Assembly (NCBI GenBank): GCA_029776995.1
Contig: JAKOTZ010000172.1
Location: forward strand, 1 to 62,390
Origin: Candidatus Hydrogenedentota bacterium
GTDB lineage: Bacteria; Hydrogenedentota; Hydrogenedentia; Hydrogenedentales; CAITNO01
Length of the DNA stretch: 62,390 nucleotides
Reading direction: 5' to 3'
The notes below the pieces were generated by a model that had not been told where the DNA came from, did no database searches, and saw nothing but the letters and a program-made list of their open reading frames with translations. This document shows positions 1 to 62,390 of the stretch, piece after piece. Position 1 is the first letter of the stretch. Each line of letters begins with the position of its first letter. The translations under genes were made by a program, and so were the position numbers.

Positions 1-1
1 G

Positions 2-355
2 GTCCTTCAGGTGGCAGCGGATCATGCGGTCCAGCTTCTCGGCGGCGTCCCAGTCGCCGGCCTCCTGGGCCCGGCCCAGCTTGAGGAAGTAGACCGCCAC
101 CAGCTCCACCTGCATGAAGTCCGAGCTCTTGTTGAACACGAAGTCCTGGTAGAGCTGGGCGATGATGGCGTCGAACAGGGGCTTCTCGTCCTCCGAGAGG
201 AACCGGTTGGCGTAGATGCCGTGGCGCATGGCGTTCAGGTTCCCCTCGGGCGCGCCGCGCTTGGGCTCGGCGCCCGAGTTCCGCCGCCAGCGATCCAGGT
301 GCATCTCGTCCTTCTTGTTGAGATGTCCGCCGTCTTGTCTCTTCGTGTCTGCCAT
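2..355 (-). CDS. Terminase small subunit-like protein (partial, runs off left edge)
   Basis: An open frame starts at the ATG ending at 355 and stays open for 118 codons to the window edge, so the C-terminus is missing. Around residues 33-50 it has the motif GAPEGNLNAMRHGIYANRF, the Gly-Ala-Pro-x-Gly-Asn-x-Asn-Ala-x-x-His-Gly signature common in phage proteins annotated as terminase small subunit or terminase-associated. The helical region after it (FLSEDEKPLFDAIIAQLY) fits that group. A small terminase would recognise the packaging site and partner the large ATPase/nuclease subunit. The position, downstream of the replication genes, is where a packaging gene would be expected. The alternative is an unrelated phage protein sharing only the N-terminal motif. 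Confidence 0.6.
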   Translation of the reverse strand, partial: MADTKRQDGGHLNKKDEMHLDRWRRNSGAEPKRGAPEGNLNAMRHGIYANRFLSEDEKPLFDAIIAQLYQDFVFNKSSDFMQVELVAVYFLKLGRAQEAGDWDAAEKLDRMIRCHLKD

Positions 356-442
356 GGCCTTCCCGTTTGTGGCCCCAAGCCGGGTTTCGGGGCGGGAGGC
401 GGATTTCGCCCTCCATCACGTCCGGACGGACCGCCCCATCGC

Positions 443-452
443 ATACCTACCG
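443..452 (-). promoter_or_regulatory. CCGGTAGGTA motif, copy 1
   Basis: The minus-strand decamer CCGGTAGGTA lies about 90 bases upstream of the terminase-like gene. Related copies occur in the leaders at 1680, 10856 and 18651. The role is unknown; a phage-specific operator or promoter element is a guess. Confidence 0.3.
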
Positions 453-481
453 GCGACGGCCGCGTGATGTCGGAAGGGAAA

Positions 482-715
482 TCAGGTCCGTGTTTCCTGC
501 ACGATCTGGCGGACGCGGCGGGGCGTGATGCCGGCCAGGCGGGCCACCTCGTTGGTGGAGATGCCTTGCTCCTTCAGGGCCAGGACGAGCCTGCGGCGCT
601 CCTCGTAGAACCCGGACTCACTCGGCACCCACAGGAGACCTGTGAAGTGTTCCCGCACGGCCTCGAGCAGGTCGGGCGGGAGGACGTCGCGGGCGTTGGC
701 GTAGGGCCTGGTCAA
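482..715 (-). CDS. Small helix-turn-helix phage protein
   Basis: This encodes about 78 residues. The C-terminal half (ISTNEVARLAGITPRRVRQI) is a clear helix-turn-helix, preceded by a YANARDVLPPDLLEAV segment typical of small phage HTH proteins that begin near that motif. I chose the TTG at 713-715, which overlaps the stop codon of the upstream gene as TTGA and so suggests translational coupling. The frame stays open to an ATG at 817, but that longer form adds an Arg-rich stretch inside the upstream gene and looks like read-through of a shadow frame. The product probably binds DNA and may regulate or assist packaging with the terminase-like protein next door. Function is inferred only from the fold. 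Confidence 0.55.
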   Translation of the reverse strand: MTRPYANARDVLPPDLLEAVREHFTGLLWVPSESGFYEERRRLVLALKEQGISTNEVARLAGITPRRVRQIVQETRT

Positions 716-1638
716 TGCGTGCCTGCGCGTTTGACGCTCGCCATCCCTGGCTCGCGCCCTTCGGGCGCGCCTTCGGCGCGTCCAAATCGCCTTTCCTGTC
801 GATTTGTCCTGTGCCATGGCTGCTCCACGTCCGGGTTGTAGAAGCGGAGGATGGTCTCCCGCGGCGGCGGCCCGACGATCTCGATGGACTGCCGGGTGAC
901 CTCGCCGATGCGTTCGTCTCCGTCCAAGAAACAGACCAGCCCGTAATCTTCGCCGCAGGGGAAGCGGAAACGGCCGCGGTTCTGGTAGAGCCGGGCCTCA
1001 CGCCATCCCTTGGCCATGGCTTCCTCGCGTATGGCGTCCACCTTGGCCACGGCCGAAGGCGGAACCGGATGGGTGAACGGCCAGTCGCCGTCCTTCGGGT
1101 AGATGTGCCGCTCACGCTGGGGCGCAGGTGGGGTTGCGGGAGGCTCCTGGAGATTCCGCGAACCGCTGGTTCCCGGAGGTTCCGTCGAGGGCGGTGAATA
1201 GGCCATCGGGTCCAGGGCCCGGACGGCGGAGCGGAGCGCGTCCTCGCCGAAATGTTCGATGGCCCAGGCGTGGATCGCGTTGAACCGGGTCCGCAGCTCC
1301 TCGAAGGCACCGGCGGGGAGCCGGCCGGAATCGGCCGCCTTCCTGGCGAGGGTCATCTTGTGCCTCAACCAGGCGTAGTACTCCGGGTCGAGCCTGCGGA
1401 AGCAGGTTCCGTCGATGCCCACATCCCTGGCGTAGTAGTGCGGCTTGTCCGTTTCCCAGAAGGCCAGGTTCGTGGCTGCGAAAAGGGCCGGTTCCCGGCG
1501 GGAATCATCTTTGCGCCGGTCGCCTGCCCGGGTTTTCTCTTCCTTCCCCTTGTCCGCGGCCTCTGCCTCCCGGTTCGATGGTCGGTTCGGGACGGTTTCC
1601 GCCGCGGTCTGTTCCATCATGATTCTCAACAGGCTCAC
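712..1638 (-). CDS. Hypothetical phage protein
   Basis: A protein of about 308 residues with no family I recognise. The charged N-terminus is low complexity, followed by an aromatic-rich segment (AFWETDKPHYYARDV) and a C-terminal part with GRFRFPCGEDYGLVCFLDG. I prefer the GTG at 1636-1638, which has a GGGAG sequence about 9 bases upstream. An ATG at 1618-1620 is also possible. The frame extends to an ATG at 1869, but that stretch coincides with the repeat cluster and is probably not translated. The 3' end overlaps the next small HTH gene. It sits between the putative origin repeats and the packaging genes. Confidence 0.5.
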   Translation of the reverse strand: MSLLRIMMEQTAAETVPNRPSNREAEAADKGKEEKTRAGDRRKDDSRREPALFAATNLAFWETDKPHYYARDVGIDGTCFRRLDPEYYAWLRHKMTLARKAADSGRLPAGAFEELRTRFNAIHAWAIEHFGEDALRSAVRALDPMAYSPPSTEPPGTSGSRNLQEPPATPPAPQRERHIYPKDGDWPFTHPVPPSAVAKVDAIREEAMAKGWREARLYQNRGRFRFPCGEDYGLVCFLDGDERIGEVTRQSIEIVGPPPRETILRFYNPDVEQPWHRTNRQERRFGRAEGAPEGREPGMASVKRAGTH

Positions 1639-2088
1639 GAAGGTAGGCTCCCGTAGATCAGGGTTCGCTTCTCTTCCGATACCTACCGGAGCGGGCGGGA
1701 TATCGCCGGACGGTGAAAGGAGAAAGGTTCCGGCCATCCGTGAACGGCTTTCACCGGACCCTTCGCATGGTCGCAAGTCGGTGATGTGATTGATGTTTTG
1801 ATATGAATTGGTGAAAGGGTGAAAGGTAATAGGGGGTATTCGTTCCTGATGGCTGAACTCGCTCCCCATGCCCCCGGAAGGCCGACCGGTGAAACCCCGA
1901 TGTTTTTTTTCACGTAGAGAGGGGTGGACTTCCCGAAAACCCCTTCACCCTTTCACCCATGCGTCCTAACCCGTTGATATTGCACAGGATAGACTGGTGA
2001 AAGCTATGCCGTGAAAGGTCCGGGTGAAAGGGATGCCGGGAGTGTCGTCGGCCTGAAAAAAGGCAGATGGATGGAGGGGCGATGACTC
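1639..2088. repeat. Gene-poor region with about nine GTGAAAG iterons; candidate replication origin
   Basis: About 450 bases between the primase-helicase gene and the next gene hold no convincing coding sequence. The octamer GGTGAAAG or close variants occurs in both orientations near 1712, 1748, 1810, 1818, 1888, 1950, 1996, 2010 and 2023. The two copies at 1810-1826 overlap head to tail. The local sequence is more A/T-rich around 1780-1840. Repeated octamers directly beside a replicative primase-helicase are what phage and plasmid origins often look like. Origin function is inference; a cluster of repressor or activator sites is the alternative. A CCGGTAGGTA motif also lies at its lower end (about 1679-1688). 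Confidence 0.5.
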
Positions 2089-5000
2089 TCAGCTCAGGAT
2101 GCAGCGGATGTCATAGGTGCGGATACGGGAACGATGGTGGTGGATCTCGATTTCGAACCCGACCTCCCGGATCGTCTCCAGGTCGTTGGAGAACCGCTGG
2201 GCGAACTGCTGGACGGAGTTCATGTTGAAGGACAGGCCGAAATCCTTGGCCAGCCGCTTGAGGGCGATGAAGAGGTCGCGTGCCAGGACGCCCTCGATGG
2301 TGTTCTCGTCCCGGAAGTCGAGCTGGTAGCGCTCGAGGAACGCGGCCTTGTTGGTCTTGGTCACGTTGAGCGCCGTGCTCTCGTGGTCGGCCTCCAGGGC
2401 GTGGCGGTAGGCTTTGAAGAGCGCGGCCAGGGCCGTGGCGATGGGGTTGGATTCCCGCGCGGTCTCCATGCTGACGCTGTTGAGCGAGGCGATCCGGTCG
2501 AGGAACTGCGGGTGGAGCTCCTCGAGCGCCCGGTCGATCTCTTCCTGCGGCTCGCCGGCCAGCATCATGAGGTACATCAGGCTGAGATAGTCGTTGCAGC
2601 GCCGCTTGTTGTGGTTTCCCAGGGTCCGGTGGAGCAGGCGCATCACCTTCTCCTGCGCCCCGTCCCGCAGCATGGCCAGCACGTGGCTGGTGCGTTTCAT
2701 CAGGGCGGAGATGATCAGGTCGCGATGCTCGCGGATGGCGGCCAGCACCTTCGCCTCGAGGAAGCAGTCGCTGGCCTGCTCGTCCATGTCGAAGCGGATG
2801 ATGAAGGAGCGGGAGAGGATCTCCGCCAGCTCGCCGCCCAGGGGCTCGATGCCGGTGGTGTTGAGCAGGCACTTGGTGCGCTCGATGACGGTCTCGGTGT
2901 CGGTGCCGCTCTTGCGCTTCTCCTTGGCGATCCCCGTGATGCTGGTGAGGATAAAGGTGGTGAGGTCCTCGGTCATCTGCTTGACCTCGATGTTGTCGAG
3001 GACGATGAGCGGGTTCTGGGAGCCGTCGGTGTAGTTGGCCGCGTCGGTGCTCTTCTTCTGCTGGGGCTCGCCGTAGAGCAGCGCGGAGATGAGCTTGCTG
3101 GCCGTGGTCTTGCCCGAGCCGGCGGGCCCTTCGAAGCGCGTCATCGGCCGCGTCCCCGCGAAGTCGATGAGCAGGAAGCAGGACAGCCACGAGAGGATCA
3201 GGGACCGGTCGCCCGGGGCGCAGGTCATGTTGTCCAGGATCAGCTCCACCAGGAGGCGGTCGGCCTCCTCGGGGTCCGCGTCGCCCAGGAAACGGATCGG
3301 GGCCATCTTGCGCGAGCCGTCCAGGATCACCCCGTCGGCGTTCCCTCCGTTCTTGAGGATGTCGATCCCGTCCGGCGTGATCCTGGCGATCTCGTGGTCG
3401 GCGTTGTTGAGGTTGAAGTAGACGGTGTAGTTCGCCACGTCCGTGTGAAGCCAGGAGAAGTGGTCCCGCACCTGCCCGCGCTCCACCGCGAGGTTGGCCA
3501 GCACCTCGTAGAAGGTCCGTCCGCCGCCGGTCGTCTGCACCAAGCCGGTGTGCTTGTAGATGGTCGACGAATAGAGCCTCTTGCGGCCGCGGTCCGTGCT
3601 GTCCATCCAGAAGATGGCGTCCTCGAAGAACATGAACGGCTCGCCCTGGGGCGTGCGGAAGAAGCGCGCGCCGTTGGCGGCGAACCATTCGAAGGCGGCC
3701 TCGGCCACGCGGGTGTAATCCGGCGCCCCGGTCTCCTCCTCGGTCTCGATCATCACCTGCTCGATCCGGGCGCGGCAGGAGCCGGGCGGCGCGCCGGTGC
3801 GGCGTTTCTCGCGTTTCTTCTCCTGCCTGGCCTGCGAGCGCCGCTCCTTCTGGACGGCCCGCACCTGCTCGCGCAGCGTGGCCAGCGTGAGACTGGACTT
3901 GCCGTACCGCTCCTGGATGAGCTTCAGGTGGCGGTTCTGCTCCAGGGGCGCGAGCCGCGCCACTTCCTGCAGGACCGGTTCCAGCCGCCGGTTGCGTTCA
4001 TCCTCAGGGACGTCGGTCGGCAGGCGGGAGATGCTGAACTCGAGCGGGGTCTGGGCCTCCCGGAGCAGCTCCTCGAAGTCCTCCTTCGTGCGGCCGGAAG
4101 CGAAGAAGTCGTTGACGTCGATCTTGGCGGCGGCCAGGAGCTTCCCGGCCTCCTCGATGTCCGCCTGCGGGCGGCCTTCGAGCCGCCTGGCGAGCTCGCG
4201 GGGGCCCACCGCCGCGTCGAGGCCGAAGCGTTCCCTCAAGTTCCGCCGTGCCTCCTCCTGCCGCTGGTCCAGCGGGAGGACGACGAGCCTCACCTGGATC
4301 TTGTGCTCGGCGAGGACGCTCGCGGTCTTCAGGGCCCCGTTGAGCCCGGCCTGGGAGACCTCGTTGTCCTGGCAGATGTAGACCGTCTTCACGCCGCGGA
4401 GCTTGGGCAGCAGCCGCTCCCAGTCGGAGGCGCGGATCCTCACCGTGACCGGGGAGACCGCCGGGAACCCGTGCTCCATCAGCGAGATGCAGTCGGTCAC
4501 CCCCTCGGTGATGATGACCCGCTCGGGGCGGGCCAGCAGGCAGTCCTCGTTGAAGAGGTAGCCGTTGTTGATGCAGTGGGCGATGTGCTTGCGCGAGTGG
4601 TCGTCGTGGACCGGAAGCTTCTTGTACTTTCCCTGCTCCCAGGGCCGGTCCGGCGTCCAGGGCGTCTTCCGCCCGATCATGAAGACCACGCGGCCGCGGC
4701 TCCAGTAGGGGAAGACGATCCGTCCCTCGAAGAACGGTTCGAGGCCGTCCTGGCTCGTCGGCCGGAAGGCCCCGGTCGCGGCGAGCTCACACAGGCTGAA
4801 GCCCTCTTCCCACCTGGTCAGCGCCGTGATCACGCCGGGGTGTTCCCGGCCGTCGTCGTCTTTGCAGGGACCGTTGTCGGCGTAGCCTATGCTCAGGGCG
4901 TCGATGGTCTCGTCGGAGATCCGGTACCGGGTGCGCAGCCAGTCCAGGACCTCCGGCGAATCCCTGAGGCGGCGGTGGTAGAAGGAGGCCAGGGCCGTCA

Positions 5001-5427
5001 GGGCTTCCTGGACGCGCAGTTCCAGACAGCGCTGCGCCTCGGTCTCGCGCAGGCGGTCCGGAGGAAGTCCGTACTGGGCGAGCGGCGGAAGGCCCGCCTT
5101 GGCGGCCAGGTAGTCGCGCGCCCGGCGGTGGCTCTCCGGCATGGGACCGGACCGCCCGGTGGTCACCTCGCCGGACTGGATGAACTCGACGAGCTGGAGC
5201 ACGTCGCCGCCGACCCCGCAGCCGAAGCAGTACCAGCCCTGCTTGTCGAGCATGACGTGCAGGGACCGGCGGGAGTTGCTCTTGTGGTTGGGACAGTCGC
5301 ACTGGAGCAGGTGGGCGTTTTCCTGGAGGATGCGGGCGCCGAGGAGTTCGCGGGCCACGAGACCGATGTCGACCTCCGTGATCAGCCGGTAGTACTCCTT
5401 GACGTTGTCCATCGACGCTCTGACCAT
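2089..5427 (-). CDS. Phage primase-helicase (CHC2 zinc finger, TOPRIM, AAA-type ATPase)
   Basis: A protein of 1,112 residues. Near residues 43-75 it has a CHC2-type zinc-binding finger (CDCPNHKS then GWYCFGCGVGG), used by DnaG-type primases to recognise template. A TOPRIM-like region around residues 300-390 includes VIITEGVTDCISLMEHG and YICQDNE. The C-terminal half has a Walker A motif (FEGPAGSGKTTASKL) and a Walker B-like LIVLDNIE, as in phage helicase/ATPase domains. The protein should make primers and unwind DNA at the element's fork. The start at 5427 is preceded by GGAGGAAG. It follows the RecD-like helicase gene closely. The iteron cluster lies immediately downstream, which fits a self-contained replication module. 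Confidence 0.85.
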   Translation of the reverse strand: MVRASMDNVKEYYRLITEVDIGLVARELLGARILQENAHLLQCDCPNHKSNSRRSLHVMLDKQGWYCFGCGVGGDVLQLVEFIQSGEVTTGRSGPMPESHRRARDYLAAKAGLPPLAQYGLPPDRLRETEAQRCLELRVQEALTALASFYHRRLRDSPEVLDWLRTRYRISDETIDALSIGYADNGPCKDDDGREHPGVITALTRWEEGFSLCELAATGAFRPTSQDGLEPFFEGRIVFPYWSRGRVVFMIGRKTPWTPDRPWEQGKYKKLPVHDDHSRKHIAHCINNGYLFNEDCLLARPERVIITEGVTDCISLMEHGFPAVSPVTVRIRASDWERLLPKLRGVKTVYICQDNEVSQAGLNGALKTASVLAEHKIQVRLVVLPLDQRQEEARRNLRERFGLDAAVGPRELARRLEGRPQADIEEAGKLLAAAKIDVNDFFASGRTKEDFEELLREAQTPLEFSISRLPTDVPEDERNRRLEPVLQEVARLAPLEQNRHLKLIQERYGKSSLTLATLREQVRAVQKERRSQARQEKKREKRRTGAPPGSCRARIEQVMIETEEETGAPDYTRVAEAAFEWFAANGARFFRTPQGEPFMFFEDAIFWMDSTDRGRKRLYSSTIYKHTGLVQTTGGGRTFYEVLANLAVERGQVRDHFSWLHTDVANYTVYFNLNNADHEIARITPDGIDILKNGGNADGVILDGSRKMAPIRFLGDADPEEADRLLVELILDNMTCAPGDRSLILSWLSCFLLIDFAGTRPMTRFEGPAGSGKTTASKLISALLYGEPQQKKSTDAANYTDGSQNPLIVLDNIEVKQMTEDLTTFILTSITGIAKEKRKSGTDTETVIERTKCLLNTTGIEPLGGELAEILSRSFIIRFDMDEQASDCFLEAKVLAAIREHRDLIISALMKRTSHVLAMLRDGAQEKVMRLLHRTLGNHNKRRCNDYLSLMYLMMLAGEPQEEIDRALEELHPQFLDRIASLNSVSMETARESNPIATALAALFKAYRHALEADHESTALNVTKTNKAAFLERYQLDFRDENTIEGVLARDLFIALKRLAKDFGLSFNMNSVQQFAQRFSNDLETIREVGFEIEIHHHRSRIRTYDIRCILS

Positions 5428-5455
5428 GTCGCGCCCGCTTCCTCCACGTTCGTCC

Positions 5456-7663
5456 CTACGGGGTTCCGTTCTCCGCCGCCTCGGCGAGAAGGAGCGAGAG
5501 GAAGGTCTTCCGCTCGTCGAGATGGCGTTTCCTGGCGCAGTTCGTGATCCCCCAGCGGTCCCCGATGACGACCGCCGTCTCCTTGGCCCGGGTCACGCCG
5601 GTGTAGAAGAGGTTGCGGTGGTGCATGAAGGCGTGGGCCTTGTGCACGACGACGATGGCGCACGGGAACTCGGAGCCCTGGGCCTTGTGGATCGTGAGCG
5701 CGTAGGCGAGCTGCAGGTCCTGGAGGTTCGGCGAGCCGGCCTCTATCTCCACCGGCATGCCGTCGAACTCGACGACGAGCGAGCCGTCCCTCCCCACGTG
5801 GGTCAAGATGCCCATCGCGCCGTTCATGACGCCCAGGTCGTAGTTGTTGCGGGTCTGGATGACCTTGTCGCGGACGAGGAACTTGGGCCTGCGGCCCGGC
5901 TTCGGCACGGGCGCGTCGACGCCCCAGAGCTTCTTCTGGATCAGCCGCTGGAGCTCCTCGTTGAGCGCGCGGGTGCCGAGCGGGCCCTTGTGGGTCGGCG
6001 TCAGCACCTGCACGTCGCTCACGAGGTCGAACCCCAGGCGCTCGCGCAGCACGCTCTCGAACAGCTCGAGGAGAAACCGCTGCGCGTCCCACTGGTCGGT
6101 GAACTGGTCGACCAGGTACCACGCCCTCCGGCCCGAGGCCTCGGGCTCGCTGGTCTTGCGCACCTCGCCCCGGAGCACGGCGGTGCTGTTTTCCTTCAGA
6201 ACGCCGGCCTGCCGGACCACCTTGTCGAGGATCACCGTGGGCGCCGCACCGGTCTGGATCAGGTCCCGGAGCAGGTTGCCCGGCCCCACGGGCGGGAGCT
6301 GGTTGTGGTCGCCCACCAGCACCACGGCGGTCCGCGCCGGGTCTATGGTCCTGAACAGGTGCCAGGCCAGCGGCACGTCCACCATCGAGACCTCGTCGAC
6401 CACCACCACGTCGGCGTCGATGGGATCCTCCGGCCCACGGGCGAAGTCCTTGCCGTCGAAGCCGAGCAGCCGATGGATGGTGCTCGCCGGGCGGCCCACG
6501 ACCTCCTCGAGCCGCTTGGCGGCCTTGCCCGTGGGCGCGGCGAGGATCACGTGGAGGCCGTGTTCTTCGTAGATGTTCGTGATGGCCGAGACGGTGAAGG
6601 TCTTCCCGCTGCCCGCCCCGCCCGAGATGAGGGTGACCGCGTGAGAGAGCGCCGCGAGGACGGCGTCGCGTTGTCCCTCGTTGAGATCCGGGGCGATCCG
6701 GTCCACGAGGCCCGCCGGGTCGTCCTTCCCGGAGAAGTGCGGGTTGGGCCGTCCGCCCTTGCGGAGCATCCCGGCCAGGTCCTCTTCCATCCTCCGAATG
6801 TCGGGCCTGGCGACGAGGAAGCGCCCGCCGTGGGCGGTGCAGGAGAGCTCTTCCGCATCGATCAGGGCATCCAGCGCCCGCTCGATGCGCTCGCGGCTGT
6901 CGAGGACGTCCATGACCAGGAGCGTGTTCGTCCGGTCCACCAGCTCCTCGTACTCGACCCAGCAGTCGCCCTGGTCCAGCGCCTCGTTCATGCAATGGAG
7001 GATCCCGGCCCGGATCCGCGCTGGCTCCTCCTTGGGCGTGCCCATCTTGCGGGCGATCTTGTCCACCCGCTTGAATCCGAAGCCATGCACCTCCTGGACG
7101 ATGAGGTACGGGTCCTCCCGCAGCATCCCCGGCACGTTGTTGCCGAGCTTCTTGACCAGGCTGGTGACCTGGTGGTGGGTCAGTCCGAAGGCGGCGAGCC
7201 AGGTGATGGCCTTGTTGATCTCCTTCGTCTTGCTCCACTCGTCGCGCAGCCTGTGTACCGCCTCCAGGGGCAGCCGCGCCGCCTGGGCCACGGTCTCGGG
7301 TTCCTCGGTGATCACCCGGTCGAAGTCGCGGCCGAACCGCTCGGCGATCAGCTTCGCCTTGACCGGACCGATCCCCTTGATGTCGGGATGATTGGCCAGG
7401 TAGTGAGCAAGCCCGTCGATATCCAGCTCCAGGTCGTATTCCATGGCCTCGACCTCGAGCTGCCGGCCGTACTTGGGATGGGTGACCCAGCGTCCGGTGA
7501 GGACCACCGGCTCGTGCTCGCGGGCGAACAGGCGGCCAGCGAACTGGATCTCGTCGCCGGAGACCGTGACGAGCCGGCCGGCCGAGAAACGCGGCCCGGC
7601 GTAGAACACGGCGTCGATCCGCCCGCGGACGGTCACGATGTCTTTGCTGTTTCGTCTTCGCAT
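5456..7663 (-). CDS. RecD2-like SF1B DNA helicase
   Basis: This is 735 residues from the ATG at 7663. The N-terminal third has the OB-like domain and helix-hairpin-helix repeats of RecD2 (HPDIKGIGPVKAKLIAERFG). The motor core has Walker A GGAGSGKTFTV, motif II VVVDEVSMVD, a GDHNQLPPVG motif and a C-terminal YALTIHKAQGSEFP motif VI region, all typical of RecD/TraA 5'-3' helicases. RecD2 proteins unwind DNA during repair and replication-fork processing. In a phage the protein probably serves replication or recombination with the neighbouring ERCC4 nuclease, whose 3' end it overlaps by 31 bases. It ends with TAG, which matters for interpreting the in-frame TAG near 14.1 kb. The longer frame upstream of 7663 overlaps the ERCC4 gene and is rejected. 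Confidence 0.9.
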   Translation of the reverse strand: MRRRNSKDIVTVRGRIDAVFYAGPRFSAGRLVTVSGDEIQFAGRLFAREHEPVVLTGRWVTHPKYGRQLEVEAMEYDLELDIDGLAHYLANHPDIKGIGPVKAKLIAERFGRDFDRVITEEPETVAQAARLPLEAVHRLRDEWSKTKEINKAITWLAAFGLTHHQVTSLVKKLGNNVPGMLREDPYLIVQEVHGFGFKRVDKIARKMGTPKEEPARIRAGILHCMNEALDQGDCWVEYEELVDRTNTLLVMDVLDSRERIERALDALIDAEELSCTAHGGRFLVARPDIRRMEEDLAGMLRKGGRPNPHFSGKDDPAGLVDRIAPDLNEGQRDAVLAALSHAVTLISGGAGSGKTFTVSAITNIYEEHGLHVILAAPTGKAAKRLEEVVGRPASTIHRLLGFDGKDFARGPEDPIDADVVVVDEVSMVDVPLAWHLFRTIDPARTAVVLVGDHNQLPPVGPGNLLRDLIQTGAAPTVILDKVVRQAGVLKENSTAVLRGEVRKTSEPEASGRRAWYLVDQFTDQWDAQRFLLELFESVLRERLGFDLVSDVQVLTPTHKGPLGTRALNEELQRLIQKKLWGVDAPVPKPGRRPKFLVRDKVIQTRNNYDLGVMNGAMGILTHVGRDGSLVVEFDGMPVEIEAGSPNLQDLQLAYALTIHKAQGSEFPCAIVVVHKAHAFMHHRNLFYTGVTRAKETAVVIGDRWGITNCARKRHLDERKTFLSLLLAEAAENGTP

Positions 7664-8097
7664 CGATTGCCAACCTTCCGGTGGAACCTGAGCAGGAGCC
7701 CCTCGACGAACCGGCAGGCGGTCTGCCGGTCGGAGCAGAAGAAGACCGGGATGCGGTAGTCGACGACGATGGAGAGGACGGCCCCGAGAACGGCGTTGGG
7801 ATGGGCGCCGCTGCGGAAGCGTCCGAGCAGGAGGTCCCGCAGGTCGGCCTCGACCACCACGCAAGCGGCCTCGTACTCCTCCAGGCGGCGGAGCTCCTTG
7901 CGGAAGCGGGCCCGGCCGCGGATGACGGTGGAGACGAAGTCCTCGAGGGTCTTGCGCTCCACCGCCACCGCGCCTTCCCAGCCTTCCACGGAGTAATCCC
8001 CGGCGGGCAGCGCGCGGCGAACGACCGTCACGCGCTGGGGATCGAAGGCGTAAGGCTCCTGCTCCCTGGTGTCGACGACGACGCGGACCCGGTCCAC
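7633..8097 (-). CDS. ERCC4-type structure-specific nuclease
   Basis: A 154-residue protein starting with GTG. It has the ERCC4/XPF nuclease signature: VDTREQEP near residue 9, GDYSVEG near residue 33 and VERKTLEDF near residue 46, which supply the metal-binding Asp/Glu and Lys residues. Small stand-alone ERCC4 domains occur in phages and mobile elements, where they are thought to cut branched DNA during replication or recombination. The RecD-like helicase gene overlaps its 3' end and the DUF669-like gene ends two bases before its start, so these genes are almost certainly co-transcribed. No HhH domain is fused, unlike cellular XPF or Mus81. Confidence 0.85.
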   Translation of the reverse strand: MDRVRVVVDTREQEPYAFDPQRVTVVRRALPAGDYSVEGWEGAVAVERKTLEDFVSTVIRGRARFRKELRRLEEYEAACVVVEADLRDLLLGRFRSGAHPNAVLGAVLSIVVDYRIPVFFCSDRQTACRFVEGLLLRFHRKVGNRCEDETAKTS

Positions 8098-8098
8098 G

Positions 8099-8593
8099 TC
8101 AGAACGGGACCAGCGCGTCTTTGGCCGCCGCGTCGTAGTCGTCCCCGCCGTCCTCGAGCACGATGCGCCGGTTGAAGTAGACGTTCTCGTTCTCGCCCCG
8201 CGTGCGCTTGGTGACCTCCAGCTTCACGCCGATGAGCTTCTCCAGGTTGGCCGGGAGGTCGGAGAGCTTCTCCAGGTCGAGCCCGCAGGTGTGCAGGTCG
8301 GTCTTGAGCCACTTGATGTTCTCGCGCGTCGCCATGACGTTGTTGCGCCAGAGCAGCCGCCCGCGGAAACGGGGCGCGATGATGCGCAGGGTCCACTTGA
8401 GCATCGGGTTGCCCGAGGTCTGGGCGCGCGTCAGCTCCACCCGCTCGACATTGACCTGGTACTTGCCGTCGGGGATCGGTTCGAAGTCGCGCTCCTCCAC
8501 CTCGGCCTCGGCGAAGTCCTCGTCGAACTGCGTGAGGTCGATGTCCTCGCCGCCGTGCATGGGATAGGTGTCTGCGAAGTCGTCTCTCGGCAT
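8099..8593 (-). CDS. DUF669-like phage protein (probable ssDNA-binding partner)
   Basis: A 164-residue acidic protein. The segment PIPDGKYQVNVERVELT followed by GNPMLKWTLRIIAP and LWRNNVM resembles phage DUF669 proteins, which sit beside single-strand annealing ATPases and are often thought to bind ssDNA. A strong AGGAGG lies upstream of the ATG at 8593. It lies between the Sak4-like ATPase gene and the ERCC4 nuclease gene, exactly where such a partner is usually found. The ssDNA role is inferred from context and family, with no catalytic residues to check. Confidence 0.7.
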   Translation of the reverse strand: MPRDDFADTYPMHGGEDIDLTQFDEDFAEAEVEERDFEPIPDGKYQVNVERVELTRAQTSGNPMLKWTLRIIAPRFRGRLLWRNNVMATRENIKWLKTDLHTCGLDLEKLSDLPANLEKLIGVKLEVTKRTRGENENVYFNRRIVLEDGGDDYDAAAKDALVPF

Positions 8594-8612
8594 GGTCTTT
8601 TCCTCCTATTTT

Positions 8613-9401
8613 TTACTTGGCCTGTTTGCCGGCGGGGGCAGCGGACCGGGGCTGCGCTTCCCGCGGCGCCGCACTCGGCCGCGAGGCACCCGCCTTGGGC
8701 GCGGCCGTCGGCTTGTTGAACGCTTCCAGGAAAACCCTGAAGTCGAGGTCGATGACCTCCGGCAGGCGTCCGGTGCGGTCGCCCGCCTCGTAGTTCGGGC
8801 TCGGCTTGGTGCGCATCACCCGGCGGACCGTGGGCTTCCCGTCCGGACCGGGAGTGACCTCCAGGTCGCAGAAGAGGATCAGGTCCACCATCCCGAGCAC
8901 GATCTTCCGCGCCTTGTCCGGAAGGGTCGGGACGATGCGCGTGTGCTTGCCCGTGCGGGTCTCGATCTCCTTCTCCTGGGAATGGGAGACGAGGAAGAGC
9001 CCGTAGGGCAGGAAGGCGAGCTTGGTCAGGACGCGATGGAACTCGTTGTTGATGAGGGCATAGCCCTTGCCGTAGCCGAGGTCCGACTCGTGCTCGATCT
9101 TGAACTTCTTGCAGATGTAGTCCGCGCACATGCGGTAGGCGTTGTCGACGGTGTCGAGCACCACGGTCTTGAAGCCGTGCTTGCCATCGGCGATCTCGCC
9201 GCAGGCGGCGAGCAGCTCCTCCCAGCTGCTCACCGGCGCCTGGTACACCTCCAGGGCGTTCAGGCCCGGCTCCGTGGCCAGGAACAGCGCGCCGTCGGCC
9301 TGCGAACACCAGGTCGACTTGCCGATCTTGCTCGGGCCGTAGACCAGCACCGTGAGACCGGCCAGGTCCTGCTTGGGCGAGGTTTTCTTCGTGGGCAGCA
9401 T
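8613..9401 (-). CDS. Sak4-like phage recombination ATPase
   Basis: This is 262 residues, with a GGAGG sequence before the ATG at 9401. The Walker A motif is VYGPSKIGKST at residues 20-30, and a Walker B-like strand follows as FKTVVLDTVDN. After the ATPase core comes a Pro/Ala-rich tail. This is the pattern of RecA-fold phage proteins of the Sak4 type (often annotated as nucleotide-binding protein or AAA protein), which promote single-strand annealing with an SSB partner. It is adjacent to the DUF669-like gene and a Cas4-like nuclease, together making a compact recombination module. The exact subfamily cannot be fixed without a profile search. Confidence 0.75.
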   Translation of the reverse strand: MLPTKKTSPKQDLAGLTVLVYGPSKIGKSTWCSQADGALFLATEPGLNALEVYQAPVSSWEELLAACGEIADGKHGFKTVVLDTVDNAYRMCADYICKKFKIEHESDLGYGKGYALINNEFHRVLTKLAFLPYGLFLVSHSQEKEIETRTGKHTRIVPTLPDKARKIVLGMVDLILFCDLEVTPGPDGKPTVRRVMRTKPSPNYEAGDRTGRLPEVIDLDFRVFLEAFNKPTAAPKAGASRPSAAPREAQPRSAAPAGKQAK

Positions 9402-9425
9402 TTTCGTTCCTCCTTCTTCGTGTCC

Positions 9426-10442
9426 TCAGAACGCCGGGGCCTCTTCGCACGAGGACCCGTCCCGCAGCTCTTCATGCGGGGGGACTTTCCGGTACAGGTT
9501 CTCGATGACGTTGGGGCTGCCGCCGGAACGGCAGAGCGGGAAGTAGGCGCAGGGGCGACGGTAGTGGAAACAGAACGCGGTGTTCCGGTAGAAAGCGCCC
9601 CGCCGCCTGGCGTCGAGAAAGGCCTGGGTCAGCTCCCACAGCTCCGTCTGCAGGGCGGCGAACTGGTCGCGGGAGATGTAGAGGGTCTCCCGGTGGAACA
9701 TCCCGGGCTCCGCGTACTTGGCGGCCAGACGCTCCTGGAACGCCTCGTCACTCTCGGGGAGCCTGCGCCTGGCGGAGCTCTTGCCGGTCTTGGAGCGTGC
9801 GGCCAGCTTCCGCCGCCGCTCCTCGAACTCGGCCTCGGTCTCGCCGCGGCCTTGCTGGAGACGCGCCTTGACCAGGATGTTGTAGATGATCCCCGCGATG
9901 CGCAGCCCCAGCGTCCGCTCGACGTACCAGGCGTAGAGAATGATCTGGAAGTCGGTCCACAGGCGCTCCAGGTAGTCGGCGTCGATCTGCGAGGCGGTCT
10001 TGTGCTCCAGCAGGAAATGCTCGTCGGCGATCCGGACGATCCCGTCCACCCTGCCGGCCAGCGCGAAGCTCCGGCTCGAAGCGCCCGTGGCGGGATTGAC
10101 GATCTTCCCCTCGAAGGTCTTCTCCAGCGCGACGACCTCGAACTCCTCGGTGGGATAGCGCGCGGCGTAGCCCTTCATCATGGCGGTGGCCAAGTGCCAG
10201 TCGTGCTGCTCACGCTCGTCCTGGGCCCGGTTGGGGCACGCCCGGTCGATGTGGTCCAGCACCGCGGGCAGATCCCGGTCCCGGTGCCAGATCTCCAGGC
10301 ACTCGTGGATCAGCGAGCCGAAGGAGAGGTTGTGGTCGCGCTCGAGCGGCACCAGCTCGTGGATGTAGCGCCACTCGCAGGCCTTCCGGCAGTTCCGGAA
10401 CAGGCTCCACATCGAGTAGGTGGTGAGCACAGGGCCGCTCAT
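9426..10442 (-). CDS. PD-(D/E)XK exonuclease, Cas4/AddB-like, with probable Fe-S cluster
   Basis: This is 338 residues from the ATG at 10442, whose first bases overlap the stop of the upstream gene as ATGA. Features of the PDDEXK_1 group are visible: an N-terminal SMWSLFRNCRKACEWRY, the SFGSLIHECLEI helix, GRVDGIV as the motif II region, and LLEHKTAS supplying the Glu-x-Lys pair. Cysteines near the N-terminus (NCRKAC) and C-terminus (CFHYRRPCAYFPLC) could bind the iron-sulfur cluster seen in Cas4 and AddB. The likely role is end-resection to make ssDNA for the Sak4-like protein. It is not linked to the CRISPR locus at the other end of the window. Confidence 0.8.
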   Translation of the reverse strand: MSGPVLTTYSMWSLFRNCRKACEWRYIHELVPLERDHNLSFGSLIHECLEIWHRDRDLPAVLDHIDRACPNRAQDEREQHDWHLATAMMKGYAARYPTEEFEVVALEKTFEGKIVNPATGASSRSFALAGRVDGIVRIADEHFLLEHKTASQIDADYLERLWTDFQIILYAWYVERTLGLRIAGIIYNILVKARLQQGRGETEAEFEERRRKLAARSKTGKSSARRRLPESDEAFQERLAAKYAEPGMFHRETLYISRDQFAALQTELWELTQAFLDARRRGAFYRNTAFCFHYRRPCAYFPLCRSGGSPNVIENLYRKVPPHEELRDGSSCEEAPAF

Positions 10443-10756
10443 CGCGCCGCCCTCATGGCACGGAGCGGGGCGTGCGGCGCTTGAGTCTCGTCGACCCGCT
10501 CGACCTTGAAGGCCTCCTCGCCGAACTCCCGCGTCAGGAAGCCAGTGAAGATGCGCGCGATGTGGCGCCCCACCTCGGTGCCCGCGTCGACCACGCAGGC
10601 CCGCCTCGATTCGTCCAGGCAGAAGGATGCGTCGAGACGCACCAGGGAGCGCCCGTGCAGGCTCTCCGTCGCCAGCACCGCAAGGAGCAGCGACTCCTCG
10701 ACATCCCGGAAAGGGACGTCGTCGGAGAAGTTGTATCGGTAGATGTCGCGTTTCAT
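10439..10756 (-). CDS. Small hypothetical phage protein
   Basis: A 105-residue protein starting MKRDIYRYNFSDDVPF. No family is recognised. The order of conserved-looking segments (RDVEESLLLAVLATESLHG, then ACVVDAGTEVGRHIARIF) suggests a small alpha/beta fold. Its stop overlaps the start of the Cas4-like nuclease gene by four bases, so the two are translationally coupled, and it probably belongs to the recombination module. The leader upstream (10757-10892) contains GTCGCTTGCGG and the 18-base repeat at 10856-10873 shared with other leaders in the element. Confidence 0.65.
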   Translation of the reverse strand: MKRDIYRYNFSDDVPFRDVEESLLLAVLATESLHGRSLVRLDASFCLDESRRACVVDAGTEVGRHIARIFTGFLTREFGEEAFKVERVDETQAPHAPLRAMRAAR

Positions 10757-10855
10757 GACTTTGCCTCCGTTCCCGTCGCTTGCGGTTCATGGGAGGGGCG
10801 CCCCGGGCCCGGGATCCGGGCCGCCTTCCGGCGACCCGTTTCCCGAACCCGTTCC

Positions 10856-10873
10856 TTACCTACCGGAGGGGAG
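10856..10873 (-). repeat. 18-base intergenic repeat, copy A
   Basis: TTACCTACCGGAGGGGAG is identical to 18651-18668 and contains the CCGGTAGGTA motif (minus strand) also found near 443 and 1680. It lies in a leader about 100 bases before a minus-strand gene. It may be a regulatory site; no function is proven. Confidence 0.4.
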
Positions 10874-10892
10874 CCGGGACCGTCGGCGGCGA

Positions 10893-11480
10893 TCACAGGT
10901 AGTCCCGGAGGCTGGCGTCCTCGAAGATGGCGCGCAGCTTCTTGATGGACTCGTAGATCGTTCCCCGCGGGATGCCGGTGTCGCGGGAGATCTCGGTCAC
11001 GCTTTCCGTCTGAAGGCGCTGGCACAGGGTGCGCAGCTCCGGGGGAAGCGAGGCGATGACGCGCCCCAGGTCTATGGAGAGATCCCGCAGCTCGGCTGCC
11101 GGGCGCGACAGCTTGCCCGTGCGGCGCAGGTACTCCTCCTGGTCGATGGTCTCCAGCCGTTCGATGGAGCCGCCCTCGTCGTCCTCCAGACGGTCGTTGA
11201 GGGAGCAGGTGCAGAGGCGGTAGTCCCGCATGCCGGCCTTGCGCGCCTCGATGATCGTGGCGACCTTGTGCTCGACGATGCGGGCGATGAAGGTGTTGCG
11301 CTGCGCCCTGTCGGGGTTGTACTTGGGCAGGCGGCGGAGCAGGTCGAGCATCATTTCCTGCTCCAGGTCCTCGCGGTCGGACTCGGTGAATCCGGCCCGG
11401 CCGACCAGCTGCCTCGCCTTGTGCTTGATGATCCGGACTGCATACTCGTCGATCCCTTCGTAGCGATTGTCGAAACCCAT
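10893..11480 (-). CDS. Sigma factor-like protein (phage early regulator)
   Basis: A 195-residue protein. Residues 30-80 (DREDLEQEMMLDLLRRLPKY, then RNTFIARIVEHKVATIIEAR) look like sigma-70 region 2. The C-terminal 60 residues (LPPELRTLCQRLQTESVTEI, then GIPRGTIYESIKKLRAIFED) look like region 4, a helix-turn-helix. This suggests an ECF-type sigma factor or a sigma-like phage regulator that would redirect host RNA polymerase to element promoters. Its own ribosome binding site (GAGGAGG) lies inside a perfect 8-bp hairpin just before the ATG, so translation is probably regulated. The repeated leader motifs in this element are candidate targets, which is inference. Confidence 0.75.
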   Translation of the reverse strand: MGFDNRYEGIDEYAVRIIKHKARQLVGRAGFTESDREDLEQEMMLDLLRRLPKYNPDRAQRNTFIARIVEHKVATIIEARKAGMRDYRLCTCSLNDRLEDDEGGSIERLETIDQEEYLRRTGKLSRPAAELRDLSIDLGRVIASLPPELRTLCQRLQTESVTEISRDTGIPRGTIYESIKKLRAIFEDASLRDYL

Positions 11481-11482
11481 CT

Positions 11483-11641
11483 GAGCCTCCTCGCGGCCGA
11501 GGAGGAGCTCGTGTGGGTGTCGACCTTGTCCGGGATGGCCGCCCTATCCGTCGCTTGCGGAGGCATTGCGAGTTCGCCGGTTCTGGCGACACCCACAACG
11601 ACCTCCGCTCTGCGGCCAGTCTGTTGTCTGGTGACTGACGT
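11483..11641 (-). promoter_or_regulatory. Conserved structured leader, copy A (RBS-covering hairpin)
   Basis: Upstream of the sigma-like gene the transcript would hold three elements. The first is a block at 11583-11641 closely matching 18553-18612, including an identical 18-mer (11583-11600). The second is an 11-bp inverted repeat (11512-11522 with 11587-11597) enclosing 64 bases and the shared GTCGCTTGCGG. The third is a hairpin in which CCTCCTCG pairs with CGAGGAGG, burying the GGAGG before the ATG. Two such leaders in one element suggest a cis-regulatory RNA. Protein operators are the alternative. Confidence 0.45.
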
Positions 11642-11654
11642 TCAGGCCCGGGCC

Positions 11655-11987
11655 CTATGCCCGGACCGCCTCTTCCACGCTCATGCGGAACGGGAGCCCG
11701 TGCTTGATCTCGAGGATCTCCACCGTTCCGTCGCCGAGGCGGCTGAGGTGCGTGAAGAACTCCACCGCCTGGGCTTTCAGGGCGAAGTCGTCCGACCCGA
11801 GCTCACGTCTCGGGCCGTTTTCTCCGCCGAACTTGATCTCGCGCACCACGCGCGGGGGCGGATCGAGCACCGGCTCGCCGCCGCGCACGGCCAGCCCCTC
11901 GATCCGCCCGAAGTTGATCTCCTGCATCAGCTCCAGCAGGCGTCTCCGCGCAGGAGTGAGGGACGCCTTGGTCGTCACTTCGCTCAT
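11655..11987 (-). CDS. Small conserved-looking element protein
   Basis: This is 110 residues from the ATG at 11987, chosen because AAGGAGG lies seven bases upstream. The upstream in-frame extension runs through the terminator hairpin and is rejected. The segment RRRLLELMQEINFGRIEGLA, then RGGEPVLDPPPRVVREIKFG, has the feel of a compact beta-rich protein, but I do not recognise a named family. It is the first gene after the lysogeny-operon terminator, so it may be the first early lytic gene. It ends with TAG, showing that TAG is an ordinary stop in this element. Confidence 0.65.
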   Translation of the reverse strand: MSEVTTKASLTPARRRLLELMQEINFGRIEGLAVRGGEPVLDPPPRVVREIKFGGENGPRRELGSDDFALKAQAVEFFTHLSRLGDGTVEILEIKHGLPFRMSVEEAVRA

Positions 11988-12022
11988 TCCGGACCTCCTT
12001 TCCGCGCCGCACGGCGCGAACG

Positions 12023-12072
12023 AAAAAGCCCCCCTGGGAGGGAGGTCCGGCGGGGATTCCTCCCAGGGGGGC
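12023..12072 (-). terminator. Intrinsic terminator after the repressor operon
   Basis: On the minus strand a perfect 14-bp stem (12059-12072 pairing with 12028-12041) is followed by TTTTTC. It closes the operon made of the repressor gene and the two unknown genes, and separates it from the next minus-strand gene, whose ATG is at 11987. Because it is only about 36 bases before that ATG, antitermination or attenuation control is also possible. Confidence 0.85.
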
Positions 12073-12133
12073 AACCACCCGGTCTCCCGGGCGTGTCTCT
12101 ACGGGATGAAGGTCCCGCCGGACCTTTCACCCC

Positions 12134-12284
12134 TCACTGGCGAAATTTCGATGGGAGGCCGGGGGAACGGTGGGTAGAGCACGGTTAGGCCGCTCTAACC
12201 GATTGATGTGACGGGGAATCTCAGAGCGAGGGCGGGGGAACTTTTTGTTGAATTTTTTTCCGGGGGGTCAGCGAATTTTCGCTG
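12134..12284. promoter_or_regulatory. Paired palindromes, candidate operators
   Basis: Two related segments lie about 130 bases apart. One has the 10-base palindrome CGAAATTTCG (12141-12150). The other has CAGCGAATTTTCGCTG (12269-12284). Both are followed by GGGAGG-like sequence. A third inverted repeat, CGGTTAG...CTAACCG, occupies 12182-12201. They lie in the gap between the lysogeny-type operon and the early genes, a natural place for repressor binding. No coding sequence is seen in 12073-12300. Confidence 0.35.
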
Positions 12285-12300
12285 GGAGGGACGGGACTGG

Positions 12301-13365
12301 TTATTCGTCGGGGAGAATCGAAAACCGGGCCTGCCAGCCCTTGCCGTCGTCTGTTACGCGGAAAGGATCCCCTTCGATTCTGAAGAAAGATCGAAGGTTC
12401 TCAGCCAGCTTCCCCCGGCGTTTCTGGTTCTTTCGGTGCGCATGCGGGCTGGTCCAATCGAGAACACCCCGCCCCTCAGAGAAGGCATAGAGCAGCTTCC
12501 ACTGGACGGTCGGCTCTCCGTTCTTCTTGTTGGCCATGCCCATTTGGGTATAGTTGTAAACGCCGCCGGCCGATTTCACTTTGACCGATACGGTGTGCCC
12601 GTCTTTGAAGCGAATACTGACGTCGCCCCATGTCGAACCGGGCGGCGTGGGAAAGAAAGCCATGGAATCGCTATCCTTGGGCGAGGGCAGGACGGTCTGT
12701 CGAAACTCCGACCAGATTTCTTCGACCGGACGATTCGTAGTAAGAGCCCCCTTGTCATCCCAGACGAGGAATTCCGAGAGCGGGAAAAAGGCCGCATCCC
12801 GCCTCCGCAGGAAATCCTCACAATCCGATCCATGCAGGTCTCGTGTCGGAGCCAGCAAAACGAAGGGCTTGTCGTTTCTCGCCACCAAGGCCTCAACCAC
12901 CCGACGGTATTCTTCTGGTTCGATTTGGAATGTCATGAAGACCGGGAAACGGAATCCCGCATAGGGAAAGTACGTTCCAATCCGAAAGGTCATGGGCAAG
13001 CGGTCCACGGACGCCTTCTCGTCCTGGGTAATCTGGAGAGCTGAGGCGATGCTTGCGCCAAGCGCGGAGCGGTTCAGCTCGTAGACGACGATATCCTGTC
13101 TGCGTAGCGGGATGGCTTCACAGCGTCTCGGTGTGCACCGGCACACGGCGACGATGTCATCTGGAGCGTGCTCCACAACGGCATGCACGCACCCGCATCC
13201 CTTCGGCTCAGGACAGGGATAGCCGGTCGCCAGCTTTCCGTTGGGTCGCAGGAAGACCTCGACCAGCTCGTACTCGTCCCCGAGTAGAGATCTCCACTCC
13301 TGGGTGACGGCGGCGAGTCCGGGGATCCGTTCAAGTGCCTGCCATAGACGCAACGGTGCCCTCAT
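12301..13365 (-). CDS. Unknown protein, second cargo gene of the repressor operon
   Basis: A protein of 354 residues with no recognised family. The N-terminal 90 residues are cysteine-rich (YPCPEPKGCGCVHAVV and VCRCTPRRCEAI), suggesting a zinc-binding module. A central region has FRIGTYFPYAGFRFPVFMTF. The C-terminal 100 residues are basic (SPHAHRKNQKRRGKLAENLR). Its start overlaps the end of the upstream frame by 35 bases, so it is co-translated with it, and the strong terminator follows its stop. Genes expressed from a prophage repressor operon often give immunity or defence against other phages. That is inference from position only. Confidence 0.6.
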   Translation of the reverse strand: MRAPLRLWQALERIPGLAAVTQEWRSLLGDEYELVEVFLRPNGKLATGYPCPEPKGCGCVHAVVEHAPDDIVAVCRCTPRRCEAIPLRRQDIVVYELNRSALGASIASALQITQDEKASVDRLPMTFRIGTYFPYAGFRFPVFMTFQIEPEEYRRVVEALVARNDKPFVLLAPTRDLHGSDCEDFLRRRDAAFFPLSEFLVWDDKGALTTNRPVEEIWSEFRQTVLPSPKDSDSMAFFPTPPGSTWGDVSIRFKDGHTVSVKVKSAGGVYNYTQMGMANKKNGEPTVQWKLLYAFSEGRGVLDWTSPHAHRKNQKRRGKLAENLRSFFRIEGDPFRVTDDGKGWQARFSILPDE

Positions 13366-14098
13366 GGTCTTCCTGCCTGTTCGTCACAATGAAACCGCGC
13401 TTCACGAGCCACTCTTCGACAACGGCGCTGTCGTCATCCCGCGTATACTGAGCGATGTTCGACGGCCTGATCGTCACGGTCCGTGGCGTCTTCGAATCGC
13501 TGAACTTCACCTGAAAACTGGCGCGGATGATCCGACTTTTCGCTGGCAGGGTGCGGCCTCTGGCTTCGAATGCAGCGAAGACGTCCGAAGCCTTGCGGAT
13601 CTCGATTTCGTTCTCCGATCCGCCCCAGAAGAAATGAATCTCCTTCAGCTTGACCCATTCCATTCCGTCCACGTCCGTGCAGACCAAGGCGGCCGGCCCA
13701 TCGGTCCTCAGCGGCTCGAGCGTGTACTTCCCCGTGCCGGGGAAGAAGTCCTCGCCGCCGAACAGATGCAGGCCGAATTTCCTGCGGTAAAGGTCCTTCT
13801 CCCACTTCGATGCCGCGTTGATCCGCAGCTCACCAATGGAGGGTTCGTAGACCGGGACGTCGTGTTTCTCCGGCCGGTAGAACACGCTCGTCGACTGGCC
13901 GGCCTCAAGGCTGCCTTCCCGCTTGTAAGGTTCCCCGTGCCGGACAAGAAACCAGATGGCATCCTTCTTCGGGTAGACGAAAACGCGGGAGCCGCGACCG
14001 CGCTTCTTCTTCTCGAACAGATCGTCCAGGTCGTCTTGCAGGGCGACCAGTGTCTTTGCGGTGGGATTCTTGAATGCAGGGACAGGCGAAGTCTCGGT
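13331..14098 (-). pseudogene. C-terminal part of a gene split by an in-frame TAG
   Basis: The reading frame continues directly from the gene at 14099-14524 past its TAG (14099-14101) with no frame change. It encodes 255 more residues of normal-looking protein, including DDLDDLFEKKKRGRGSRVF, then YPKKDAIWFLVRHGEPYK and LFGGEDFFPGTGKYTLEPLR. The segment before the first possible internal start (GTG at 13883-13885) is clearly protein-like, so the natural product was probably one chain of about 397 residues. TAG is a genuine stop for two other genes in this element, so a wholesale recoded code is unlikely. A nonsense mutation, a sequencing error or programmed read-through remain. If translated alone it would start at 13885 (184 residues). 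Confidence 0.65.
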
Positions 14099-14524
14099 CT
14101 AGAAGTATTCGAACGAGCGGGGACGGGTCAGGTATTGCTCGGCGTGCTTGCGCTCGAGAAGGTCCCTGTCATGGAGCCAGACCTGGACGGCGACATCGGC
14201 GGGCGTAGGGTCGAGGTTGCCATCCAGGTGGATGCCGTTCCGTTCCACCTCGTGCAGCAGTTCATCCATGCCCTCTGGAGTCGCCATTTCGTGGATGAAG
14301 TACAACGCATCCGCCAATTCCTTGGGCGTGTCGCTGTCCGGAGTCATGAAGACCTGGACGATCCCTTCGTAGTCGAGGCCGTCCGCTTGGCCTGGTGGTG
14401 GCAACGATACGCCTCGGCCGTTGAAGAAGGCTGCGTGAGGTTGCAGGAGAGCGATCAAGTGCTCCTCCGCGATAGCCTTCAAACCATCAGGATGGAAAAA
14501 CCGCCGAAGGTTGTACGTCGCCAC
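14099..14524 (-). CDS. N-terminal part of split cargo gene
   Basis: This is 141 residues from a GTG at 14522-14524 with AAGGAGG seven bases upstream, ending in TAG. The sequence (YNLRRFFHPDGLKAIAEEHL, later PADVAVQVWLHDRDLLERKH) is mostly helical, with no family recognised. It starts 15 bases after the repressor gene's stop, so it is the second gene of the repressor operon. The same frame continues past the TAG as a coherent protein, so this is probably a truncated or read-through-dependent product and not a complete protein. Position suggests a function expressed in the lysogenic state. Confidence 0.6.
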   Translation of the reverse strand: MATYNLRRFFHPDGLKAIAEEHLIALLQPHAAFFNGRGVSLPPPGQADGLDYEGIVQVFMTPDSDTPKELADALYFIHEMATPEGMDELLHEVERNGIHLDGNLDPTPADVAVQVWLHDRDLLERKHAEQYLTRPRSFEYF

Positions 14525-14539
14525 TTTCTGTCCTCCTTT

Positions 14540-15244
14540 TCATGACGCGTTTGTGGTGGCCCTGCGTCCCGGATCCAATCGCCTGACACCGACCACCTTT
14601 CCGAGAATCCGCAGATCCTCGCTGGGGCCGATGGGAATCGGTGGGTACTTCGGATTCTCGGGCCTGAGCTCGATCTTCTCCTCCCGGATATAGAGACGTT
14701 TCACGGTCGCCTCTTCGCCGAGAAGGGCCACCACGATATCCCCGCTCTCGGCCACGGGCTGCTGCCGCACGATGACGAGGTCACCCTCATGGATATCAGC
14801 CTTGATCATGCTGTCGCCGTCGACCACGAGGGCGAAACAGCGACCCCGCGAAGCGGTTCCGCCCTCCACCAGCACCTCGCCGATGATGTTTTCCTCGGCG
14901 AAGAGGGGCTGTCCCGCGGCCACCCTCCCGAGGATGGGAACGGGGACGAGATCGGTGATCTCGTCTTCCGGCTCGCGGACCACCGCGAGCCCCCGGGCCT
15001 TGCGGGGCTCGCGCTTCAAATAGCCTTTACGGACGAGCTGGTTGACCTGGGCATGCGCGCTTGCGTGGGTGATGCCGAGTATCTCGGCGAGCTCCTGGAT
15101 CGTCGGCGGGTAGCCCTTGCGGGCGATGAAGTCCCGGATCTCCCTCAGCGTCCGTCTCTGATGTTCGGTAATGCTGACGATGGGACGCCGCCCGGGACCG
15201 CCCTTTCTTCTCTTGGCGGGCCCCTTCGTCTGGTTTGATTTCAT
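14540..15244 (-). CDS. LexA/CI-like S24 repressor with self-cleavage domain
   Basis: This is 234 residues from the ATG at 15244. The N-terminal LexA-type winged helix (YPPTIQELAEILGITHASAH) is followed by a hinge with an Ala-Gly cleavage site (VAAGQPLF) and the S24 peptidase domain with catalytic Ser (VDGDSMIKA) and Lys (EEATVKRLY). The C-terminal end is GPSEDLRILGKVVGVRRL. It should repress element promoters and be inactivated by RecA-stimulated self-cleavage, linking induction to DNA damage. It is driven by the promoter at 15352-15380 and heads an operon with the split gene and the 354-residue unknown. It could be a chromosomal LexA captured by the element, but the surrounding genes favour a prophage repressor. 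Confidence 0.9.
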   Translation of the reverse strand: MKSNQTKGPAKRRKGGPGRRPIVSITEHQRRTLREIRDFIARKGYPPTIQELAEILGITHASAHAQVNQLVRKGYLKREPRKARGLAVVREPEDEITDLVPVPILGRVAAGQPLFAEENIIGEVLVEGGTASRGRCFALVVDGDSMIKADIHEGDLVIVRQQPVAESGDIVVALLGEEATVKRLYIREEKIELRPENPKYPPIPIGPSEDLRILGKVVGVRRLDPGRRATTNAS

Positions 15245-15351
15245 AACCGCCGTCCTTATGTCGACCGTTCTTGACAAGAGCAACGTTCCATCTCTCCTCG
15301 CTGAACGAACCGGACCGCGGAGCGCAGGCGCACCGCGGCCACAGATACCAC

Positions 15352-15380
15352 ATTATACGGGCTTACATACATCAGGTCAA
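15352..15380 (-). promoter_or_regulatory. Sigma-70 promoter of the repressor operon
   Basis: On the minus strand TTGACC (15375-15380), a 17-base spacer and a perfect TATAAT (15352-15357) lie about 108 bases before the repressor ATG. This is the best consensus promoter in the element and fits constitutive lysogenic expression. The flanks (15245-15351 and 15381-15501) hold no gene. Confidence 0.8.
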
Positions 15381-15501
15381 ATGAAAAACGATGCTTCCCG
15401 AGACATTCCAACAAGATAGGTCGGTCCCGGTGAGAGGAAGACGGCGGGAAGTGAGAGCGAGAGGGTTCCCTGATGGGCGAGGGTTTGGGAGTGGCCGCGG
15501 G

Positions 15502-15972
15502 TTATCGAGCTGCCCGCGCCGCGTCCTGTGCGTCGGACAGTTTGGGCATCCGTTCCTTGAGAAGCGCCTTCCACATCTTGCGCTGGCGGTTCCAATGGGG
15601 GACGGCGGCGATGGGGCGGACGTCCCGCTCGCGGATCGGGTCGCGGCCCTTCACGGTCCTGGGCAGGAACAGGATCTCCTCCTGGATGTCGGGCGCCAGG
15701 TTGAGGAGGTTCATGATCTGCGTGATGCGGGCCCGGGTCACGTAACCCAGCCGGGCGAGGTCCGCGTAGTCCCGCACCTCCCCACGGCGGACTAGACAAT
15801 CGAACTTGATCGCCAGAGCCATGAGGCGCGTGATCCGAGGGACGTTGCCCGGCTCGATATCCCGCGGACCAATGCCCGAGCCGTCCGTGCGTTTCCGACC
15901 GTTGTGTCTGGGCTTGAAGGTCCACCGGACCTCGATGGTCCCGGTGACCGCGCTCGTCTGATTACGCCTCAT
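15502..15972 (-). CDS. KorB/ParB-type HTH protein next to the recombinase
   Basis: This is 156 residues from the ATG at 15972, which has GGAGG upstream inside the recombinase gene and overlaps its end by 11 bases. The centre (ARLGYVTRARITQIMNLLNL) is a helix-turn-helix of the KorB/ParB kind, followed by a conserved-looking ERDVRPIAAVPHWNRQRKMW. Proteins of this form commonly follow serine recombinases in mobile elements. It may serve as a directionality factor or regulator of the recombinase, but this is inference from location. No partition ATPase gene is present. Confidence 0.65.
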   Translation of the reverse strand: MRRNQTSAVTGTIEVRWTFKPRHNGRKRTDGSGIGPRDIEPGNVPRITRLMALAIKFDCLVRRGEVRDYADLARLGYVTRARITQIMNLLNLAPDIQEEILFLPRTVKGRDPIRERDVRPIAAVPHWNRQRKMWKALLKERMPKLSDAQDAARAAR

Positions 15973-17602
15973 GCTCGCCTCCATAGACCATGTTGGCTTC
16001 GTTGCAGAGCGCCTTTAGCCCTAAGGACCGGAAGCTGACCGTCACGCTGCCGTCGCGCCCGTCGTAAGCGATGCGGTCGATGAGGAGATGCATCACCCGG
16101 TGCCGCTCGCGCGAATTCAGGGACTCCCATACCGGGTCGAAGATGGACAGTGCCTTGACCAGGTCACCCTCGTCGACGGTCTCGCGTTCGAGCGAGAGGA
16201 CCTCCTCGCGTATAGCGGTCATGCGCTGTTCGATGCTCCGGATCTGGTCCTGCAGGTCGGCCAGGCGATCCGCTGTGAGTGATACGTCCGAACCAGGCGC
16301 GGCCGGCATCAATGCCAGTTCCTGGAGCTTCGCATGCAGCCGGCGGAGTTTCCTCTCGAGGGTGCGACGTTCGCGTTCCAGCTCGATCATCCGCTTCTCG
16401 CTCTTCCCGCGGACCTGGCGGATGGTTTCAGCGACGATCTCCCCGTCGCTCCCCAGCCCGCGAATGTGGTCCACCACGAACGTCTCGAGGTCATGGGCGT
16501 TCACCGACTTCGTGGGGCAGGCGTCCCAGCCGCGCTGCTGGGCGTTGAGACAGACATAGTACCGGTAGCGTCTGCCGTTCTTCTTCGCCGTGTAGGTGTG
16601 CACCATGGCCGTGTTGCACGGCACGCAGTAGAGAAGTCCCTTGAGCAGCGCTCCGTACTTGTTCCGCACCTCCTTCCCGCCGTTCCGACCGTTCCGGCGC
16701 AGCAGTTCCTGAACGCGTTTCCAGACCTTCGCATCCACGATTGCGTCGTGCTCGCCCGGGTAGATCGTCCCCTTGTAGCTCACCTTGCCGATGTAGATGA
16801 CGTTGGTGAGCAGGCGGAAGAGTGTGTTCTTGGTGAAGGGTGCGCCCCCGCGTTCGTTTCCCTTCTTCGTGATCCAGCGCTTGTTCCTCCACCCGCGGCG
16901 GTCGAGCTCACGGACAACGGGAATGAGCGAGCGGTGTTCGAGATAGAGCTCGTAGATGGCACGCACCTGCGCGGCCTCTTCCTCGTTGACGATCAGGCGG
17001 CCGCCCCGGGGGGCCACGTCGTAGCCCAGGACCAGGCCGCCGCCCATCCACTTGCCCTTGCGGCGCGCGGCCGACATCTTGTCCCGCGTGCGTTCGGCGA
17101 TGATCTCCCGCTCGAACTGCGCGAACGAGAGCAGGATGTTCATGGTGAGCCGCCCCATGGAGTTGGTGGTGTTGAACTGCTGCGTCACCGATACGAAGCT
17201 GACGCCGTGTTTTTCGAAGGTCTCCATGATCCGGGCGAAGTCGAGCAGTGAACGGCTCAGGCGGTCCACCTTGTAGACGACCACGCAGTCGATCTCACCG
17301 GCTTCGATGTCGGCAAGCAACCGTTTGAGCGCCGGACGCTCCATGTTACCGCCGGTGAAGCCGCCGTCGTCGTAGCGTTCCGGCAGGCAGACCCAGCCCT
17401 CGTGCTGCTGGCTCCTGATGAATGCTTCGGCCGACTCGCGCTGTGCGTCCAGGCTGTTGAATTCCTGATCGAGCCCCTCGTCGGTGGACTTGCGGGTATA
17501 GATGGCACAACGGACCAGGCCGTCGCGGCGCTGGGGCGGGGCTCCCGTTCCTCTGGCCTGTTCCGCCTGGGTGTAGCTTCCTTCGTTCAAGGTCATACTC
17601 AT
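15962..17602 (-). CDS. Large serine recombinase / integrase
   Basis: A protein of 546 residues. The resolvase-type catalytic domain is near the N-terminus (CAIYTRKSTDEGL carrying the nucleophilic Ser, VYKVDRLSRSLLDFARIM, FEREIIAERTRDKM). It is followed by the recombinase domain, a zinc-ribbon with CVPCNTAMVH and later Cys, and a coiled coil around residues 395-480. This architecture belongs to large serine integrases, which recombine attP with attB without host factors. Its ATG overlaps the DUF2924 stop as ATGA. It lies near the chromosomal junction by tRNA-Asn, as expected for the integration module, though serine integrases need not target tRNA genes. Confidence 0.95.
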   Translation of the reverse strand: MSMTLNEGSYTQAEQARGTGAPPQRRDGLVRCAIYTRKSTDEGLDQEFNSLDAQRESAEAFIRSQQHEGWVCLPERYDDGGFTGGNMERPALKRLLADIEAGEIDCVVVYKVDRLSRSLLDFARIMETFEKHGVSFVSVTQQFNTTNSMGRLTMNILLSFAQFEREIIAERTRDKMSAARRKGKWMGGGLVLGYDVAPRGGRLIVNEEEAAQVRAIYELYLEHRSLIPVVRELDRRGWRNKRWITKKGNERGGAPFTKNTLFRLLTNVIYIGKVSYKGTIYPGEHDAIVDAKVWKRVQELLRRNGRNGGKEVRNKYGALLKGLLYCVPCNTAMVHTYTAKKNGRRYRYYVCLNAQQRGWDACPTKSVNAHDLETFVVDHIRGLGSDGEIVAETIRQVRGKSEKRMIELERERRTLERKLRRLHAKLQELALMPAAPGSDVSLTADRLADLQDQIRSIEQRMTAIREEVLSLERETVDEGDLVKALSIFDPVWESLNSRERHRVMHLLIDRIAYDGRDGSVTVSFRSLGLKALCNEANMVYGGEHEA

Positions 17603-18141
17603 CCGGTCCTCCTTCTACGTTTTTCGGCCGTTCCGCTCGCGGGCGTGCCGTCGCCTGCGAGGCCGAAGAAGAGGAAGCCGTTCCACTTGGTGCCTGTAAC
17701 CTCGCGGGCGATGGCGGAGAGCGACTTGTACCGCCGCCCCTCGTACTCGAACCCTTCATCGAGCACCTTCACCACCACGCTTCGACCCTTGTATTCTCTT
17801 ACGAGCAGGGTGCCGGGCAGGGGCAACCGACGGTCGCGTGAGGCCGGGAGCCTTCCGCGCACGCTCCGGGCCCGCTCCTCGGCCGAGCCGGACTTGTGCC
17901 GGGCGCGGGGAGCGCGGATTCTGAGGTCGGCGTCGTCGGCCAGCTCCTCGGCGCGCCGCCGGGCCCGCTCGGAGAGGTCGCCTTCGGCGAGGGCCTGGAG
18001 CCGCCAGGCGATCCGCTTGCGCAGAAAGTCCTTGTGGTGGGAGCGCGTCTCTTCGCCGAAGACCTCGAGGTACTTCTCCCGGAGCTCCCCGACCGTCATC
18101 CGGGAGAGGCTCATGATCTCCTTGTAGGTGTCCGTGTTCAT
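17599..18141 (-). CDS. DUF2924 protein
   Basis: This is 180 residues. The N-terminus (MTVGELREKYLEVFGEETRS, then HHKDFLRKRIAWRLQ) and the C-terminal segment (FEYEGRRYKSLSAIAREVTG, then TKWNGFLFFGL) match the DUF2924 pattern. That family is repeatedly found directly beside serine recombinases in phages and islands. The molecular function is unknown; an accessory role in integration or excision is a reasonable guess. It overlaps the recombinase start by four bases, so the two are translated together. The last 15 residues are strongly basic. Confidence 0.8.
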   Translation of the reverse strand: MNTDTYKEIMSLSRMTVGELREKYLEVFGEETRSHHKDFLRKRIAWRLQALAEGDLSERARRRAEELADDADLRIRAPRARHKSGSAEERARSVRGRLPASRDRRLPLPGTLLVREYKGRSVVVKVLDEGFEYEGRRYKSLSAIAREVTGTKWNGFLFFGLAGDGTPASGTAEKRRRRTG

Positions 18142-18209
18142 CCGAAACCTCCTTTCGACGTTCTCTTTTCCACGCCACGGCCAGGTGGTCTCCGCGGCTT
18201 CTCGGGGCG

Positions 18210-18431
18210 CTAACCCCTTGTGGAATGAAGGCTTCGGTGGCCCGAACTATCAAGGCGATTCTCGGTAAACTCTTGAGATTCTTCGGGTTGCGCCACCTCA
18301 AGAGGGAGCGGGCCGCCCTCAATCATGAACCGCCGCGCCTTGACGTGGCGCAGGTAGCCACTGGCCAGGATGGAGGCGAGCTCCGAGACGATCTCCCGGG
18401 GCGTCATCAGGTGAGGGTCGCACTGCTGCAT
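18210..18431 (-). CDS. Small element protein, 73 aa
   Basis: A short protein starting MQQCDPHLMTPREIVSELAS and continuing ILASGYLRHVKARRF. A GGAGGAGG ribosome binding site precedes the ATG. Small proteins with an ILA-x-GYLR motif occur near recombinases, but no function is known to me. It is the first gene of the integration module. Its leader resembles that of the sigma-like gene, including a hairpin covering the ribosome binding site. Confidence 0.6.
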   Translation of the reverse strand: MQQCDPHLMTPREIVSELASILASGYLRHVKARRFMIEGGPLPLEVAQPEESQEFTENRLDSSGHRSLHSTRG

Positions 18432-18612
18432 GTAGTTCCTCCTCCGCGGGAGCCGCGGGGGAGGATCTGCGTGGGCGTCGCCATTGGTCAGCGGGGCTCA
18501 CACCGCGGTAAGGACCGATGCAGGTCGCTTGCGGACCTGCCCACAGGCAGGCCTGGCGACACCCACAACGGTCTCCGCTTCGCGGTCGTCCCGCCGTCTG
18601 GTGGTTGGCGTC
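18432..18612 (-). promoter_or_regulatory. Conserved structured leader, copy B
   Basis: This leader shares with 11483-11641 an identical 18-mer (18553-18570), GTCGCTTGCGG (18524-18534) and a GTCTGGTG block. It has a near-perfect inverted repeat (GTGGGCGTCG at 18471-18480 against 18557-18566). A GC-rich hairpin (CCTCC...GCGG with CCGC...GGAGG) covers the ribosome binding site of the 73-aa gene. No coding sequence is seen in 18432-18882. Confidence 0.45.
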
Positions 18613-18650
18613 ACGCCGGGCCGCCGGTCGCGGCGCCGGCCTTCGCTGGG

Positions 18651-18668
18651 TTACCTACCGGAGGGGAG
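18651..18668 (-). repeat. 18-base intergenic repeat, copy B
   Basis: Identical to 10856-10873. It is the most distal element-specific repeat before the chromosomal tRNA, so the element reaches at least this far. Confidence 0.4.
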
Positions 18669-18873
18669 TTCGAAACGTCGGGTGGGTACCCCGCCTGCAA
18701 CCTGGCTGTTAAACAAGACGGGCTGTGAAACGGAGAATCGGAGAGTTCGAAGAGGATATGCGTGGGTTGCGCCTGCAACCGTGGGGGTTGCGCTTGGACC
18801 CCACGCGCTTCATCTCGAACCGGAGAATCAAGGGGGATGTACGCAGGGCCGTAACTCCGCGTGAATCAAGGAG

Positions 18874-18910
18874 AAAAGCAAAGACCCCGCCGGGTCATCC
18901 CGACGGGGTC
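18874..18910 (-). terminator. Intrinsic terminator of tRNA-Asn
   Basis: On the minus strand GACCCCGTCGGG pairs with CCCGGCGGGGTC (one mismatch) around ATGA. It is followed by a T-rich run (TTTGCTTTT) about 40 bases after the tRNA 3' end. Confidence 0.75.
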
Positions 18911-18951
18911 TCGCGTTAACCAAGAACCGCCAGAGTTGGCGGATTGAAATC

Positions 18952-19027
18952 TGGCTCCGCGGACAGGACTCGAACCTGTGACCTAGTGGTTAACAGCCAC
19001 CCGCTCTACCGACTGAGCTACCGCGGA
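18952..19027 (-). tRNA. tRNA-Asn(GTT)
   Basis: A complete cloverleaf is visible on the minus strand: acceptor TCCGCGG/CCGCGGA, D arm with AGTCGGTAGA, anticodon arm GGTGG-CTGTTAA-CCACT with anticodon GTT (plus positions 18992-18994), T arm with TTCGAGT, discriminator G and an encoded CCA. It lies between the element and gltX and is intact. tRNA genes are common integration sites, but no duplicated 3' end was found. Confidence 0.97.
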
Positions 19028-19040
19028 TCAATCGGAAGGA

Positions 19041-19080
19041 ATTTTAGCAGATAGCCCGCCGGTTTTGCAAGCCGCATATC
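19041..19080 (-). promoter_or_regulatory. Promoter of tRNA-Asn
   Basis: On the minus strand TTGCAA and TAAAAT are separated by about 28 bases when the outer TTGCAA is used. The -10 hexamer (19041-19046) lies 13 bases before the tRNA 5' end, as expected. The -35 assignment is weak. Confidence 0.4.
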
Positions 19081-19250
19081 CCGGAGCCCCCCGCCTGAAC
19101 CATCCCGTTTTCAACGGCCGGTTGCGGATCCTATCCCGCGCGCCGCGGAGGTTGCGTTCTCAACGCCGGGTCCCGCGGGCCGCGTATGGCGCCCGCGGCG
19201 CCGGGCGTGCTATGCTTTAGGCTCAAGCCTCTGCGAAATGGAGTAGTGCC

Positions 19251-20750
19251 ATGTCCGTGCGCTGTCGAATCGCCCCGAGCCCGTCGGGGTTTCTGCATAT
19301 CGGAACGGCCAAAATGGCCCTGTTCAACTGGCTGTTCGCCCGGTCCCAGGGCGGCGTGTTCATCCTGCGGCTCGAAGACACCGACGCCGAGCGCACGGAC
19401 GAGGCTTACGTCGAGGCCATGTGCGAGGGGTTCCGCTGGCTGGGCATCGACTGGGATGAAGGGCCCGCCTTCGGCGGCGTGCCCGAAAAAGGCGCGTACG
19501 GCCCCTACCGCCAGAGCCTGCGCCGCGAAGCCCACCGGCGCGAGGCGTTTCGGCTCCTGGAGGAAGGCAAAGCTTACCCCTGCTTCTGCACCAAAGAAGA
19601 ACTCGACGCGGAACGGGAACGCGCCGCGGCGGAAAAACGCCCGTACCGGTACAACGGCCGGTGCCGGGAGATCCCTCCCGACGAGGCGCGCCGGCGCATG
19701 GACTCCGGCGAACCCTTTTCCATCCGCCTGAAAACCCCCGGCGAAGGGGAAACCGTCGTGCGTGACCTGGTGCAGGGTGACGTCCGGTTCGACAACCGCG
19801 AATTTGACGATTTCATCATCCTGCGCCCGAACGGCGACCCCATCTTTCACCTGGCCGTGGTGGCCGACGACGCCCACATGAAAATCACCCACGTGATCCG
19901 CGGCGACGACCACCTGACCAACACCCCGCGGCATATCATGCTGTTCGAGGCGCTGGGCTACCCCGTGCCCCAGTTCGCCCACCTGCCCATGGTGCTCGAT
20001 GAAACCGGCAAAAAATACAGCAAGCGCATGCACGGGGCCAACGTGCTGGACTGGCGCGACGCCGGATACCTGCCCGAGGCCATCATCAACTACGTGGTCA
20101 TGCTCGGCTGGACCCCCGAAGAGGAGGGCCGCGAATTCTTCACCCGCGAGGAACTGGTGCGGCTGTTCACGATCCACCGGCTGAACAAATCCCCGGCCCG
20201 GTTCGACCGCGCCCGGCTCGACTGGCTGAACGGCCAGCATATCCGTCGCCTGTCCCCTGAAGACCTGCGGGACCGGGTGCTGCCCATCCTCCGCGCGGCC
20301 GGGCTGGACCCCGACAGCCGCTCCCCCGAGTGGCTCACGGAAATGGCCGCCATCTGCCAGGAGAAGATCCCCACGCTCAACCATATCGTGGGCTACGTCG
20401 ATTTCTTTTTCCGGGACATCACCGGCTACGACGAAAAGGCGGCGCGCAAATTTTTCGCCCAGCCTGATTCCCCGGCCTGGCTGGAAGCGGCCCTGCGCGC
20501 GGTAAGCGCCGCCGAGCCGTGGACGGTGGACGCCCTGAAAGAACGCTTCCAGGCCGAGGCCGAAGCGATCGGAGCGAAAATCGGCAGCGTCGTAAACGCC
20601 GCGCGCCTGGCGCTTACCGGAAAACCGGTCGGGCCGGGCCTGTATGAACTGACCAAACTGCTGGGCAGGGAAACAGCACAGGAACGGCTGCGCCAGGCCG
20701 CCGCGTACGCGCGACAACTGGCGGCGGCAGCGGATAAAGGGGATGGATAA
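19251..20750 (+). CDS. gltX: Glutamyl-tRNA synthetase
   Basis: This is 499 residues, the normal length for bacterial GluRS. The class I signatures are present: RIAPSPSGFLHIGTAK (HIGH region) at the N-terminus and KYSKRMHGANV (KMSKS region) near residue 256. The RLEDTDAERT segment that binds glutamate and the C-terminal anticodon-binding helical domain are also seen. It charges tRNA-Glu with glutamate. A GGAG lies about eight bases before the ATG. It is the first gene of a short plus-strand run with the ROK kinase, whose likely start is one base after its stop. Confidence 0.97.
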   Translation: MSVRCRIAPSPSGFLHIGTAKMALFNWLFARSQGGVFILRLEDTDAERTDEAYVEAMCEGFRWLGIDWDEGPAFGGVPEKGAYGPYRQSLRREAHRREAFRLLEEGKAYPCFCTKEELDAERERAAAEKRPYRYNGRCREIPPDEARRRMDSGEPFSIRLKTPGEGETVVRDLVQGDVRFDNREFDDFIILRPNGDPIFHLAVVADDAHMKITHVIRGDDHLTNTPRHIMLFEALGYPVPQFAHLPMVLDETGKKYSKRMHGANVLDWRDAGYLPEAIINYVVMLGWTPEEEGREFFTREELVRLFTIHRLNKSPARFDRARLDWLNGQHIRRLSPEDLRDRVLPILRAAGLDPDSRSPEWLTEMAAICQEKIPTLNHIVGYVDFFFRDITGYDEKAARKFFAQPDSPAWLEAALRAVSAAEPWTVDALKERFQAEAEAIGAKIGSVVNAARLALTGKPVGPGLYELTKLLGRETAQERLRQAAAYARQLAAAADKGDG

Positions 20751-20751
20751 C

Positions 20752-21726
20752 ATGGCTCACGTGGTGATCGGTGTGGACCTGGGCGGCACCAACGTCAAGA
20801 CCGCCCTCGTGACGGAAAACCGGCAGCTCATTGCGAAGGATTCCCGCCCGACCCGGGCGGAAGAAGGCCCGGAAGCCGTAATGGACGTGATGGCCGAAGC
20901 GGCGCGCGACCTGCTCTCCCGGACAGGCCTGGGCGCTTCGGACGTGCTGGCCGCGGGATTCGGGGCGCCGGGACCGATGAACTGGCAGACCGGGGTCGTA
21001 TACAGCCCGCCGAACCTGCCCGGCTGGAAGGACGTGCCCCTGGCCGACGAAATGCAGCGGCGGCTGGGCGTCCCCTGCTTCGTGGACAACGACGCCAACG
21101 TCGCCTGCTACGGCGAATTCTGGATGGGCGCGGGACGGGGCTGCGAAAGCATCGTGGTGTTCACGCTGGGGACCGGCGTGGGAGGCGGCATCGTCGTGTT
21201 CGGCAAACTGCTGCGGGGAATCGACGGCACCGCGGCGGAGCTGGGTCACCTTAAGGTGCACCGGGACGGGCGGATGTGCGGATGCGGCTCCCGGGGCTGT
21301 CTGGAAGCCTACGCCTCGGTTACCGGCATGGTGCGGACCGCCCGGGAAGGCTGGGATTCGGCTGACACGGCCCTCAAAACTATGACCGGCGGCGACCCGG
21401 ACCGGCTGGACGGCCGGATTATTTATGAGGCGGCCGCCGCCGGCGACGCCTACGCCCGGTGGGTTTTCGAGGAAACGGCTACCTGGCTCGGGCTGGGCTG
21501 CGCCAGCATGGTCAATGCCCTGAACCCCGAGCGGATCGTGCTGTGCGGCGGCATGATCGCCGCGGGCGACCTGCTCTTCGACACCGTGCGGCGGGTGACG
21601 CGGGCAAACGCTTTTGAGGTTCCGGCCAAACGGTGCGAGATTGTGCCGGCTGGACTGGGCGAGGACTCCGGCGTGATCGGCTGCGCCGGGTGCGCGCTGG
21701 AACGGCTTCGGGGCGAAACTTCATAA
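20752..21726 (+). CDS. ROK-family sugar kinase (glucokinase-like)
   Basis: This is 324 residues from the ATG at 20752. I prefer it to the ATG at 20743 because AAAGGGG sits nine bases upstream of 20752 but directly abuts 20743. The N-terminal phosphate motif VIGVDLGGTNVKTALV, the catalytic Asp region FVDNDANVACYGEF, the ROK histidine/zinc motif (ELGHLKVHRDGRMCGCGSRG, then CLEAY) and the late GGMIAAG glycine loop are all present. The probable reaction is ATP-dependent phosphorylation of glucose or a related sugar. It sits between gltX and a GH127-type glycosidase, so a role in using released sugars is possible. Confidence 0.9.
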   Translation: MAHVVIGVDLGGTNVKTALVTENRQLIAKDSRPTRAEEGPEAVMDVMAEAARDLLSRTGLGASDVLAAGFGAPGPMNWQTGVVYSPPNLPGWKDVPLADEMQRRLGVPCFVDNDANVACYGEFWMGAGRGCESIVVFTLGTGVGGGIVVFGKLLRGIDGTAAELGHLKVHRDGRMCGCGSRGCLEAYASVTGMVRTAREGWDSADTALKTMTGGDPDRLDGRIIYEAAAAGDAYARWVFEETATWLGLGCASMVNALNPERIVLCGGMIAAGDLLFDTVRRVTRANAFEVPAKRCEIVPAGLGEDSGVIGCAGCALERLRGETS

Positions 21727-21759
21727 TCCTTCGCAGCGCCCGAAAAAAGGAGACTGGCC

Positions 21760-24519
21760 ATGATCTGGAGCGGCTTCGTATGGGTGGTTGCGTTGTGCGC
21801 GCTGGCGGATTCCGGAACCGCGGTGGTTCCGCTTCCGGGCAGGCTTGCCATGGACTCCGCGCCGGACATCCGCCTGCAGTTGCAGGGCGCGGTGGGGGCG
21901 CGGACCCAGGCCGTGCTGGATAACTGGATCCTGCGCGCGCCCGCGGCCAATCCCGGCATGGTGAACATGTTTTTCCGCCGAAACCGCAAGTGGCCCTACC
22001 CCGACATGGTGCCGTGGGCCGGGGAATTCGCAGGGAAGTATCTTACGGCGGCCGCGCTTTTCCGCAGCATGACCGACGCTCCCCAGCTGGATCCCCTGCT
22101 TCAGGACTTCATATCGCGGCTTTCCCAGGCCCAGGACGCGGACGGCTACCTGGGCCCCTGGCCGGACGGCCAGCACTGGACCGGATACTGGGACCTGTGG
22201 GGGCATTACCACCTCATGCTGGGTCTGCTGGCGTGGTATGACGGCACGGGGGACCAAAAGGCATTCGACCTGTGCGTACGGATGGCGGACGGCATCTGCA
22301 ACCTGTACGCCAGCGGGGAAAAACGGCCCCTGGACGCGGGAACCCCCGAGGTCAATTTCGCGCTGCTGCACGGGATGGCGATGCTGTACCGCCGCACGGG
22401 CGAGCCGCGTTACCTGGCGCTGGCCCAGCGGATCATTGAGGATATGGAACGCGCCGGCGACTGGCTGAATCTCGGCGCGGCCGGCGTGCCCTACTGGCGG
22501 CTGCCCCGGAACGGGACCCGGTGGGAAAGCCTGCACGCCGTGCAGGGCTTCCTGGAAATGTACCGCGTTACCGGTGAACAGCGGTACCGCGAGGCGTTTC
22601 TCCGCCTCTGGAACAGCCTTCGGGAACTCGACCGGCATCCCTCCGGCGCTTTTTCCACCGGAGAAGTCGCCCGGGGAAGCATTTATGAACCGGGCTCCAT
22701 CGAGACCTGCTGCTCCGTCGCGTGGCTGGCGCTTACCGTGGATGTCCTGCGGCTGACCGGCGATCCGGCCGCGGCCGACGAACTCGAACTGACCACCCTG
22801 AACCAGGCGCTGGCATCGCTGCATCCCTCGGGCAGCTGGTGCACCTACGACACCTCGCTGAATGGGACGCGGATACCGGCCTTCCACCACATTAACTTCC
22901 AGTACCGGGTGGGCACGCCGGAGCTGAACTGCTGCAGCGTGAACGCGCCCCGCGCGCTGGGACTGATCCGGGAATGGGCAGTGACGCAGGACGAGGCCGG
23001 GCTGTACCTGAATTACTACGGGCCCGGCGCCATAACCGTGAAACGCCGGGACGGCTGCGCGGTAACCCTGATGCAGGAGACGGATTACCCTGTCGGCGAC
23101 ACGGTCCGGCTGCGGGTGCGCGCCGAGGGCGGCAACCCGTCATTTCCCCTGCGGCTCAGGATACCCGCATGGTCCCGGAACACCGAAGTCCGTATTGCCG
23201 GAGAGGCGCCGCTGAACCCGTCTCCCGGAACGTACCTGCAACTGGACCGTTCCTGGAACCGGGAGACGGATATCCTCATCCGCTTCGACATGCATCCCCG
23301 CCACTGGCCCGGCCAGGGGCCGCAGTATGCAGGCCGGGCAGCCTTTTTCTTCGGGCCGCTGCTGCTTGCCTTCGACCCCGCTTACAGCCCGATGGAGCTG
23401 GACGCCCTGCCGCCGCTGGATGCCGCGCGATTTAATCCGGTTCTCCGGCCGTTCTCCGCGGCGCCAGGAAGCGTAACGCACAGGCCGATCGCCCTGTGGG
23501 AGGCCGCCGCGGAAAACGGAACGGCGGTAACCCTGTGCGATTTCGCCAGCGCCGGGGCAGAAGGAACCGCCTACGCCGCCTGGCTGCCCGCCGTAAACAC
23601 GGATCCGGTCCCCGCGCGGCTGGTTTACCCGGAACCGGATGAAACCGGCAGACCGGGACCGATTACCCTGGCATGGTCCGGCCCTAGTTCGGACGCGGGC
23701 TGCACCGTGGTGATTGCCCGGGATCCGGCGTTCCAGGATGTCGCGCGCACTATTGACGGCATCCGCGGCGGCGCCGTGGATCTGACTGCTCCTTTTGACA
23801 CGCCGGGCACCTATTACTGGAAGGTGCTGAGCCCCGGGCCTGACCGCCTGCTCGAAAACGCGGGCGGTCCCCGTGCTGTCGTCTGCGACCCCGGCGCGCC
23901 CCGGCCGTTTATCCACCTCGGACCGGACCAGCTCCTGCTGCGCGCCCCGCTGAACGGAACCGCTGAAGCCCAATATGCGCGGCTGGCCAAGGCCGATGGC
24001 GTTTCACCCGCGGCCGGACGGGACGGTACCCCGGGCTCAGCCCTGCGGTTTGATGGCACCGGCATGGCCGTTTATGACCTGGCCATATTCCCGCAGACCG
24101 CGTACAGTTTTTCCGCGTGGGTATGCCCCGAAGACCTTGCCCGTCCCGGCCTGCAGCAGCTGTGCAGCGCGTGGCGGACCAGCATGGACGATCCCCTGCG
24201 GCTGCCCCTCGAAGGAGGAAAACTGCACGGCAGAATAGAAGCCGGTTCAGTCTACGGCACCCGGGGGGTTGCCCTCGCGAAAAATAAATGGATCCATGTC
24301 GCGGTGGTCAAAAAAGATGAGGAACTGACCCTGTACGTCAACGGGGACAGGAAGGAATCCGCCAGGGTGCCCAGCCGCGTATCAACCGCGTCCCGGACCA
24401 TCGCCCTGGGGGGAAATCCCTTCTTCCCCGGCGAGAATTTTGTCGGCTGCCTGCAGGACGCGCGCTTCTGGGCCCGGGCCCTTGATCCGGAAGAAATCCG
24501 CCAGCTGGCCCGTCCCTGA
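21760..24519 (+). CDS. Secreted GH127/DUF1680-type glycosidase with C-terminal LamG domain
   Basis: This is 919 residues with an N-terminal hydrophobic signal. The (alpha/alpha)6-type catalytic part covers roughly residues 30-560. It keeps the zinc/thiol site of beta-L-arabinofuranosidases: Glu315 and Cys317 in SIETCCSVAW, and Cys391-Cys392 in ELNCCSVNAP. These match in spacing the Glu338, Cys340, Cys417 and Cys418 of HypBA1. Around residues 615-710 there is an Ig/FN3-like stretch. The last 190 residues form a LamG-like jelly roll (AYSFSAWVCPEDL, KWIHVAVVKKDEELTLYVNG). It should cleave arabinofuranose-type residues from plant or microbial glycans outside the cell. Substrate is inferred from family only. 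Confidence 0.85.
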   Translation: MIWSGFVWVVALCALADSGTAVVPLPGRLAMDSAPDIRLQLQGAVGARTQAVLDNWILRAPAANPGMVNMFFRRNRKWPYPDMVPWAGEFAGKYLTAAALFRSMTDAPQLDPLLQDFISRLSQAQDADGYLGPWPDGQHWTGYWDLWGHYHLMLGLLAWYDGTGDQKAFDLCVRMADGICNLYASGEKRPLDAGTPEVNFALLHGMAMLYRRTGEPRYLALAQRIIEDMERAGDWLNLGAAGVPYWRLPRNGTRWESLHAVQGFLEMYRVTGEQRYREAFLRLWNSLRELDRHPSGAFSTGEVARGSIYEPGSIETCCSVAWLALTVDVLRLTGDPAAADELELTTLNQALASLHPSGSWCTYDTSLNGTRIPAFHHINFQYRVGTPELNCCSVNAPRALGLIREWAVTQDEAGLYLNYYGPGAITVKRRDGCAVTLMQETDYPVGDTVRLRVRAEGGNPSFPLRLRIPAWSRNTEVRIAGEAPLNPSPGTYLQLDRSWNRETDILIRFDMHPRHWPGQGPQYAGRAAFFFGPLLLAFDPAYSPMELDALPPLDAARFNPVLRPFSAAPGSVTHRPIALWEAAAENGTAVTLCDFASAGAEGTAYAAWLPAVNTDPVPARLVYPEPDETGRPGPITLAWSGPSSDAGCTVVIARDPAFQDVARTIDGIRGGAVDLTAPFDTPGTYYWKVLSPGPDRLLENAGGPRAVVCDPGAPRPFIHLGPDQLLLRAPLNGTAEAQYARLAKADGVSPAAGRDGTPGSALRFDGTGMAVYDLAIFPQTAYSFSAWVCPEDLARPGLQQLCSAWRTSMDDPLRLPLEGGKLHGRIEAGSVYGTRGVALAKNKWIHVAVVKKDEELTLYVNGDRKESARVPSRVSTASRTIALGGNPFFPGENFVGCLQDARFWARALDPEEIRQLARP

Positions 24520-24540
24520 TTCACCCGCCAGCGCAGGCTG

Positions 24541-25821
24541 TCAGCGCCGGATGCGGCGGGCGCCCATGGCGGCGATAAGGACCAGCGCCGCCAGGCCGCA
24601 GGCGGGATCCACCGGCAGCCGGGGGGTAACGGAAATCCGGGCGGGGGCGGTGCGGATGGTCATGACGCTGTCGCTGATTTCACACACGTAAACCCCGGCC
24701 AGGTCCGCCGTGACGGGACACAGTTCCAGCGCTGGCTGCGCGGGATCGCCGGGCAGGGGCTGGCCATCCTTAAACCAGGTATAGGTGACCGGGCCTGTCG
24801 CGCCGGTGACAGATACTTCCAGGGTGTGGCAGGCATATTCATCCAGGGTAATATCGCCGGGGGCCAGCTGCGTGTCGAGGTGCGGGACCGCCACCCCGAT
24901 GTTGTTCCCGTTGCAGCGCTCGGTCGGTTCATAGGTGGTCTGTTCCACGATGGGCGGGAACTCGAGCCAATTCACTCCGCTGCCGACCGGGCTGTTGACC
25001 AGCTCCGCGACATGGCTGCCCGCGACCCAGCGGACCATGGTCGTTGACCCGCCGCCGTCGAGGTTGATCCCATTCCACGCGCCGAAGTGCTTCAGCCACG
25101 CGCCGACTTCCTGAATCGTGGCCCCCTGGCTGGCATGGCGCCGCCCGTCGATCACCAGCAGGTACACGATAGCGCCGTCCTGGGACACCCCGGCGCCGGT
25201 GCGCGGATGCAGCTCCGGGCCGGAGGTGTCCGGCGCGCCGGCATTGAGGCAGCGGTAACCGCTCACGGCTAACTCAATGTTATCGACGGGGGTAGACGGC
25301 CCCGTGGCCAGCACCGCCGCTGTGCCATCGCCGTACACCACCAGCGAATACATGCCGGCGCGGCCCGGAGAAATCACTTCTCCGTCCGTCACCGCCAGGC
25401 CGGTCAGGTCAGCGGGTGTCTCCTCATTCCATGGGGCGGGCCAGGGCGAAAAGAAATTGCCGTTGACGGCCACCACCACGGGGATACTCTCCTGCCGCCG
25501 CCGGACCAGAAAATTGCGGGTGGTTTCCCGGATGGTTTCCCGGACATCGGCTTCCCAGTCCGGAGCCCGGCGCGAACCGACCATCCGGAGCCCCGGCGCG
25601 GCCAGGTCCACCCGCGCGCAGAAAATGTCCATGGGCCGGGGCGTTTCCACCCGGACGCGCGCAATTTTGACCCCGGGATAGGCCGCGGGCTGGGCGCTCC
25701 AGTCATAAGATCCGGACTGGCTCCAGGCAACGGCCGAAATCCCAAGGCATAATACCGCCAGCATGGCCGGCACTGCCGCCGGCTGGCGGAACGGCCTGAA
25801 TCGTTCCGAAGGTATTCGCAT
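24541..25821 (-). CDS. Phosphodiester glycosidase-like surface protein with Ig domain
   Basis: This is 426 residues from the ATG at 25821. There is a signal peptide (AVPAMLAVLCLGISAVAW). A domain of the NAGPA/DUF2233 family follows (VVAVNGNFFSPW, AVTDGEVISPG, VYLLVIDGRRHASQGATIQE, and GINLDGGGSTTMV). Then comes an Ig-like domain (GPVTYTWFKDGQPLPG to GVYVCEIS) and a C-terminal hydrophobic helix ending RRIRR that probably anchors it. The family removes phosphodiester-linked sugars from cell-wall polymers or glycoproteins. The 37 extra residues upstream of 25821 are poor in signal-peptide character and are rejected. It converges with the GH127 gene, with only 21 bases between their stops. Confidence 0.8.
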   Translation of the reverse strand: MRIPSERFRPFRQPAAVPAMLAVLCLGISAVAWSQSGSYDWSAQPAAYPGVKIARVRVETPRPMDIFCARVDLAAPGLRMVGSRRAPDWEADVRETIRETTRNFLVRRRQESIPVVVAVNGNFFSPWPAPWNEETPADLTGLAVTDGEVISPGRAGMYSLVVYGDGTAAVLATGPSTPVDNIELAVSGYRCLNAGAPDTSGPELHPRTGAGVSQDGAIVYLLVIDGRRHASQGATIQEVGAWLKHFGAWNGINLDGGGSTTMVRWVAGSHVAELVNSPVGSGVNWLEFPPIVEQTTYEPTERCNGNNIGVAVPHLDTQLAPGDITLDEYACHTLEVSVTGATGPVTYTWFKDGQPLPGDPAQPALELCPVTADLAGVYVCEISDSVMTIRTAPARISVTPRLPVDPACGLAALVLIAAMGARRIRR

Positions 25822-25998
25822 GATGTGTGCTCCGAACAACGGATGCCTGCTGCTGGAAACATTGTGACAGACCGTCCGGCGAAATGCAACCTTTTTCCAG
25901 TCAGCCGTTACTTCGACGGCAAAAATACCCACAATATATTGGGACCATTAAAGTAAGAAAAAACTGAATTTCGAAAAGCCCGACAAAGAACAAAGTTA

Positions 25999-26027
25999 TT
26001 GATATTTTATGACTACCGTGCTATTAT
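25999..26027 (+). promoter_or_regulatory. Promoter of gspAB
   Basis: TTGATA (25999-26004), a 17-base spacer and TATTAT (26022-26027) lie 45 bases before the gspA ATG, in an A/T-rich divergent intergenic region (25822-26071) with no gene. Confidence 0.65.
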
Positions 26028-26071
26028 ATGGTGTCAAGAGTTAATTTTCTGCGGGATGGAAACAGCACAAG

Positions 26072-28204
26072 ATGTATGAAGCCTTTTACGGACTGAAGGA
26101 AAAACCCTTCAACCTGACACCGGATCCGAAGTTTCTCTACCTGAGCGAGAAACACCGGGAAGCCTTCGCGCATCTGCTGTTCGGCATCAAAAACCGCAAC
26201 GGCTTCATCATGATCACCGGCGAAATCGGCACCGGGAAAACCACCATCTGCCGGAACCTGCTGAACCAGCTGGACCGGGACACCGAAATCGCCATTATTT
26301 TCAATCCGTTCCTGAGCCCCGAAGAACTGCTCAAAAAAATCAACACGGAATTCGGCATCGACAGCAGGGCCGACAACTTGCTGGGACTGACCGAGGAATT
26401 GAACCTGCACCTGCTGAGCGCTTCGGCCCGGGGCAAAAACTGCGTGCTGGTCATTGACGAAGCCCAGAACCTCGACACGAAAGTGCTGGAACAGATCCGG
26501 CTGCTGTCCAACCTGGAAACCGATTCCACGAAGCTGCTGCAGATCGTGCTGATCGGCCAGCCGGAACTGGCCGAAAAACTGGCGGCCTATGAGCTGCGCC
26601 AGCTGAACCAGCGTATCACGGCGCGGTACCACCTCAAGCCGCTGGACCAGAAAGAAACCTTGCAGTATATCGCCTACCGGCTGCACGTCGCGGGTGGTAA
26701 ACGGGCCTCAGTGCATTTCGACCGCAAAGCCATCCGGGAAGTCTACCGGCGGTCGGGCGGAACGCCCCGGGTAATCAACGCCCTGTGCGACCGGGCGCTC
26801 CTTATCGGATACACGAAAGAAACCCACGTCATCACCGCCCCGATCATCCGCCAGGCCGCCCGGGAAATCCAGGGCGAAAAAGTCGCCGCCAAAAAAGCCC
26901 AGGAAAAAGGCCGGTGGAAACAGTGGCTTCCCCAACCCTCCCTGGTGATCGGTGCGCTGATCGCGCTCGCGGCGGTACATTTCCTGTTGCGTCCGCTGGA
27001 CCGGCTGGCCAATGAGCTGAGCGCGGTCAACCAGTGGGCGGCCCGAAACTCTACCGCGGGCACAACTTCGGCGCCGCCTAACACGGCCGCCGCCTCAGTT
27101 CCCGATGAGACCGGCGCGACCGCTCTCCTGGAACGGCTGGGCGGCATGGCGCCCCGCGCGGAACAACCCGGGATGTCCCTGTCGGAACAGATCAATCCGG
27201 ACGAATGGACCGCCGCGGGATGTCAACAGATCGCTTCCCGCTGGGGAGCGTCACCGACAACGCCGCCACCGCCGGCATCCCCGCCCGAGCGGCTGATCGA
27301 GTGGTTCCGCCAGCAGGGACTTGAATGCGAATGGTACCGGCCGGGCGTCGTTCAGCTGCTGGCCCTCAACCTGCCCTGCCTGGTCCGGCTCGAATGGCAG
27401 GGCAAATCCCTGTGGGCCGGCCTGGTCTGGGCCGATGCACAGGGAGAGACTGTCGGGCTGGCAGTCCCCGGCCGTAGCGAACCGCTGAAAATCGACCGGC
27501 TGGCCTTCCGCAACGCCTACGGGAACGAGGCGCTGGTCCCCTGGCGGGACCCTGAACCGGGAACCGGACCGCTGCTTCCGGGACAGCAGGGGCCCGCCGT
27601 GGCGCGCCTTAAAGAGGCCCTGCGCCGCATGGGCCGGCTGAACCCGACCAACGCCCACGGCACGTATGATGCCGAAACCGCTTCCGCCGTGGCGGGCATC
27701 CAGGCAGAAACCGGAATGAAAGTGGACGGCAAGGCCGGCCGCCAGGTGCGCTGCGTGCTGACCGCCTGGTCCGGGCAGGCCGGTGTCCCTACCCTGGGTA
27801 TCCGGTCAGGCGAGCGGATCAGCGCCGCAAAGGATACGGGTTTTGTTCCCGCGCCGGCGAATCCGCAACCGTCCGGCCCCGTGAAACCGGTTAAACCGGC
27901 GGCTTCGCCGGAAACATCGGCCGCACCGGCGCCGGAAGCGGAAACTCCTCCGCTGCCAGCCGCGGCGCCTGCCCCCGCGCCTGCATCCGAAACCACTCCC
28001 CCGGAACAGCCGCCGTCCGGCCAGGAGGCGACCCTGCCTGCCGCATCCGACCAGCCGGCCATCGAAGTGCGGGATCTGCCGCCGGCTCCAACGTTTGAAC
28101 CGGCGCCTCCCCCCGCCAAAACCGCTCCGGCGGATGAAAAGGATGTTACGCCGCCCGCATGGGGCACGCTGCCCCTGCTGCCCAAGGACCAGAACCCGGC
28201 ATGA
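26072..28204 (+). CDS. gspA: ExeA/GspA-type AAA ATPase with peptidoglycan-binding domain
   Basis: A protein of 710 residues. The N-terminus MYEAFYGLKEKPFNLTPDPK is the classic ExeA/GspA start. Walker A is GEIGTGKTT, Walker B is VLVIDEAQNL, and sensor motifs follow. A single membrane helix (residues about 290-305) precedes a periplasmic part with a C39-like segment and a peptidoglycan-binding-1 domain (QQGPAVARLKEALRRMGRL). A long Pro/Ala-rich tail completes it. With GspB it inserts or positions the type II secretion secretin through the cell wall. It overlaps gspB by ATGA. The rest of the secretion apparatus is not in the window. Confidence 0.9.
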   Translation: MYEAFYGLKEKPFNLTPDPKFLYLSEKHREAFAHLLFGIKNRNGFIMITGEIGTGKTTICRNLLNQLDRDTEIAIIFNPFLSPEELLKKINTEFGIDSRADNLLGLTEELNLHLLSASARGKNCVLVIDEAQNLDTKVLEQIRLLSNLETDSTKLLQIVLIGQPELAEKLAAYELRQLNQRITARYHLKPLDQKETLQYIAYRLHVAGGKRASVHFDRKAIREVYRRSGGTPRVINALCDRALLIGYTKETHVITAPIIRQAAREIQGEKVAAKKAQEKGRWKQWLPQPSLVIGALIALAAVHFLLRPLDRLANELSAVNQWAARNSTAGTTSAPPNTAAASVPDETGATALLERLGGMAPRAEQPGMSLSEQINPDEWTAAGCQQIASRWGASPTTPPPPASPPERLIEWFRQQGLECEWYRPGVVQLLALNLPCLVRLEWQGKSLWAGLVWADAQGETVGLAVPGRSEPLKIDRLAFRNAYGNEALVPWRDPEPGTGPLLPGQQGPAVARLKEALRRMGRLNPTNAHGTYDAETASAVAGIQAETGMKVDGKAGRQVRCVLTAWSGQAGVPTLGIRSGERISAAKDTGFVPAPANPQPSGPVKPVKPAASPETSAAPAPEAETPPLPAAAPAPAPASETTPPEQPPSGQEATLPAASDQPAIEVRDLPPAPTFEPAPPPAKTAPADEKDVTPPAWGTLPLLPKDQNPA

Positions 28205-29460
28205 GCTCTATACTCGACGCCCTCAATAAACTCGAAGAAGAACGCAACCGGCAACTGCAGGAAGACCAGGAGCAGGAAGAAGAAGACGTCCCCTTCGAGC
28301 CCGAAGAGGCGGCGGCAAAACTGCTGACTTATACGCCCCCCGGGAAAAAACGCGCGGGATCCCCGGCGCGCCATGAAAAATCTGAAGGCGGCGCACTGGG
28401 CAAATGGGTAACCGCCGCGGTATCGCTGCTGGCGCTGGCGGCCGTTGTCAGTTCCGCCGTGGCGGTAATGATGGTGTACCACATGATGCAGCGCACGCCG
28501 CCCCAGCAGGCGTACACGCTGCCCGTGGTGGTTGAGCCGCAGCAGGGAAACGCGGCTCCTTCCGCACCGGCCGCGTCCAGCCCGGGCAAAGCGGTTCCCG
28601 CGCCGGGAAAAACGCCGCGTAACGCAACCGCCAAGGCAGACGACAAACGCCCAGCCGCGGCTTCCGATGCCCGGGCAGCGTCGAAACCGTCCGCGCCATC
28701 GGACAGCGACATCCCACAGAAGGCAGCGCTCCAGATCCCTCCGGCCGCGCGGGTCGTACAGCCAGGCCCAGCGCCCGAACCCCAGCCGGCGCCGGCGGAG
28801 CAGAACGCCCCCGCTGCCGCGGCCCCGTCCGAGCCGGTCGCCGAAAATTCTGCCGAAACGGCTGCGCCTCCTTCCGCCGCTCCACTACCGCAGCCTATTG
28901 CTGACCAGCCCGAAGTTCCGGCCGTTATCGGAGACCCGGAGCCGGAAGCGTCTCTTTCTTCCGGGTCGCCCGCGGATCAGCCGCCTCTGGATGCCCCGGC
29001 GCAGACACGAACCGCCGACGCCACAACGCAAGGACCGGAAAGGACCGCGGCAGATGGGCTGACGCCGCCGCCGGGACTTCCCGGCAATCCGCCGCTGATC
29101 GCGCCGCCAGCCCTGCCGGTTAACCCTCCCGCGGCGCTGCGCGCGCCAACGCCGGCCGCCGGAGAAACCCAGGTCGCGTCGGCGCGCAAAAGCGCGGGCT
29201 TCGTGGAACCTGAAGCGGTCAACGCCCTGCCGCGGCTGACGCTGGCCGACCAGGAACGGTACGGCCTCGGGGAACTCCGGCTGAACGTGCTGCGCGAGGC
29301 CGGCCCCGGCAACCCGGATCCGGTGGCCATCATCAACCTGAAAAAGGTGTATCTGGGAGAACGCATTCCCGGCACGCGGGCCCGGCTGATCGGGATCTCT
29401 TCCCGGGCAATCGCCATCGAGATCGAAGACACCGGCGCGCGCTTCCGGGTATCCCGGTGA
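28201..29460 (+). CDS. gspB: GspB-like type II secretion assembly protein
   Basis: This is 419 residues from the ATG at 28201 (ATGA overlap with gspA). The N-terminus MSSILDALNKLEEERNRQ matches GspB/ExeB proteins. One membrane helix lies near residues 65-92, followed by a long Pro/Ala-rich spacer. The final 60 residues (LGELRLNVLREAG, INLKKVYLGERIPGTRARLI) form the GspB periplasmic domain, which binds secretin or the wall. The low-complexity linker suits spanning the periplasm. Its partner is GspA. Confidence 0.85.
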   Translation: MSSILDALNKLEEERNRQLQEDQEQEEEDVPFEPEEAAAKLLTYTPPGKKRAGSPARHEKSEGGALGKWVTAAVSLLALAAVVSSAVAVMMVYHMMQRTPPQQAYTLPVVVEPQQGNAAPSAPAASSPGKAVPAPGKTPRNATAKADDKRPAAASDARAASKPSAPSDSDIPQKAALQIPPAARVVQPGPAPEPQPAPAEQNAPAAAAPSEPVAENSAETAAPPSAAPLPQPIADQPEVPAVIGDPEPEASLSSGSPADQPPLDAPAQTRTADATTQGPERTAADGLTPPPGLPGNPPLIAPPALPVNPPAALRAPTPAAGETQVASARKSAGFVEPEAVNALPRLTLADQERYGLGELRLNVLREAGPGNPDPVAIINLKKVYLGERIPGTRARLIGISSRAIAIEIEDTGARFRVSR

Positions 29461-29522
29461 GTGCCTAATGAGGGAATCCGTGAACAGCCATGGGTAACCC
29501 GCAACGGTAATGGAAATTTTTT

Positions 29523-30467
29523 ATGGCAATACCCACATATGAGGAACTGATGTTGCCGGTGCTGCGTTTGGCGGCAGAGAAAAATGCAGAGCTTTCTGAG
29601 AAAGAGGTACGTAAAATACTGATTCCGCAACTTCATCTAACAGAAGATGAACTAAATGCATATATTCCTTCCAGAAAAAGAAAAACTATTGATGATCGCA
29701 TCCACTGGGCGGTGGTCGATCTAAAACAGGCCTGCCTGCTTGAGCCGGTTCGGCAGGGAACGTTCCGCATCACAGCTCGTGGAAAAGCGCTGCTTCAGGA
29801 ACAGCCTGAATCCATCGACAGAAAGATCCTCAAAAAACGTTATCCGGAATTCGTCGCGTTCCTGAATAGAAGAAGAAAAAAAGGCTCGGGCCAGGGCGCC
29901 GCAACGGCGGATTCCTCTGAGACAGATGACGGCGTGGATGAGGCATCTCCCGCGGAAGCCCTGGAAAACGCGTACGAACGCATGCGGGATGACCTGGCGG
30001 ATGAACTGCTGGAAGCCCTGAAACAGGTATCCCCTTCTTTTTTTGAGCGGATCGTGGTAGACCTGCTGCTGAGGATGGGCTACGGCGGATTCGAGGAAGG
30101 CGCGAGCCATACCGTGGGCAGAAGCGGTGACGGCGGCATTGACGGGATCATCCATCAGGACAAACTGGGGCTCGATGTGATTTACATCCAGGCCAAACGC
30201 TGGGATAACGCGCCGGTCGGCCGCCCTGAGATGCAGAAATTCGCCGGGGCGCTACAGGAAAAACACGCTTCCAAAGGCGTCTTCATCACCACTTCCCGGT
30301 TTACCGATGACGCCCGGGACTGTGTCACTAAGATCGGCCCCAAAATTGCGCTTATCGACGGCGAAACGCTCGCGCGCCTGATGATCGACTATGACGTGGG
30401 GGTGTCCACCATCGCAACCTATCCGATCAAGCGGATAGACAGCGATTATTTCGAAGAAGACGCCTGA
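29523..30467 (+). CDS. mrr: Mrr-type restriction endonuclease (type IV-like)
   Basis: This is 314 residues. The N-terminal winged-helix Mrr_N domain (MAIPTYEELMLPVLRLAAEK, later RITARGKALL) is joined by a charged linker to the Mrr_cat nuclease domain. That domain carries the catalytic residues Asp in SGDGGIDGII and Gln-x-Lys in VIYIQAKRW. Mrr enzymes cut modified DNA and so restrict incoming methylated phage or plasmid DNA. The base composition is more A/T-rich than the neighbours and the next four genes look defence-related, so this may mark a small acquired defence island. It converges with the operon on the minus strand. Confidence 0.9.
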   Translation: MAIPTYEELMLPVLRLAAEKNAELSEKEVRKILIPQLHLTEDELNAYIPSRKRKTIDDRIHWAVVDLKQACLLEPVRQGTFRITARGKALLQEQPESIDRKILKKRYPEFVAFLNRRRKKGSGQGAATADSSETDDGVDEASPAEALENAYERMRDDLADELLEALKQVSPSFFERIVVDLLLRMGYGGFEEGASHTVGRSGDGGIDGIIHQDKLGLDVIYIQAKRWDNAPVGRPEMQKFAGALQEKHASKGVFITTSRFTDDARDCVTKIGPKIALIDGETLARLMIDYDVGVSTIATYPIKRIDSDYFEEDA

Positions 30468-30535
30468 AAGCGTTTAAGAGTGGATGCGCCGCGACACGCC
30501 GCAGCGCCATACTCGCTTCGGCCGAAAACTGGGTT

Positions 30536-31270
30536 TCAGCGCACTTTTCTGTATGTCTCAGGCTTGAACCTATCAAATTCATCGGGCAGCAAATCCAGGA
30601 TTTGGTACACGTCCATCGCGTACAGGTCCCAGGTGCAGTCAAACTGGGAGAGCACCTGGGCAAACCGCCTGGCGCCGCCGGGTTTGTCACGTGCAGTGCC
30701 ACTTTTTAATTTTCCGGTCCGCGGATTGTAATAGAGCAGGGTAGCCGCTTCGACGATCGCCGGGTTGGTAATCAGTTGCTGGCTGTCCGCAATTTCCAGA
30801 AATACATCGCTCAATTCATTAGGCGGATTACAGAGAAGTCCGCGAACCCGTTCGGGATTATCAGCATGCTTGCGGTATACGAAATATGGCCCTGCCATGA
30901 TATGACGGTAATATCTTCTTGATGCGACATTCAGCACCCAGCGCGCCCGTTCTCCGGGACGGTACTGGCCGAGACTGTTCTTCGCGCAGATTTTTTCGAA
31001 ATAAAACAAGGCCAGCCATGTCCACAGGCCCCGATCCTGATCCAATCCCGGTATGGTCGCATCTCTGAACAGATTGTATAAGTATCGCGCCAAATCAAAC
31101 CGGCTGGTAAAAGGCCGCAATTCAATCTGAATGGCAGGTTTTATTCTTTCTGTCCGTATGGCATCCGTCAGCAGGGATTCGGGATAGGGATCGGGATGAT
31201 CCGTAAGCAGCGCGTCCAAAAACGCTTCAAATTTTTCTATTCCCTCCTGGTTTAGCCGCCTGATCTCCAT
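30536..31270 (-). CDS. Unknown protein of MORC-like operon (DUF6339-like)
   Basis: This is 244 residues from the ATG at 31270, lying between 30536 and the stop of the upstream gene with a one-base gap. The segments TSRFDLARYLYNLFRD, LWTWLALFYFEKIC and RRYYRHIMAGPYFVY remind me of DUF6339 proteins, which occur next to MORC-like and Z1-type ATPases in defence loci. This identification is from memory and needs a profile search. No catalytic motif is evident. It is the last gene of the four-gene operon transcribed from 35.2 kb. Confidence 0.6.
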   Translation of the reverse strand: MEIRRLNQEGIEKFEAFLDALLTDHPDPYPESLLTDAIRTERIKPAIQIELRPFTSRFDLARYLYNLFRDATIPGLDQDRGLWTWLALFYFEKICAKNSLGQYRPGERARWVLNVASRRYYRHIMAGPYFVYRKHADNPERVRGLLCNPPNELSDVFLEIADSQQLITNPAIVEAATLLYYNPRTGKLKSGTARDKPGGARRFAQVLSQFDCTWDLYAMDVYQILDLLPDEFDRFKPETYRKVR

Positions 31271-31271
31271 G

Positions 31272-32036
31272 TCACGATTCCTCCCTGAATTTTTTGTACA
31301 GGTCCAGATATTTCCCGCGCCGGCTGAAGGCGGAAACCGCTTCGTCAATCCACTCGTGCCGCTCATACGGATCGCTGCCCTCGGCGGGAAAGTCAATACC
31401 GACCGGAAAGGACCGGGCGAATATCAGCCACTGCGCGCGCCAGTCTTCGCGGTTTTCCGTGTCCAGATAATCCTCATCGATCATGATGCGCCACAAAACA
31501 GTCCGCAATATCTGGGGATACACGAGCGCGGAGAAGCCTGGCTCTCTTACCACATCCCGCAAGTTTCCCAATGCCGCATTAATGTTGAGCCGGACCCTGT
31601 TTTCTTCAAACACAATCTTCCAGATTTCCTGGCCTAGGTTGGCATCGGGCTGCACATCTAATAATGAATGCGTTTCATCCGTGTTTTCCGAAGGCCGGTG
31701 GGGCCGAATCTGGTCCGCCACGGCCAGCAGCAGCCCTTTACGGTCAAGCGCGGAGACCACTTTAACGCGAAACTGCATTCTATCCGTAGCGTCAAACAGG
31801 CTCAGGCGGCAATCGGTCTGCGCCTGTGGCTTTTCCACCGTGCCGAAATCAAACCGCATATATCGTGTCCGATAATAGGCTTCCACGAAAACGCGCGCGG
31901 TGGACGGCAAAGAGTACTTCTTCAGATTTAAAAATGCTTCAAAATACAATCCCTGCCCATCTTCCAACACGGTAATCTGGACGTCCTGCATGTAGATGGG
32001 CTTTCTCTGCGTGTAGTTCAGAGTTCTCATCGGCAT
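31272..32036 (-). CDS. Unknown protein of MORC-like operon
   Basis: This is 254 residues. The ATG at 32036 is preceded by AAGGAGG seven bases upstream and was chosen over the ATG at 32030. The N-terminal half is beta-rich (YMQDVQITVLEDGQGLYFEA, RYMRFDFGTV), and the C-terminal half is helical, including DPYERHEWIDEAVSAFSRR. No family is recognised. Tight packing with the downstream gene and the GHKL ATPase gene upstream suggests one complex or pathway. Confidence 0.6.
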   Translation of the reverse strand: MPMRTLNYTQRKPIYMQDVQITVLEDGQGLYFEAFLNLKKYSLPSTARVFVEAYYRTRYMRFDFGTVEKPQAQTDCRLSLFDATDRMQFRVKVVSALDRKGLLLAVADQIRPHRPSENTDETHSLLDVQPDANLGQEIWKIVFEENRVRLNINAALGNLRDVVREPGFSALVYPQILRTVLWRIMIDEDYLDTENREDWRAQWLIFARSFPVGIDFPAEGSDPYERHEWIDEAVSAFSRRGKYLDLYKKFREES

Positions 32037-32106
32037 AATTCACCCTCCTTACTCCAGCACATCCACTTTCACGCGTACATCGCGATTGGGATCGAAACCT
32101 TTGACA

Positions 32107-33957
32107 TCAATGAAAAGACTCTACGCCGTCATCGATCTGAAAAATCAGGGTATTGGGTTCTGCCACCACCAGAAGGGCGCCCCGTTTTATTTTTTTGATC
32201 GAATTCAGCCGCAAATCGAAATCTTCCGTGCTGTATTTAAGGAATGGATTGCCGTTGCGTACGTCATAAGCAACCGTAATTTTAATCATTTTGGGCAGGG
32301 GGTGACCCTCCCTCCATGCGCCGTAAACCATAAACCCTCCGCTTACCGGTTCAATGGATAATACCCGCGACGTGGGGTTGATAGAAGGAAAATCGTCGGG
32401 TTCCGGTTTTGTACCTGTGCCAGCCGGAGTAAGTTTTCTTTGGGTTGCCTTCTCTTCCTCGGATTGAGGCAGGAAAAATACATCGGCCAACAGGTTTGGA
32501 TCCCGCTGGACATCCTGTTCGTTCAGGATGCGAACGATTTCATGCACGCTTTTTCGGATAAACTCGAGGATCTTGGGGCCGTCGACGTACTTCCCCTTGA
32601 AGTTCGTTCCGTCCCTCTGCCATTCGGTATGGGAAGGGTTTTCCGCGTCGCCCAGCATCGCCGCGATCGGGGCGTCTTCTGCAATAACCAGGGAGCGGAT
32701 GCCGCGCAGGGAGCTCGCCCCCCGCTGACGCACCTCAGGAATGATGATGCCTTCGCGGATAAAAACAGGTTTGCCGGTCTGATTGGATCCATCCCGATAA
32801 AGCAGAACGTCGAAAAAGGATTCCGTACCTGAATCCTGGGCCTGGGTTTTCGCCACACGTACGGGAATACGAAATGCGATTTTTTCTCCGCGGTCGAGTT
32901 TTTCCCGCAGGGTTTCGATGGATTGCGGAGGAAACATATCCGCTGTCCACTGCCAATCAGCCGGCATGCGCAGGCGGATGTAACGCTCTTCGGACAGCTG
33001 ATTGGCCCACTCGCTCAGCTCACATAACGGCATGATCTCCTGTTCCAGGGGGCCGCCGATTTTTCTGAGCTCCGATTTGAGCGTTTTTGCCTCCAGATAA
33101 ACGGTTTTACCTGGCGTTTCAATTCTTACATCCAGCCTGCCCTGGAGAATGGGCCAGAAATAGTCATTAAGCACAGCCCGGACCAAATCCTCAGCGGTCA
33201 GGTCTAGGCCGCACCATGGAACCACAATGCTGAGCCCGGGCGCGCTGTCCCGGCTGACGTTAAATGTTTGTTCAAACTGGCTGATAAAAGATGAATCTTC
33301 TATCGGCCGCACCAACCCGTCACTTTCCTGCGGGGGATGCCCAAACCATCCGTCGGGGAAATATCGGCGCCCTCCGATTTCATGAGTTTTCAGCACGGAC
33401 ATTCCCATGAGCAGTTTTCGACCGTCATCGCCGCGTACCGTGAGGCCAAACAGCGTATTGATCCGGCTGGCTACCAAAAACACGTGCTTGCCTACGCCCC
33501 ACCGGCCGAGATTTTTATCGCCTTTGTCGGAACGGCCCTCTGCCCGGAAAAAGTGATAGAAATGGTTGCTGGTTCCCGGATGCGCGCTGTACGCTTCCGG
33601 GTCACCGGTCAGACCGGTAGTTCCCCAGTCCTCAAACACGAGGTAAGGGCACGGTTCAGACGGCCCCGGAATCTTCTGGAGCCCATTTCCCGGCGCGTTG
33701 AGGTGTTCTTCCAGACCGCGGAAGAATTCCTTTATTTTGCTGCGATTTACCGCGGCGCGTTCGCCGCTGCAGTAGACGCGCACGGTAACTTTTCCGTCCC
33801 CCTGCCGCGCGTCCAGCGCGTTCTGTATGCCCTCGCGTATCAGCGCTTTTCCCGGTTGGTCTATGGCCTCCGCGGTAAAAAATTCTCCCTGGATCGGATT
33901 GCGCTCTTTGTCGCACCTCCGCATTTCGTTGAAATGCCATTCATAATTTTCAGCCAT
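32107..33957 (-). CDS. MORC-like GHKL ATPase
   Basis: A 616-residue protein. The GHKL fold signatures are visible in order: the N-box LIREGIQNALDARQG near residue 40, VFEDWGTTGL as the ATP-lid Asp-x-Gly motif, and GRWGVGKHVFLVAS as the glycine-rich lid. After the ATPase and transducer-like part, the C-terminal third contains beta-rich sequence. This pattern resembles prokaryotic MORC/MutL-like ATPases found in restriction-type and antiphage loci, which are thought to act as DNA-compacting or conformational switches. It lacks a fused nuclease, so the Mrr enzyme or another partner would have to supply cutting if that is the mechanism. Confidence 0.7.
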   Translation of the reverse strand: MAENYEWHFNEMRRCDKERNPIQGEFFTAEAIDQPGKALIREGIQNALDARQGDGKVTVRVYCSGERAAVNRSKIKEFFRGLEEHLNAPGNGLQKIPGPSEPCPYLVFEDWGTTGLTGDPEAYSAHPGTSNHFYHFFRAEGRSDKGDKNLGRWGVGKHVFLVASRINTLFGLTVRGDDGRKLLMGMSVLKTHEIGGRRYFPDGWFGHPPQESDGLVRPIEDSSFISQFEQTFNVSRDSAPGLSIVVPWCGLDLTAEDLVRAVLNDYFWPILQGRLDVRIETPGKTVYLEAKTLKSELRKIGGPLEQEIMPLCELSEWANQLSEERYIRLRMPADWQWTADMFPPQSIETLREKLDRGEKIAFRIPVRVAKTQAQDSGTESFFDVLLYRDGSNQTGKPVFIREGIIIPEVRQRGASSLRGIRSLVIAEDAPIAAMLGDAENPSHTEWQRDGTNFKGKYVDGPKILEFIRKSVHEIVRILNEQDVQRDPNLLADVFFLPQSEEEKATQRKLTPAGTGTKPEPDDFPSINPTSRVLSIEPVSGGFMVYGAWREGHPLPKMIKITVAYDVRNGNPFLKYSTEDFDLRLNSIKKIKRGALLVVAEPNTLIFQIDDGVESFH

Positions 33958-33990
33958 GGCTATGCTCCCCTGTAATGGCTGCCTTTGCCG

Positions 33991-35139
33991 TCAGTGATAC
34001 ATAAAAGACTCCGCCTGCGACGTAATCCGGTAAATGACACGCACGCCCGCGCGCTGACGCTCAACCAAACCGAGATCCGCCATGCGGGAGAGCGCTCCGG
34101 ACCGCTGGGACACCAGGAACGAGGACGTCCGGATCCGCGCCACTTCATCGGGTACCAGATGGCGCAAAGCAATCTCGATCCGGTCCGGCGTTGTCGCGCC
34201 ATCCGCGATGGCCTGGATCAACGTTCGAAACGCAAATGCTTCTTCAGGAACGTATTTGCGGATATGTTCCAGCAGGAAAATAATTTCTTCCCTGGAAAAT
34301 TTTTGTCGGGGATCGGTCTGGCAGGCATCGAGGACCGGATTGGCCAGCACGGCAAACCGCAGCGCGGGTTCGGTCAACTGAATACGGAACGGCTGCCCCG
34401 GCAGCAACACCGCCATCCGGTAGGCCTGCAGCATGCCTGAGAATTTTCCCTGAGCCGTGACGCTGCCCAGAAAAAGGTTCACGTAGCGCAATAGGCTTTT
34501 ATCGGCTTCCGGGCCGCCGCGGGGAAAGGCCGTGGCCAGCTGGCTGTCCCGGTCAAGCTGATGCCGGGCATCGTGATCCGCCAGGTAATCCCCCAAACTT
34601 AGCGCTTCCGTTCCGATTCTGTAAAAAGTTTCCTCCACGGGTATACCACCTGGAAAATCGGCCGCGACGCGCGCCAACGCCCTGCAGTTGGTTTTGAGGG
34701 GCAACAACCGGTTGATCTGGCCAAAGAGCCACCGGTCCAGGGTAAACCGAGTCTCAGGCGTGTTGTTTTCCGGAACCGGGACGGCAATTCCGTTCGCCAC
34801 AGCGCCGGAGATCATTTGAAACAGGCCAGGCACCTGCTGCGTCCGGGCTGTCACGGAGACATGGGCGTGAACGGTTTTCGAGGGTGCCATCAATGGGCGT
34901 CCCCGTTTTATCTTTCGGGCAGGTCCGCGCATCGAAGAAGACCGACGACGGGCGGTAACTGCCGGCGGTGGAATTTCTTCGGAAGTTCCGGATTCTTTTT
35001 CCGCAAGTTCCAGTTCAACAGTATACAAATTCTCTACGGCAAAGGCCAGCAATTCACTATAGTCTCTATAACCGCCAATTTTCATCAGGTTATCAATTAT
35101 TTCTTTTAATCTTGCGTTTATCTTGAAGTATAAGATCAT
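33991..35139 (-). CDS. Unknown protein with RHH-like N-terminus, first gene of MORC-like operon
   Basis: This is 382 residues. The first 40 residues (FKINARLKEIIDNLMKIGGY, then RDYSELLAFAVENL) look like a ribbon-helix-helix DNA-binding unit. A basic linker (RRSSSMRGPARKIKRGRP) follows, then a large helical region. The C-terminal 80 residues resemble a winged helix (LSRMADLGLVERQRAGVRVI). This suggests a DNA-binding recruiter or regulator for the operon. It is not a named family to me. A consensus promoter lies 35 bases upstream. Confidence 0.55.
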   Translation of the reverse strand: MILYFKINARLKEIIDNLMKIGGYRDYSELLAFAVENLYTVELELAEKESGTSEEIPPPAVTARRRSSSMRGPARKIKRGRPLMAPSKTVHAHVSVTARTQQVPGLFQMISGAVANGIAVPVPENNTPETRFTLDRWLFGQINRLLPLKTNCRALARVAADFPGGIPVEETFYRIGTEALSLGDYLADHDARHQLDRDSQLATAFPRGGPEADKSLLRYVNLFLGSVTAQGKFSGMLQAYRMAVLLPGQPFRIQLTEPALRFAVLANPVLDACQTDPRQKFSREEIIFLLEHIRKYVPEEAFAFRTLIQAIADGATTPDRIEIALRHLVPDEVARIRTSSFLVSQRSGALSRMADLGLVERQRAGVRVIYRITSQAESFMYH

Positions 35140-35173
35140 TTTTATTTTCTCTAATTTCCTATACCGCTTTTAA

Positions 35174-35202
35174 ATTATACTGGAATTGATAATATTTTTC
35201 AA
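35174..35202 (-). promoter_or_regulatory. Promoter of the four-gene MORC-like operon
   Basis: On the minus strand TTGAAA (35197-35202), a 17-base spacer and a perfect TATAAT (35174-35179) lie in a very A/T-rich stretch just before the 382-aa gene. Confidence 0.75.
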
Positions 35203-35304
35203 GAAAAACATAGAGATTTGGGTGAGTTTTGGGTATGAATCGGCTTTTTGGGGGAGGACATAAACAAAAATCAAACCGGACAGGTGCGGATTATTCCGAT
35301 CGGG

Positions 35305-36972
35305 TCAGCCGGGGATGCGGTCGGCGGGGATTACGCACCGGAAGCCCAGGGTGTTCTCGCGGGCTTCGGGAAAGAATCCGCGGCGGAAAGTGGTGACCAG
35401 TTCTTCAGGCGGCGACTGCCAGCATCCGCCGCGGACGCTGCGCTGGGGATATTTTGCCGCAGCTTCAGGATTCCGCCGCGCCAACTCGTAGGGCACAAAA
35501 GGATCCAGCGTCCATTCATAGACATTGCCCGCCAGATCGACGATCCCCTCCGGGGTTTGTCCCTCCTCATGCAGAAATACCACGCTGGGCATGCCGATAT
35601 GGTCCCCGTAGTTGCACAGCGAGGCGTTTGGCGGGGTATTCCCCCATGGATACCGGCGGTTTTCCTGTCCCCGGGCGGCAAATTCCCACTGGGCCTCGGT
35701 CGGCAGGGTCTTTCCCGCCCACTTCGCGTAGGCCAGCGCTTCCTGCCAGGATACCCCTACCACGGGCTGGTCGGGCCCGCTGTACAGGGCGTCCCGCCAG
35801 AACCGGGGTTCAGGCGCCCCGGTCTCCTTCAGGTACCGCGCGTACTGGGCCACCGTGACCGGGTATATGTCCATCCAGAACGGCCCCACCTCAACTTCCT
35901 GTTCCGGCGCCTGTTCCCGAACCGCATCGGATCCCATCAGGAAATGCCCGCCATGCAAAAAGACCATTCCCGACGTATCCGCCTTCCGGGACGCAACGGG
36001 CCGCGCGGGAACCAGGATTTCTGGGGCGGGCGGGCGGTAAGCCGATTTTGCCCGGTTCAGAGACTCCCGGAACGCCTCGGCCGAAGGCCATCGGGCGGCT
36101 GGATCCTCTTCCAGCGCGCGCCGCAGCGTCTCGAGCAGGGAAGGCGCGACATCCCGGCGGATCTGTTCCACCGGCGCGGCGCCCTCCATCGGCGTGCGCA
36201 GGGTAAGCAATTCCCGCAGCACCAGGCCCACCGCGTAAAGATCGGTGGCAGCGGTCACCTGTTTAAACGCCTTTTGCTCCGGCGCGGCATAGGCGAAGGT
36301 GCCCACCACCCGTTTTTTGGGTCCGGCGGAATCTTTTTCCAGCTCTTCAAGGGCCCGGGCAAGGCCAAAATCCAGCAGTTTAATCCGTTCATTGGGTTCC
36401 ACAAAGATATTTTCAGGTTTGATGTCGCGGTGCACAACGAAGCGGTGGGCATAGGACAGGGCCGCTAAAATCTGATCCGTCACGCGCACGGCAAACCGCA
36501 CCTCAGGATACCGCCTGGCCCGGCGGTACTCATTCAGCACCTTCCGCAGCGAACGCCCCCTGGCCAGTTCCATGGAGATATACGGCAGACCGTCCGGGGT
36601 AAAGTTTATGTCGTGTACCGCGATGATATTTTCGTGCCGGAGCTTGCGGGACACCTGAGCCTCCTGGAGAAACATGCGCAGGGCTTTCTCATTCGCCAGG
36701 AGGGCGGGGCGCATGAATTTCAGGGCGACTTCTTCATCGGTCAGTCCATCCAGCGCCCGGAACACGATGCCCATCCCGCCCTCGCCGATTTTTTCAATCA
36801 GGCGGTAACGGCCGGATACGGTCTCGCCGGCCGCAAAGGAGACCATTTCCGCGGAGGGCTGATCCGGGATGGCCAAGGGGCGGCCGCAGGCGAAACAAAG
36901 CCCTTTTCTGCCCTTGATGGAGGGAGGCACCAGAATGCGGAGACCACAATGAGAACAGACAACCGGAATCAT
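35305..36972 (-). CDS. Ser/Thr protein kinase fused to SUMF1/FGE-sulfatase-type domain
   Basis: This is 555 residues. A zinc-ribbon start (CSHCGLRILVP, CFACGRP) precedes a eukaryotic-type kinase with the glycine loop GEGGMGIVFRA, VALKFM lysine, catalytic VVHRDIKPENIF and LLDFGLARAL. The C-terminal 230 residues form a formylglycine-generating-enzyme-like domain (FLMGSDAVREQ, TLPTEAQWEFAARG, GNVYEWTLDPF, RSVRGGCW). Such fusions are frequent in Planctomycetes, Verrucomicrobia and relatives, where the SUMF1-like part is often thought to be a sensor or binding domain and not an active enzyme. It is probably cytoplasmic, since no membrane helix is evident. The true N-terminus at 36972 is supported by the ribbon motif. 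Confidence 0.9.
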   Translation of the reverse strand: MIPVVCSHCGLRILVPPSIKGRKGLCFACGRPLAIPDQPSAEMVSFAAGETVSGRYRLIEKIGEGGMGIVFRALDGLTDEEVALKFMRPALLANEKALRMFLQEAQVSRKLRHENIIAVHDINFTPDGLPYISMELARGRSLRKVLNEYRRARRYPEVRFAVRVTDQILAALSYAHRFVVHRDIKPENIFVEPNERIKLLDFGLARALEELEKDSAGPKKRVVGTFAYAAPEQKAFKQVTAATDLYAVGLVLRELLTLRTPMEGAAPVEQIRRDVAPSLLETLRRALEEDPAARWPSAEAFRESLNRAKSAYRPPAPEILVPARPVASRKADTSGMVFLHGGHFLMGSDAVREQAPEQEVEVGPFWMDIYPVTVAQYARYLKETGAPEPRFWRDALYSGPDQPVVGVSWQEALAYAKWAGKTLPTEAQWEFAARGQENRRYPWGNTPPNASLCNYGDHIGMPSVVFLHEEGQTPEGIVDLAGNVYEWTLDPFVPYELARRNPEAAAKYPQRSVRGGCWQSPPEELVTTFRRGFFPEARENTLGFRCVIPADRIPG

Positions 36973-37030
36973 GGGAAATGCAGTGTATCGCAGGGGTGTG
37001 GATTATCGCAACCGAAGGCGGTGTTGTTTC

Positions 37031-37052
37031 TGATAATGATAATTCATTATCA
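37031..37052. promoter_or_regulatory. Zur/Fur-type operator upstream of znuA
   Basis: TGATAATGA and TCATTATCA form a perfect 9-bp inverted repeat separated by TAAT, matching the Fur-family box. Its place 38 bases before a zinc-binding lipoprotein gene makes Zur the likely regulator. The zinc operon is expected to be repressed when zinc is plentiful. Confidence 0.8.
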
Positions 37053-37089
37053 TTAAATTCCGGGGCGCACCCGCAATAAGGACTTTCGA

Positions 37090-38127
37090 ATGGCAAACCA
37101 TCCGTTTTGGCGTTGCAGATCAAAATATCGGCGCATGCTGCTGTGTCTGGCGGGCTTATTCCTGCTGACCCAAATGGGGAACGGTTGTTCCGGCGGGCAT
37201 TCACCGAATGCCGCAGACCGTGCTGATCCCGGACCACTGCGCGTGGCGGTAACGGTTGAGCCGCTGCGCTGGCTGGCCGCGCGGGTGGGCGGAGACGCGG
37301 TGCGCCCTGTTACCGTGGTGCCCCCCGGACAGAACCATGAAACCTGGGAACCCGCTCCGGGACACATGGATACCCTGCGGGAGGCGGTGGTCTACTTCGA
37401 GTCCGGCATGCCTTTTGAGGAACCCCTGATCGCCCGCCTGCAGGGGGTAAATCCGTCACTGGAAAGCGTCTGCCTGCTGGACGCGGTGACCGCGCGATAT
37501 CCCGCGCCGGAGCCCGACACTGGCGCGACACCACAGGAGACCGCAGAACCTCCAGCGCACCCGGGCCATGGCCACACCCATGAGGAGTCCGGCGATCCGC
37601 ATGGCCATGACCACGGCCATGAGTTCGGGGATCCCCATTTTTGGACCGATCCGCTGGCCATGACCGCCGCGGCAGAACGCATAGCGGAGACTTTGGCGCG
37701 CAAACGGCCGGAACTCGCGGACCGTTTCCGGAAAAACCTGGAATCCCTGACCCAGGAATTGGAGGCGCTTCACCGGGAAATCGCGGAGACCCTTGCGCCT
37801 TACCGGGGCAAGCCATTTTATGTATTCCATCCTGAACTGGGGTGGTTCGCCCGACGGTATGGCCTGATACAGCGCGCAGTGGAACAGCACGGCAAATCGC
37901 CCGGCGCGCAGGCTCTGGACCTGCTGGCGCGGGAAATCCGGGAAAACACGGTCCGCGACCTGTTCACCCAGCCCGGTTACCCAGTAACTGAAGTCCAGGC
38001 ACTCGCGCGGCAGCTGAACCTGCGCGTCCGGGACGTGGACCTGATGACGGAGGACTATCCCGGGTCCCTGCGGAATCTCGCGGCCGTTTTGGCGGAGAGT
38101 TTTGCCGGAGCTGCCTCTACCCCGTAA
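37090..38127 (+). CDS. znuA: Zinc-binding lipoprotein of ABC importer
   Basis: This is 345 residues with a lipoprotein signal ending LLTQMGNGCSGG (Cys about residue 34). The cluster A-I metal-binding fold is visible, with the metal His in GQNHETWEPAPGHM, a His-rich loop (HPGHGHTHEESGDPHGHDHG, then HEFGDPHFW) and the late EVQALAR...VDLMTEDYPGSL region. The loop favours zinc. It delivers zinc from periplasm to ZnuB/ZnuC. The coding end overlaps the region before znuC. The Zur box upstream supports the assignment. Confidence 0.9.
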   Translation: MANHPFWRCRSKYRRMLLCLAGLFLLTQMGNGCSGGHSPNAADRADPGPLRVAVTVEPLRWLAARVGGDAVRPVTVVPPGQNHETWEPAPGHMDTLREAVVYFESGMPFEEPLIARLQGVNPSLESVCLLDAVTARYPAPEPDTGATPQETAEPPAHPGHGHTHEESGDPHGHDHGHEFGDPHFWTDPLAMTAAAERIAETLARKRPELADRFRKNLESLTQELEALHREIAETLAPYRGKPFYVFHPELGWFARRYGLIQRAVEQHGKSPGAQALDLLAREIRENTVRDLFTQPGYPVTEVQALARQLNLRVRDVDLMTEDYPGSLRNLAAVLAESFAGAASTP

Positions 38128-38185
38128 AGTATTGCCGGTACGGCGAGGTCCGCCGCCACGGCCCCTTGACAACCCAGGAAGACGC

Positions 38186-38947
38186 GTGAAAGATTCGGCA
38201 CTCCAGACAGCCGCAGCGCCAGTCGGGGCGCAAACCGCCGCGGCAGAAGTCTGCCATGTGACGTTCGCTTACGAGCGGCGCGAGGATCCCGTGCTGCGGG
38301 ATATCAGCCTAACCGTCAGGCGGGGCCAGTGCGTAACGCTGGTCGGGCCGAACGGGGGAGGCAAAACGACCCTGCTTAAAATCATGCTGGGGCTGCTGGA
38401 ACCGACAGTCGGCAGCGTATCCCTGCTGGGCGGTCCGCCCCAGAAAAGCCGGCACCGCGCGGGGTATGTTCCCCAGCGCATCCAGTGCGATGCCCTGTTT
38501 CCGATAACCGTGTACGAAGTGGTCGAGATGGGGCTGCTGAACCGGCCGGACATTGCCGGACGCGGCGCGCGGCGTGAACGGGTGGAACAGATGCTGCAAA
38601 CCACCGGCATCGCGGAGCTTAGCTCACGGCCCTTCGGGTCGCTCTCCGGCGGGCAGCAGCAGCGGGCGCTGATTGCCCGGGCGCTGGTCAGCGACCCTGA
38701 AATCCTGTTCCTGGACGAGCCGACCACGGCGGTGGATCCGGCGTCCCGGGCGGCCCTGCTGGACCTGCTGGACCACACCCGGCAGGGCCGGGCAATGGTG
38801 CTGGTTACCCATGACGCGGAGACGGTGGAGCGGTTTATCGAGGCGGTGTATTGCGTGCACCGCACAATCCATCACCATCCCGCGACCCGCATGGACAGCA
38901 GCCTGTTGCGGCACATGACCGGAGGGGGGCTCGCGGAGCATGACTGA
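38186..38947 (+). CDS. znuC: Zinc ABC importer ATPase
   Basis: This is 253 residues from the GTG at 38186, which has AGGA upstream. A TTG at 38102 in the same frame would overlap znuA and is less likely. Walker A GPNGGGKTT, the Q-loop GYVPQRIQ, signature LSGGQQQRALIARAL and Walker B ILFLDEPTTAVD are complete. It powers the importer with ZnuB. It overlaps znuB by eight bases. Confidence 0.9.
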   Translation: MKDSALQTAAAPVGAQTAAAEVCHVTFAYERREDPVLRDISLTVRRGQCVTLVGPNGGGKTTLLKIMLGLLEPTVGSVSLLGGPPQKSRHRAGYVPQRIQCDALFPITVYEVVEMGLLNRPDIAGRGARRERVEQMLQTTGIAELSSRPFGSLSGGQQQRALIARALVSDPEILFLDEPTTAVDPASRAALLDLLDHTRQGRAMVLVTHDAETVERFIEAVYCVHRTIHHHPATRMDSSLLRHMTGGGLAEHD

Positions 38948-39767
38948 GGCGCTGACCGCCATGGCGGGCTCCCTGATTTTTCGGAACGCGCTGGCGGCCC
39001 TGCTGCTGGCCGGCGTGGCGGGGGGCACCGTGGGCACCTACGTGGTAACCCGCAGGCTGGGCTACATCGCCGGAGGCATCGCGCACGCGATCCTGGGAGG
39101 CATCGGGGCGGCAGAATACCTCCGGGTAACCTTCGGCTGGACCTGGCTTCACCCTTTATGGGGGGCAGTGGGGGCGGCTGTGCTGGCGGCGCTGCTGATC
39201 AGCTGGGTATCCCAGCGGTGGCGGGAGCGGGAAGACACCCTGATTGGGCTGCTGTGGTCCGCGGGCATGGCCGCGGGCATCCTGCTGCTGTACCTGACAC
39301 CGGGTTACGGCCGTGACCTAAACGCGTACCTTTTTGGAAATATTCTCATGGCCGGCCGCCGGGAAATTGTCATGCTGGCCGCGCTGGACGCGGTCATAGC
39401 GGGAACCATAGCCTGGTATTATCGCCCCTTTCTCGCGCTGTGTTTTGACGCGGAATACGCGCGGCTTCGGGGGGTGCCCGTGGAGCGGTACTACAGCCTG
39501 CTGCTGGTGCTGACCGCGCTGACGGTGGTGGCGCTGACAGTCGTAGCGGGAGTTGTGCTGTCGATCGCGCTGCTGACGCTGCCTGCCGCGGCATCCTGCC
39601 GATTGGCCCGGCGGCTTTCGGGAGTTATGGCGCTGGCTGTCTTGTATTCCGCCCTTTGCGGGGTTGCCGGCATGGTCATCAGTTACCTGTGGAACCTGCC
39701 GTCGGGACCGGTCATTGTGCTGATGAACGGCATCGGTTACCTTGTTCTGGTGTTCCTGCGCCGTTAA
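38940..39767 (+). CDS. znuB: Zinc ABC importer permease
   Basis: A 275-residue membrane protein with about eight hydrophobic helices, starting MTEALTAMAGSLIFRNALAA. It has the ABC-3 family GTYVVTRRLGYIAGGIAHAI loop and the EYARLRGVPVERYY cytoplasmic motif. It forms the channel of the zinc importer and is the last gene of znuACB. Confidence 0.9.
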   Translation: MTEALTAMAGSLIFRNALAALLLAGVAGGTVGTYVVTRRLGYIAGGIAHAILGGIGAAEYLRVTFGWTWLHPLWGAVGAAVLAALLISWVSQRWREREDTLIGLLWSAGMAAGILLLYLTPGYGRDLNAYLFGNILMAGRREIVMLAALDAVIAGTIAWYYRPFLALCFDAEYARLRGVPVERYYSLLLVLTALTVVALTVVAGVVLSIALLTLPAAASCRLARRLSGVMALAVLYSALCGVAGMVISYLWNLPSGPVIVLMNGIGYLVLVFLRR

Positions 39768-39867
39768 ATCGGCAGGTTGGCGCTCATACTTTTTTTGGTA
39801 CAGTCCCGTTTTCATGCCTTTTTAGCAGTTTATCGTTTATCTTAGATGGCGCCATGCAAAAAAGTTC

Positions 39868-39896
39868 TTGACATTTGGGGCGGGGTGTGTTAAATT
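39868..39896 (+). promoter_or_regulatory. Promoter of large secreted protein
   Basis: TTGACA (39868-39873), a 17-base spacer and TAAATT (39891-39896) lie 43 bases before the ATG at 39940. The rest of 39768-39939 holds no gene. Confidence 0.75.
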
Positions 39897-39939
39897 ATTA
39901 TTAGACAACGATAACCTTACGCGACGTGAGGAGAGAGCC

Positions 39940-42900
39940 ATGCGTAAACATTGCCGGTGGTCGACGTATCTGTTTTTGGCGGTTTCAGCCTCGCTGCTCC
40001 TGCTGACCCCGAACGCTTTCGCCGTAAAGCGGATCCTGCTGGTGGGCGACAGCTGGGCGCAGTGGCCCTGGGTAATGGGTTCCTACCAGTCGGTACTCAA
40101 TTATAATTACGGACCGGGCACCTACGAGGTAGAGGGCACGTATACGGCCATCGGCGGCTCTACGGCAGATGGCTGGGCCAATAATGCAGTCCCCCCAGAG
40201 GACACGTTTCCTTCGCCGCCGGGGTATACCAACATGCCCCTGCTGGACCGGGTCAACTGGTCGCTGGCCCACTGGCCCACGATTGACATCATCTGCCTGT
40301 CCATTACCGGCAACGACATGTGGTCATGGCGGACCAACTGGACACCGGCCCAAACGGAAGCCCTGTATGACACCATCCAGGAAGACTTAGAAACCCTGGT
40401 GAACTGGTTCCGAACCAACCATCCCACCAAGAAAATTCTGCATATCGGATACGATTACCTGAATATCACGGAAACATGCACCTACGGCATGCAGGAATTT
40501 TCATGGAACTCCGTGTATTTTGCGGCCGGCCTGGGATTCACCGTGGGGGACATCTGGCAGAACAAGGCCAACAACCAGGTGATCAACCAGTTCTTCGTGG
40601 GGATGGGAGAACGCAACAAAAACGTCGCGCTGGCCACAACCCGGTGGGATTTCCTGAACAACTTCGGCGCGAACCACTACGCCAATGGCTACACGAACTC
40701 CCTGGGCACCATTTTCAATCCGGGCACGACGCCGTTTCCGGGATATTATCCGAACTACACGCCGATGGCCGGCGGGGATATTTCCTACGGCACCGCCCCC
40801 ATGCAGATGAATAAACCGGAGTCGGACAAGACCTACCGGGATCCGATTCACCTGAACGACCAGGGCTACAAAACGCTGTTTAATAATGCCGTAATGCAAT
40901 TCCTGAACGGATGGCTGACCGATTCCTCCGCGCCGTCCGTTGCTTCGATCAACCGGCTTGATCCGTCGCCCACTGAAGCCAACGAAGTCCGCTTTACCGT
41001 AACCTTCAATGAAGCCGTCCGGGGCGTGGACGCGAGCGATTTTGTGTTGACGGGCAGTTCGGCGTCCGGCGCATCGATAACGGCAGTGGAAGGGTCCGAA
41101 GACACCGCTACGCGGACGGTCCGGGTAAACACCGCAAGCGCGCCCAACGGCACCCTGGGACTGAACCTGGTTGACGACGGTTCCGTGTACGACAAAAACT
41201 GGAACCAGCTGGGCGGCGAAGGAACCGGCAACGGCAGTTTCACCGGAGGCCAAACCTATATTATTGATCGCATGGATCCGGAAGCCGTGATTACTCCTCA
41301 GGTACCTGAGCCCACGACGCTGACGTCGGTTACCTTCGACGTGGTGTTCAATAAAGACGTTACGGGCTTTACCGCGGACGACATTGTCGTTGCGGTCCAA
41401 AGCGGCCAGGGGACCGCGTGGGTAACCAATTTTGCCGGCAGCGGCGCCAGCTATTCCTTCTCGCTGCTGGTCAGCCGCACCCAGACCATCACCGTGTCCG
41501 TACAGATTCCCGCCGGCGCGGCCACGGACGCGTCCGGCAGAAGCTCGCTGGCGGCGGCTTACCAGGACGGCGCGGACAACGCCTATACCTTCGAATATCC
41601 ATCTGGCCCGGTTTCGGAGGGAGACCTCTACCTGAGCGACGGATCCCTGGGCGATCTGACCATAACCAGCGGTTCCGTAGTCATCAACACGGGAACGACG
41701 CCGCCTTTCCTGCAGTATGGATCCAACCCGGCCATTTACGGCCAGGTGCTCAGCACGGGATCTGGAAACGTGGCGAAATTCAACTTCCGGAACGTCACGG
41801 TGAACAGCGGTGTAACCGTAACGGTCAGCGGCAACCGGCCGCTGGTGCTGGCAGCGTCCGGTGACATGCGGTGGGATACCACGCTGGACGTATCCGGCGC
41901 CGTAGCCGGCCGCGCCGGAGGCGGTACGGGCGGAGCTGGCGGCTCCGCCGGCGCGGGCGGCAACGGTGGAGCGGGCGGATCAAGCGGTGGCGCCGGCGGT
42001 CTGGCTGCACCCGGCGGAGCGGGGGGCAACGCGTCAACCTGGCAGAACGGCGTACTGGGCAGAGGCGGAGACGGCAGCGGCCGGAACAGCGGCAGTGACG
42101 GCGCTTCGGGCGCGGCCGGCGCAGCCGGCACCCAGGGCGGCACCGGCGGCGCGGGAACGCTCGGGTTCGGTTCCCAGGGTACTGCTGGCGCTGGGGGCGC
42201 GCGGGGCAACGGCGGCAGCCCGCAGAGCACGGTTAACCGCGGATCGGGCGGATCCGCTTCCGGCGGCGGCGGCGGCGGCGGCGCGCCTCAATCCGTTCCC
42301 ACAAACGGTGATCCCGGCGGCAACGCCACAGCAGACGGCGTAAATGGGGGCAACGCCTCGGCGGGCGCCCAGGGCGGATCGGGTTCAAATGGGAGTCCCG
42401 GCTTACCGGCTAATTTCATGGCCGCGGCAAATACCTTAAGCCTGGCGGCCGGGCACGGCGGCGGCGGCGGCGGTGGCGGCGGTGGTGGCGCCGGGGGCCA
42501 GGGCGGCGACCAGGGCGGCGGCGGATCCAGCGGCGCCGGCGGCGGCGGCGGCGGACTGGCGTACAACACGTGGCTGGCTCAGTGCGGAGCTCCCGTAATA
42601 GACGGTGTCGGCGGCAATGGCGGCGCGGGCGGAGCTGGTGGCGCCGGCGGAAACGGCGGAAACGGCGGCGGCGCGGCCGTGCTGGCCGCTCGGGGTATCC
42701 TCCGCTTTGGCGGAACGGTGAACATCTCCGCGTCGGCTCCCGGCAGCGGTTCCGCCGGAAGCGCCGGACAGGCCGGATCGGGCGGTGTGGACCCCGGCAA
42801 CAACTGGCAGAATGGATCAGGCGGGGCCGGCGGGGGACAGGGGTTATACTGGACCCTGTTTTACGGCTGTTGGCCTCTAAATAATTACGGCGGGGCCGGC

Positions 42901-45534
42901 GGGGCCGGAACCCGCGGCGGCCGCGGCGGCGCGGGGGCCGGCGGTGGCAGCGGCGGATCCGGCGGCAATGGAGCCGCCGGCGGCCTGGGCACCCCAGGCA
43001 TGGTCAAACTGCACGGGTCGGTTATCCTGGCCGGGTCAGGGTACGTCACGTGCGACAACCATACGTCCAACACATCCGACGTATACAAAGGGCGGGCCAC
43101 GCTGATCAGCAACATGACCAGCCCGTCCCTGCCGGTATTCAGCGACGACTGCCTGACCGGTTTCGCGACCAACAACAGCGTGCTCCGGTCTACCGCGCCC
43201 TATGACAATTCCATTCAGGTTCCGCTGCTGGGTGACCTTGTCGGAGACATCGTTGCCACGGGCGGATTCCTGAAATCCGGGTTCTGGAACGAAACAGCGT
43301 ATCTTGCCAAGCGGCAGGGCAGCCCGATCATTGAAGTGGTCGCGCTGCGGAACACGGAATCGCCGTTCAACGGGTTCGACCAGATTTTCGTGACCAACAA
43401 TGGGGCTACCGCCCAGGACAATGTCACGATATTCGTAGACGGATGTGATCCCTTCGTGATCGGGACGCTGGCGCCGGGCGCCGTGTGGAGCACGACGGTA
43501 CCGGCGAACCGGAACGTCACCGCCTACACGCAGCTGGAAGCCAGCATCAATGAGACGGCGATCCAGACCTATATCGGGGCGTCCTTCACGCTGACCGCCA
43601 CCGTAACAGGCGGAGCGACTCCGCGGGTAACCCGGTGGCAACGGGACGGGCTGACGGTAACCAGCGGGTGGGACCAGTACACCTTTACGGTAAACCCGGT
43701 CCAGGCTTCCCACGCCGGCCAGTACACGCTGGAAGTAACCGACGGGGCGGGCCAGATCGTACTGACCGATCCACCGGTACCGGTTACGGTCAATCCGCCG
43801 GTCAGCATCACAACACAACCCTCCAGCGCCACGGTAGTCCAGGGCGGCAATGTGGTGTTCACGGTGGCCGCTTCCGGCGGATATCCTCCGCTCACCTATG
43901 ACTGGCGCAAAGACGGCGTCAGCCTCGGGCGGCCCAGCCTGCCTTACCTCGCGCTGGGACCGGTTACGCCGGCCGACGCGGGCGCATATGACGTCGTGGT
44001 CACGGACGCGCTGGGCACGCCGGTTTACGGCCAGGTCACCAGCAGTCCGGCTACCCTGACCGTGACCACGCCGCTGGCCATCGCGGGTCAGCCGGAAGAT
44101 GTGGTGGCGTATGAGGATACGCCTCAGGCGGTGTTCAGCGTGACGGTTCAGGGCGGCACACCGCCGTACACCTACACCTGGCTGAAGGACGGCACGCCGC
44201 TTCCGCCCGCGGAACAGCCTAACGGTCCGACACTGACGCTGACGTCGCCGCTGGCCTCCCGCGCGGGCGTCTACCGGTGCGTGGTCAGCGATTCCTATGT
44301 GCCGCCGGATGAGGTGCAGTCGGATCCCGCCACGCTGACGGTGTACCCACGGCTGGCCATCACGCAGCAGCCGCAGGGCGGCTCCTATGAGCGCTTCACC
44401 AGTGTCACCCTGACCGTGGCGGCCACCGGCGGCGCGCCCGGACGGACCTACCTGTGGCGGAAAGACGGCGTGCCGCTGCCGGTGGAACAGCAGCCGCAGA
44501 CATGGACCCTGTCCCTGAACAACCTGCAGTACGCGGACGCGGGCGCCTACGACGTGGTGATATTCGACGGCTACAGCGACCAGGTAACTTCCGACGCGGC
44601 AGTGATTACGGTCACGCCGCCGCCCGCCCTGACCATAACCGAGCAACCGCAGGGCGGCACAGCCAAGATTGGCGCGTCATGGGTCTTCGCGGTCCAGACC
44701 TCGGGCGGCGAGGGCGCCATCACGTACCAGTGGAAGTTCGATGACGGATCGGGTCCGGTCAACGTGGGCACCAACCAGCCGTACCTGTTCCTGACCAACC
44801 TGCAGGCCGACATGGAAGGCGTGTACTGGGTCGAGATCACCGATGAAGCGCGGACGGTGGTATCCCAGCCCGCCCAGCTGGTGCTGGTGAACCAGCCGCT
44901 CATCCAGATCACCCAGCAGCCGCAATCGGCGGAGGCGCCGGCGGGCGGCAGCGTGAGCTTTACTGTTTCGGTTACGGGCGGCGTCTATCCGCTGCAGTTT
45001 ACCTGGAAGTTCGATGACGGCTCCGGCAACCCGGTTACGGTGGGCGATAACAATCCCACGCTGACGCTGACCGGCCTGACCCGGGCGCAGTCCGGCACCT
45101 ACTACGTTGAGGTCAGCGACCAGTACGAAACGGTAACCTCCAATCCGGCAACCCTGTTCGTGTCACTCGCCATCACCGCGCAGCCGCAGGGCACGACCGT
45201 GCGGGCCGGCGAACCGATCGAACTGTCCGTCAGCGCGGACGGCGGCGCGGGTACCCTGCACTACCAGTGGAAATTCGAGGCGGAAAGCGGCGGAAAGAGC
45301 GTCGTCAACGTGGGCGACGACAGCCCCGTGCTGGTAATCCCCGAGGCCTCCGCGGAGGACGCCGGGAATTACTGGGTTGAGGTCTCGGATAACAACACCT
45401 TCGTGATCAGCGACCCGGCTACGGTGATCGTGCTGACGGAACCGGGCGTGCCGGTTGGCGGCGCGGGCCTGCTGGCCGCGCTGGCGGCCGCACTCGGCGC
45501 GGCAGGCGCCGCAACCATCCGCCGGAAACGTTAA
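39940..45534 (+). CDS. Giant secreted SGNH-hydrolase / Gly-rich / Ig-repeat protein
   Basis: This is 1,864 residues from the ATG at 39940, with GAGGAGAGAG upstream and a clean signal peptide (residues 1-28). Residues 30-325 resemble an SGNH/GDSL hydrolase: VGDSWAQW with Ser38, SITGNDMW, and DPIHLNDQGYK with Asp301 and His304. Two bacterial Ig-like domains follow (about 330-555), then a Gly-rich stretch (about 645-1025) with dense GG repeats. At least five more Ig domains follow, each with W-K/RDG or W-KFDDG and DAG-Y motifs (about 1200-1820). The last 25 residues are a PVGG, hydrophobic helix, RRKR sorting tail. It is likely a surface adhesin or esterase. Confidence 0.8.
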   Translation: MRKHCRWSTYLFLAVSASLLLLTPNAFAVKRILLVGDSWAQWPWVMGSYQSVLNYNYGPGTYEVEGTYTAIGGSTADGWANNAVPPEDTFPSPPGYTNMPLLDRVNWSLAHWPTIDIICLSITGNDMWSWRTNWTPAQTEALYDTIQEDLETLVNWFRTNHPTKKILHIGYDYLNITETCTYGMQEFSWNSVYFAAGLGFTVGDIWQNKANNQVINQFFVGMGERNKNVALATTRWDFLNNFGANHYANGYTNSLGTIFNPGTTPFPGYYPNYTPMAGGDISYGTAPMQMNKPESDKTYRDPIHLNDQGYKTLFNNAVMQFLNGWLTDSSAPSVASINRLDPSPTEANEVRFTVTFNEAVRGVDASDFVLTGSSASGASITAVEGSEDTATRTVRVNTASAPNGTLGLNLVDDGSVYDKNWNQLGGEGTGNGSFTGGQTYIIDRMDPEAVITPQVPEPTTLTSVTFDVVFNKDVTGFTADDIVVAVQSGQGTAWVTNFAGSGASYSFSLLVSRTQTITVSVQIPAGAATDASGRSSLAAAYQDGADNAYTFEYPSGPVSEGDLYLSDGSLGDLTITSGSVVINTGTTPPFLQYGSNPAIYGQVLSTGSGNVAKFNFRNVTVNSGVTVTVSGNRPLVLAASGDMRWDTTLDVSGAVAGRAGGGTGGAGGSAGAGGNGGAGGSSGGAGGLAAPGGAGGNASTWQNGVLGRGGDGSGRNSGSDGASGAAGAAGTQGGTGGAGTLGFGSQGTAGAGGARGNGGSPQSTVNRGSGGSASGGGGGGGAPQSVPTNGDPGGNATADGVNGGNASAGAQGGSGSNGSPGLPANFMAAANTLSLAAGHGGGGGGGGGGGAGGQGGDQGGGGSSGAGGGGGGLAYNTWLAQCGAPVIDGVGGNGGAGGAGGAGGNGGNGGGAAVLAARGILRFGGTVNISASAPGSGSAGSAGQAGSGGVDPGNNWQNGSGGAGGGQGLYWTLFYGCWPLNNYGGAGGAGTRGGRGGAGAGGGSGGSGGNGAAGGLGTPGMVKLHGSVILAGSGYVTCDNHTSNTSDVYKGRATLISNMTSPSLPVFSDDCLTGFATNNSVLRSTAPYDNSIQVPLLGDLVGDIVATGGFLKSGFWNETAYLAKRQGSPIIEVVALRNTESPFNGFDQIFVTNNGATAQDNVTIFVDGCDPFVIGTLAPGAVWSTTVPANRNVTAYTQLEASINETAIQTYIGASFTLTATVTGGATPRVTRWQRDGLTVTSGWDQYTFTVNPVQASHAGQYTLEVTDGAGQIVLTDPPVPVTVNPPVSITTQPSSATVVQGGNVVFTVAASGGYPPLTYDWRKDGVSLGRPSLPYLALGPVTPADAGAYDVVVTDALGTPVYGQVTSSPATLTVTTPLAIAGQPEDVVAYEDTPQAVFSVTVQGGTPPYTYTWLKDGTPLPPAEQPNGPTLTLTSPLASRAGVYRCVVSDSYVPPDEVQSDPATLTVYPRLAITQQPQGGSYERFTSVTLTVAATGGAPGRTYLWRKDGVPLPVEQQPQTWTLSLNNLQYADAGAYDVVIFDGYSDQVTSDAAVITVTPPPALTITEQPQGGTAKIGASWVFAVQTSGGEGAITYQWKFDDGSGPVNVGTNQPYLFLTNLQADMEGVYWVEITDEARTVVSQPAQLVLVNQPLIQITQQPQSAEAPAGGSVSFTVSVTGGVYPLQFTWKFDDGSGNPVTVGDNNPTLTLTGLTRAQSGTYYVEVSDQYETVTSNPATLFVSLAITAQPQGTTVRAGEPIELSVSADGGAGTLHYQWKFEAESGGKSVVNVGDDSPVLVIPEASAEDAGNYWVEVSDNNTFVISDPATVIVLTEPGVPVGGAGLLAALAAALGAAGAATIRRKR

Positions 45535-45558
45535 CCGTTTGTCCCTGCTTTCTCAGAC

Positions 45559-45590
45559 GCCCCGGGTCCACGCGACCCGGGGCGGTTTTT
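45559..45590 (+). terminator. Intrinsic terminator after the giant secreted protein
   Basis: GCCCCGGGTC pairs perfectly with GACCCGGGGC around CACGC and is followed by GGTTTTTATT. Confidence 0.9.
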
Positions 45591-45652
45591 ATTACCGTCC
45601 GCGCGGCGGGGGATATGATATCCCTGCAGCCGGCCAGAAGGGATATTTCACC

Positions 45653-46396
45653 ATGCGGGAAATTGTATACGGACGGCAGGCCGTCAAAGCCTGTCTCAGC
45701 GCGAACCGGCGGCGGGTTTACCTGCTGCGGGTGCAGGAAGACATCCGGGATATTGAAGACTTCCTTCGACTGGCCCACCGCCAGGATATCCCCGTGGAGC
45801 GGGTACCGCGGGATACGCTGAACCGGCTGGCTTCCCACGGTGTTCACCAGGGGGTCCTGCTGGAAGCCGAACCCGTACCGAGGGTGGATATCAATACCTG
45901 GCTGAGCCGCCTGGAAGGTCCCCGCCAGATTGCCGTTGCCCTGGACGGCATCGAAGACCCGAGAAACTTCGGCGCGATCATCCGCTCGGCCGCGGCCTTC
46001 GGCGCGGCGGGCATACTGTTTACGGAGCGGCGCCAGGCGCCTCTGTCGCCGGCAGCGGTTAAGGCCGCGGCCGGGGGGGTGGAGCGCGTGCCGCTGGTCG
46101 CCGTAAAAAACCTGCCGGATGCCCTGAACCGGGTTCGGGATGCGGGGTTCTGGTCGACCGGGCTGGACATGGCGGGCGACAGGGATATCTGGCAGGCGGA
46201 TCTGAGCGGGCGGATCATGCTGGTCGCGGGCGGAGAGGGGCGCGGACTTCGCCGGCTGGTCCGGGAACGCTGTGATTTCCTGGCGCGGATTCCCCTGTGG
46301 CCCGGGATTGAAAGCCTGAATGTTTCCGTGGCGGCAGCTATAGCGCTTGCCGCGGCGCGCCGGGGGGAAAGGCCACCGGGCTCCTATAATCCATAG
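45653..46396 (+). CDS. rlmB: TrmH/SpoU-family 23S rRNA 2'-O-methyltransferase
   Basis: This is 247 residues from the ATG at 45653, with AGAAGGGA before it. The N-terminal substrate-binding part starts IVYGRQAVKACLS. The SPOUT knot motifs are present: LDGIEDPRNFGAIIRSAAAF (motif 1), LVAGGEGRGLRRL (motif 2) and IPLWPGIESLNVSVAAAIAL (motif 3). The likely reaction is methylation of a guanosine ribose in 23S rRNA. Its 3' end overlaps the 3' end of the convergent response-regulator gene by 13 bases. Confidence 0.9.
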   Translation: MREIVYGRQAVKACLSANRRRVYLLRVQEDIRDIEDFLRLAHRQDIPVERVPRDTLNRLASHGVHQGVLLEAEPVPRVDINTWLSRLEGPRQIAVALDGIEDPRNFGAIIRSAAAFGAAGILFTERRQAPLSPAAVKAAAGGVERVPLVAVKNLPDALNRVRDAGFWSTGLDMAGDRDIWQADLSGRIMLVAGGEGRGLRRLVRERCDFLARIPLWPGIESLNVSVAAAIALAAARRGERPPGSYNP

Positions 46397-47700
46397 GCTC
46401 TCAGTTTGTAAATCAGGCTGCGCCGGCTGATGCCCAGCAGCTGGGCCGCTTTGGTCCGGTTTCCTCCGGTTTTCTCCAGGGCTTCCAGAATGGCGCGCCG
46501 CTGGGCTTCTTCCATCAGGGGACGTTCCGGCGATTCGGACGGTGCATCCTCTCGGGGGAGTTGCCGCAGGGCATCCGGCAAATCTTCCGGCAGGATCATG
46601 TCCCCATCCGCCAGGATGGCCGCCCGCTCAACGACATTGCGCAACTCGCGGGCGTTGCCCGGCCAGCTCCAGGCCGTGAGCGCGCGGGCAGCGGCGGGGG
46701 ACAGCCGTTTTTTCCAGGGCTTCAGAAACAGCTCCGCCAGGGGGATAATATCCTCGCGACGTTCCCGCAGCAGGGGAATACGCAGCGGGAATACGTTCAG
46801 CCGATAGTATAGGTCTTCGCGGAACCGCCCGGCGGCCACTTCTTCCTCCAGGTTCCGGTTGGTGGCGGCTATTACGCGCACGTCTGCCCGTTTATCCGCC
46901 GTCCCGCCCACCCGGCGGAACACCCCCGTCTCCAGCACCCGCAGGAGTTTTGGCTGCAGGGCCGGAACCAGTTCGCCGATTTCATCCAGAAACAGCGTGC
47001 CGCCATCCGCTTCTTCAAACCGTCCGGCTCGCGCCTGGTCCGCGCCGGTGAAAGCCCCTTTTTCATGGCCGAACAGCTCACTCTCGGCCAGGTGTTCAGG
47101 AACCGCGCCCATGTTGACCGTCACCATGGGACCGGCGCTCCGGGGGCTGCGGGCATGGATAAGCCGCGCGAAGATTTCCTTGCCGGTGCCGCTTTCGCCG
47201 GTCAGCAGTACGGTTGCCGAAGTCGGCGCGACCCGCAGGGCCTGCCGGAAAAGATCGCGCAGGGCTTCGCTTTCCGCGATGACGCCCGGGGGCAGGTCCA
47301 GCACTTCCTGATCCCGGTGGCCCAGCCCAAGGGCATCCTCAATTACCGTCAGCAGCTCATCCAGATCCACCGGCTTTTCGAGATAATCGGCCGCGCCCAT
47401 CCGGATGGCGGCCACGGCATCCCGGACGTCGATATACGCGGTAAGCAGCACCACCACGGGCGGAGCGGGCAGCTGCTGGATTTGCTGAAGCGCTTCAAGG
47501 CCACTCATCCCGGGCATCCGCACATCCAGCAGCAGCAGATTGCAGCGGGGGGCGATGTCTACCGCCTGGTACCCGTTTTCACCGCACAGGGTACGCCATC
47601 CGGCCCGGTTCAGGGTCTCCGCCAGCAACAGCCGCTGGGCAGGCTCATCGTCCACGATGCCGATAACCGGCTGAAATTTCTGATCCTTTTGTTCACTCAC
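46384..47700 (-). CDS. Sigma-54 dependent response regulator (NtrC/AtoC type)
   Basis: This is 438 residues from the GTG at 47700, which overlaps the kinase stop by eight bases. The receiver domain has VDDEPA, the phospho-acceptor Asp in LLLDVRMPGMSG and the late Lys. The AAA+ domain has GESGTGKEIF, the sigma-54 contact EKGAFTGA and TLFLDEIGEL. The C-terminal Fis-type HTH is GNRTKAAQLLGISRRSLIYK. It would activate sigma-54 promoters when phosphorylated by the kinase encoded just upstream. Confidence 0.95.
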   Translation of the reverse strand: MSEQKDQKFQPVIGIVDDEPAQRLLLAETLNRAGWRTLCGENGYQAVDIAPRCNLLLLDVRMPGMSGLEALQQIQQLPAPPVVVLLTAYIDVRDAVAAIRMGAADYLEKPVDLDELLTVIEDALGLGHRDQEVLDLPPGVIAESEALRDLFRQALRVAPTSATVLLTGESGTGKEIFARLIHARSPRSAGPMVTVNMGAVPEHLAESELFGHEKGAFTGADQARAGRFEEADGGTLFLDEIGELVPALQPKLLRVLETGVFRRVGGTADKRADVRVIAATNRNLEEEVAAGRFREDLYYRLNVFPLRIPLLRERREDIIPLAELFLKPWKKRLSPAAARALTAWSWPGNARELRNVVERAAILADGDMILPEDLPDALRQLPREDAPSESPERPLMEEAQRRAILEALEKTGGNRTKAAQLLGISRRSLIYKLRAYGL

Positions 47701-49072
47701 CTGTCTGCTGGCCTCCGGACGCGGCGGGCTGTTCCGCGGGAAGCGACGTCTTTTTAATGCCGCGCAATCGAACTGTGGTTCCCTGGCCGGGCACGGACTG
47801 GATCTCCATTTTCCATCCGTGCGCCCGGGCAATTTCAGACACGATGCTCAGCCCAAGCCCCGTACCCTGCTCAAACCGACCGAAAAACGGCTCGGTCACC
47901 CGGGGAAGGTCTTCCGGCGCGATGCCGACTCCGGTGTCGGCCACGCAGAGGGTCACCGTATCGCCGTGGTCCGGTTCCACGGACAGCCGGACCGATGATT
48001 CCGGATCGGCGCACGCTTTCAGCGCGTTCAGCAGCAGGTTCATCAGCGCCCGGCGCAACAGATCCGGGTCCGCCATGATCCTGCCCTGAAGGGAAACGTC
48101 AAGCTGAACCTGCTTGCGGGCAGCCTCATCCTCCAGCAGCCGGCTGAGCTGGTCTCCCAATGCCTCAAGGTCGACAGGAACCGGCCGGGGTTCCGGCGGC
48201 CTAGCGTACCGCAGAAACAGGTTGATCCGCCGGGCCGCGCGGTCCGCCTCGTCTATCAGGGCAGCGGCCTTTTCGGAAAGGGAAGAACCCGGCGGAACTT
48301 CATCCAGAATAGATTGCGCCAGACCCCGGGCAACGCCCAGCGGATTTTTTACTTCATGCGCCAGCCCCGCCCCCAGCTGGGCCAGCCGCGCCTGGTGCGC
48401 CGCCTCTTCGCGGGCAACCCGCAGGTCCTGCCGCAGCCGACGCTGCCGCAATACCATGGCGGCCGCCACCAATCCGACCAAAACCGCCAAACTGCCGCCC
48501 AAGGCCATCAGCCACCCGTCACGCTGAATCTGGCGCACGGCATTGTCCTGCCCCGGATCCAGCCACAGTTCCAGCAACAGAGGTCCCGGCGGCAGGATCT
48601 GCCAGGAATCATCAGGGCCGCGCTGCCCCATCCAGCGGGGACCATGCCCAGGCCCCCGCATCAGACCTCGTCCTCCGCCAGGCGGACCAATCTCCGGGAT
48701 GGGTTCAATCTGCCGGTGATACCGTTCCAGGCGCACCGAATACGGAAACTTTTCTCCTTCATCAGGAAATCCCGAGGTCAAAAGTACCGTTCCCGACGCA
48801 TCTGTCAGACGCAGCCCCGCTAATTCCGGCAGATTGGCCAGCGCATCAAACACAGCAGTCACTCCCGTGATGGCCAGCGCCGGACCGGGACGCACATGAG
48901 CGCGAACCCCCTGTTCCGCCAGGGCCAGCAACGTATTCAGGCGAACCTCCTGAATATTCGCGGCCTGCCAAAGCCGATAGCGGATTACCTCTCCGGCTGC
49001 CCACAGCACCATGGCCTGAAGCAGCAATGCTGCCAAAACCCACGGCAATATGCGACGCAACACATTACTCAT
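47693..49072 (-). CDS. Membrane sensor histidine kinase
   Basis: This is 459 residues. Two membrane helices (about 8-28 and 190-210) bracket a periplasmic sensor of about 160 residues with an unusual Gly/Pro/His-rich segment (GGGRGLMRGPGHGPRWMGQR). The H-box is GLAHEVKNPLG, N-box LMNLLLNALKA, and G boxes are ADTGVGIAPE and GTGLGLSIVSEI. It pairs with the response regulator downstream. The Gly/Met/His-rich loop may sense metal or a surface component. The secreted repeat protein upstream on the same strand, also Gly/Met/Trp-rich, could be part of the same response. Confidence 0.9.
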   Translation of the reverse strand: MSNVLRRILPWVLAALLLQAMVLWAAGEVIRYRLWQAANIQEVRLNTLLALAEQGVRAHVRPGPALAITGVTAVFDALANLPELAGLRLTDASGTVLLTSGFPDEGEKFPYSVRLERYHRQIEPIPEIGPPGGGRGLMRGPGHGPRWMGQRGPDDSWQILPPGPLLLELWLDPGQDNAVRQIQRDGWLMALGGSLAVLVGLVAAAMVLRQRRLRQDLRVAREEAAHQARLAQLGAGLAHEVKNPLGVARGLAQSILDEVPPGSSLSEKAAALIDEADRAARRINLFLRYARPPEPRPVPVDLEALGDQLSRLLEDEAARKQVQLDVSLQGRIMADPDLLRRALMNLLLNALKACADPESSVRLSVEPDHGDTVTLCVADTGVGIAPEDLPRVTEPFFGRFEQGTGLGLSIVSEIARAHGWKMEIQSVPGQGTTVRLRGIKKTSLPAEQPAASGGQQTGE

Positions 49073-49199
49073 CTATTACATAACCCGAACCATACTACCA
49101 ACTTCCAGCCAGGAAAAAGTCATATTTCCGGGTACGATCCGCATCCGCCGGGTTCTCTCTTAATTAACGGGAGCCTTTTAACGGGCTCTTTAAGCTGCA

Positions 49200-49231
49200 C
49201 CGCGCGGGTAACATCGGTGTCACCCGCGCGG
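49200..49231 (-). terminator. Hairpin after the tandem-repeat protein gene
   Basis: A perfect 10-bp stem (CCGCGCGGGT with ACCCGCGCGG) lies 55 bases beyond the gene's stop. No good T-run follows, so termination may depend on Rho. The remaining 49073-49286 shows no gene. Confidence 0.4.
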
Positions 49232-49286
49232 GATCTGCATCCGGTTATTCCTCAAGCTTCAGGATATAGATGGTTTGGCTCTTTGT

Positions 49287-50084
49287 TCATCTGTTCTGCT
49301 CCTGGGGAGCGGCAGACGGGGGACTGTTCTGGGTACGGCCGCGGCCGCGAAATCCAGGCGCCGGACCGGCCGGGCGGTTGTCACACCAGCCGTCGCCATC
49401 TCCGTCTGTAAAATTGTCACAGCGGCCGTCCTGGTCTGCATCCGCGAAACCCGGACAGCCCCGCGGACAACCCCACGCTCCGCGACCCATGCCCGTGCCA
49501 TGCCAGGCAGGCGGAGGACCGTTCGGGGTACGACCGCGGCCGCGGAATCCAGGCGCTGGACCGGCCGGGCAGTTGTCACACCAGCCATCCCCATTCCCGT
49601 CTGTAAAATTGTCACAGCGGCCGTCCTGGTCTGCGTCCGCGAATCCCGGACAGCCCCGCGGACAACCCCACGCTCCGCGACCCATGCCCGTGCCGTGCCA
49701 GGCAGGCGGAGGACCGTTCGGGGTACGACCGCGGCTGCGGAATCCAGGCGCCGGACCGGCCGGGCGGTTGTCACACCAGCCGTCGCCATCACCGTCCGTA
49801 AAATTGTCACAGCGGCCGTCCTGGTCTGCGTCCGCAAATCCCGGGCAACCCGGAGGACAGCCCCGCGCCCCGCGGCCCATGCCCGCGCCGCGCCAGCCGG
49901 GCGGAGGCGGAAGCGGTTGATCCGACGGCGGTGCAACAGCCGAATCGGGAGGGTTGGCTCCGGTTGCCTGTTCCGGTGGTGGCAGCGGGGGAGAATTCTG
50001 AGCCCACGCGGTCTGGGTAACGCCTGCCAGCAGAAGCAGGCCGACCGCAGTTCCGATCCAAAATCCTGTTTTCGTGTTCTTCAT
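49287..50084 (-). CDS. Secreted protein with three 65-residue Cys/Asp-rich repeats
   Basis: This is 265 residues from the ATG at 50084, with a signal peptide (GFWIGTAVGLLLLAGVTQTA ending at AWA). After a Pro-rich linker come three near-identical 65-residue units. Each holds RGCPPGCPGFADADQDGRCD or a close variant, then DGDGDGWCDN and a Gly/Pro/Arg-rich spacer with WHGTGMGRGAWGC. The Asp-x-Asp-x-Asp-Gly loops resemble calcium-binding thrombospondin type 3 or dockerin loops, with cysteines between them. It is likely periplasmic or extracellular. Function is unknown; calcium- or metal-dependent folding is inferred. Confidence 0.75.
   Translation of the reverse strand: MKNTKTGFWIGTAVGLLLLAGVTQTAWAQNSPPLPPPEQATGANPPDSAVAPPSDQPLPPPPGWRGAGMGRGARGCPPGCPGFADADQDGRCDNFTDGDGDGWCDNRPAGPAPGFRSRGRTPNGPPPAWHGTGMGRGAWGCPRGCPGFADADQDGRCDNFTDGNGDGWCDNCPAGPAPGFRGRGRTPNGPPPAWHGTGMGRGAWGCPRGCPGFADADQDGRCDNFTDGDGDGWCDNRPAGPAPGFRGRGRTQNSPPSAAPQEQNR
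49331..49915 (-). repeat. Three tandem 195-base direct repeats
   Basis: Units begin at about 49331, 49526 and 49721, a constant 195-base (65-codon) spacing, and differ by only a few bases each. The high DNA identity points to recent duplication and possible copy-number variation. Confidence 0.9.
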
Positions 50085-50228
50085 GGTTGCGCTCCTTCTC
50101 ATTTTGGGCGCTGTAACGCGCGCCAATAACAGAAGGGCAATTGCCGTGCCGTTTTCAGTCAGCAGTTTTTCCTGATTTTATCGCTTTTTCGGACCGGTTC
50201 CGCGCAGATTTTGCGCGCCCCCCTGCAA

Positions 50229-51050
50229 TTACAAACGGGACGCCGCCGGATCCGGCGGCGGAACCACGTCCCGGTCCCTCACCCTGTCTTCCGGCAGTAC
50301 GGCGCGCAGATCCTGAACGGACGGATAGGTAATAAGAACCGTACGGCGTTTTCCGTAGAAAACCACAAAAGCGCCGCAGGCTGCTGCCGCCGCGCCACCT
50401 TTCAGGATCACTTCGCCGATGTGGGCTGCGGATCCCGCGCCTCCGCCCGCGATGACAGGGATGTTCACGGCATCCACCACACGGCGCACCAGATCCAGGT
50501 CGTACCCGGACATGGTCCCGTCCCGATGGATGGCCGTAACCAAGAGTTCTCCCGCGCCGGCGGATTCAGCGATTCTGGCCATTTCCACCGGGTCCCGGCC
50601 GGTGTCCCGCCCACCGCATTCGACGCGGACGGTATAGGCGCCATCGAGCAGGCGCATGGCATCAATGGATACCAGCATGCACTGGCTGCCAAACCGGTTC
50701 GCGCCCGCTTCAATCAGCGCCGGATTTTCGATGGCGGCGGTGTTGATAACGACCCGGTCGGCGCCGGCCTCCAGCAGGGCGCGCATCTGATCCAGCGTGC
50801 GGACTCCTCCTCCCGCCGCAAAGGGCATGGAAGTTTCCCGGGCGATGTCCCGAACATACTCGATCCGGGGCGGTTTTCCGGCAGGCGTGGCCGCGATATC
50901 CAGCAACACCAGTTCATCCACGCGGTGGGCATTGAAGACCCGAGCGGCATTCTTTGGGCAGCCGACATACACCCGGTTCCGGAAGGCCACGCCTTTTTCC
51001 AGGCCCCGTTCCCCCAGCAGCAGCACGGGGATGACCCGAACCTTATGCAT
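50229..51050 (-). CDS. HisF-like cyclase, probably WbuZ-type envelope glycan enzyme
   Basis: This is 273 residues from the ATG at 51050 (overlapping the HisH-like stop). It is a TIM barrel of the HisF family, with FAAGGGVRTLDQM, the catalytic-type Asp in VSIDAMR and VIAGGGAGS. The start (RVIPVLLLGERGLEKGVAFR) and end (FVVFYGKRRTVLITYP) look like the HisF paralogs (WbuZ type) that help make acetamidino sugars in surface polysaccharides. No other histidine genes are present. It forms a complex with the amidotransferase encoded just upstream. Confidence 0.75.
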   Translation of the reverse strand: MHKVRVIPVLLLGERGLEKGVAFRNRVYVGCPKNAARVFNAHRVDELVLLDIAATPAGKPPRIEYVRDIARETSMPFAAGGGVRTLDQMRALLEAGADRVVINTAAIENPALIEAGANRFGSQCMLVSIDAMRLLDGAYTVRVECGGRDTGRDPVEMARIAESAGAGELLVTAIHRDGTMSGYDLDLVRRVVDAVNIPVIAGGGAGSAAHIGEVILKGGAAAAACGAFVVFYGKRRTVLITYPSVQDLRAVLPEDRVRDRDVVPPPDPAASRL

Positions 51051-51684
51051 GCGTCTTCCCTCCGGCTGTCTGCAGGAAATTCCGGAGCAGGCGCAGACCG
51101 TTCGCGTAACTCTTTTCGGGATGAAACTGGACCCCCAGGATATGCCCCCGAGCCACGGCCGCCGTGAACGCCACGCCATGGAAACTCCGGCAAAGCACGC
51201 AATCCTCCTGGAGTCCGTCGACATGATAGGAGTGGGCGAAGTAAAACGTCGCGCCATCAGGAATCCCCGCGAACAGGGGATGCTCCCGGCTTCGGACCAG
51301 GTCATTCCATCCGATGTGCGGCAGGCGCGCGCCACTGTCGGGGGGAGGGTCCAGCCGCCGGACTATGCCGCCTCCCAGCCAGTTCAGGCCCGGGGTATGC
51401 CCTCCTTCCTCGCCCCACTCCGCCATCAGCTGCATCCCCAGGCAGATGCCCAGGACGGGAACTTCGCGGTCCAGCACAGCCTTATTAAGCGGCAGCAGCC
51501 ACCTGCCCTGTTCGAGAAACGCAATGGCTTCCGCGAATGCCCCGACGCCGGGCAGAATCAGCGCGTCGGCGCGCGCCAGCGCCTCAGGGTCTCTGGCCAG
51601 CGCAACCGAAGCGCCCAGCGACGCGCAGGCCCGGAAAACCGAACCCAGGTTTCCCGCGCCGTAATCTACAATTGCAACGTTCAC
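51043..51684 (-). CDS. HisH-like glutamine amidotransferase (WbuY-type)
   Basis: This is 213 residues. The class I amidotransferase triad is visible: Cys in LGICLGMQL, and His and Glu in LGVQFHPEKS. The start is MNVAIVDYGAGNLGSVFRAC. It hydrolyses glutamine and passes ammonia to the HisF-like partner, whose gene starts eight bases before its stop. Its ATG overlaps the stop of the gene upstream as ATGA. Presence in a glycosyltransferase operon favours a surface-sugar role over histidine synthesis. Confidence 0.85.
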   Translation of the reverse strand: MNVAIVDYGAGNLGSVFRACASLGASVALARDPEALARADALILPGVGAFAEAIAFLEQGRWLLPLNKAVLDREVPVLGICLGMQLMAEWGEEGGHTPGLNWLGGGIVRRLDPPPDSGARLPHIGWNDLVRSREHPLFAGIPDGATFYFAHSYHVDGLQEDCVLCRSFHGVAFTAAVARGHILGVQFHPEKSYANGLRLLRNFLQTAGGKTHA

Positions 51685-53903
51685 GGCTGGCCGGCCTCTC
51701 CTTCCATAATCTGAAACAGCCGGGTTTCCCCCAGCCTGACCTGCAATGGAAACGCGTCGCGCCGGCTCCAGCTCAGGGCATCATCCAGCAGATCACGGAC
51801 ATCGGCAAACCGCCCGAGGCTGATCTGCCGCTTCCCGGAGGCTCCGGCATGCAGCGCCACGAGATCCTCAGCAGCGAAGACGGTGTCGAAACTGGCGCCG
51901 TCTTCGGACTGAACCAGAATCTGCTGTTCCAGGATACTGAGCAGTTCGGCCAGCAGGGCCACCGTGATCTCCGGCGTAGCGATGAATACGGAGGTCCATC
52001 CGTCGGGCTGGGGTTTGATGGCCACGCATACCCCGTTGCCCTCCTCATACCGGGCCAGCGCGTCGGCGTCCGGATCGTCCACGGCAAAACGCGGCGCCCA
52101 GGGCGCCGTATCGCCCCAGACGCTTTCCTGGTTCAGCCAGGTGCCATCCAGGGCGTACCGGGCCGCAGTGGATCCCGCCCCCGCGTCGACAACCCGCATG
52201 CCCGTGATTTCGCCTACACCGGCCACGGCAGAGCCCATTTCATCGAAGAACCCAGGCGCGTACAGCCAGATGGCGCAGGCGCCTTCCCGAGCCAGGCGCG
52301 CGCGCAGCACCCGGCGTTCCGACTGGGTCAGGCGGAACGCGTTGGCGAACAGGTACACGGGCGTGGGCACATTGACGTCTTCAAACATATCCTGCAGCAG
52401 GATAACGCGCGCGGGGACGCCGCTCCGGTATACCGCGTCCCGGGCCGAGGCTACGGTTTTCAGGTAGAGCTGCGCGCTGCCGCGGGCGACAAAGGCGGCG
52501 CGTTCGCTGACCACCAACGTAATACCCGGCTGCGGTTCCGCGGGCGGCGGCGTCTGTTTGGGCCGGATCTGATGATACACGCCGCCGAGCCGCCCCAGGT
52601 CTTTCCACTGGTCGGCGTCGGCCAGCCATCCCCGGGCCATGGGATCGGACCATGCCAGGCCGAACCCGTAAACCAGCGCCTGGGCGAAATTCCGCCGCCG
52701 CACGTCGAGCACGTCTTCCAGTCGGATACCCCGATCCCGTTCGAACACGCCGGATTCCCGGTTCCATTCCATGCCCGATCGGATGTCATCAACCACGACA
52801 TAGCGCAGGCCGCGGTCGGTCAGGCTCTGCGCCGGCGCGGCCAGGTGTCCGGCGCCGCCCAGTCCCCGGTCTGCCGCCGAAACGGGCGCAATGATCCCGT
52901 CCAGGTCGCTGTGCAGGAGGGAACCCAGCGCAAAGTGTCCGGATCCGACGTCGGACGCATCCAGGATATATCCATAGGGCGCCAGGATTAAGGGTGAAAT
53001 CATGGAGACCAGGCGGGTGTGTGACACCAGCGCTGCCAGCGCGTCCGCCACGGCATCGGAGCTGTACCGCAGGAAATCGCTCAGGGGACGGTCCTGCGGA
53101 AAGGCCAGGAACACCCCGTCCCGGGTGTTGGGATCCGCCGGTTCGGGAATCGCCACGCGGCTCACGTCGAAGTCCGGAACCTGCCATACCTGGCCGATCC
53201 GCGCTTCGGTCTGGTACTGGCGCACGAGCCAGTCCCGAAATCCCTGCCGGTTCACCTCCGAGCGGTCAAACCCAGCCGGGAGTTTCCACTGGCGGTCAAC
53301 CAGTCCCGTGAGCACGTACCCCAGGATGCGCGGGCTGACCGCGCTGCCTTCCACGCTGCTCAGCAGCCCGGACAGGGCGTCTTTTGCGGTATTGATCCAT
53401 GTCTGGGACGCCGCCGACGGCAGGGTCAATGGATCCGCGGTGCCGATCATGGCCTCCGCGGGGTTGGCGCTTAGCCATTCCGGCGCGGGATTCACATCGA
53501 TTTCCAGCAGAAAGGTGGCCTCCGGATCCAAGCTGACCACCTGGCCGATCAGGGCAACCGGTTCCGGCGGTTCCGGCGCGCCTTCCCAGCGCAGGGCAAC
53601 CGGCAGGATGTACAGGTGAACGCCCGCGCCGGCAGCAAGTCGGATTTCCTCGGCAGCGACAGTCCAGACTTCCGGTGCGGTGCCGGGAATACGCAGGCAG
53701 AGCAGGGGGGCGTCCGGATTGGCTTCCACGGTTTGCGGCTGACTGGGCGATGATGGGCCGGACTCGCCGGCCGTGGTTGCGTTAGGGGGTTGCGGCAGGT
53801 CATTGGGCACCGACAACCGGGCCGCCAGGATCCCCAGCACCACCGCAACGCACAAGGCTCCGACCAGCAGCAAACCGGCCAGCGCGAGTTTCAATTTCAT
53901 CAT
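51681..53903 (-). CDS. Membrane-anchored GH-A/GH42-like protein
   Basis: This is 740 residues. The ATG at 53903 overlaps the glycosyltransferase stop as ATGA, which fixes the start and rejects the longer frame. One N-terminal helix (LALAGLLLVGALCVAVVLGI) would anchor it. The middle (RQGFRDWLVRQYQTEARIGQ, VWQVPDFDVSRVAIPEP) resembles the beta-galactosidase-type TIM barrels in which a protein-specific YG-x-IE-x-LN-x-xW segment occurs. The C-terminal 300 residues look like a beta-galactosidase trimerisation-type Rossmann domain. The catalytic acids are not obvious, so it may be a non-enzymatic or divergent member. It could act on the glycan made by the neighbouring genes. Confidence 0.55.
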   Translation of the reverse strand: MMKLKLALAGLLLVGALCVAVVLGILAARLSVPNDLPQPPNATTAGESGPSSPSQPQTVEANPDAPLLCLRIPGTAPEVWTVAAEEIRLAAGAGVHLYILPVALRWEGAPEPPEPVALIGQVVSLDPEATFLLEIDVNPAPEWLSANPAEAMIGTADPLTLPSAASQTWINTAKDALSGLLSSVEGSAVSPRILGYVLTGLVDRQWKLPAGFDRSEVNRQGFRDWLVRQYQTEARIGQVWQVPDFDVSRVAIPEPADPNTRDGVFLAFPQDRPLSDFLRYSSDAVADALAALVSHTRLVSMISPLILAPYGYILDASDVGSGHFALGSLLHSDLDGIIAPVSAADRGLGGAGHLAAPAQSLTDRGLRYVVVDDIRSGMEWNRESGVFERDRGIRLEDVLDVRRRNFAQALVYGFGLAWSDPMARGWLADADQWKDLGRLGGVYHQIRPKQTPPPAEPQPGITLVVSERAAFVARGSAQLYLKTVASARDAVYRSGVPARVILLQDMFEDVNVPTPVYLFANAFRLTQSERRVLRARLAREGACAIWLYAPGFFDEMGSAVAGVGEITGMRVVDAGAGSTAARYALDGTWLNQESVWGDTAPWAPRFAVDDPDADALARYEEGNGVCVAIKPQPDGWTSVFIATPEITVALLAELLSILEQQILVQSEDGASFDTVFAAEDLVALHAGASGKRQISLGRFADVRDLLDDALSWSRRDAFPLQVRLGETRLFQIMEGEAGQP

Positions 53904-55291
53904 GATGAACCGCTCCTGTCTCCGGTATCGCGGAAAGCGGCCGCGATACCGGATTCTTCGAAAAATGCCGCCGCGGGATCCGGATCGAGGGTCAGCCACG
54001 CCCCGGTGTCCCAGGGCAGGCCGGTTTCTTCCGCCCGGACCGCGCCCAGCGATTCGAAACAAACCCGCCCAATATTTTCAGGAAGGATAAAACTGTCGCC
54101 CGGACGTTCCAGCCGCGCGACGGGGGTTTGGTCAAGATGGATGGTCACCGGACACGGCGGTATTCCACGCAGTGGCGCCTCCAGCCGGACCCGCATCCCG
54201 GCCGGCGGATGGCCCAGCCAGGCTTTCCGGCTGATCGCCCGGGCCGCGCCTGTTACAGTCGGACGCAGGGGATAGAATCCCTGGACCGGCAGCACCACTT
54301 CAGGGCCGAACATGGGCTCCCGGCGGACCATCCGGCAGTGGCGGTGTCGGTCGATGCCCTGCCGGTCCATGGCACGGCGGTGGACCCAGGTTTCCGGTAT
54401 GGCCGAGAGGGCCTCCAGCCATGCCCGGGCGTGGGCCGCCCATTTCCACCATGCGCCGTCCCGGGCCGCCGCGCCCAGGGAGCGGATCTCGGCTGTCAGG
54501 GTGGCCGCCGCCGCATCCGGCAGGGCCGAAAACGGCGTATTGCGCGCCAGCAGCAGCAGCCGGTTCCGGGTGGCGAGGAAATATTTCCGCCGCGCGCCCG
54601 CGCCGTGCCCCATGGACGCGCTGAATTTATGCTCCACGACCGCGTCGGGGCAGCAGGCCACTTTCCATCCGGCGTCCCACAGCCGCAGGCAAAGGTCCAG
54701 ATCATCCAGGTAAATGCCGAACCGTTCCGGCAGCAGGCCGACCTGTTCCAGCGCTTCAAGCCGGAGCAGGCAGGCCCCGCCGCAGGCGCCGGGCGCGGCA
54801 TCCGGCGGGGTGACCATGCTGTCGAGGCGTCCCGCGCCGATGTCCCAGCCCACGCCGGCGCGGCTCACGGCGACACCCAGGCTGTTCAGGATCCAGGGCT
54901 GACCGAAAAGGACCATTTTCAGGGCTACCGCGCCGATCCGGGGATCGGATTCCGCCCGCGCGACGGCCCGGGAGATCGCGTCCGGCGCCACCCGGACGTC
55001 GTTATTCAGCAGCAGGGCGTAACGCGCCCCGGCGGCGATGGCCTGGCGCAGCGCCGCGTTATTCCCGCCGCTCCAGCCCAGGTTGGCGCCCAGTTCCAGC
55101 GCGGAGAACCGCGGGTCATCGCCCCATTTTTCCCGGGCAAACGCGACCGAACCGTCCGCGCTTCCGTTATCCGTCAGCACGGCCTGAAATGCCGGGTAAT
55201 CCGAGGCCAGCAGGCTGTCAAAGCAGGCCTCCAGATGTTCCAGGCCGTTCCAGTTAATAACAATCACGTGTACCAGCGGGGCGGAATTCAT
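53900..55291 (-). CDS. Family 2 glycosyltransferase
   Basis: This is 463 residues from the ATG at 55291; upstream in-frame codons are low quality. The GT-A core starts VIVINWNGLEHLEACFDSLL. The nucleotide-sugar Asp motifs are TDNGSADGS and LLLNNDVRVAPDA, and an EDE-like YLDDLDLCLRLWDAGW follows. Such enzymes commonly add rhamnose or related sugars to surface polysaccharides. The last 130 residues are a beta-rich extension. It is the first gene of a four-gene overlapping operon with the GH-A-like protein, HisH-like and HisF-like genes. Confidence 0.9.
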   Translation of the reverse strand: MNSAPLVHVIVINWNGLEHLEACFDSLLASDYPAFQAVLTDNGSADGSVAFAREKWGDDPRFSALELGANLGWSGGNNAALRQAIAAGARYALLLNNDVRVAPDAISRAVARAESDPRIGAVALKMVLFGQPWILNSLGVAVSRAGVGWDIGAGRLDSMVTPPDAAPGACGGACLLRLEALEQVGLLPERFGIYLDDLDLCLRLWDAGWKVACCPDAVVEHKFSASMGHGAGARRKYFLATRNRLLLLARNTPFSALPDAAAATLTAEIRSLGAAARDGAWWKWAAHARAWLEALSAIPETWVHRRAMDRQGIDRHRHCRMVRREPMFGPEVVLPVQGFYPLRPTVTGAARAISRKAWLGHPPAGMRVRLEAPLRGIPPCPVTIHLDQTPVARLERPGDSFILPENIGRVCFESLGAVRAEETGLPWDTGAWLTLDPDPAAAFFEESGIAAAFRDTGDRSGSS

Positions 55292-55602
55292 GGCGAAAAG
55301 TATACCAGCCTGCCCGCCGCGGGCGGATGTTTCTTTCCGGCCACTGCGGCGCCAAAAAAAAAATTTCAGATTTTTTTCATTTTTCCGTTCAACGGAATTT
55401 TTGTCGGATATACTTTTCATGACCCTGGGCAAAAGGCCGGGAACCTGGGAGGTCCAAACCATGGCGCAACCGTCCGCGCGGTCCCCGTACCGCAAAAGGT
55501 CCTGTCCCTTCGAAACGTCGCGTGTCCGCGGTTGTTTTCCGCCGCTTCAGACCCATAGACTGATGCCTGTTCCATATGCCAACTGCGATAAGGAGCCATG
55601 CC
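55292..55602. promoter_or_regulatory. Divergent intergenic region before the cas operon
   Basis: The 311 bases hold no convincing gene. They include A- and T-rich runs (55354-55404), a CCGTTCAACGG palindrome (55385-55395) and a TATACT hexamer (55409-55414) that could be a plus-strand -10, though the -35 spacing is poor. It should contain promoters for the glycan operon and the cas operon. No CRISPR repeat and no cas3 fragment are seen. Confidence 0.5.
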
Positions 55603-57639
55603 ATGTCTGAACACCACTCATTCAACCTGCTGCGCGACCCGTGGATCCCCGTGCTGTACAAAGACACGGGAACCAGCAAGCGGGTCAGTGTCACGGAGGC
55701 TTTCAGAGACGCCGACAAGATCTGGCGGATTGACACGGGCAATCCGCTGGACACCCTGGCCGGAACCCGGTTCCTGCTGGCCCTCCTGTACTGGTGCGAA
55801 CCTGACCCGCCCGATTCGGTCGATCCCGAGTCCCTGAACAAACCGTTTCCGGAAACGATCCTTGAAAAACTGAATCAAAACGCGCCGCTTTTTGAGCTGT
55901 TTGGAGACAAACGCCGGTTTTACCAGGACCCCGGCGTGCGCAACGCCAAAAACAGGCATCCGGTAACCAACCTGATCCATGAAATCCCTTCGGGCCGTAA
56001 TTACCCCCATTTTGTTCACGTCACGGACGAGGATTGCGTGCTGTCCCCCGCGGCCTGCGCGCTGGGTTTGATTCGCCTGCCGGTTTTCACCACCGTAGGC
56101 GGCCAGGGAAAAAGCTATGGCATCAACCAGACGCCTCCCGTTTACGTGTTGCCGGAGGCGGAAACGCTGGCCGGGACCCTGCGTTTGTCCTGGGTGGCAT
56201 TGCGCGGCCGGAAGCCGGGCATTCCCGCGTGGGAAGATTCGCTGCAGCCCCTCGAGGGGGAAATCCCGGCGCTCACGGGACTGACCTGGCTTCCCAGGAG
56301 GGTCTGGTTTCACGAAACTGTTTTTGAACCGTCGCGGCAATGCGCGTTCCTCGGGGAATCGGTGTCGCTTGGGGTCAGCGAAACCGCGTATGAAGGCCGA
56401 GCCAAGGAGGACGTGAAAAAAGACGGATACCACTGGCGGGACCCGCACGTGCTGAGCGATTGGAATCGGGAAACCACGGAGGCGAAAAAGGACGCGGTGA
56501 AACTGCCGCATCTGAAGCTCACGGACCTGTCCAAATATCCGGATGCCACGGCCCGGCAGTGGCTGGAAGGCATAACGGCTTTGCGGAAGGCGGTCCAGTC
56601 CGTACCGTGCTGGCGCGGCCATGCCGACTGGCTGATCGTGGATTTCGTCACGGACCAGGCCAAGTTCCTGGATGCCCTGGCCTTCCGGGTAAGGCTGGAC
56701 AACACCGGCGATGGTACGGAGGAGAAAGAGCAAGTCATTGAAAGCTGGCAGAAAAACCGCGGCCAGGTACTGTCGGGGCTGCAGCGGACCATTATCGCGG
56801 CGCAGGCCCGTACGGACGAAGAACGGAAAAAACGGACCGGCGGGCTAAAAAAATCCAACCTGGCGAAATTTCTCCACGTGCAGACGGCATACCCGACGGA
56901 GACCGGCCGGATGCCGGAGTGGGAAGCGCTGCTGGACACCGCCCCGCAGGCGCTTTACCGCAACATGCAGCGCGCGCTGGCGCCCGTGTTCTTTGCTGAT
57001 ATCTCCGTGCGGGACATCATCGGCCAGAACCGGCTGGGGCAAATCCCTTTCATCATCGACCGCAACAGGTATGACCAGCCGTCCGGCAAAGGGGTTAAGG
57101 AATTTACCCGCCGGCTGGCTGAACAGAAAGAGGGCATCCTGTCGCTGCTCCGCGGCAAATCCGGCGCGGAGATCGACCGCGATCCCGTCGCCTTTGACCT
57201 GTTCACCGGGCTGTGGTGGCCAATCCGGCAGGCCCATAAAGACGCGCCGCGCCGGCATATCGCCTGGCTCGCGTGCAAGCTGTACGGCTGGGTTCCGCTG
57301 GAGGACAGCACGGGCTGCCACCTTCCCGACCAGCTGGCCCGCGCCGCCAGGAGGGCGGGATCGGAACAGGCCAGGGATTCCATCATCGACCGGTTCGACC
57401 TGCTGCTGAACACGCCCCAGGAGCGGCTGGAGCCGGAGCTGCAGTGGGCGCTTGCGGTGGTGCGGGACTATCTTGACCGTCCCGCGCTGGACTGGGGAAA
57501 ACTCATCGACCACCTGTCCGTCTGGAAACGCCAGTCCCTGCGGCGTTACTGGGCGCTGCGGTTCGCGGAAACGCTGTATCCCAAAAAAGAAGCTGCGGGC
57601 TCTTCCGAAACCCCATCCATTCAGGAAACCGCCGGGTGA
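55603..57639 (+). CDS. cse1: Fused Cse1-Cse2 (Cas8e-Cas11) Cascade subunits
   Basis: This is 678 residues from the ATG at 55603, chosen because AAGGAG lies seven bases upstream. E. coli Cse1 is about 500 residues. Residues 1-470 look like Cse1: the N-terminus FNLLRDPWIPV is its hallmark, and a helical bundle covers about 380-470. Residues about 495-665 look like the 160-residue small subunit Cse2: LLRGKSGAEIDRDPVAFDLF near the start and LDWGKLIDHLSVWKRQSLRR near the end, then WALRFAETLY. No separate cse2 gene exists before cas7. Cse1 recognises the PAM; Cse2 stabilises the R-loop. It heads the cas operon. Confidence 0.85.
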   Translation: MSEHHSFNLLRDPWIPVLYKDTGTSKRVSVTEAFRDADKIWRIDTGNPLDTLAGTRFLLALLYWCEPDPPDSVDPESLNKPFPETILEKLNQNAPLFELFGDKRRFYQDPGVRNAKNRHPVTNLIHEIPSGRNYPHFVHVTDEDCVLSPAACALGLIRLPVFTTVGGQGKSYGINQTPPVYVLPEAETLAGTLRLSWVALRGRKPGIPAWEDSLQPLEGEIPALTGLTWLPRRVWFHETVFEPSRQCAFLGESVSLGVSETAYEGRAKEDVKKDGYHWRDPHVLSDWNRETTEAKKDAVKLPHLKLTDLSKYPDATARQWLEGITALRKAVQSVPCWRGHADWLIVDFVTDQAKFLDALAFRVRLDNTGDGTEEKEQVIESWQKNRGQVLSGLQRTIIAAQARTDEERKKRTGGLKKSNLAKFLHVQTAYPTETGRMPEWEALLDTAPQALYRNMQRALAPVFFADISVRDIIGQNRLGQIPFIIDRNRYDQPSGKGVKEFTRRLAEQKEGILSLLRGKSGAEIDRDPVAFDLFTGLWWPIRQAHKDAPRRHIAWLACKLYGWVPLEDSTGCHLPDQLARAARRAGSEQARDSIIDRFDLLLNTPQERLEPELQWALAVVRDYLDRPALDWGKLIDHLSVWKRQSLRRYWALRFAETLYPKKEAAGSSETPSIQETAG

Positions 57640-57683
57640 AGGGCACCCGGTTGACATAACAATTCAACATAGGAGGATGATCC

Positions 57684-58874
57684 ATGCTCATTCAGATCCA
57701 CATGCTGCAAAACCATGCCCCGTCCAACCTGAACCGGGACGACCTCGGCGCGCCCAAGACCTGTTACTTCGGCGGCGTGCTGCGCTCCCGCATCTCCAGC
57801 CAGTGCCTGAAGCGCGCCGTCCGCATGAGCGACGAGTTCAGCGCGCTTCTGGGCGGGATCCGCACCCGGCGGCTCGGCCAGCTGCTCCGCGAGGAGCTGG
57901 AGAAGCTCGGGAAGAAAAATGCGGACATCACCAAGGTGCTCAACGAATGCGGGCTGGAGCAGAAAGCCAAAAAAGGCAAGGGTGACGAGGAAGCGGACGG
58001 CGCGGAAGGCCGGGAAGAGGGCAAGATGCTGGTCTACACCACCCGCAAGGCAATCCGCGAGATGGCAAAAATCCTTGCGGAAAGCGGCGATGCCAAGGAG
58101 ATGGCACGCAAAGTGGCCGAGATCATCAGCAGCCATACGGACGTGCCCGACATGGCCCTGTTCGGGCGCATGCTCGAGGCGAAAGCCGATTCCGACGCCT
58201 GGAAAAACCTGAACAACACGGTGGAAGCCGCCCTGCAGTCCGGGCATGCCCTGTCCACCCATACCGCTCGCAAGGAGATCGACTACTACGTCGCTGCCGA
58301 TGACGTGCCGGGCGCCGAGGACCGCGGCGCGGGGTACGTGGATGAAGCCCTGTTCGCCTCCGCCTGCTACTACAAGTATTTCTCCATCTCCTGGGAGCAG
58401 CTGCTGAAAAACCTCAGGAACAACCGCGAACTGGCGGCCCATACTGTCGGGGCGTTCCTGCGGGCCGCGGCGCTGGTGAACCCCACCGGAAAGCAGAACA
58501 GCTTTGCCGCCCACAATCCTCCGCTGGGCATCCTGGTCGAACTCCGGAAATACCCGATCAATTACGCGAACGCTTTCGTGCAGCCCGTGGACGTAGAGGA
58601 CCGGGCGGACCTGGTCGCCGAATCTGTTGCCCGGCTGGCGCGCCACATTGAAGACCTTGACACCGGATACGGCAGGCCGGACAGGCGGTTCTGGTTCTCG
58701 CCGAACCTCCGCTACCCCCTCGCCTACAACGGGACGCCTATCGTGCCGGAGCAGGAGTCCTGCCGCAGCCTGGATGACCTGGTGAGCGCGCTGATTCCCG
58801 CCATTGACGGCGGCCTGACCTGGGAGCAGGTCCGCTCGGCGGTGGTGGAATACTCCGCGGCGCGGGAGGGCTGA
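57684..58874 (+). CDS. cas7e: Cas7e backbone subunit of Cascade
   Basis: This is 396 residues with AGGAGGATGATCC before the ATG. The N-terminus (MLIQIHMLQNHAPSNLNRDD, then LGAPKTCYFGGVLRSRISSQ) is diagnostic for Cse4/CasC. The thumb and RRM segments follow, and the late GRPDRRFWFSPNLRYP is typical. Several copies line the crRNA. A Lys/Glu-rich insertion (about residues 92-112) is slightly longer than in E. coli (363 residues). It ends three bases before cas5. Confidence 0.95.
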   Translation: MLIQIHMLQNHAPSNLNRDDLGAPKTCYFGGVLRSRISSQCLKRAVRMSDEFSALLGGIRTRRLGQLLREELEKLGKKNADITKVLNECGLEQKAKKGKGDEEADGAEGREEGKMLVYTTRKAIREMAKILAESGDAKEMARKVAEIISSHTDVPDMALFGRMLEAKADSDAWKNLNNTVEAALQSGHALSTHTARKEIDYYVAADDVPGAEDRGAGYVDEALFASACYYKYFSISWEQLLKNLRNNRELAAHTVGAFLRAAALVNPTGKQNSFAAHNPPLGILVELRKYPINYANAFVQPVDVEDRADLVAESVARLARHIEDLDTGYGRPDRRFWFSPNLRYPLAYNGTPIVPEQESCRSLDDLVSALIPAIDGGLTWEQVRSAVVEYSAAREG

Positions 58875-58877
58875 GCC

Positions 58878-60053
58878 ATGACGGCTTATAACACCCTGCT
58901 TCTCCGCCTGGAAGGGCCCTTCCAGGCGTGGGGGCTGCCCGAGGCCCGTTTCGCGGTCCGGCGGGTGGCCCCCTGCCCGACCAAATCCGGCGTGATCGGC
59001 CTGCTGTGCGCCGCCATGGGCATCGCCCGGCCTGAAGCGACGCCGGAGACGCTGAAGCCGCTGGCCGAACTGAAAATGGCCGTGCGTGTGGACCGCCCCG
59101 GCGTGCGGTGGCTGGACTACCACACGGTCGGCGCCGGCATGGACCGGCGGACTGCCGGCGGCGACATGCGCCGCAGCGAAACCATGCTGACCCTGCGGGA
59201 GTACCTGGGCGACGCGTCGTTTCTGGTGGCCCTCTGGGGTGAGCCCGAAACCATCCAAAAACTGTATGACGCGCTTCGGAATCCGGTCTGGCCGCTGTAC
59301 CTCGGCAGGAAATCCTGCGTCCCGTCGGTCCCGCTGCTGCTGGACCGGACCATTCCCGAATCAGCCGAAGCCGGAGACGGCAAAGGGCAGGTTCAGGTAA
59401 GTTCGCTGCGCGCCGCGGCCAATCCGTTGGAAGCCCTGGCGAAGGTGCCCTGGCAGCCGCGGTATTTCTTCGAGAAAAAGGCCCCCGAAGCGCTGGACGT
59501 GTACACCGACTGGCCCCTTCCGGGAAACGGCCGGGAAGAATATGTTGAACTGCAGGCCGCGCGCGACGTGCCGGTGCATTTTCTGCCGCCGGTTCCGGCG
59601 TATGAATCCCGCGTTGTGGCCCGGCTGAAGCTCCGCTGCGGCGCCGGAGAGGGCGAAATCCCGGTATGGGACAAACCGCTGTACAGCCTGCCCAAAGCGC
59701 CGGAACGTCCCCAGGCGGACTATACCAATACGGAATACCGCCGGATCCGGAAGGCGCGCCTGCGGCAGGACCATGGGCTGTGCGTTTTCTGCAAGGCGCC
59801 GGCTACCACGGTGCAGCACGTCACCTATGAGCACGCGGGGGGCGGTGAGCGGCTGGACGAGCTCCGCGCCCTGTGCCGGCTCTGCCACGACGCCTGCACC
59901 ATGATCGAGTACGGCCACAACATGGGCATGAACCGCATTGATCCGGAAGACCCGGACTGGCGCGAACTGATCATCCGGAAGCGCCAGGAGATCATCACAT
60001 TCAGGTCCCGTGAAACCCGTTCCCGCATGCTGGGCGAGAAGGTATCGGAATAA
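58878..60053 (+). CDS. cas5-HNH: Cas5e fused to a C-terminal HNH nuclease domain
   Basis: This is 391 residues against about 225 for E. coli Cas5e. Residues 1-270 are Cas5e: LLLRLEGPFQAWG, CPTKSGVIGLLCAAMGI, RWLDYHTVGAG and YLGRKSCVPS. After a linker, residues about 285-345 form a zinc-type HNH domain: Cys302-x-x-Cys305, VQHVTYEH with His314, and LRALCRLCHDAC with Cys333, Cys336 and His337. His314 is the expected general base, and the four cysteines would hold the structural zinc. The final 45 residues are helical and basic. Cas5 caps the crRNA 5' handle; the HNH probably cuts target DNA, since no Cas3 is encoded here. This matches the reported Cas5-HNH type I-E class. Confidence 0.9.
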   Translation: MTAYNTLLLRLEGPFQAWGLPEARFAVRRVAPCPTKSGVIGLLCAAMGIARPEATPETLKPLAELKMAVRVDRPGVRWLDYHTVGAGMDRRTAGGDMRRSETMLTLREYLGDASFLVALWGEPETIQKLYDALRNPVWPLYLGRKSCVPSVPLLLDRTIPESAEAGDGKGQVQVSSLRAAANPLEALAKVPWQPRYFFEKKAPEALDVYTDWPLPGNGREEYVELQAARDVPVHFLPPVPAYESRVVARLKLRCGAGEGEIPVWDKPLYSLPKAPERPQADYTNTEYRRIRKARLRQDHGLCVFCKAPATTVQHVTYEHAGGGERLDELRALCRLCHDACTMIEYGHNMGMNRIDPEDPDWRELIIRKRQEIITFRSRETRSRMLGEKVSE

Positions 60054-60063
60054 GGAGACAGCC

Positions 60064-60903
60064 ATGTATTTGTCCACGCTGCTTATCGATGTCGGCGATG
60101 ATCCGGACCGGATCCGCCCCGGGCGCAACTGGCTGCGCAACCGTTACCGGGTGCACCAGCGCCTGTGCATGGCCTTTCCGGCGCCGGAACGCAAAACCCG
60201 GGATCCCCATTTTGTCCGCCCCTACGATCCGGAAGACTTCGGCCGGCAGGTGCGCGTGCCCCGGTCCGAAGAACAGGGGTTCCTGTTCCGGATTGATCCC
60301 AGGCCGGGAGCCTGTCCGGTCATCCTGGTGCAGTCCGCCGTGGAGCCGGACTGGGAATACGCTTTCCACAACGCGAAGTACCTGCTGGCCGCCCCGCCGG
60401 AGGTACGGGAATGGAACCCGGCATTTCAGGCCGGACAGAAATTCCGCTTCCGGCTCCTGGCCAATGCCACCCGGAAAGTCGGGACCCTCACGGCGGCCCA
60501 GCGCAGGGCCGATCCCGGCCAGGTAATCCGGGAGCCGAAAGAAGATCCGGCCGGGCCCTGGCGGCGCGACCGGCGCTCCAAAAACGGCGCCCGCGTCCCG
60601 GTCCCGCGGGAACAGCTGCCCGGATGGCTGGCCCGGCGCGCCGGGGAAGCCGGTTTCAGGCTGGTCCCGGATCCGGAGGCCGTGGAGGTGCAGGTCGAGT
60701 ACGTATACGTAAACCGGAGCGGTTTTGACCCGGAAGACCAGGACGGGCCGGACCGGGGCGCCTTCATTCCCCAGATGTTCTGCGCCCGGTTTGAAGGCCT
60801 GCTTGAAGTCACGGAGCCGGACCGGTTTGCCATGGCGCTGGGCAGGGGCATCGGACCCGCGAAATCGTTTGGGTGCGGGCTGCTGTCCGTCACGGCTCCG
60901 TGA
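60064..60903 (+). CDS. cas6e: Cas6e crRNA-processing endoribonuclease
   Basis: This is 279 residues from the ATG at 60064 with AAGGAG upstream. The start YLSTLLID is typical of Cse3/CasE. The likely catalytic His is His31 in RYRVHQRLCMAFP. The C-terminal Gly-rich loop GRGIGPAKSFGCGLLSV is conserved. It cleaves the repeat hairpin to release crRNAs and stays bound in Cascade. The upstream in-frame extension overlaps cas5 and is rejected. It is somewhat longer than E. coli CasE (199 residues), with an insertion around residues 150-205. Confidence 0.93.
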   Translation: MYLSTLLIDVGDDPDRIRPGRNWLRNRYRVHQRLCMAFPAPERKTRDPHFVRPYDPEDFGRQVRVPRSEEQGFLFRIDPRPGACPVILVQSAVEPDWEYAFHNAKYLLAAPPEVREWNPAFQAGQKFRFRLLANATRKVGTLTAAQRRADPGQVIREPKEDPAGPWRRDRRSKNGARVPVPREQLPGWLARRAGEAGFRLVPDPEAVEVQVEYVYVNRSGFDPEDQDGPDRGAFIPQMFCARFEGLLEVTEPDRFAMALGRGIGPAKSFGCGLLSVTAP

Positions 60904-60933
60904 CCGGGCCCCCGCGAAAACGGGAGAACGGCC

Positions 60934-61938
60934 ATGGCGCCATCCGATGATTTACGGGCCCTGCCGCGTTTTGCCGATTCCTGGTCGTACGCCTACCTCG
61001 AACATGTGATTATCGAGCGGGACGAGCACGGCATCGTGCTGATCGACGGAAACGGGAAAACGCCGGTGCCCTGCGCGGGCATCAACCTGCTGCTGTTCGG
61101 GCCGGGCGTTAGCGTGACCCACGCCGCCATGAGCCTGCTGATCGAAAACGGTGTCCTCGTCGCATGGACCGGCGAGGACGCCGTCCGCTGTTACGCTTTC
61201 GGCCATTCCAAGGCCAGAAACGCCCGGAACCTGTACTACCAGGCCACCCTGTGGGCCAATCCCCAGACCCGATTCCAGGTGGCTGTCCAGCTGTATAACA
61301 TGCGTTTTCCCGATCCGGTGCCGCCCCATGTTTCCATGGCCCAGCTGCGCGCCATGGAAGGCAGGCGGGTTCGGCAGGTTTATGAGTCCTGGGCCGAGAA
61401 AACCGGGGTCCAGTGGGCCGGCCGCAACTATTCCGTGGAAAGCTGGAACCATGCCGACCCTGTAAACCGGGCCCTGTCCGTGGCGAACAGCTGCCTGTAC
61501 GGCCTGTGCCATGCCGCAATCCTCGCCGGAGGATTCTCGCCGGCCCTCGGATTCGTCCACCTCGGGAACATGCTTTCCTTTGTCTACGACGTGGCCGACC
61601 TGTACAAAACGGAGTTCTCCATCCCCATCGCTTTCCAGATCGGCGCCCAGAATCCGCCTGAACTGGAAAGGATCGTACGCATGACCTGCCGGCAGGCTTT
61701 TTACCAGTCCCGGCTCCTCGGCAGGGTCATTCCGGACATCCGCTCCGCCCTCGGCATGGACAGGAAAAACCCCATCGCCGAGGACAGCGCCGACGCGCCG
61801 CTGGTGCTCTGGGATCCCGAGCAGGGTGAATGCCCCTCCGCCCAGAATTACGATCCCGAACTTATGGCCCAGGGCGAACAGAAACCTCAGCCGCCGCCTC
61901 CACCCAACCCTGAACAGCCGACGGAGAACCCATCATGA
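60934..61938 (+). CDS. cas1: Cas1 integrase (type I-E)
   Basis: This is 334 residues. The metal-binding residues align with E. coli Cas1 E141, H208 and D221: Glu142 in AMEGRRVRQ, His209 in LGFVHLGNM and Asp222 in FVYDVADLYK. It integrates new spacers with Cas2. A Pro/Gln-rich tail (residues about 300-334) ends the protein. Its stop overlaps the cas2 start as ATGA. A presumably active adaptation module argues that the locus is not a decayed remnant. Confidence 0.96.
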   Translation: MAPSDDLRALPRFADSWSYAYLEHVIIERDEHGIVLIDGNGKTPVPCAGINLLLFGPGVSVTHAAMSLLIENGVLVAWTGEDAVRCYAFGHSKARNARNLYYQATLWANPQTRFQVAVQLYNMRFPDPVPPHVSMAQLRAMEGRRVRQVYESWAEKTGVQWAGRNYSVESWNHADPVNRALSVANSCLYGLCHAAILAGGFSPALGFVHLGNMLSFVYDVADLYKTEFSIPIAFQIGAQNPPELERIVRMTCRQAFYQSRLLGRVIPDIRSALGMDRKNPIAEDSADAPLVLWDPEQGECPSAQNYDPELMAQGEQKPQPPPPPNPEQPTENPS

Positions 61939-62222
61939 CGGTGATCATCCTCGTCTCAGCCACGCCGGCGCTCCGGGGCGAAGTCTCCCGATGGGCCATC
62001 GAACCCCATCCGGGTGTCTTCGTCGCGGTCCTCTCCGCCCTCGTCCGCGAAAAACTCTGGGAGCGCTGCTGCAAAAAAATCCGCGACGGCGGCGTCATCT
62101 TCATCTACACCGACGCCAATGAACAGGGGTACACCATCCGCACCTACGGAAACACAAAACGACAGTTCGTGGATCTCGACGGCTTGATCCTGCCGAAAAT
62201 GATCTCCGGAAAAGAGTCCTGA
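61935..62222 (+). CDS. cas2: Cas2 (type I-E)
   Basis: This is 95 residues, starting MTVIILVSATPALRGEVSRW, the usual Cas2e opening. It contains GVFVAVLSALVREKLWERC and FIYTDANEQGYTIRTYG. It forms the core dimer of the Cas1-Cas2 integration complex and has the length typical of Cas2e. The leader and array start 50 bases downstream. Confidence 0.96.
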   Translation: MTVIILVSATPALRGEVSRWAIEPHPGVFVAVLSALVREKLWERCCKKIRDGGVIFIYTDANEQGYTIRTYGNTKRQFVDLDGLILPKMISGKES

Positions 62223-62271
62223 ATCTAAAAATTTGACTGGACAACACAAAATAACTGAAAATAAGTTTAGC
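62223..62271 (+). promoter_or_regulatory. CRISPR leader
   Basis: A short A/T-rich stretch (about 70 % A+T, in a GC-rich region) between cas2 and the first repeat. Its composition and place fit the leader that drives array transcription and marks the insertion end. Confidence 0.6.
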
Positions 62272-62390
62272 CTTTTCCCCACGCACGTGGGGGTGAACCG
62301 TTGCGCGCGTCGACGCAGAGCGCCATGACGTTCTTTTCCCCACGCACGTGGGGGTGACCCGTCTGGCCCGCATCTGCGTAATGGGATCCG
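62272..62390 (+). CRISPR. Type I-E CRISPR array (start only; runs off right edge)
   Basis: Two 29-base repeats lie at 62272-62300 and 62333-62361, separated by one 32-base spacer (62301-62332), with a partial second spacer to the edge. The period of 61 is standard for type I-E. The repeat CTTTTCCCC...GGGGGTGAACCG contains CCCCACG/CGTGGGG, a Cas6e-type hairpin, and ends like E. coli repeats. The second repeat has GTGACCCG for GTGAACCG, one substitution. Confidence 0.97.

Follow-up and report, generated by a model that had tools for sequence, protein, structure and literature searches.

Can one polypeptide supply both the large (Cse1) and the small (Cse2) subunit of a Cascade complex, and if it does, what becomes of the number of small subunits in that complex? 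The question is raised by the first cas gene of a CRISPR-Cas locus in the stretch of DNA analysed here (the window), which is one entire contig of 62,390 bases from a 3.4 Mb, 97%-complete Candidatus Hydrogenedentota genome; the closest relative within its genus is likewise a Candidatus Hydrogenedentota metagenome-assembled genome.

Organization of the locus

The cas genes lie at the right end of the window, all on the plus strand, in the order cse1-cse2, cas7e, cas5e-HNH, cas6e, cas1e, cas2e, and are followed by the start of a CRISPR array. The fused cse1-cse2 (cas8e-cas11e) gene occupies positions 55603-57639. It is followed by cas7e at 57684-58874 (Pfam CT1975, E 4.8e-91; PDB 8yb6_D, 2.8e-122), cas5e-HNH at 58878-60053 (TIGR01868, 6.2e-47; Pfam HNH, 6e-4; PDB 8yb6_A, 9e-100), cas6e at 60064-60903 (Pfam CRISPR_assoc, 1.9e-38), cas1e at 60934-61938 (PADLOC Cas1e, 4.5e-113) and cas2e at 61935-62222 (Pfam Cas2CT1978, 5.2e-30). 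The array start, called on the minus strand at 62272-62362, consists of two repeats, after which the contig ends.

The Cas5 protein has 391 aa and carries an HNH nuclease domain at its C-terminus, in which the motif C-x2-C, H, C-x2-C-H is intact. The 2025 classification names the Cas5-HNH system I-E2 (PMC12669027), and the accompanying gene set of Cas8e, Cas11e, Cas7e, Cas6e, Cas1e and Cas2e is complete in the window, with Cas11e present as a fused domain. There is no cas3 in the locus, and a search of the whole 97%-complete genome with the cas3-core profile TIGR01587 gave no match over the cut-off; a cas3 elsewhere in the genome was thus rejected, the search returning a sub-threshold helicase background only, and the Cas3 of canonical type I-E was not found. 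By its sequence the locus is a type I-E2 (Cas5-HNH) CRISPR-Cas system, a class that typically lacks Cas3, and crRNA-guided double-strand cleavage by the HNH domain is predicted from the motif.

Domain composition of the fused protein

The first gene is a single unbroken frame that runs from the ATG at 55603 to the stop codon ending at 57639 and encodes 678 aa. An alternative in-frame ATG at 55576 would yield 687 aa; the start at 55603 was preferred because of its better Shine-Dalgarno (SD) sequence (-7.4 kcal/mol vs -1.9 at 55576) and its agreement with the start of a relative. Pfam finds Cse1 at residues 8-301 (E 2.9e-38) and Cse2 at residues 516-654 (E 1.5e-7, over the curated cut-off), PADLOC calls Cas8e and Cas11e within the one protein, and phmmer against the PDB matches residues 2-373 to the Cse1 of a Cas5-HNH Cascade and residues 496-661 to the Cse2 chain of the same complex (8yb6_K, E 1.3e-25). 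An AlphaFold2 (AF2) model of the fusion, for which an alignment of 65 locus proteins served as input, has pLDDT above 90 across most of residues 490-660, and Foldseek aligns its Cse2 part with 8yb6_K at TM 0.93 and 1.6 A over 164 columns. The residues that are invariant among 30 Cse2 sequences are retained. In the 678-aa protein Cse1/Cas8e makes up residues 1 to about 480, and after it comes a complete Cse2/Cas11e domain, which shows both the all-helical Cse2 fold and the Cse2 profile match.

Four parts can be distinguished along the gene. The Cse1 N-terminal domain (residues 1-371, 55603-56715) contains the Pfam match and resembles 8yb6_J in Foldseek (TM 0.65, 3.6 A). It is followed by the Cse1 C-terminal helical region (residues 372-477, 56716-57033), which aligns with the C-termini of unfused Cse1 proteins and is modelled by AF2, at lower confidence, as helices 372-401, 405-417, 419-428, 437-446 and 469-477; the two traits of the Cse1/Cas8e family, an N-terminal domain and a C-terminal helical bundle, are thus both present. 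The joint (residues 478-495, 57034-57087) derives from the Cse1 tail and aligns with the basic tail of Cse1 that ends in KKGG. The Cse2/Cas11e domain takes up residues about 496-660 (about 57088-57582). The original prediction, which had read the gene as the large and small Cascade subunits in one chain and placed the Cse2 part at 57085-57597, is therefore borne out by profiles, PDB matches and the predicted fold, and its boundaries were essentially right. It had also remarked on the absence of a stand-alone cse2 ahead of cas7; none is present there, and the Cse2 profile gives this single match in the 97%-complete genome, so that a second cse2 elsewhere was rejected.

The joint and the relic Shine-Dalgarno sequence

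The unfused Cas5-HNH loci suggest how the two genes may have come together. In 46 of 50 such loci the two genes overlap, the start of cse2 with the stop of cse1, and in 38 of the 50 they do so by exactly four bases (ATGA, GTGA or TTGA). The SD sequence lies within the final cse1 codons, typically as AAGAAAGGAGG, which codes for KKGG, and its mean hybridisation energy is -10 kcal/mol over 57 candidate starts. At the corresponding place the window reads GGCAAAGGGGTTAAGGAATTT, with an SD-like AAAGGGG (57088-57094, plus strand, -8.0 kcal/mol) behind which the start codon is missing. The ancestor would thus have had cse1 and cse2 overlapping by a few bases, with the cse2 SD sequence inside the last cse1 codons, and a small frame change across the overlap may have joined the two genes, leaving behind the relic SD and a short, unconserved joint.

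Conservation in a second genome and alternative explanations

Another metagenome-assembled genome (MAG) of the same genus contains a collinear 678-aa fusion (locus L013, positions 2931-4964) that is 56% identical overall to that of the window (L007). Conservation is highest in the Cse2 part (66% identity, dN 0.30, dS 1.3, the latter near saturation), lower in the Cse1 N-terminal domain (58%) and the Cse1 C-terminal helices (47%), and lowest in the joint, where identity falls to 28% and dN roughly equals a dS that is near saturation. Since dN is well below dS in both domains, both are under purifying selection, and the joint is a free linker. These comparisons bear directly on the suspicion that the fused locus is an assembly artefact or a decaying system. 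It is MAG sequence, the contig ends inside the CRISPR array, and some other HNH loci of our census are broken (L020, L067), but the presence of the fusion at the same length in a second genome means that it is not an assembly error; together with the selection on both domains it largely refutes this explanation, which the full set of cas7, cas5-HNH, cas6, cas1 and cas2 with its intact HNH motif also contradicts, and we give it almost no weight. Post-translational cleavage of the fusion into Cse1 and Cse2, from which the complex would be assembled as in unfused systems, is very unlikely: a short, variable joint that is partly of low confidence in the AF2 model would suit a protease, but a joint this divergent between two orthologues holds no conserved cleavage motif, and we saw no positive sign of a protease.

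A further explanation is that the gene yields the full fusion plus free Cse2 from an internal start, as do the cas8 and cas10 genes of types I-B, I-C and I-D, for which internal translation of Cas11 is established (PMC11899642), and that each complex holds more than one Cse2. The original prediction had allowed for such extra Cse2 from a start near 57.05 kb, and the relic SD that survives in the window could be taken in its favor. In the stretch that begins 23 codons before the Cse2 domain start and ends 45 codons after it, a scan for ATG, GTG and TTG found one candidate in the window, GTG 57007, with an SD of -1.9 kcal/mol, far from the average of unfused cse2 starts. An internally translated Cas11 is marked by an SD and an in-frame start codon immediately ahead of its domain; no such pair was found here, and the idea is unsupported for this gene. 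L013 has an ATG 5 codons upstream of its Cse2 domain that lacks an SD (+0.8), its best candidate nearby being a GTG at -19 (-5.9), and neither genome's candidates are common to both. In the divergent fused relative L008 an in-frame ATG coincides with the start of the Cse2 domain and is preceded by a fair SD (-7.3 kcal/mol), so that L008 may differ from the window in internal translation. For the window we consider an internal start unlikely; non-SD initiation or proteolysis could release some free Cse2 from the gene.

Frequency of the fusion among Cas5-HNH loci

An alignment of the conserved HNH part, searched against 84,980 species genomes, yielded 63 Cas5-HNH loci, to which one from a viral-contig collection was added. 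Loci were sorted as fused or unfused with iterated Cse1 and Cse2 profiles, and after loci that were broken or cut by contig ends had been set aside, 56 distinct loci were counted, 50 with separate cse1 and cse2 and six with a fusion (6/56). The six are the window, L013, L008/L080 (one genome, two contigs), L072, L073 and L074. The Cse1-Cse2 fusion is real and rare; the original prediction had proposed that other Cas5-HNH loci be compared for it, and the fusion is shared by some of them but is a minority state.

To place this number we considered the 109 above-cut-off Cse2 places of four phyla (Pseudomonadota 36, Planctomycetota 16, Chloroflexota 38, Synergistota 19). The open frames at these places are at most 362 aa long, so none of the 109 is fused; the places are unsorted as to HNH and non-HNH loci, and at least three are HNH loci. 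Weak Cse2 matches in three longer Planctomycetota frames (534, 453 and 920 aa, in G844, G687 and G069) had been considered as fused canonical I-E genes; they have no cse1, cse2, cas5 or cas7 profile match and are chance matches. Comparing 6/56 HNH loci with 0/105, where 105 is the 109 less about four assumed HNH loci, gives a Fisher p of 0.0015 by locus and of 0.11 if the fusions are counted as two events, and the enrichment of the fusion among Cas5-HNH loci is for this reason suggestive only. The proposed tie between the fusion and the Cas5-HNH arrangement is supported in the window itself, where the fusion and the Cas5 with its C-terminal HNH stand in the same locus.

Origin of the fusions

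The fused loci differ in structure. L072 (3334-4995), L073 (3313-4962) and L074 (3221-4900), three Planctomycetota Cas5-HNH loci, contain a shorter fusion that lacks both the Cse1 C-terminal helical bundle and the last helix region of the Cse2 domain. The joints differ accordingly: the window keeps the Cse1 C-terminal helices, and in L072 about 30 low-confidence residues lead from the Cse1 N-terminal domain to Cse2 with no bundle between them. L008 (697-2589) and L080 (624-1844), both from genome G006, form a divergent Hydrogenedentota Cas5-HNH system with a fused Cse1-Cse2 and with Cas5-HNH on the second contig. In the HNH domain of G006 each metal-binding pair of cysteines is reduced to one (CVFT, SNLCH), and the histidines are kept.

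In the Cas7 tree the window and L013 are nested among unfused loci, with L031 as their sister (support 99/85), and given the starred branches the state must have changed at least twice. The fused state also requires two changes on the Cas5-HNH tree, where the AU test does not reject one origin (p 0.35); the fused loci in the trees include long branches. A single common origin of all fusions is allowed by the latter test, but the starred branches of the Cas7 tree and the differing joints argue against it.

Stoichiometry and a working model

The closest PDB relatives of the window's Cas7, Cas5, Cse1 and Cse2 are all found in the I-E2 Cas5-HNH Cascade of Candidatus Cloacimonetes (PDB 8yb6, 8yha, 8zlu, 8zm3, 8zp7, 9jxs), which has the same cas3-less gene set and a Cas5 with C-terminal HNH, and from which one Cse1 and one Cse2 are expected. 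Its Cse1 and Cse2 are separate chains, whereas in the window they form one chain with an 18-residue joint. The deposited Cas5-HNH Cascades contain 48 Cas7 chains in 8 entries, one Cse1 per entry and 6 Cse2 chains in the 6 entries that contain Cse2; the deposited T. fusca I-E Cascade has 18 Cas7 and 6 Cse2 chains in 3 entries. This amounts to one Cse2 per six Cas7 in the unfused Cas5-HNH Cascade and two in T. fusca I-E, the former figure being a count of deposited chains of an unfused homologue in which a loosely bound second copy could be unmodelled. A 1:1 ratio therefore precedes the fusion, and the fusion is not what frees space for the HNH domain. The altered stoichiometry that had been predicted holds relative to canonical I-E, with its two Cse2, but not relative to the Cas5-HNH Cascade; likewise, the structures are in line with the proposal that fewer small subunits make room for the HNH domain, but it is not the fusion that brings this about.

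According to a review of the structures, Cas5-HNH sits in the inner belly, between Cas6 and Cas11 (PMC11822464). For the Cloacimonetes system in human cells, Altae-Tran et al. 2023 report Cas11 to be dispensable for indels, with lower activity in its absence (PMC10910872). The fused chain most likely takes the positions of one Cse1 and one Cse2 in a single-Cse2 HNH-Cascade, where it would fix the 1:1 ratio already present in unfused relatives, and the HNH domain of Cas5, positioned against Cas6 and Cas11, would cut the target without Cas3. We consider it probable that the window holds an I-E2 locus in which Cse1 and Cse2 were joined by a frame change across their overlap and take part one to one in such a complex. 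A wider scheme, to which we give somewhat less than even chances, is that the HNH domain on Cas5 removed one Cse2, and that the resulting 1:1 ratio permits fusion, which would have arisen at least twice in the HNH-Cascade and not in canonical I-E; in L072-L074 the fused Cse2 would then replace the lost Cse1 C-terminal bundle to give a one-chain minor filament.

Comparison with known systems

The canonical I-E systems of E. coli and T. fusca have homologous Cse1, Cse2, Cas7, Cas5 and Cas6e, as the window does, and unlike the window they have a separate Cse1, two Cse2 per complex, a recruited Cas3 and no HNH. Types I-B, I-C and I-D resemble the window in that the large-subunit gene ends with a small-subunit domain, and they differ in the internal start that gives free Cas11 copies, for which the window has no good candidate.

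The term 'Cse1-Cse2 fusion' was not found in the literature searched. A passage of Altae-Tran et al. 2023 mentions that cas8 is additionally fused to cas11 in some Cas5-HNH/Cas8-HNH systems (PMC10910872); this is the same kind of fusion as in the window, so that the fusion has already been reported in kind. In the main text of the same paper (PMC10910872) we found the fused form neither described nor counted, and neither a structure nor a stoichiometry given for it. New here are the place and manner of joining, the lack of an internal start, the minority status of the fusion and its at least two changes on the Cas7 tree, as well as the fact that one group has lost its Cse1 bundle, and the agreement of the fusion with a one-Cse2 Cascade.

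The double-strand cuts made by HNH-Cascades are defined, and the complexes are candidates for use in editing; for such a tool a natural Cse1-Cse2 chain would mean fewer genes to deliver and a fixed subunit ratio. The locus also raises the question of whether the HNH domain stands in the place of the second Cse2, and whether this is why the fusion is tolerated here and unseen in canonical I-E.

Other unusual loci and sequences

Several loci met in the census are unusual in other ways. In L020 (5438-7333) a Rhs/YD-repeat-like stretch is joined in frame to the C-terminal half of a Cas5-HNH, with a transposase-like gene upstream; this 14-kb locus has no cas7, cse1 or cse2 and is either a wrecked locus or an assembly join. 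The Synergistaceae genome G072 has two Cse2 genes about 12 kb apart on contig C8 (near 593213 and 605209; L049), one within a Cas5-HNH locus and the other perhaps in a second I-E locus. On L076, the contig from the IMG/VR viral collection, there is a Cas5-HNH type I-E locus with its cse2 divided between two frames; it may be bacterial carry-over or phage-borne. Away from the cas genes, the window encodes on its minus strand (49287-50126) a secreted-looking protein of 279 aa that has three 195-bp repeats; these are nearly identical, and a Cys-rich, DxDxDGxCDN-like motif occurs in every one of them. At 42456-42554 the window contains a run of 33 imperfect CGG triplets.
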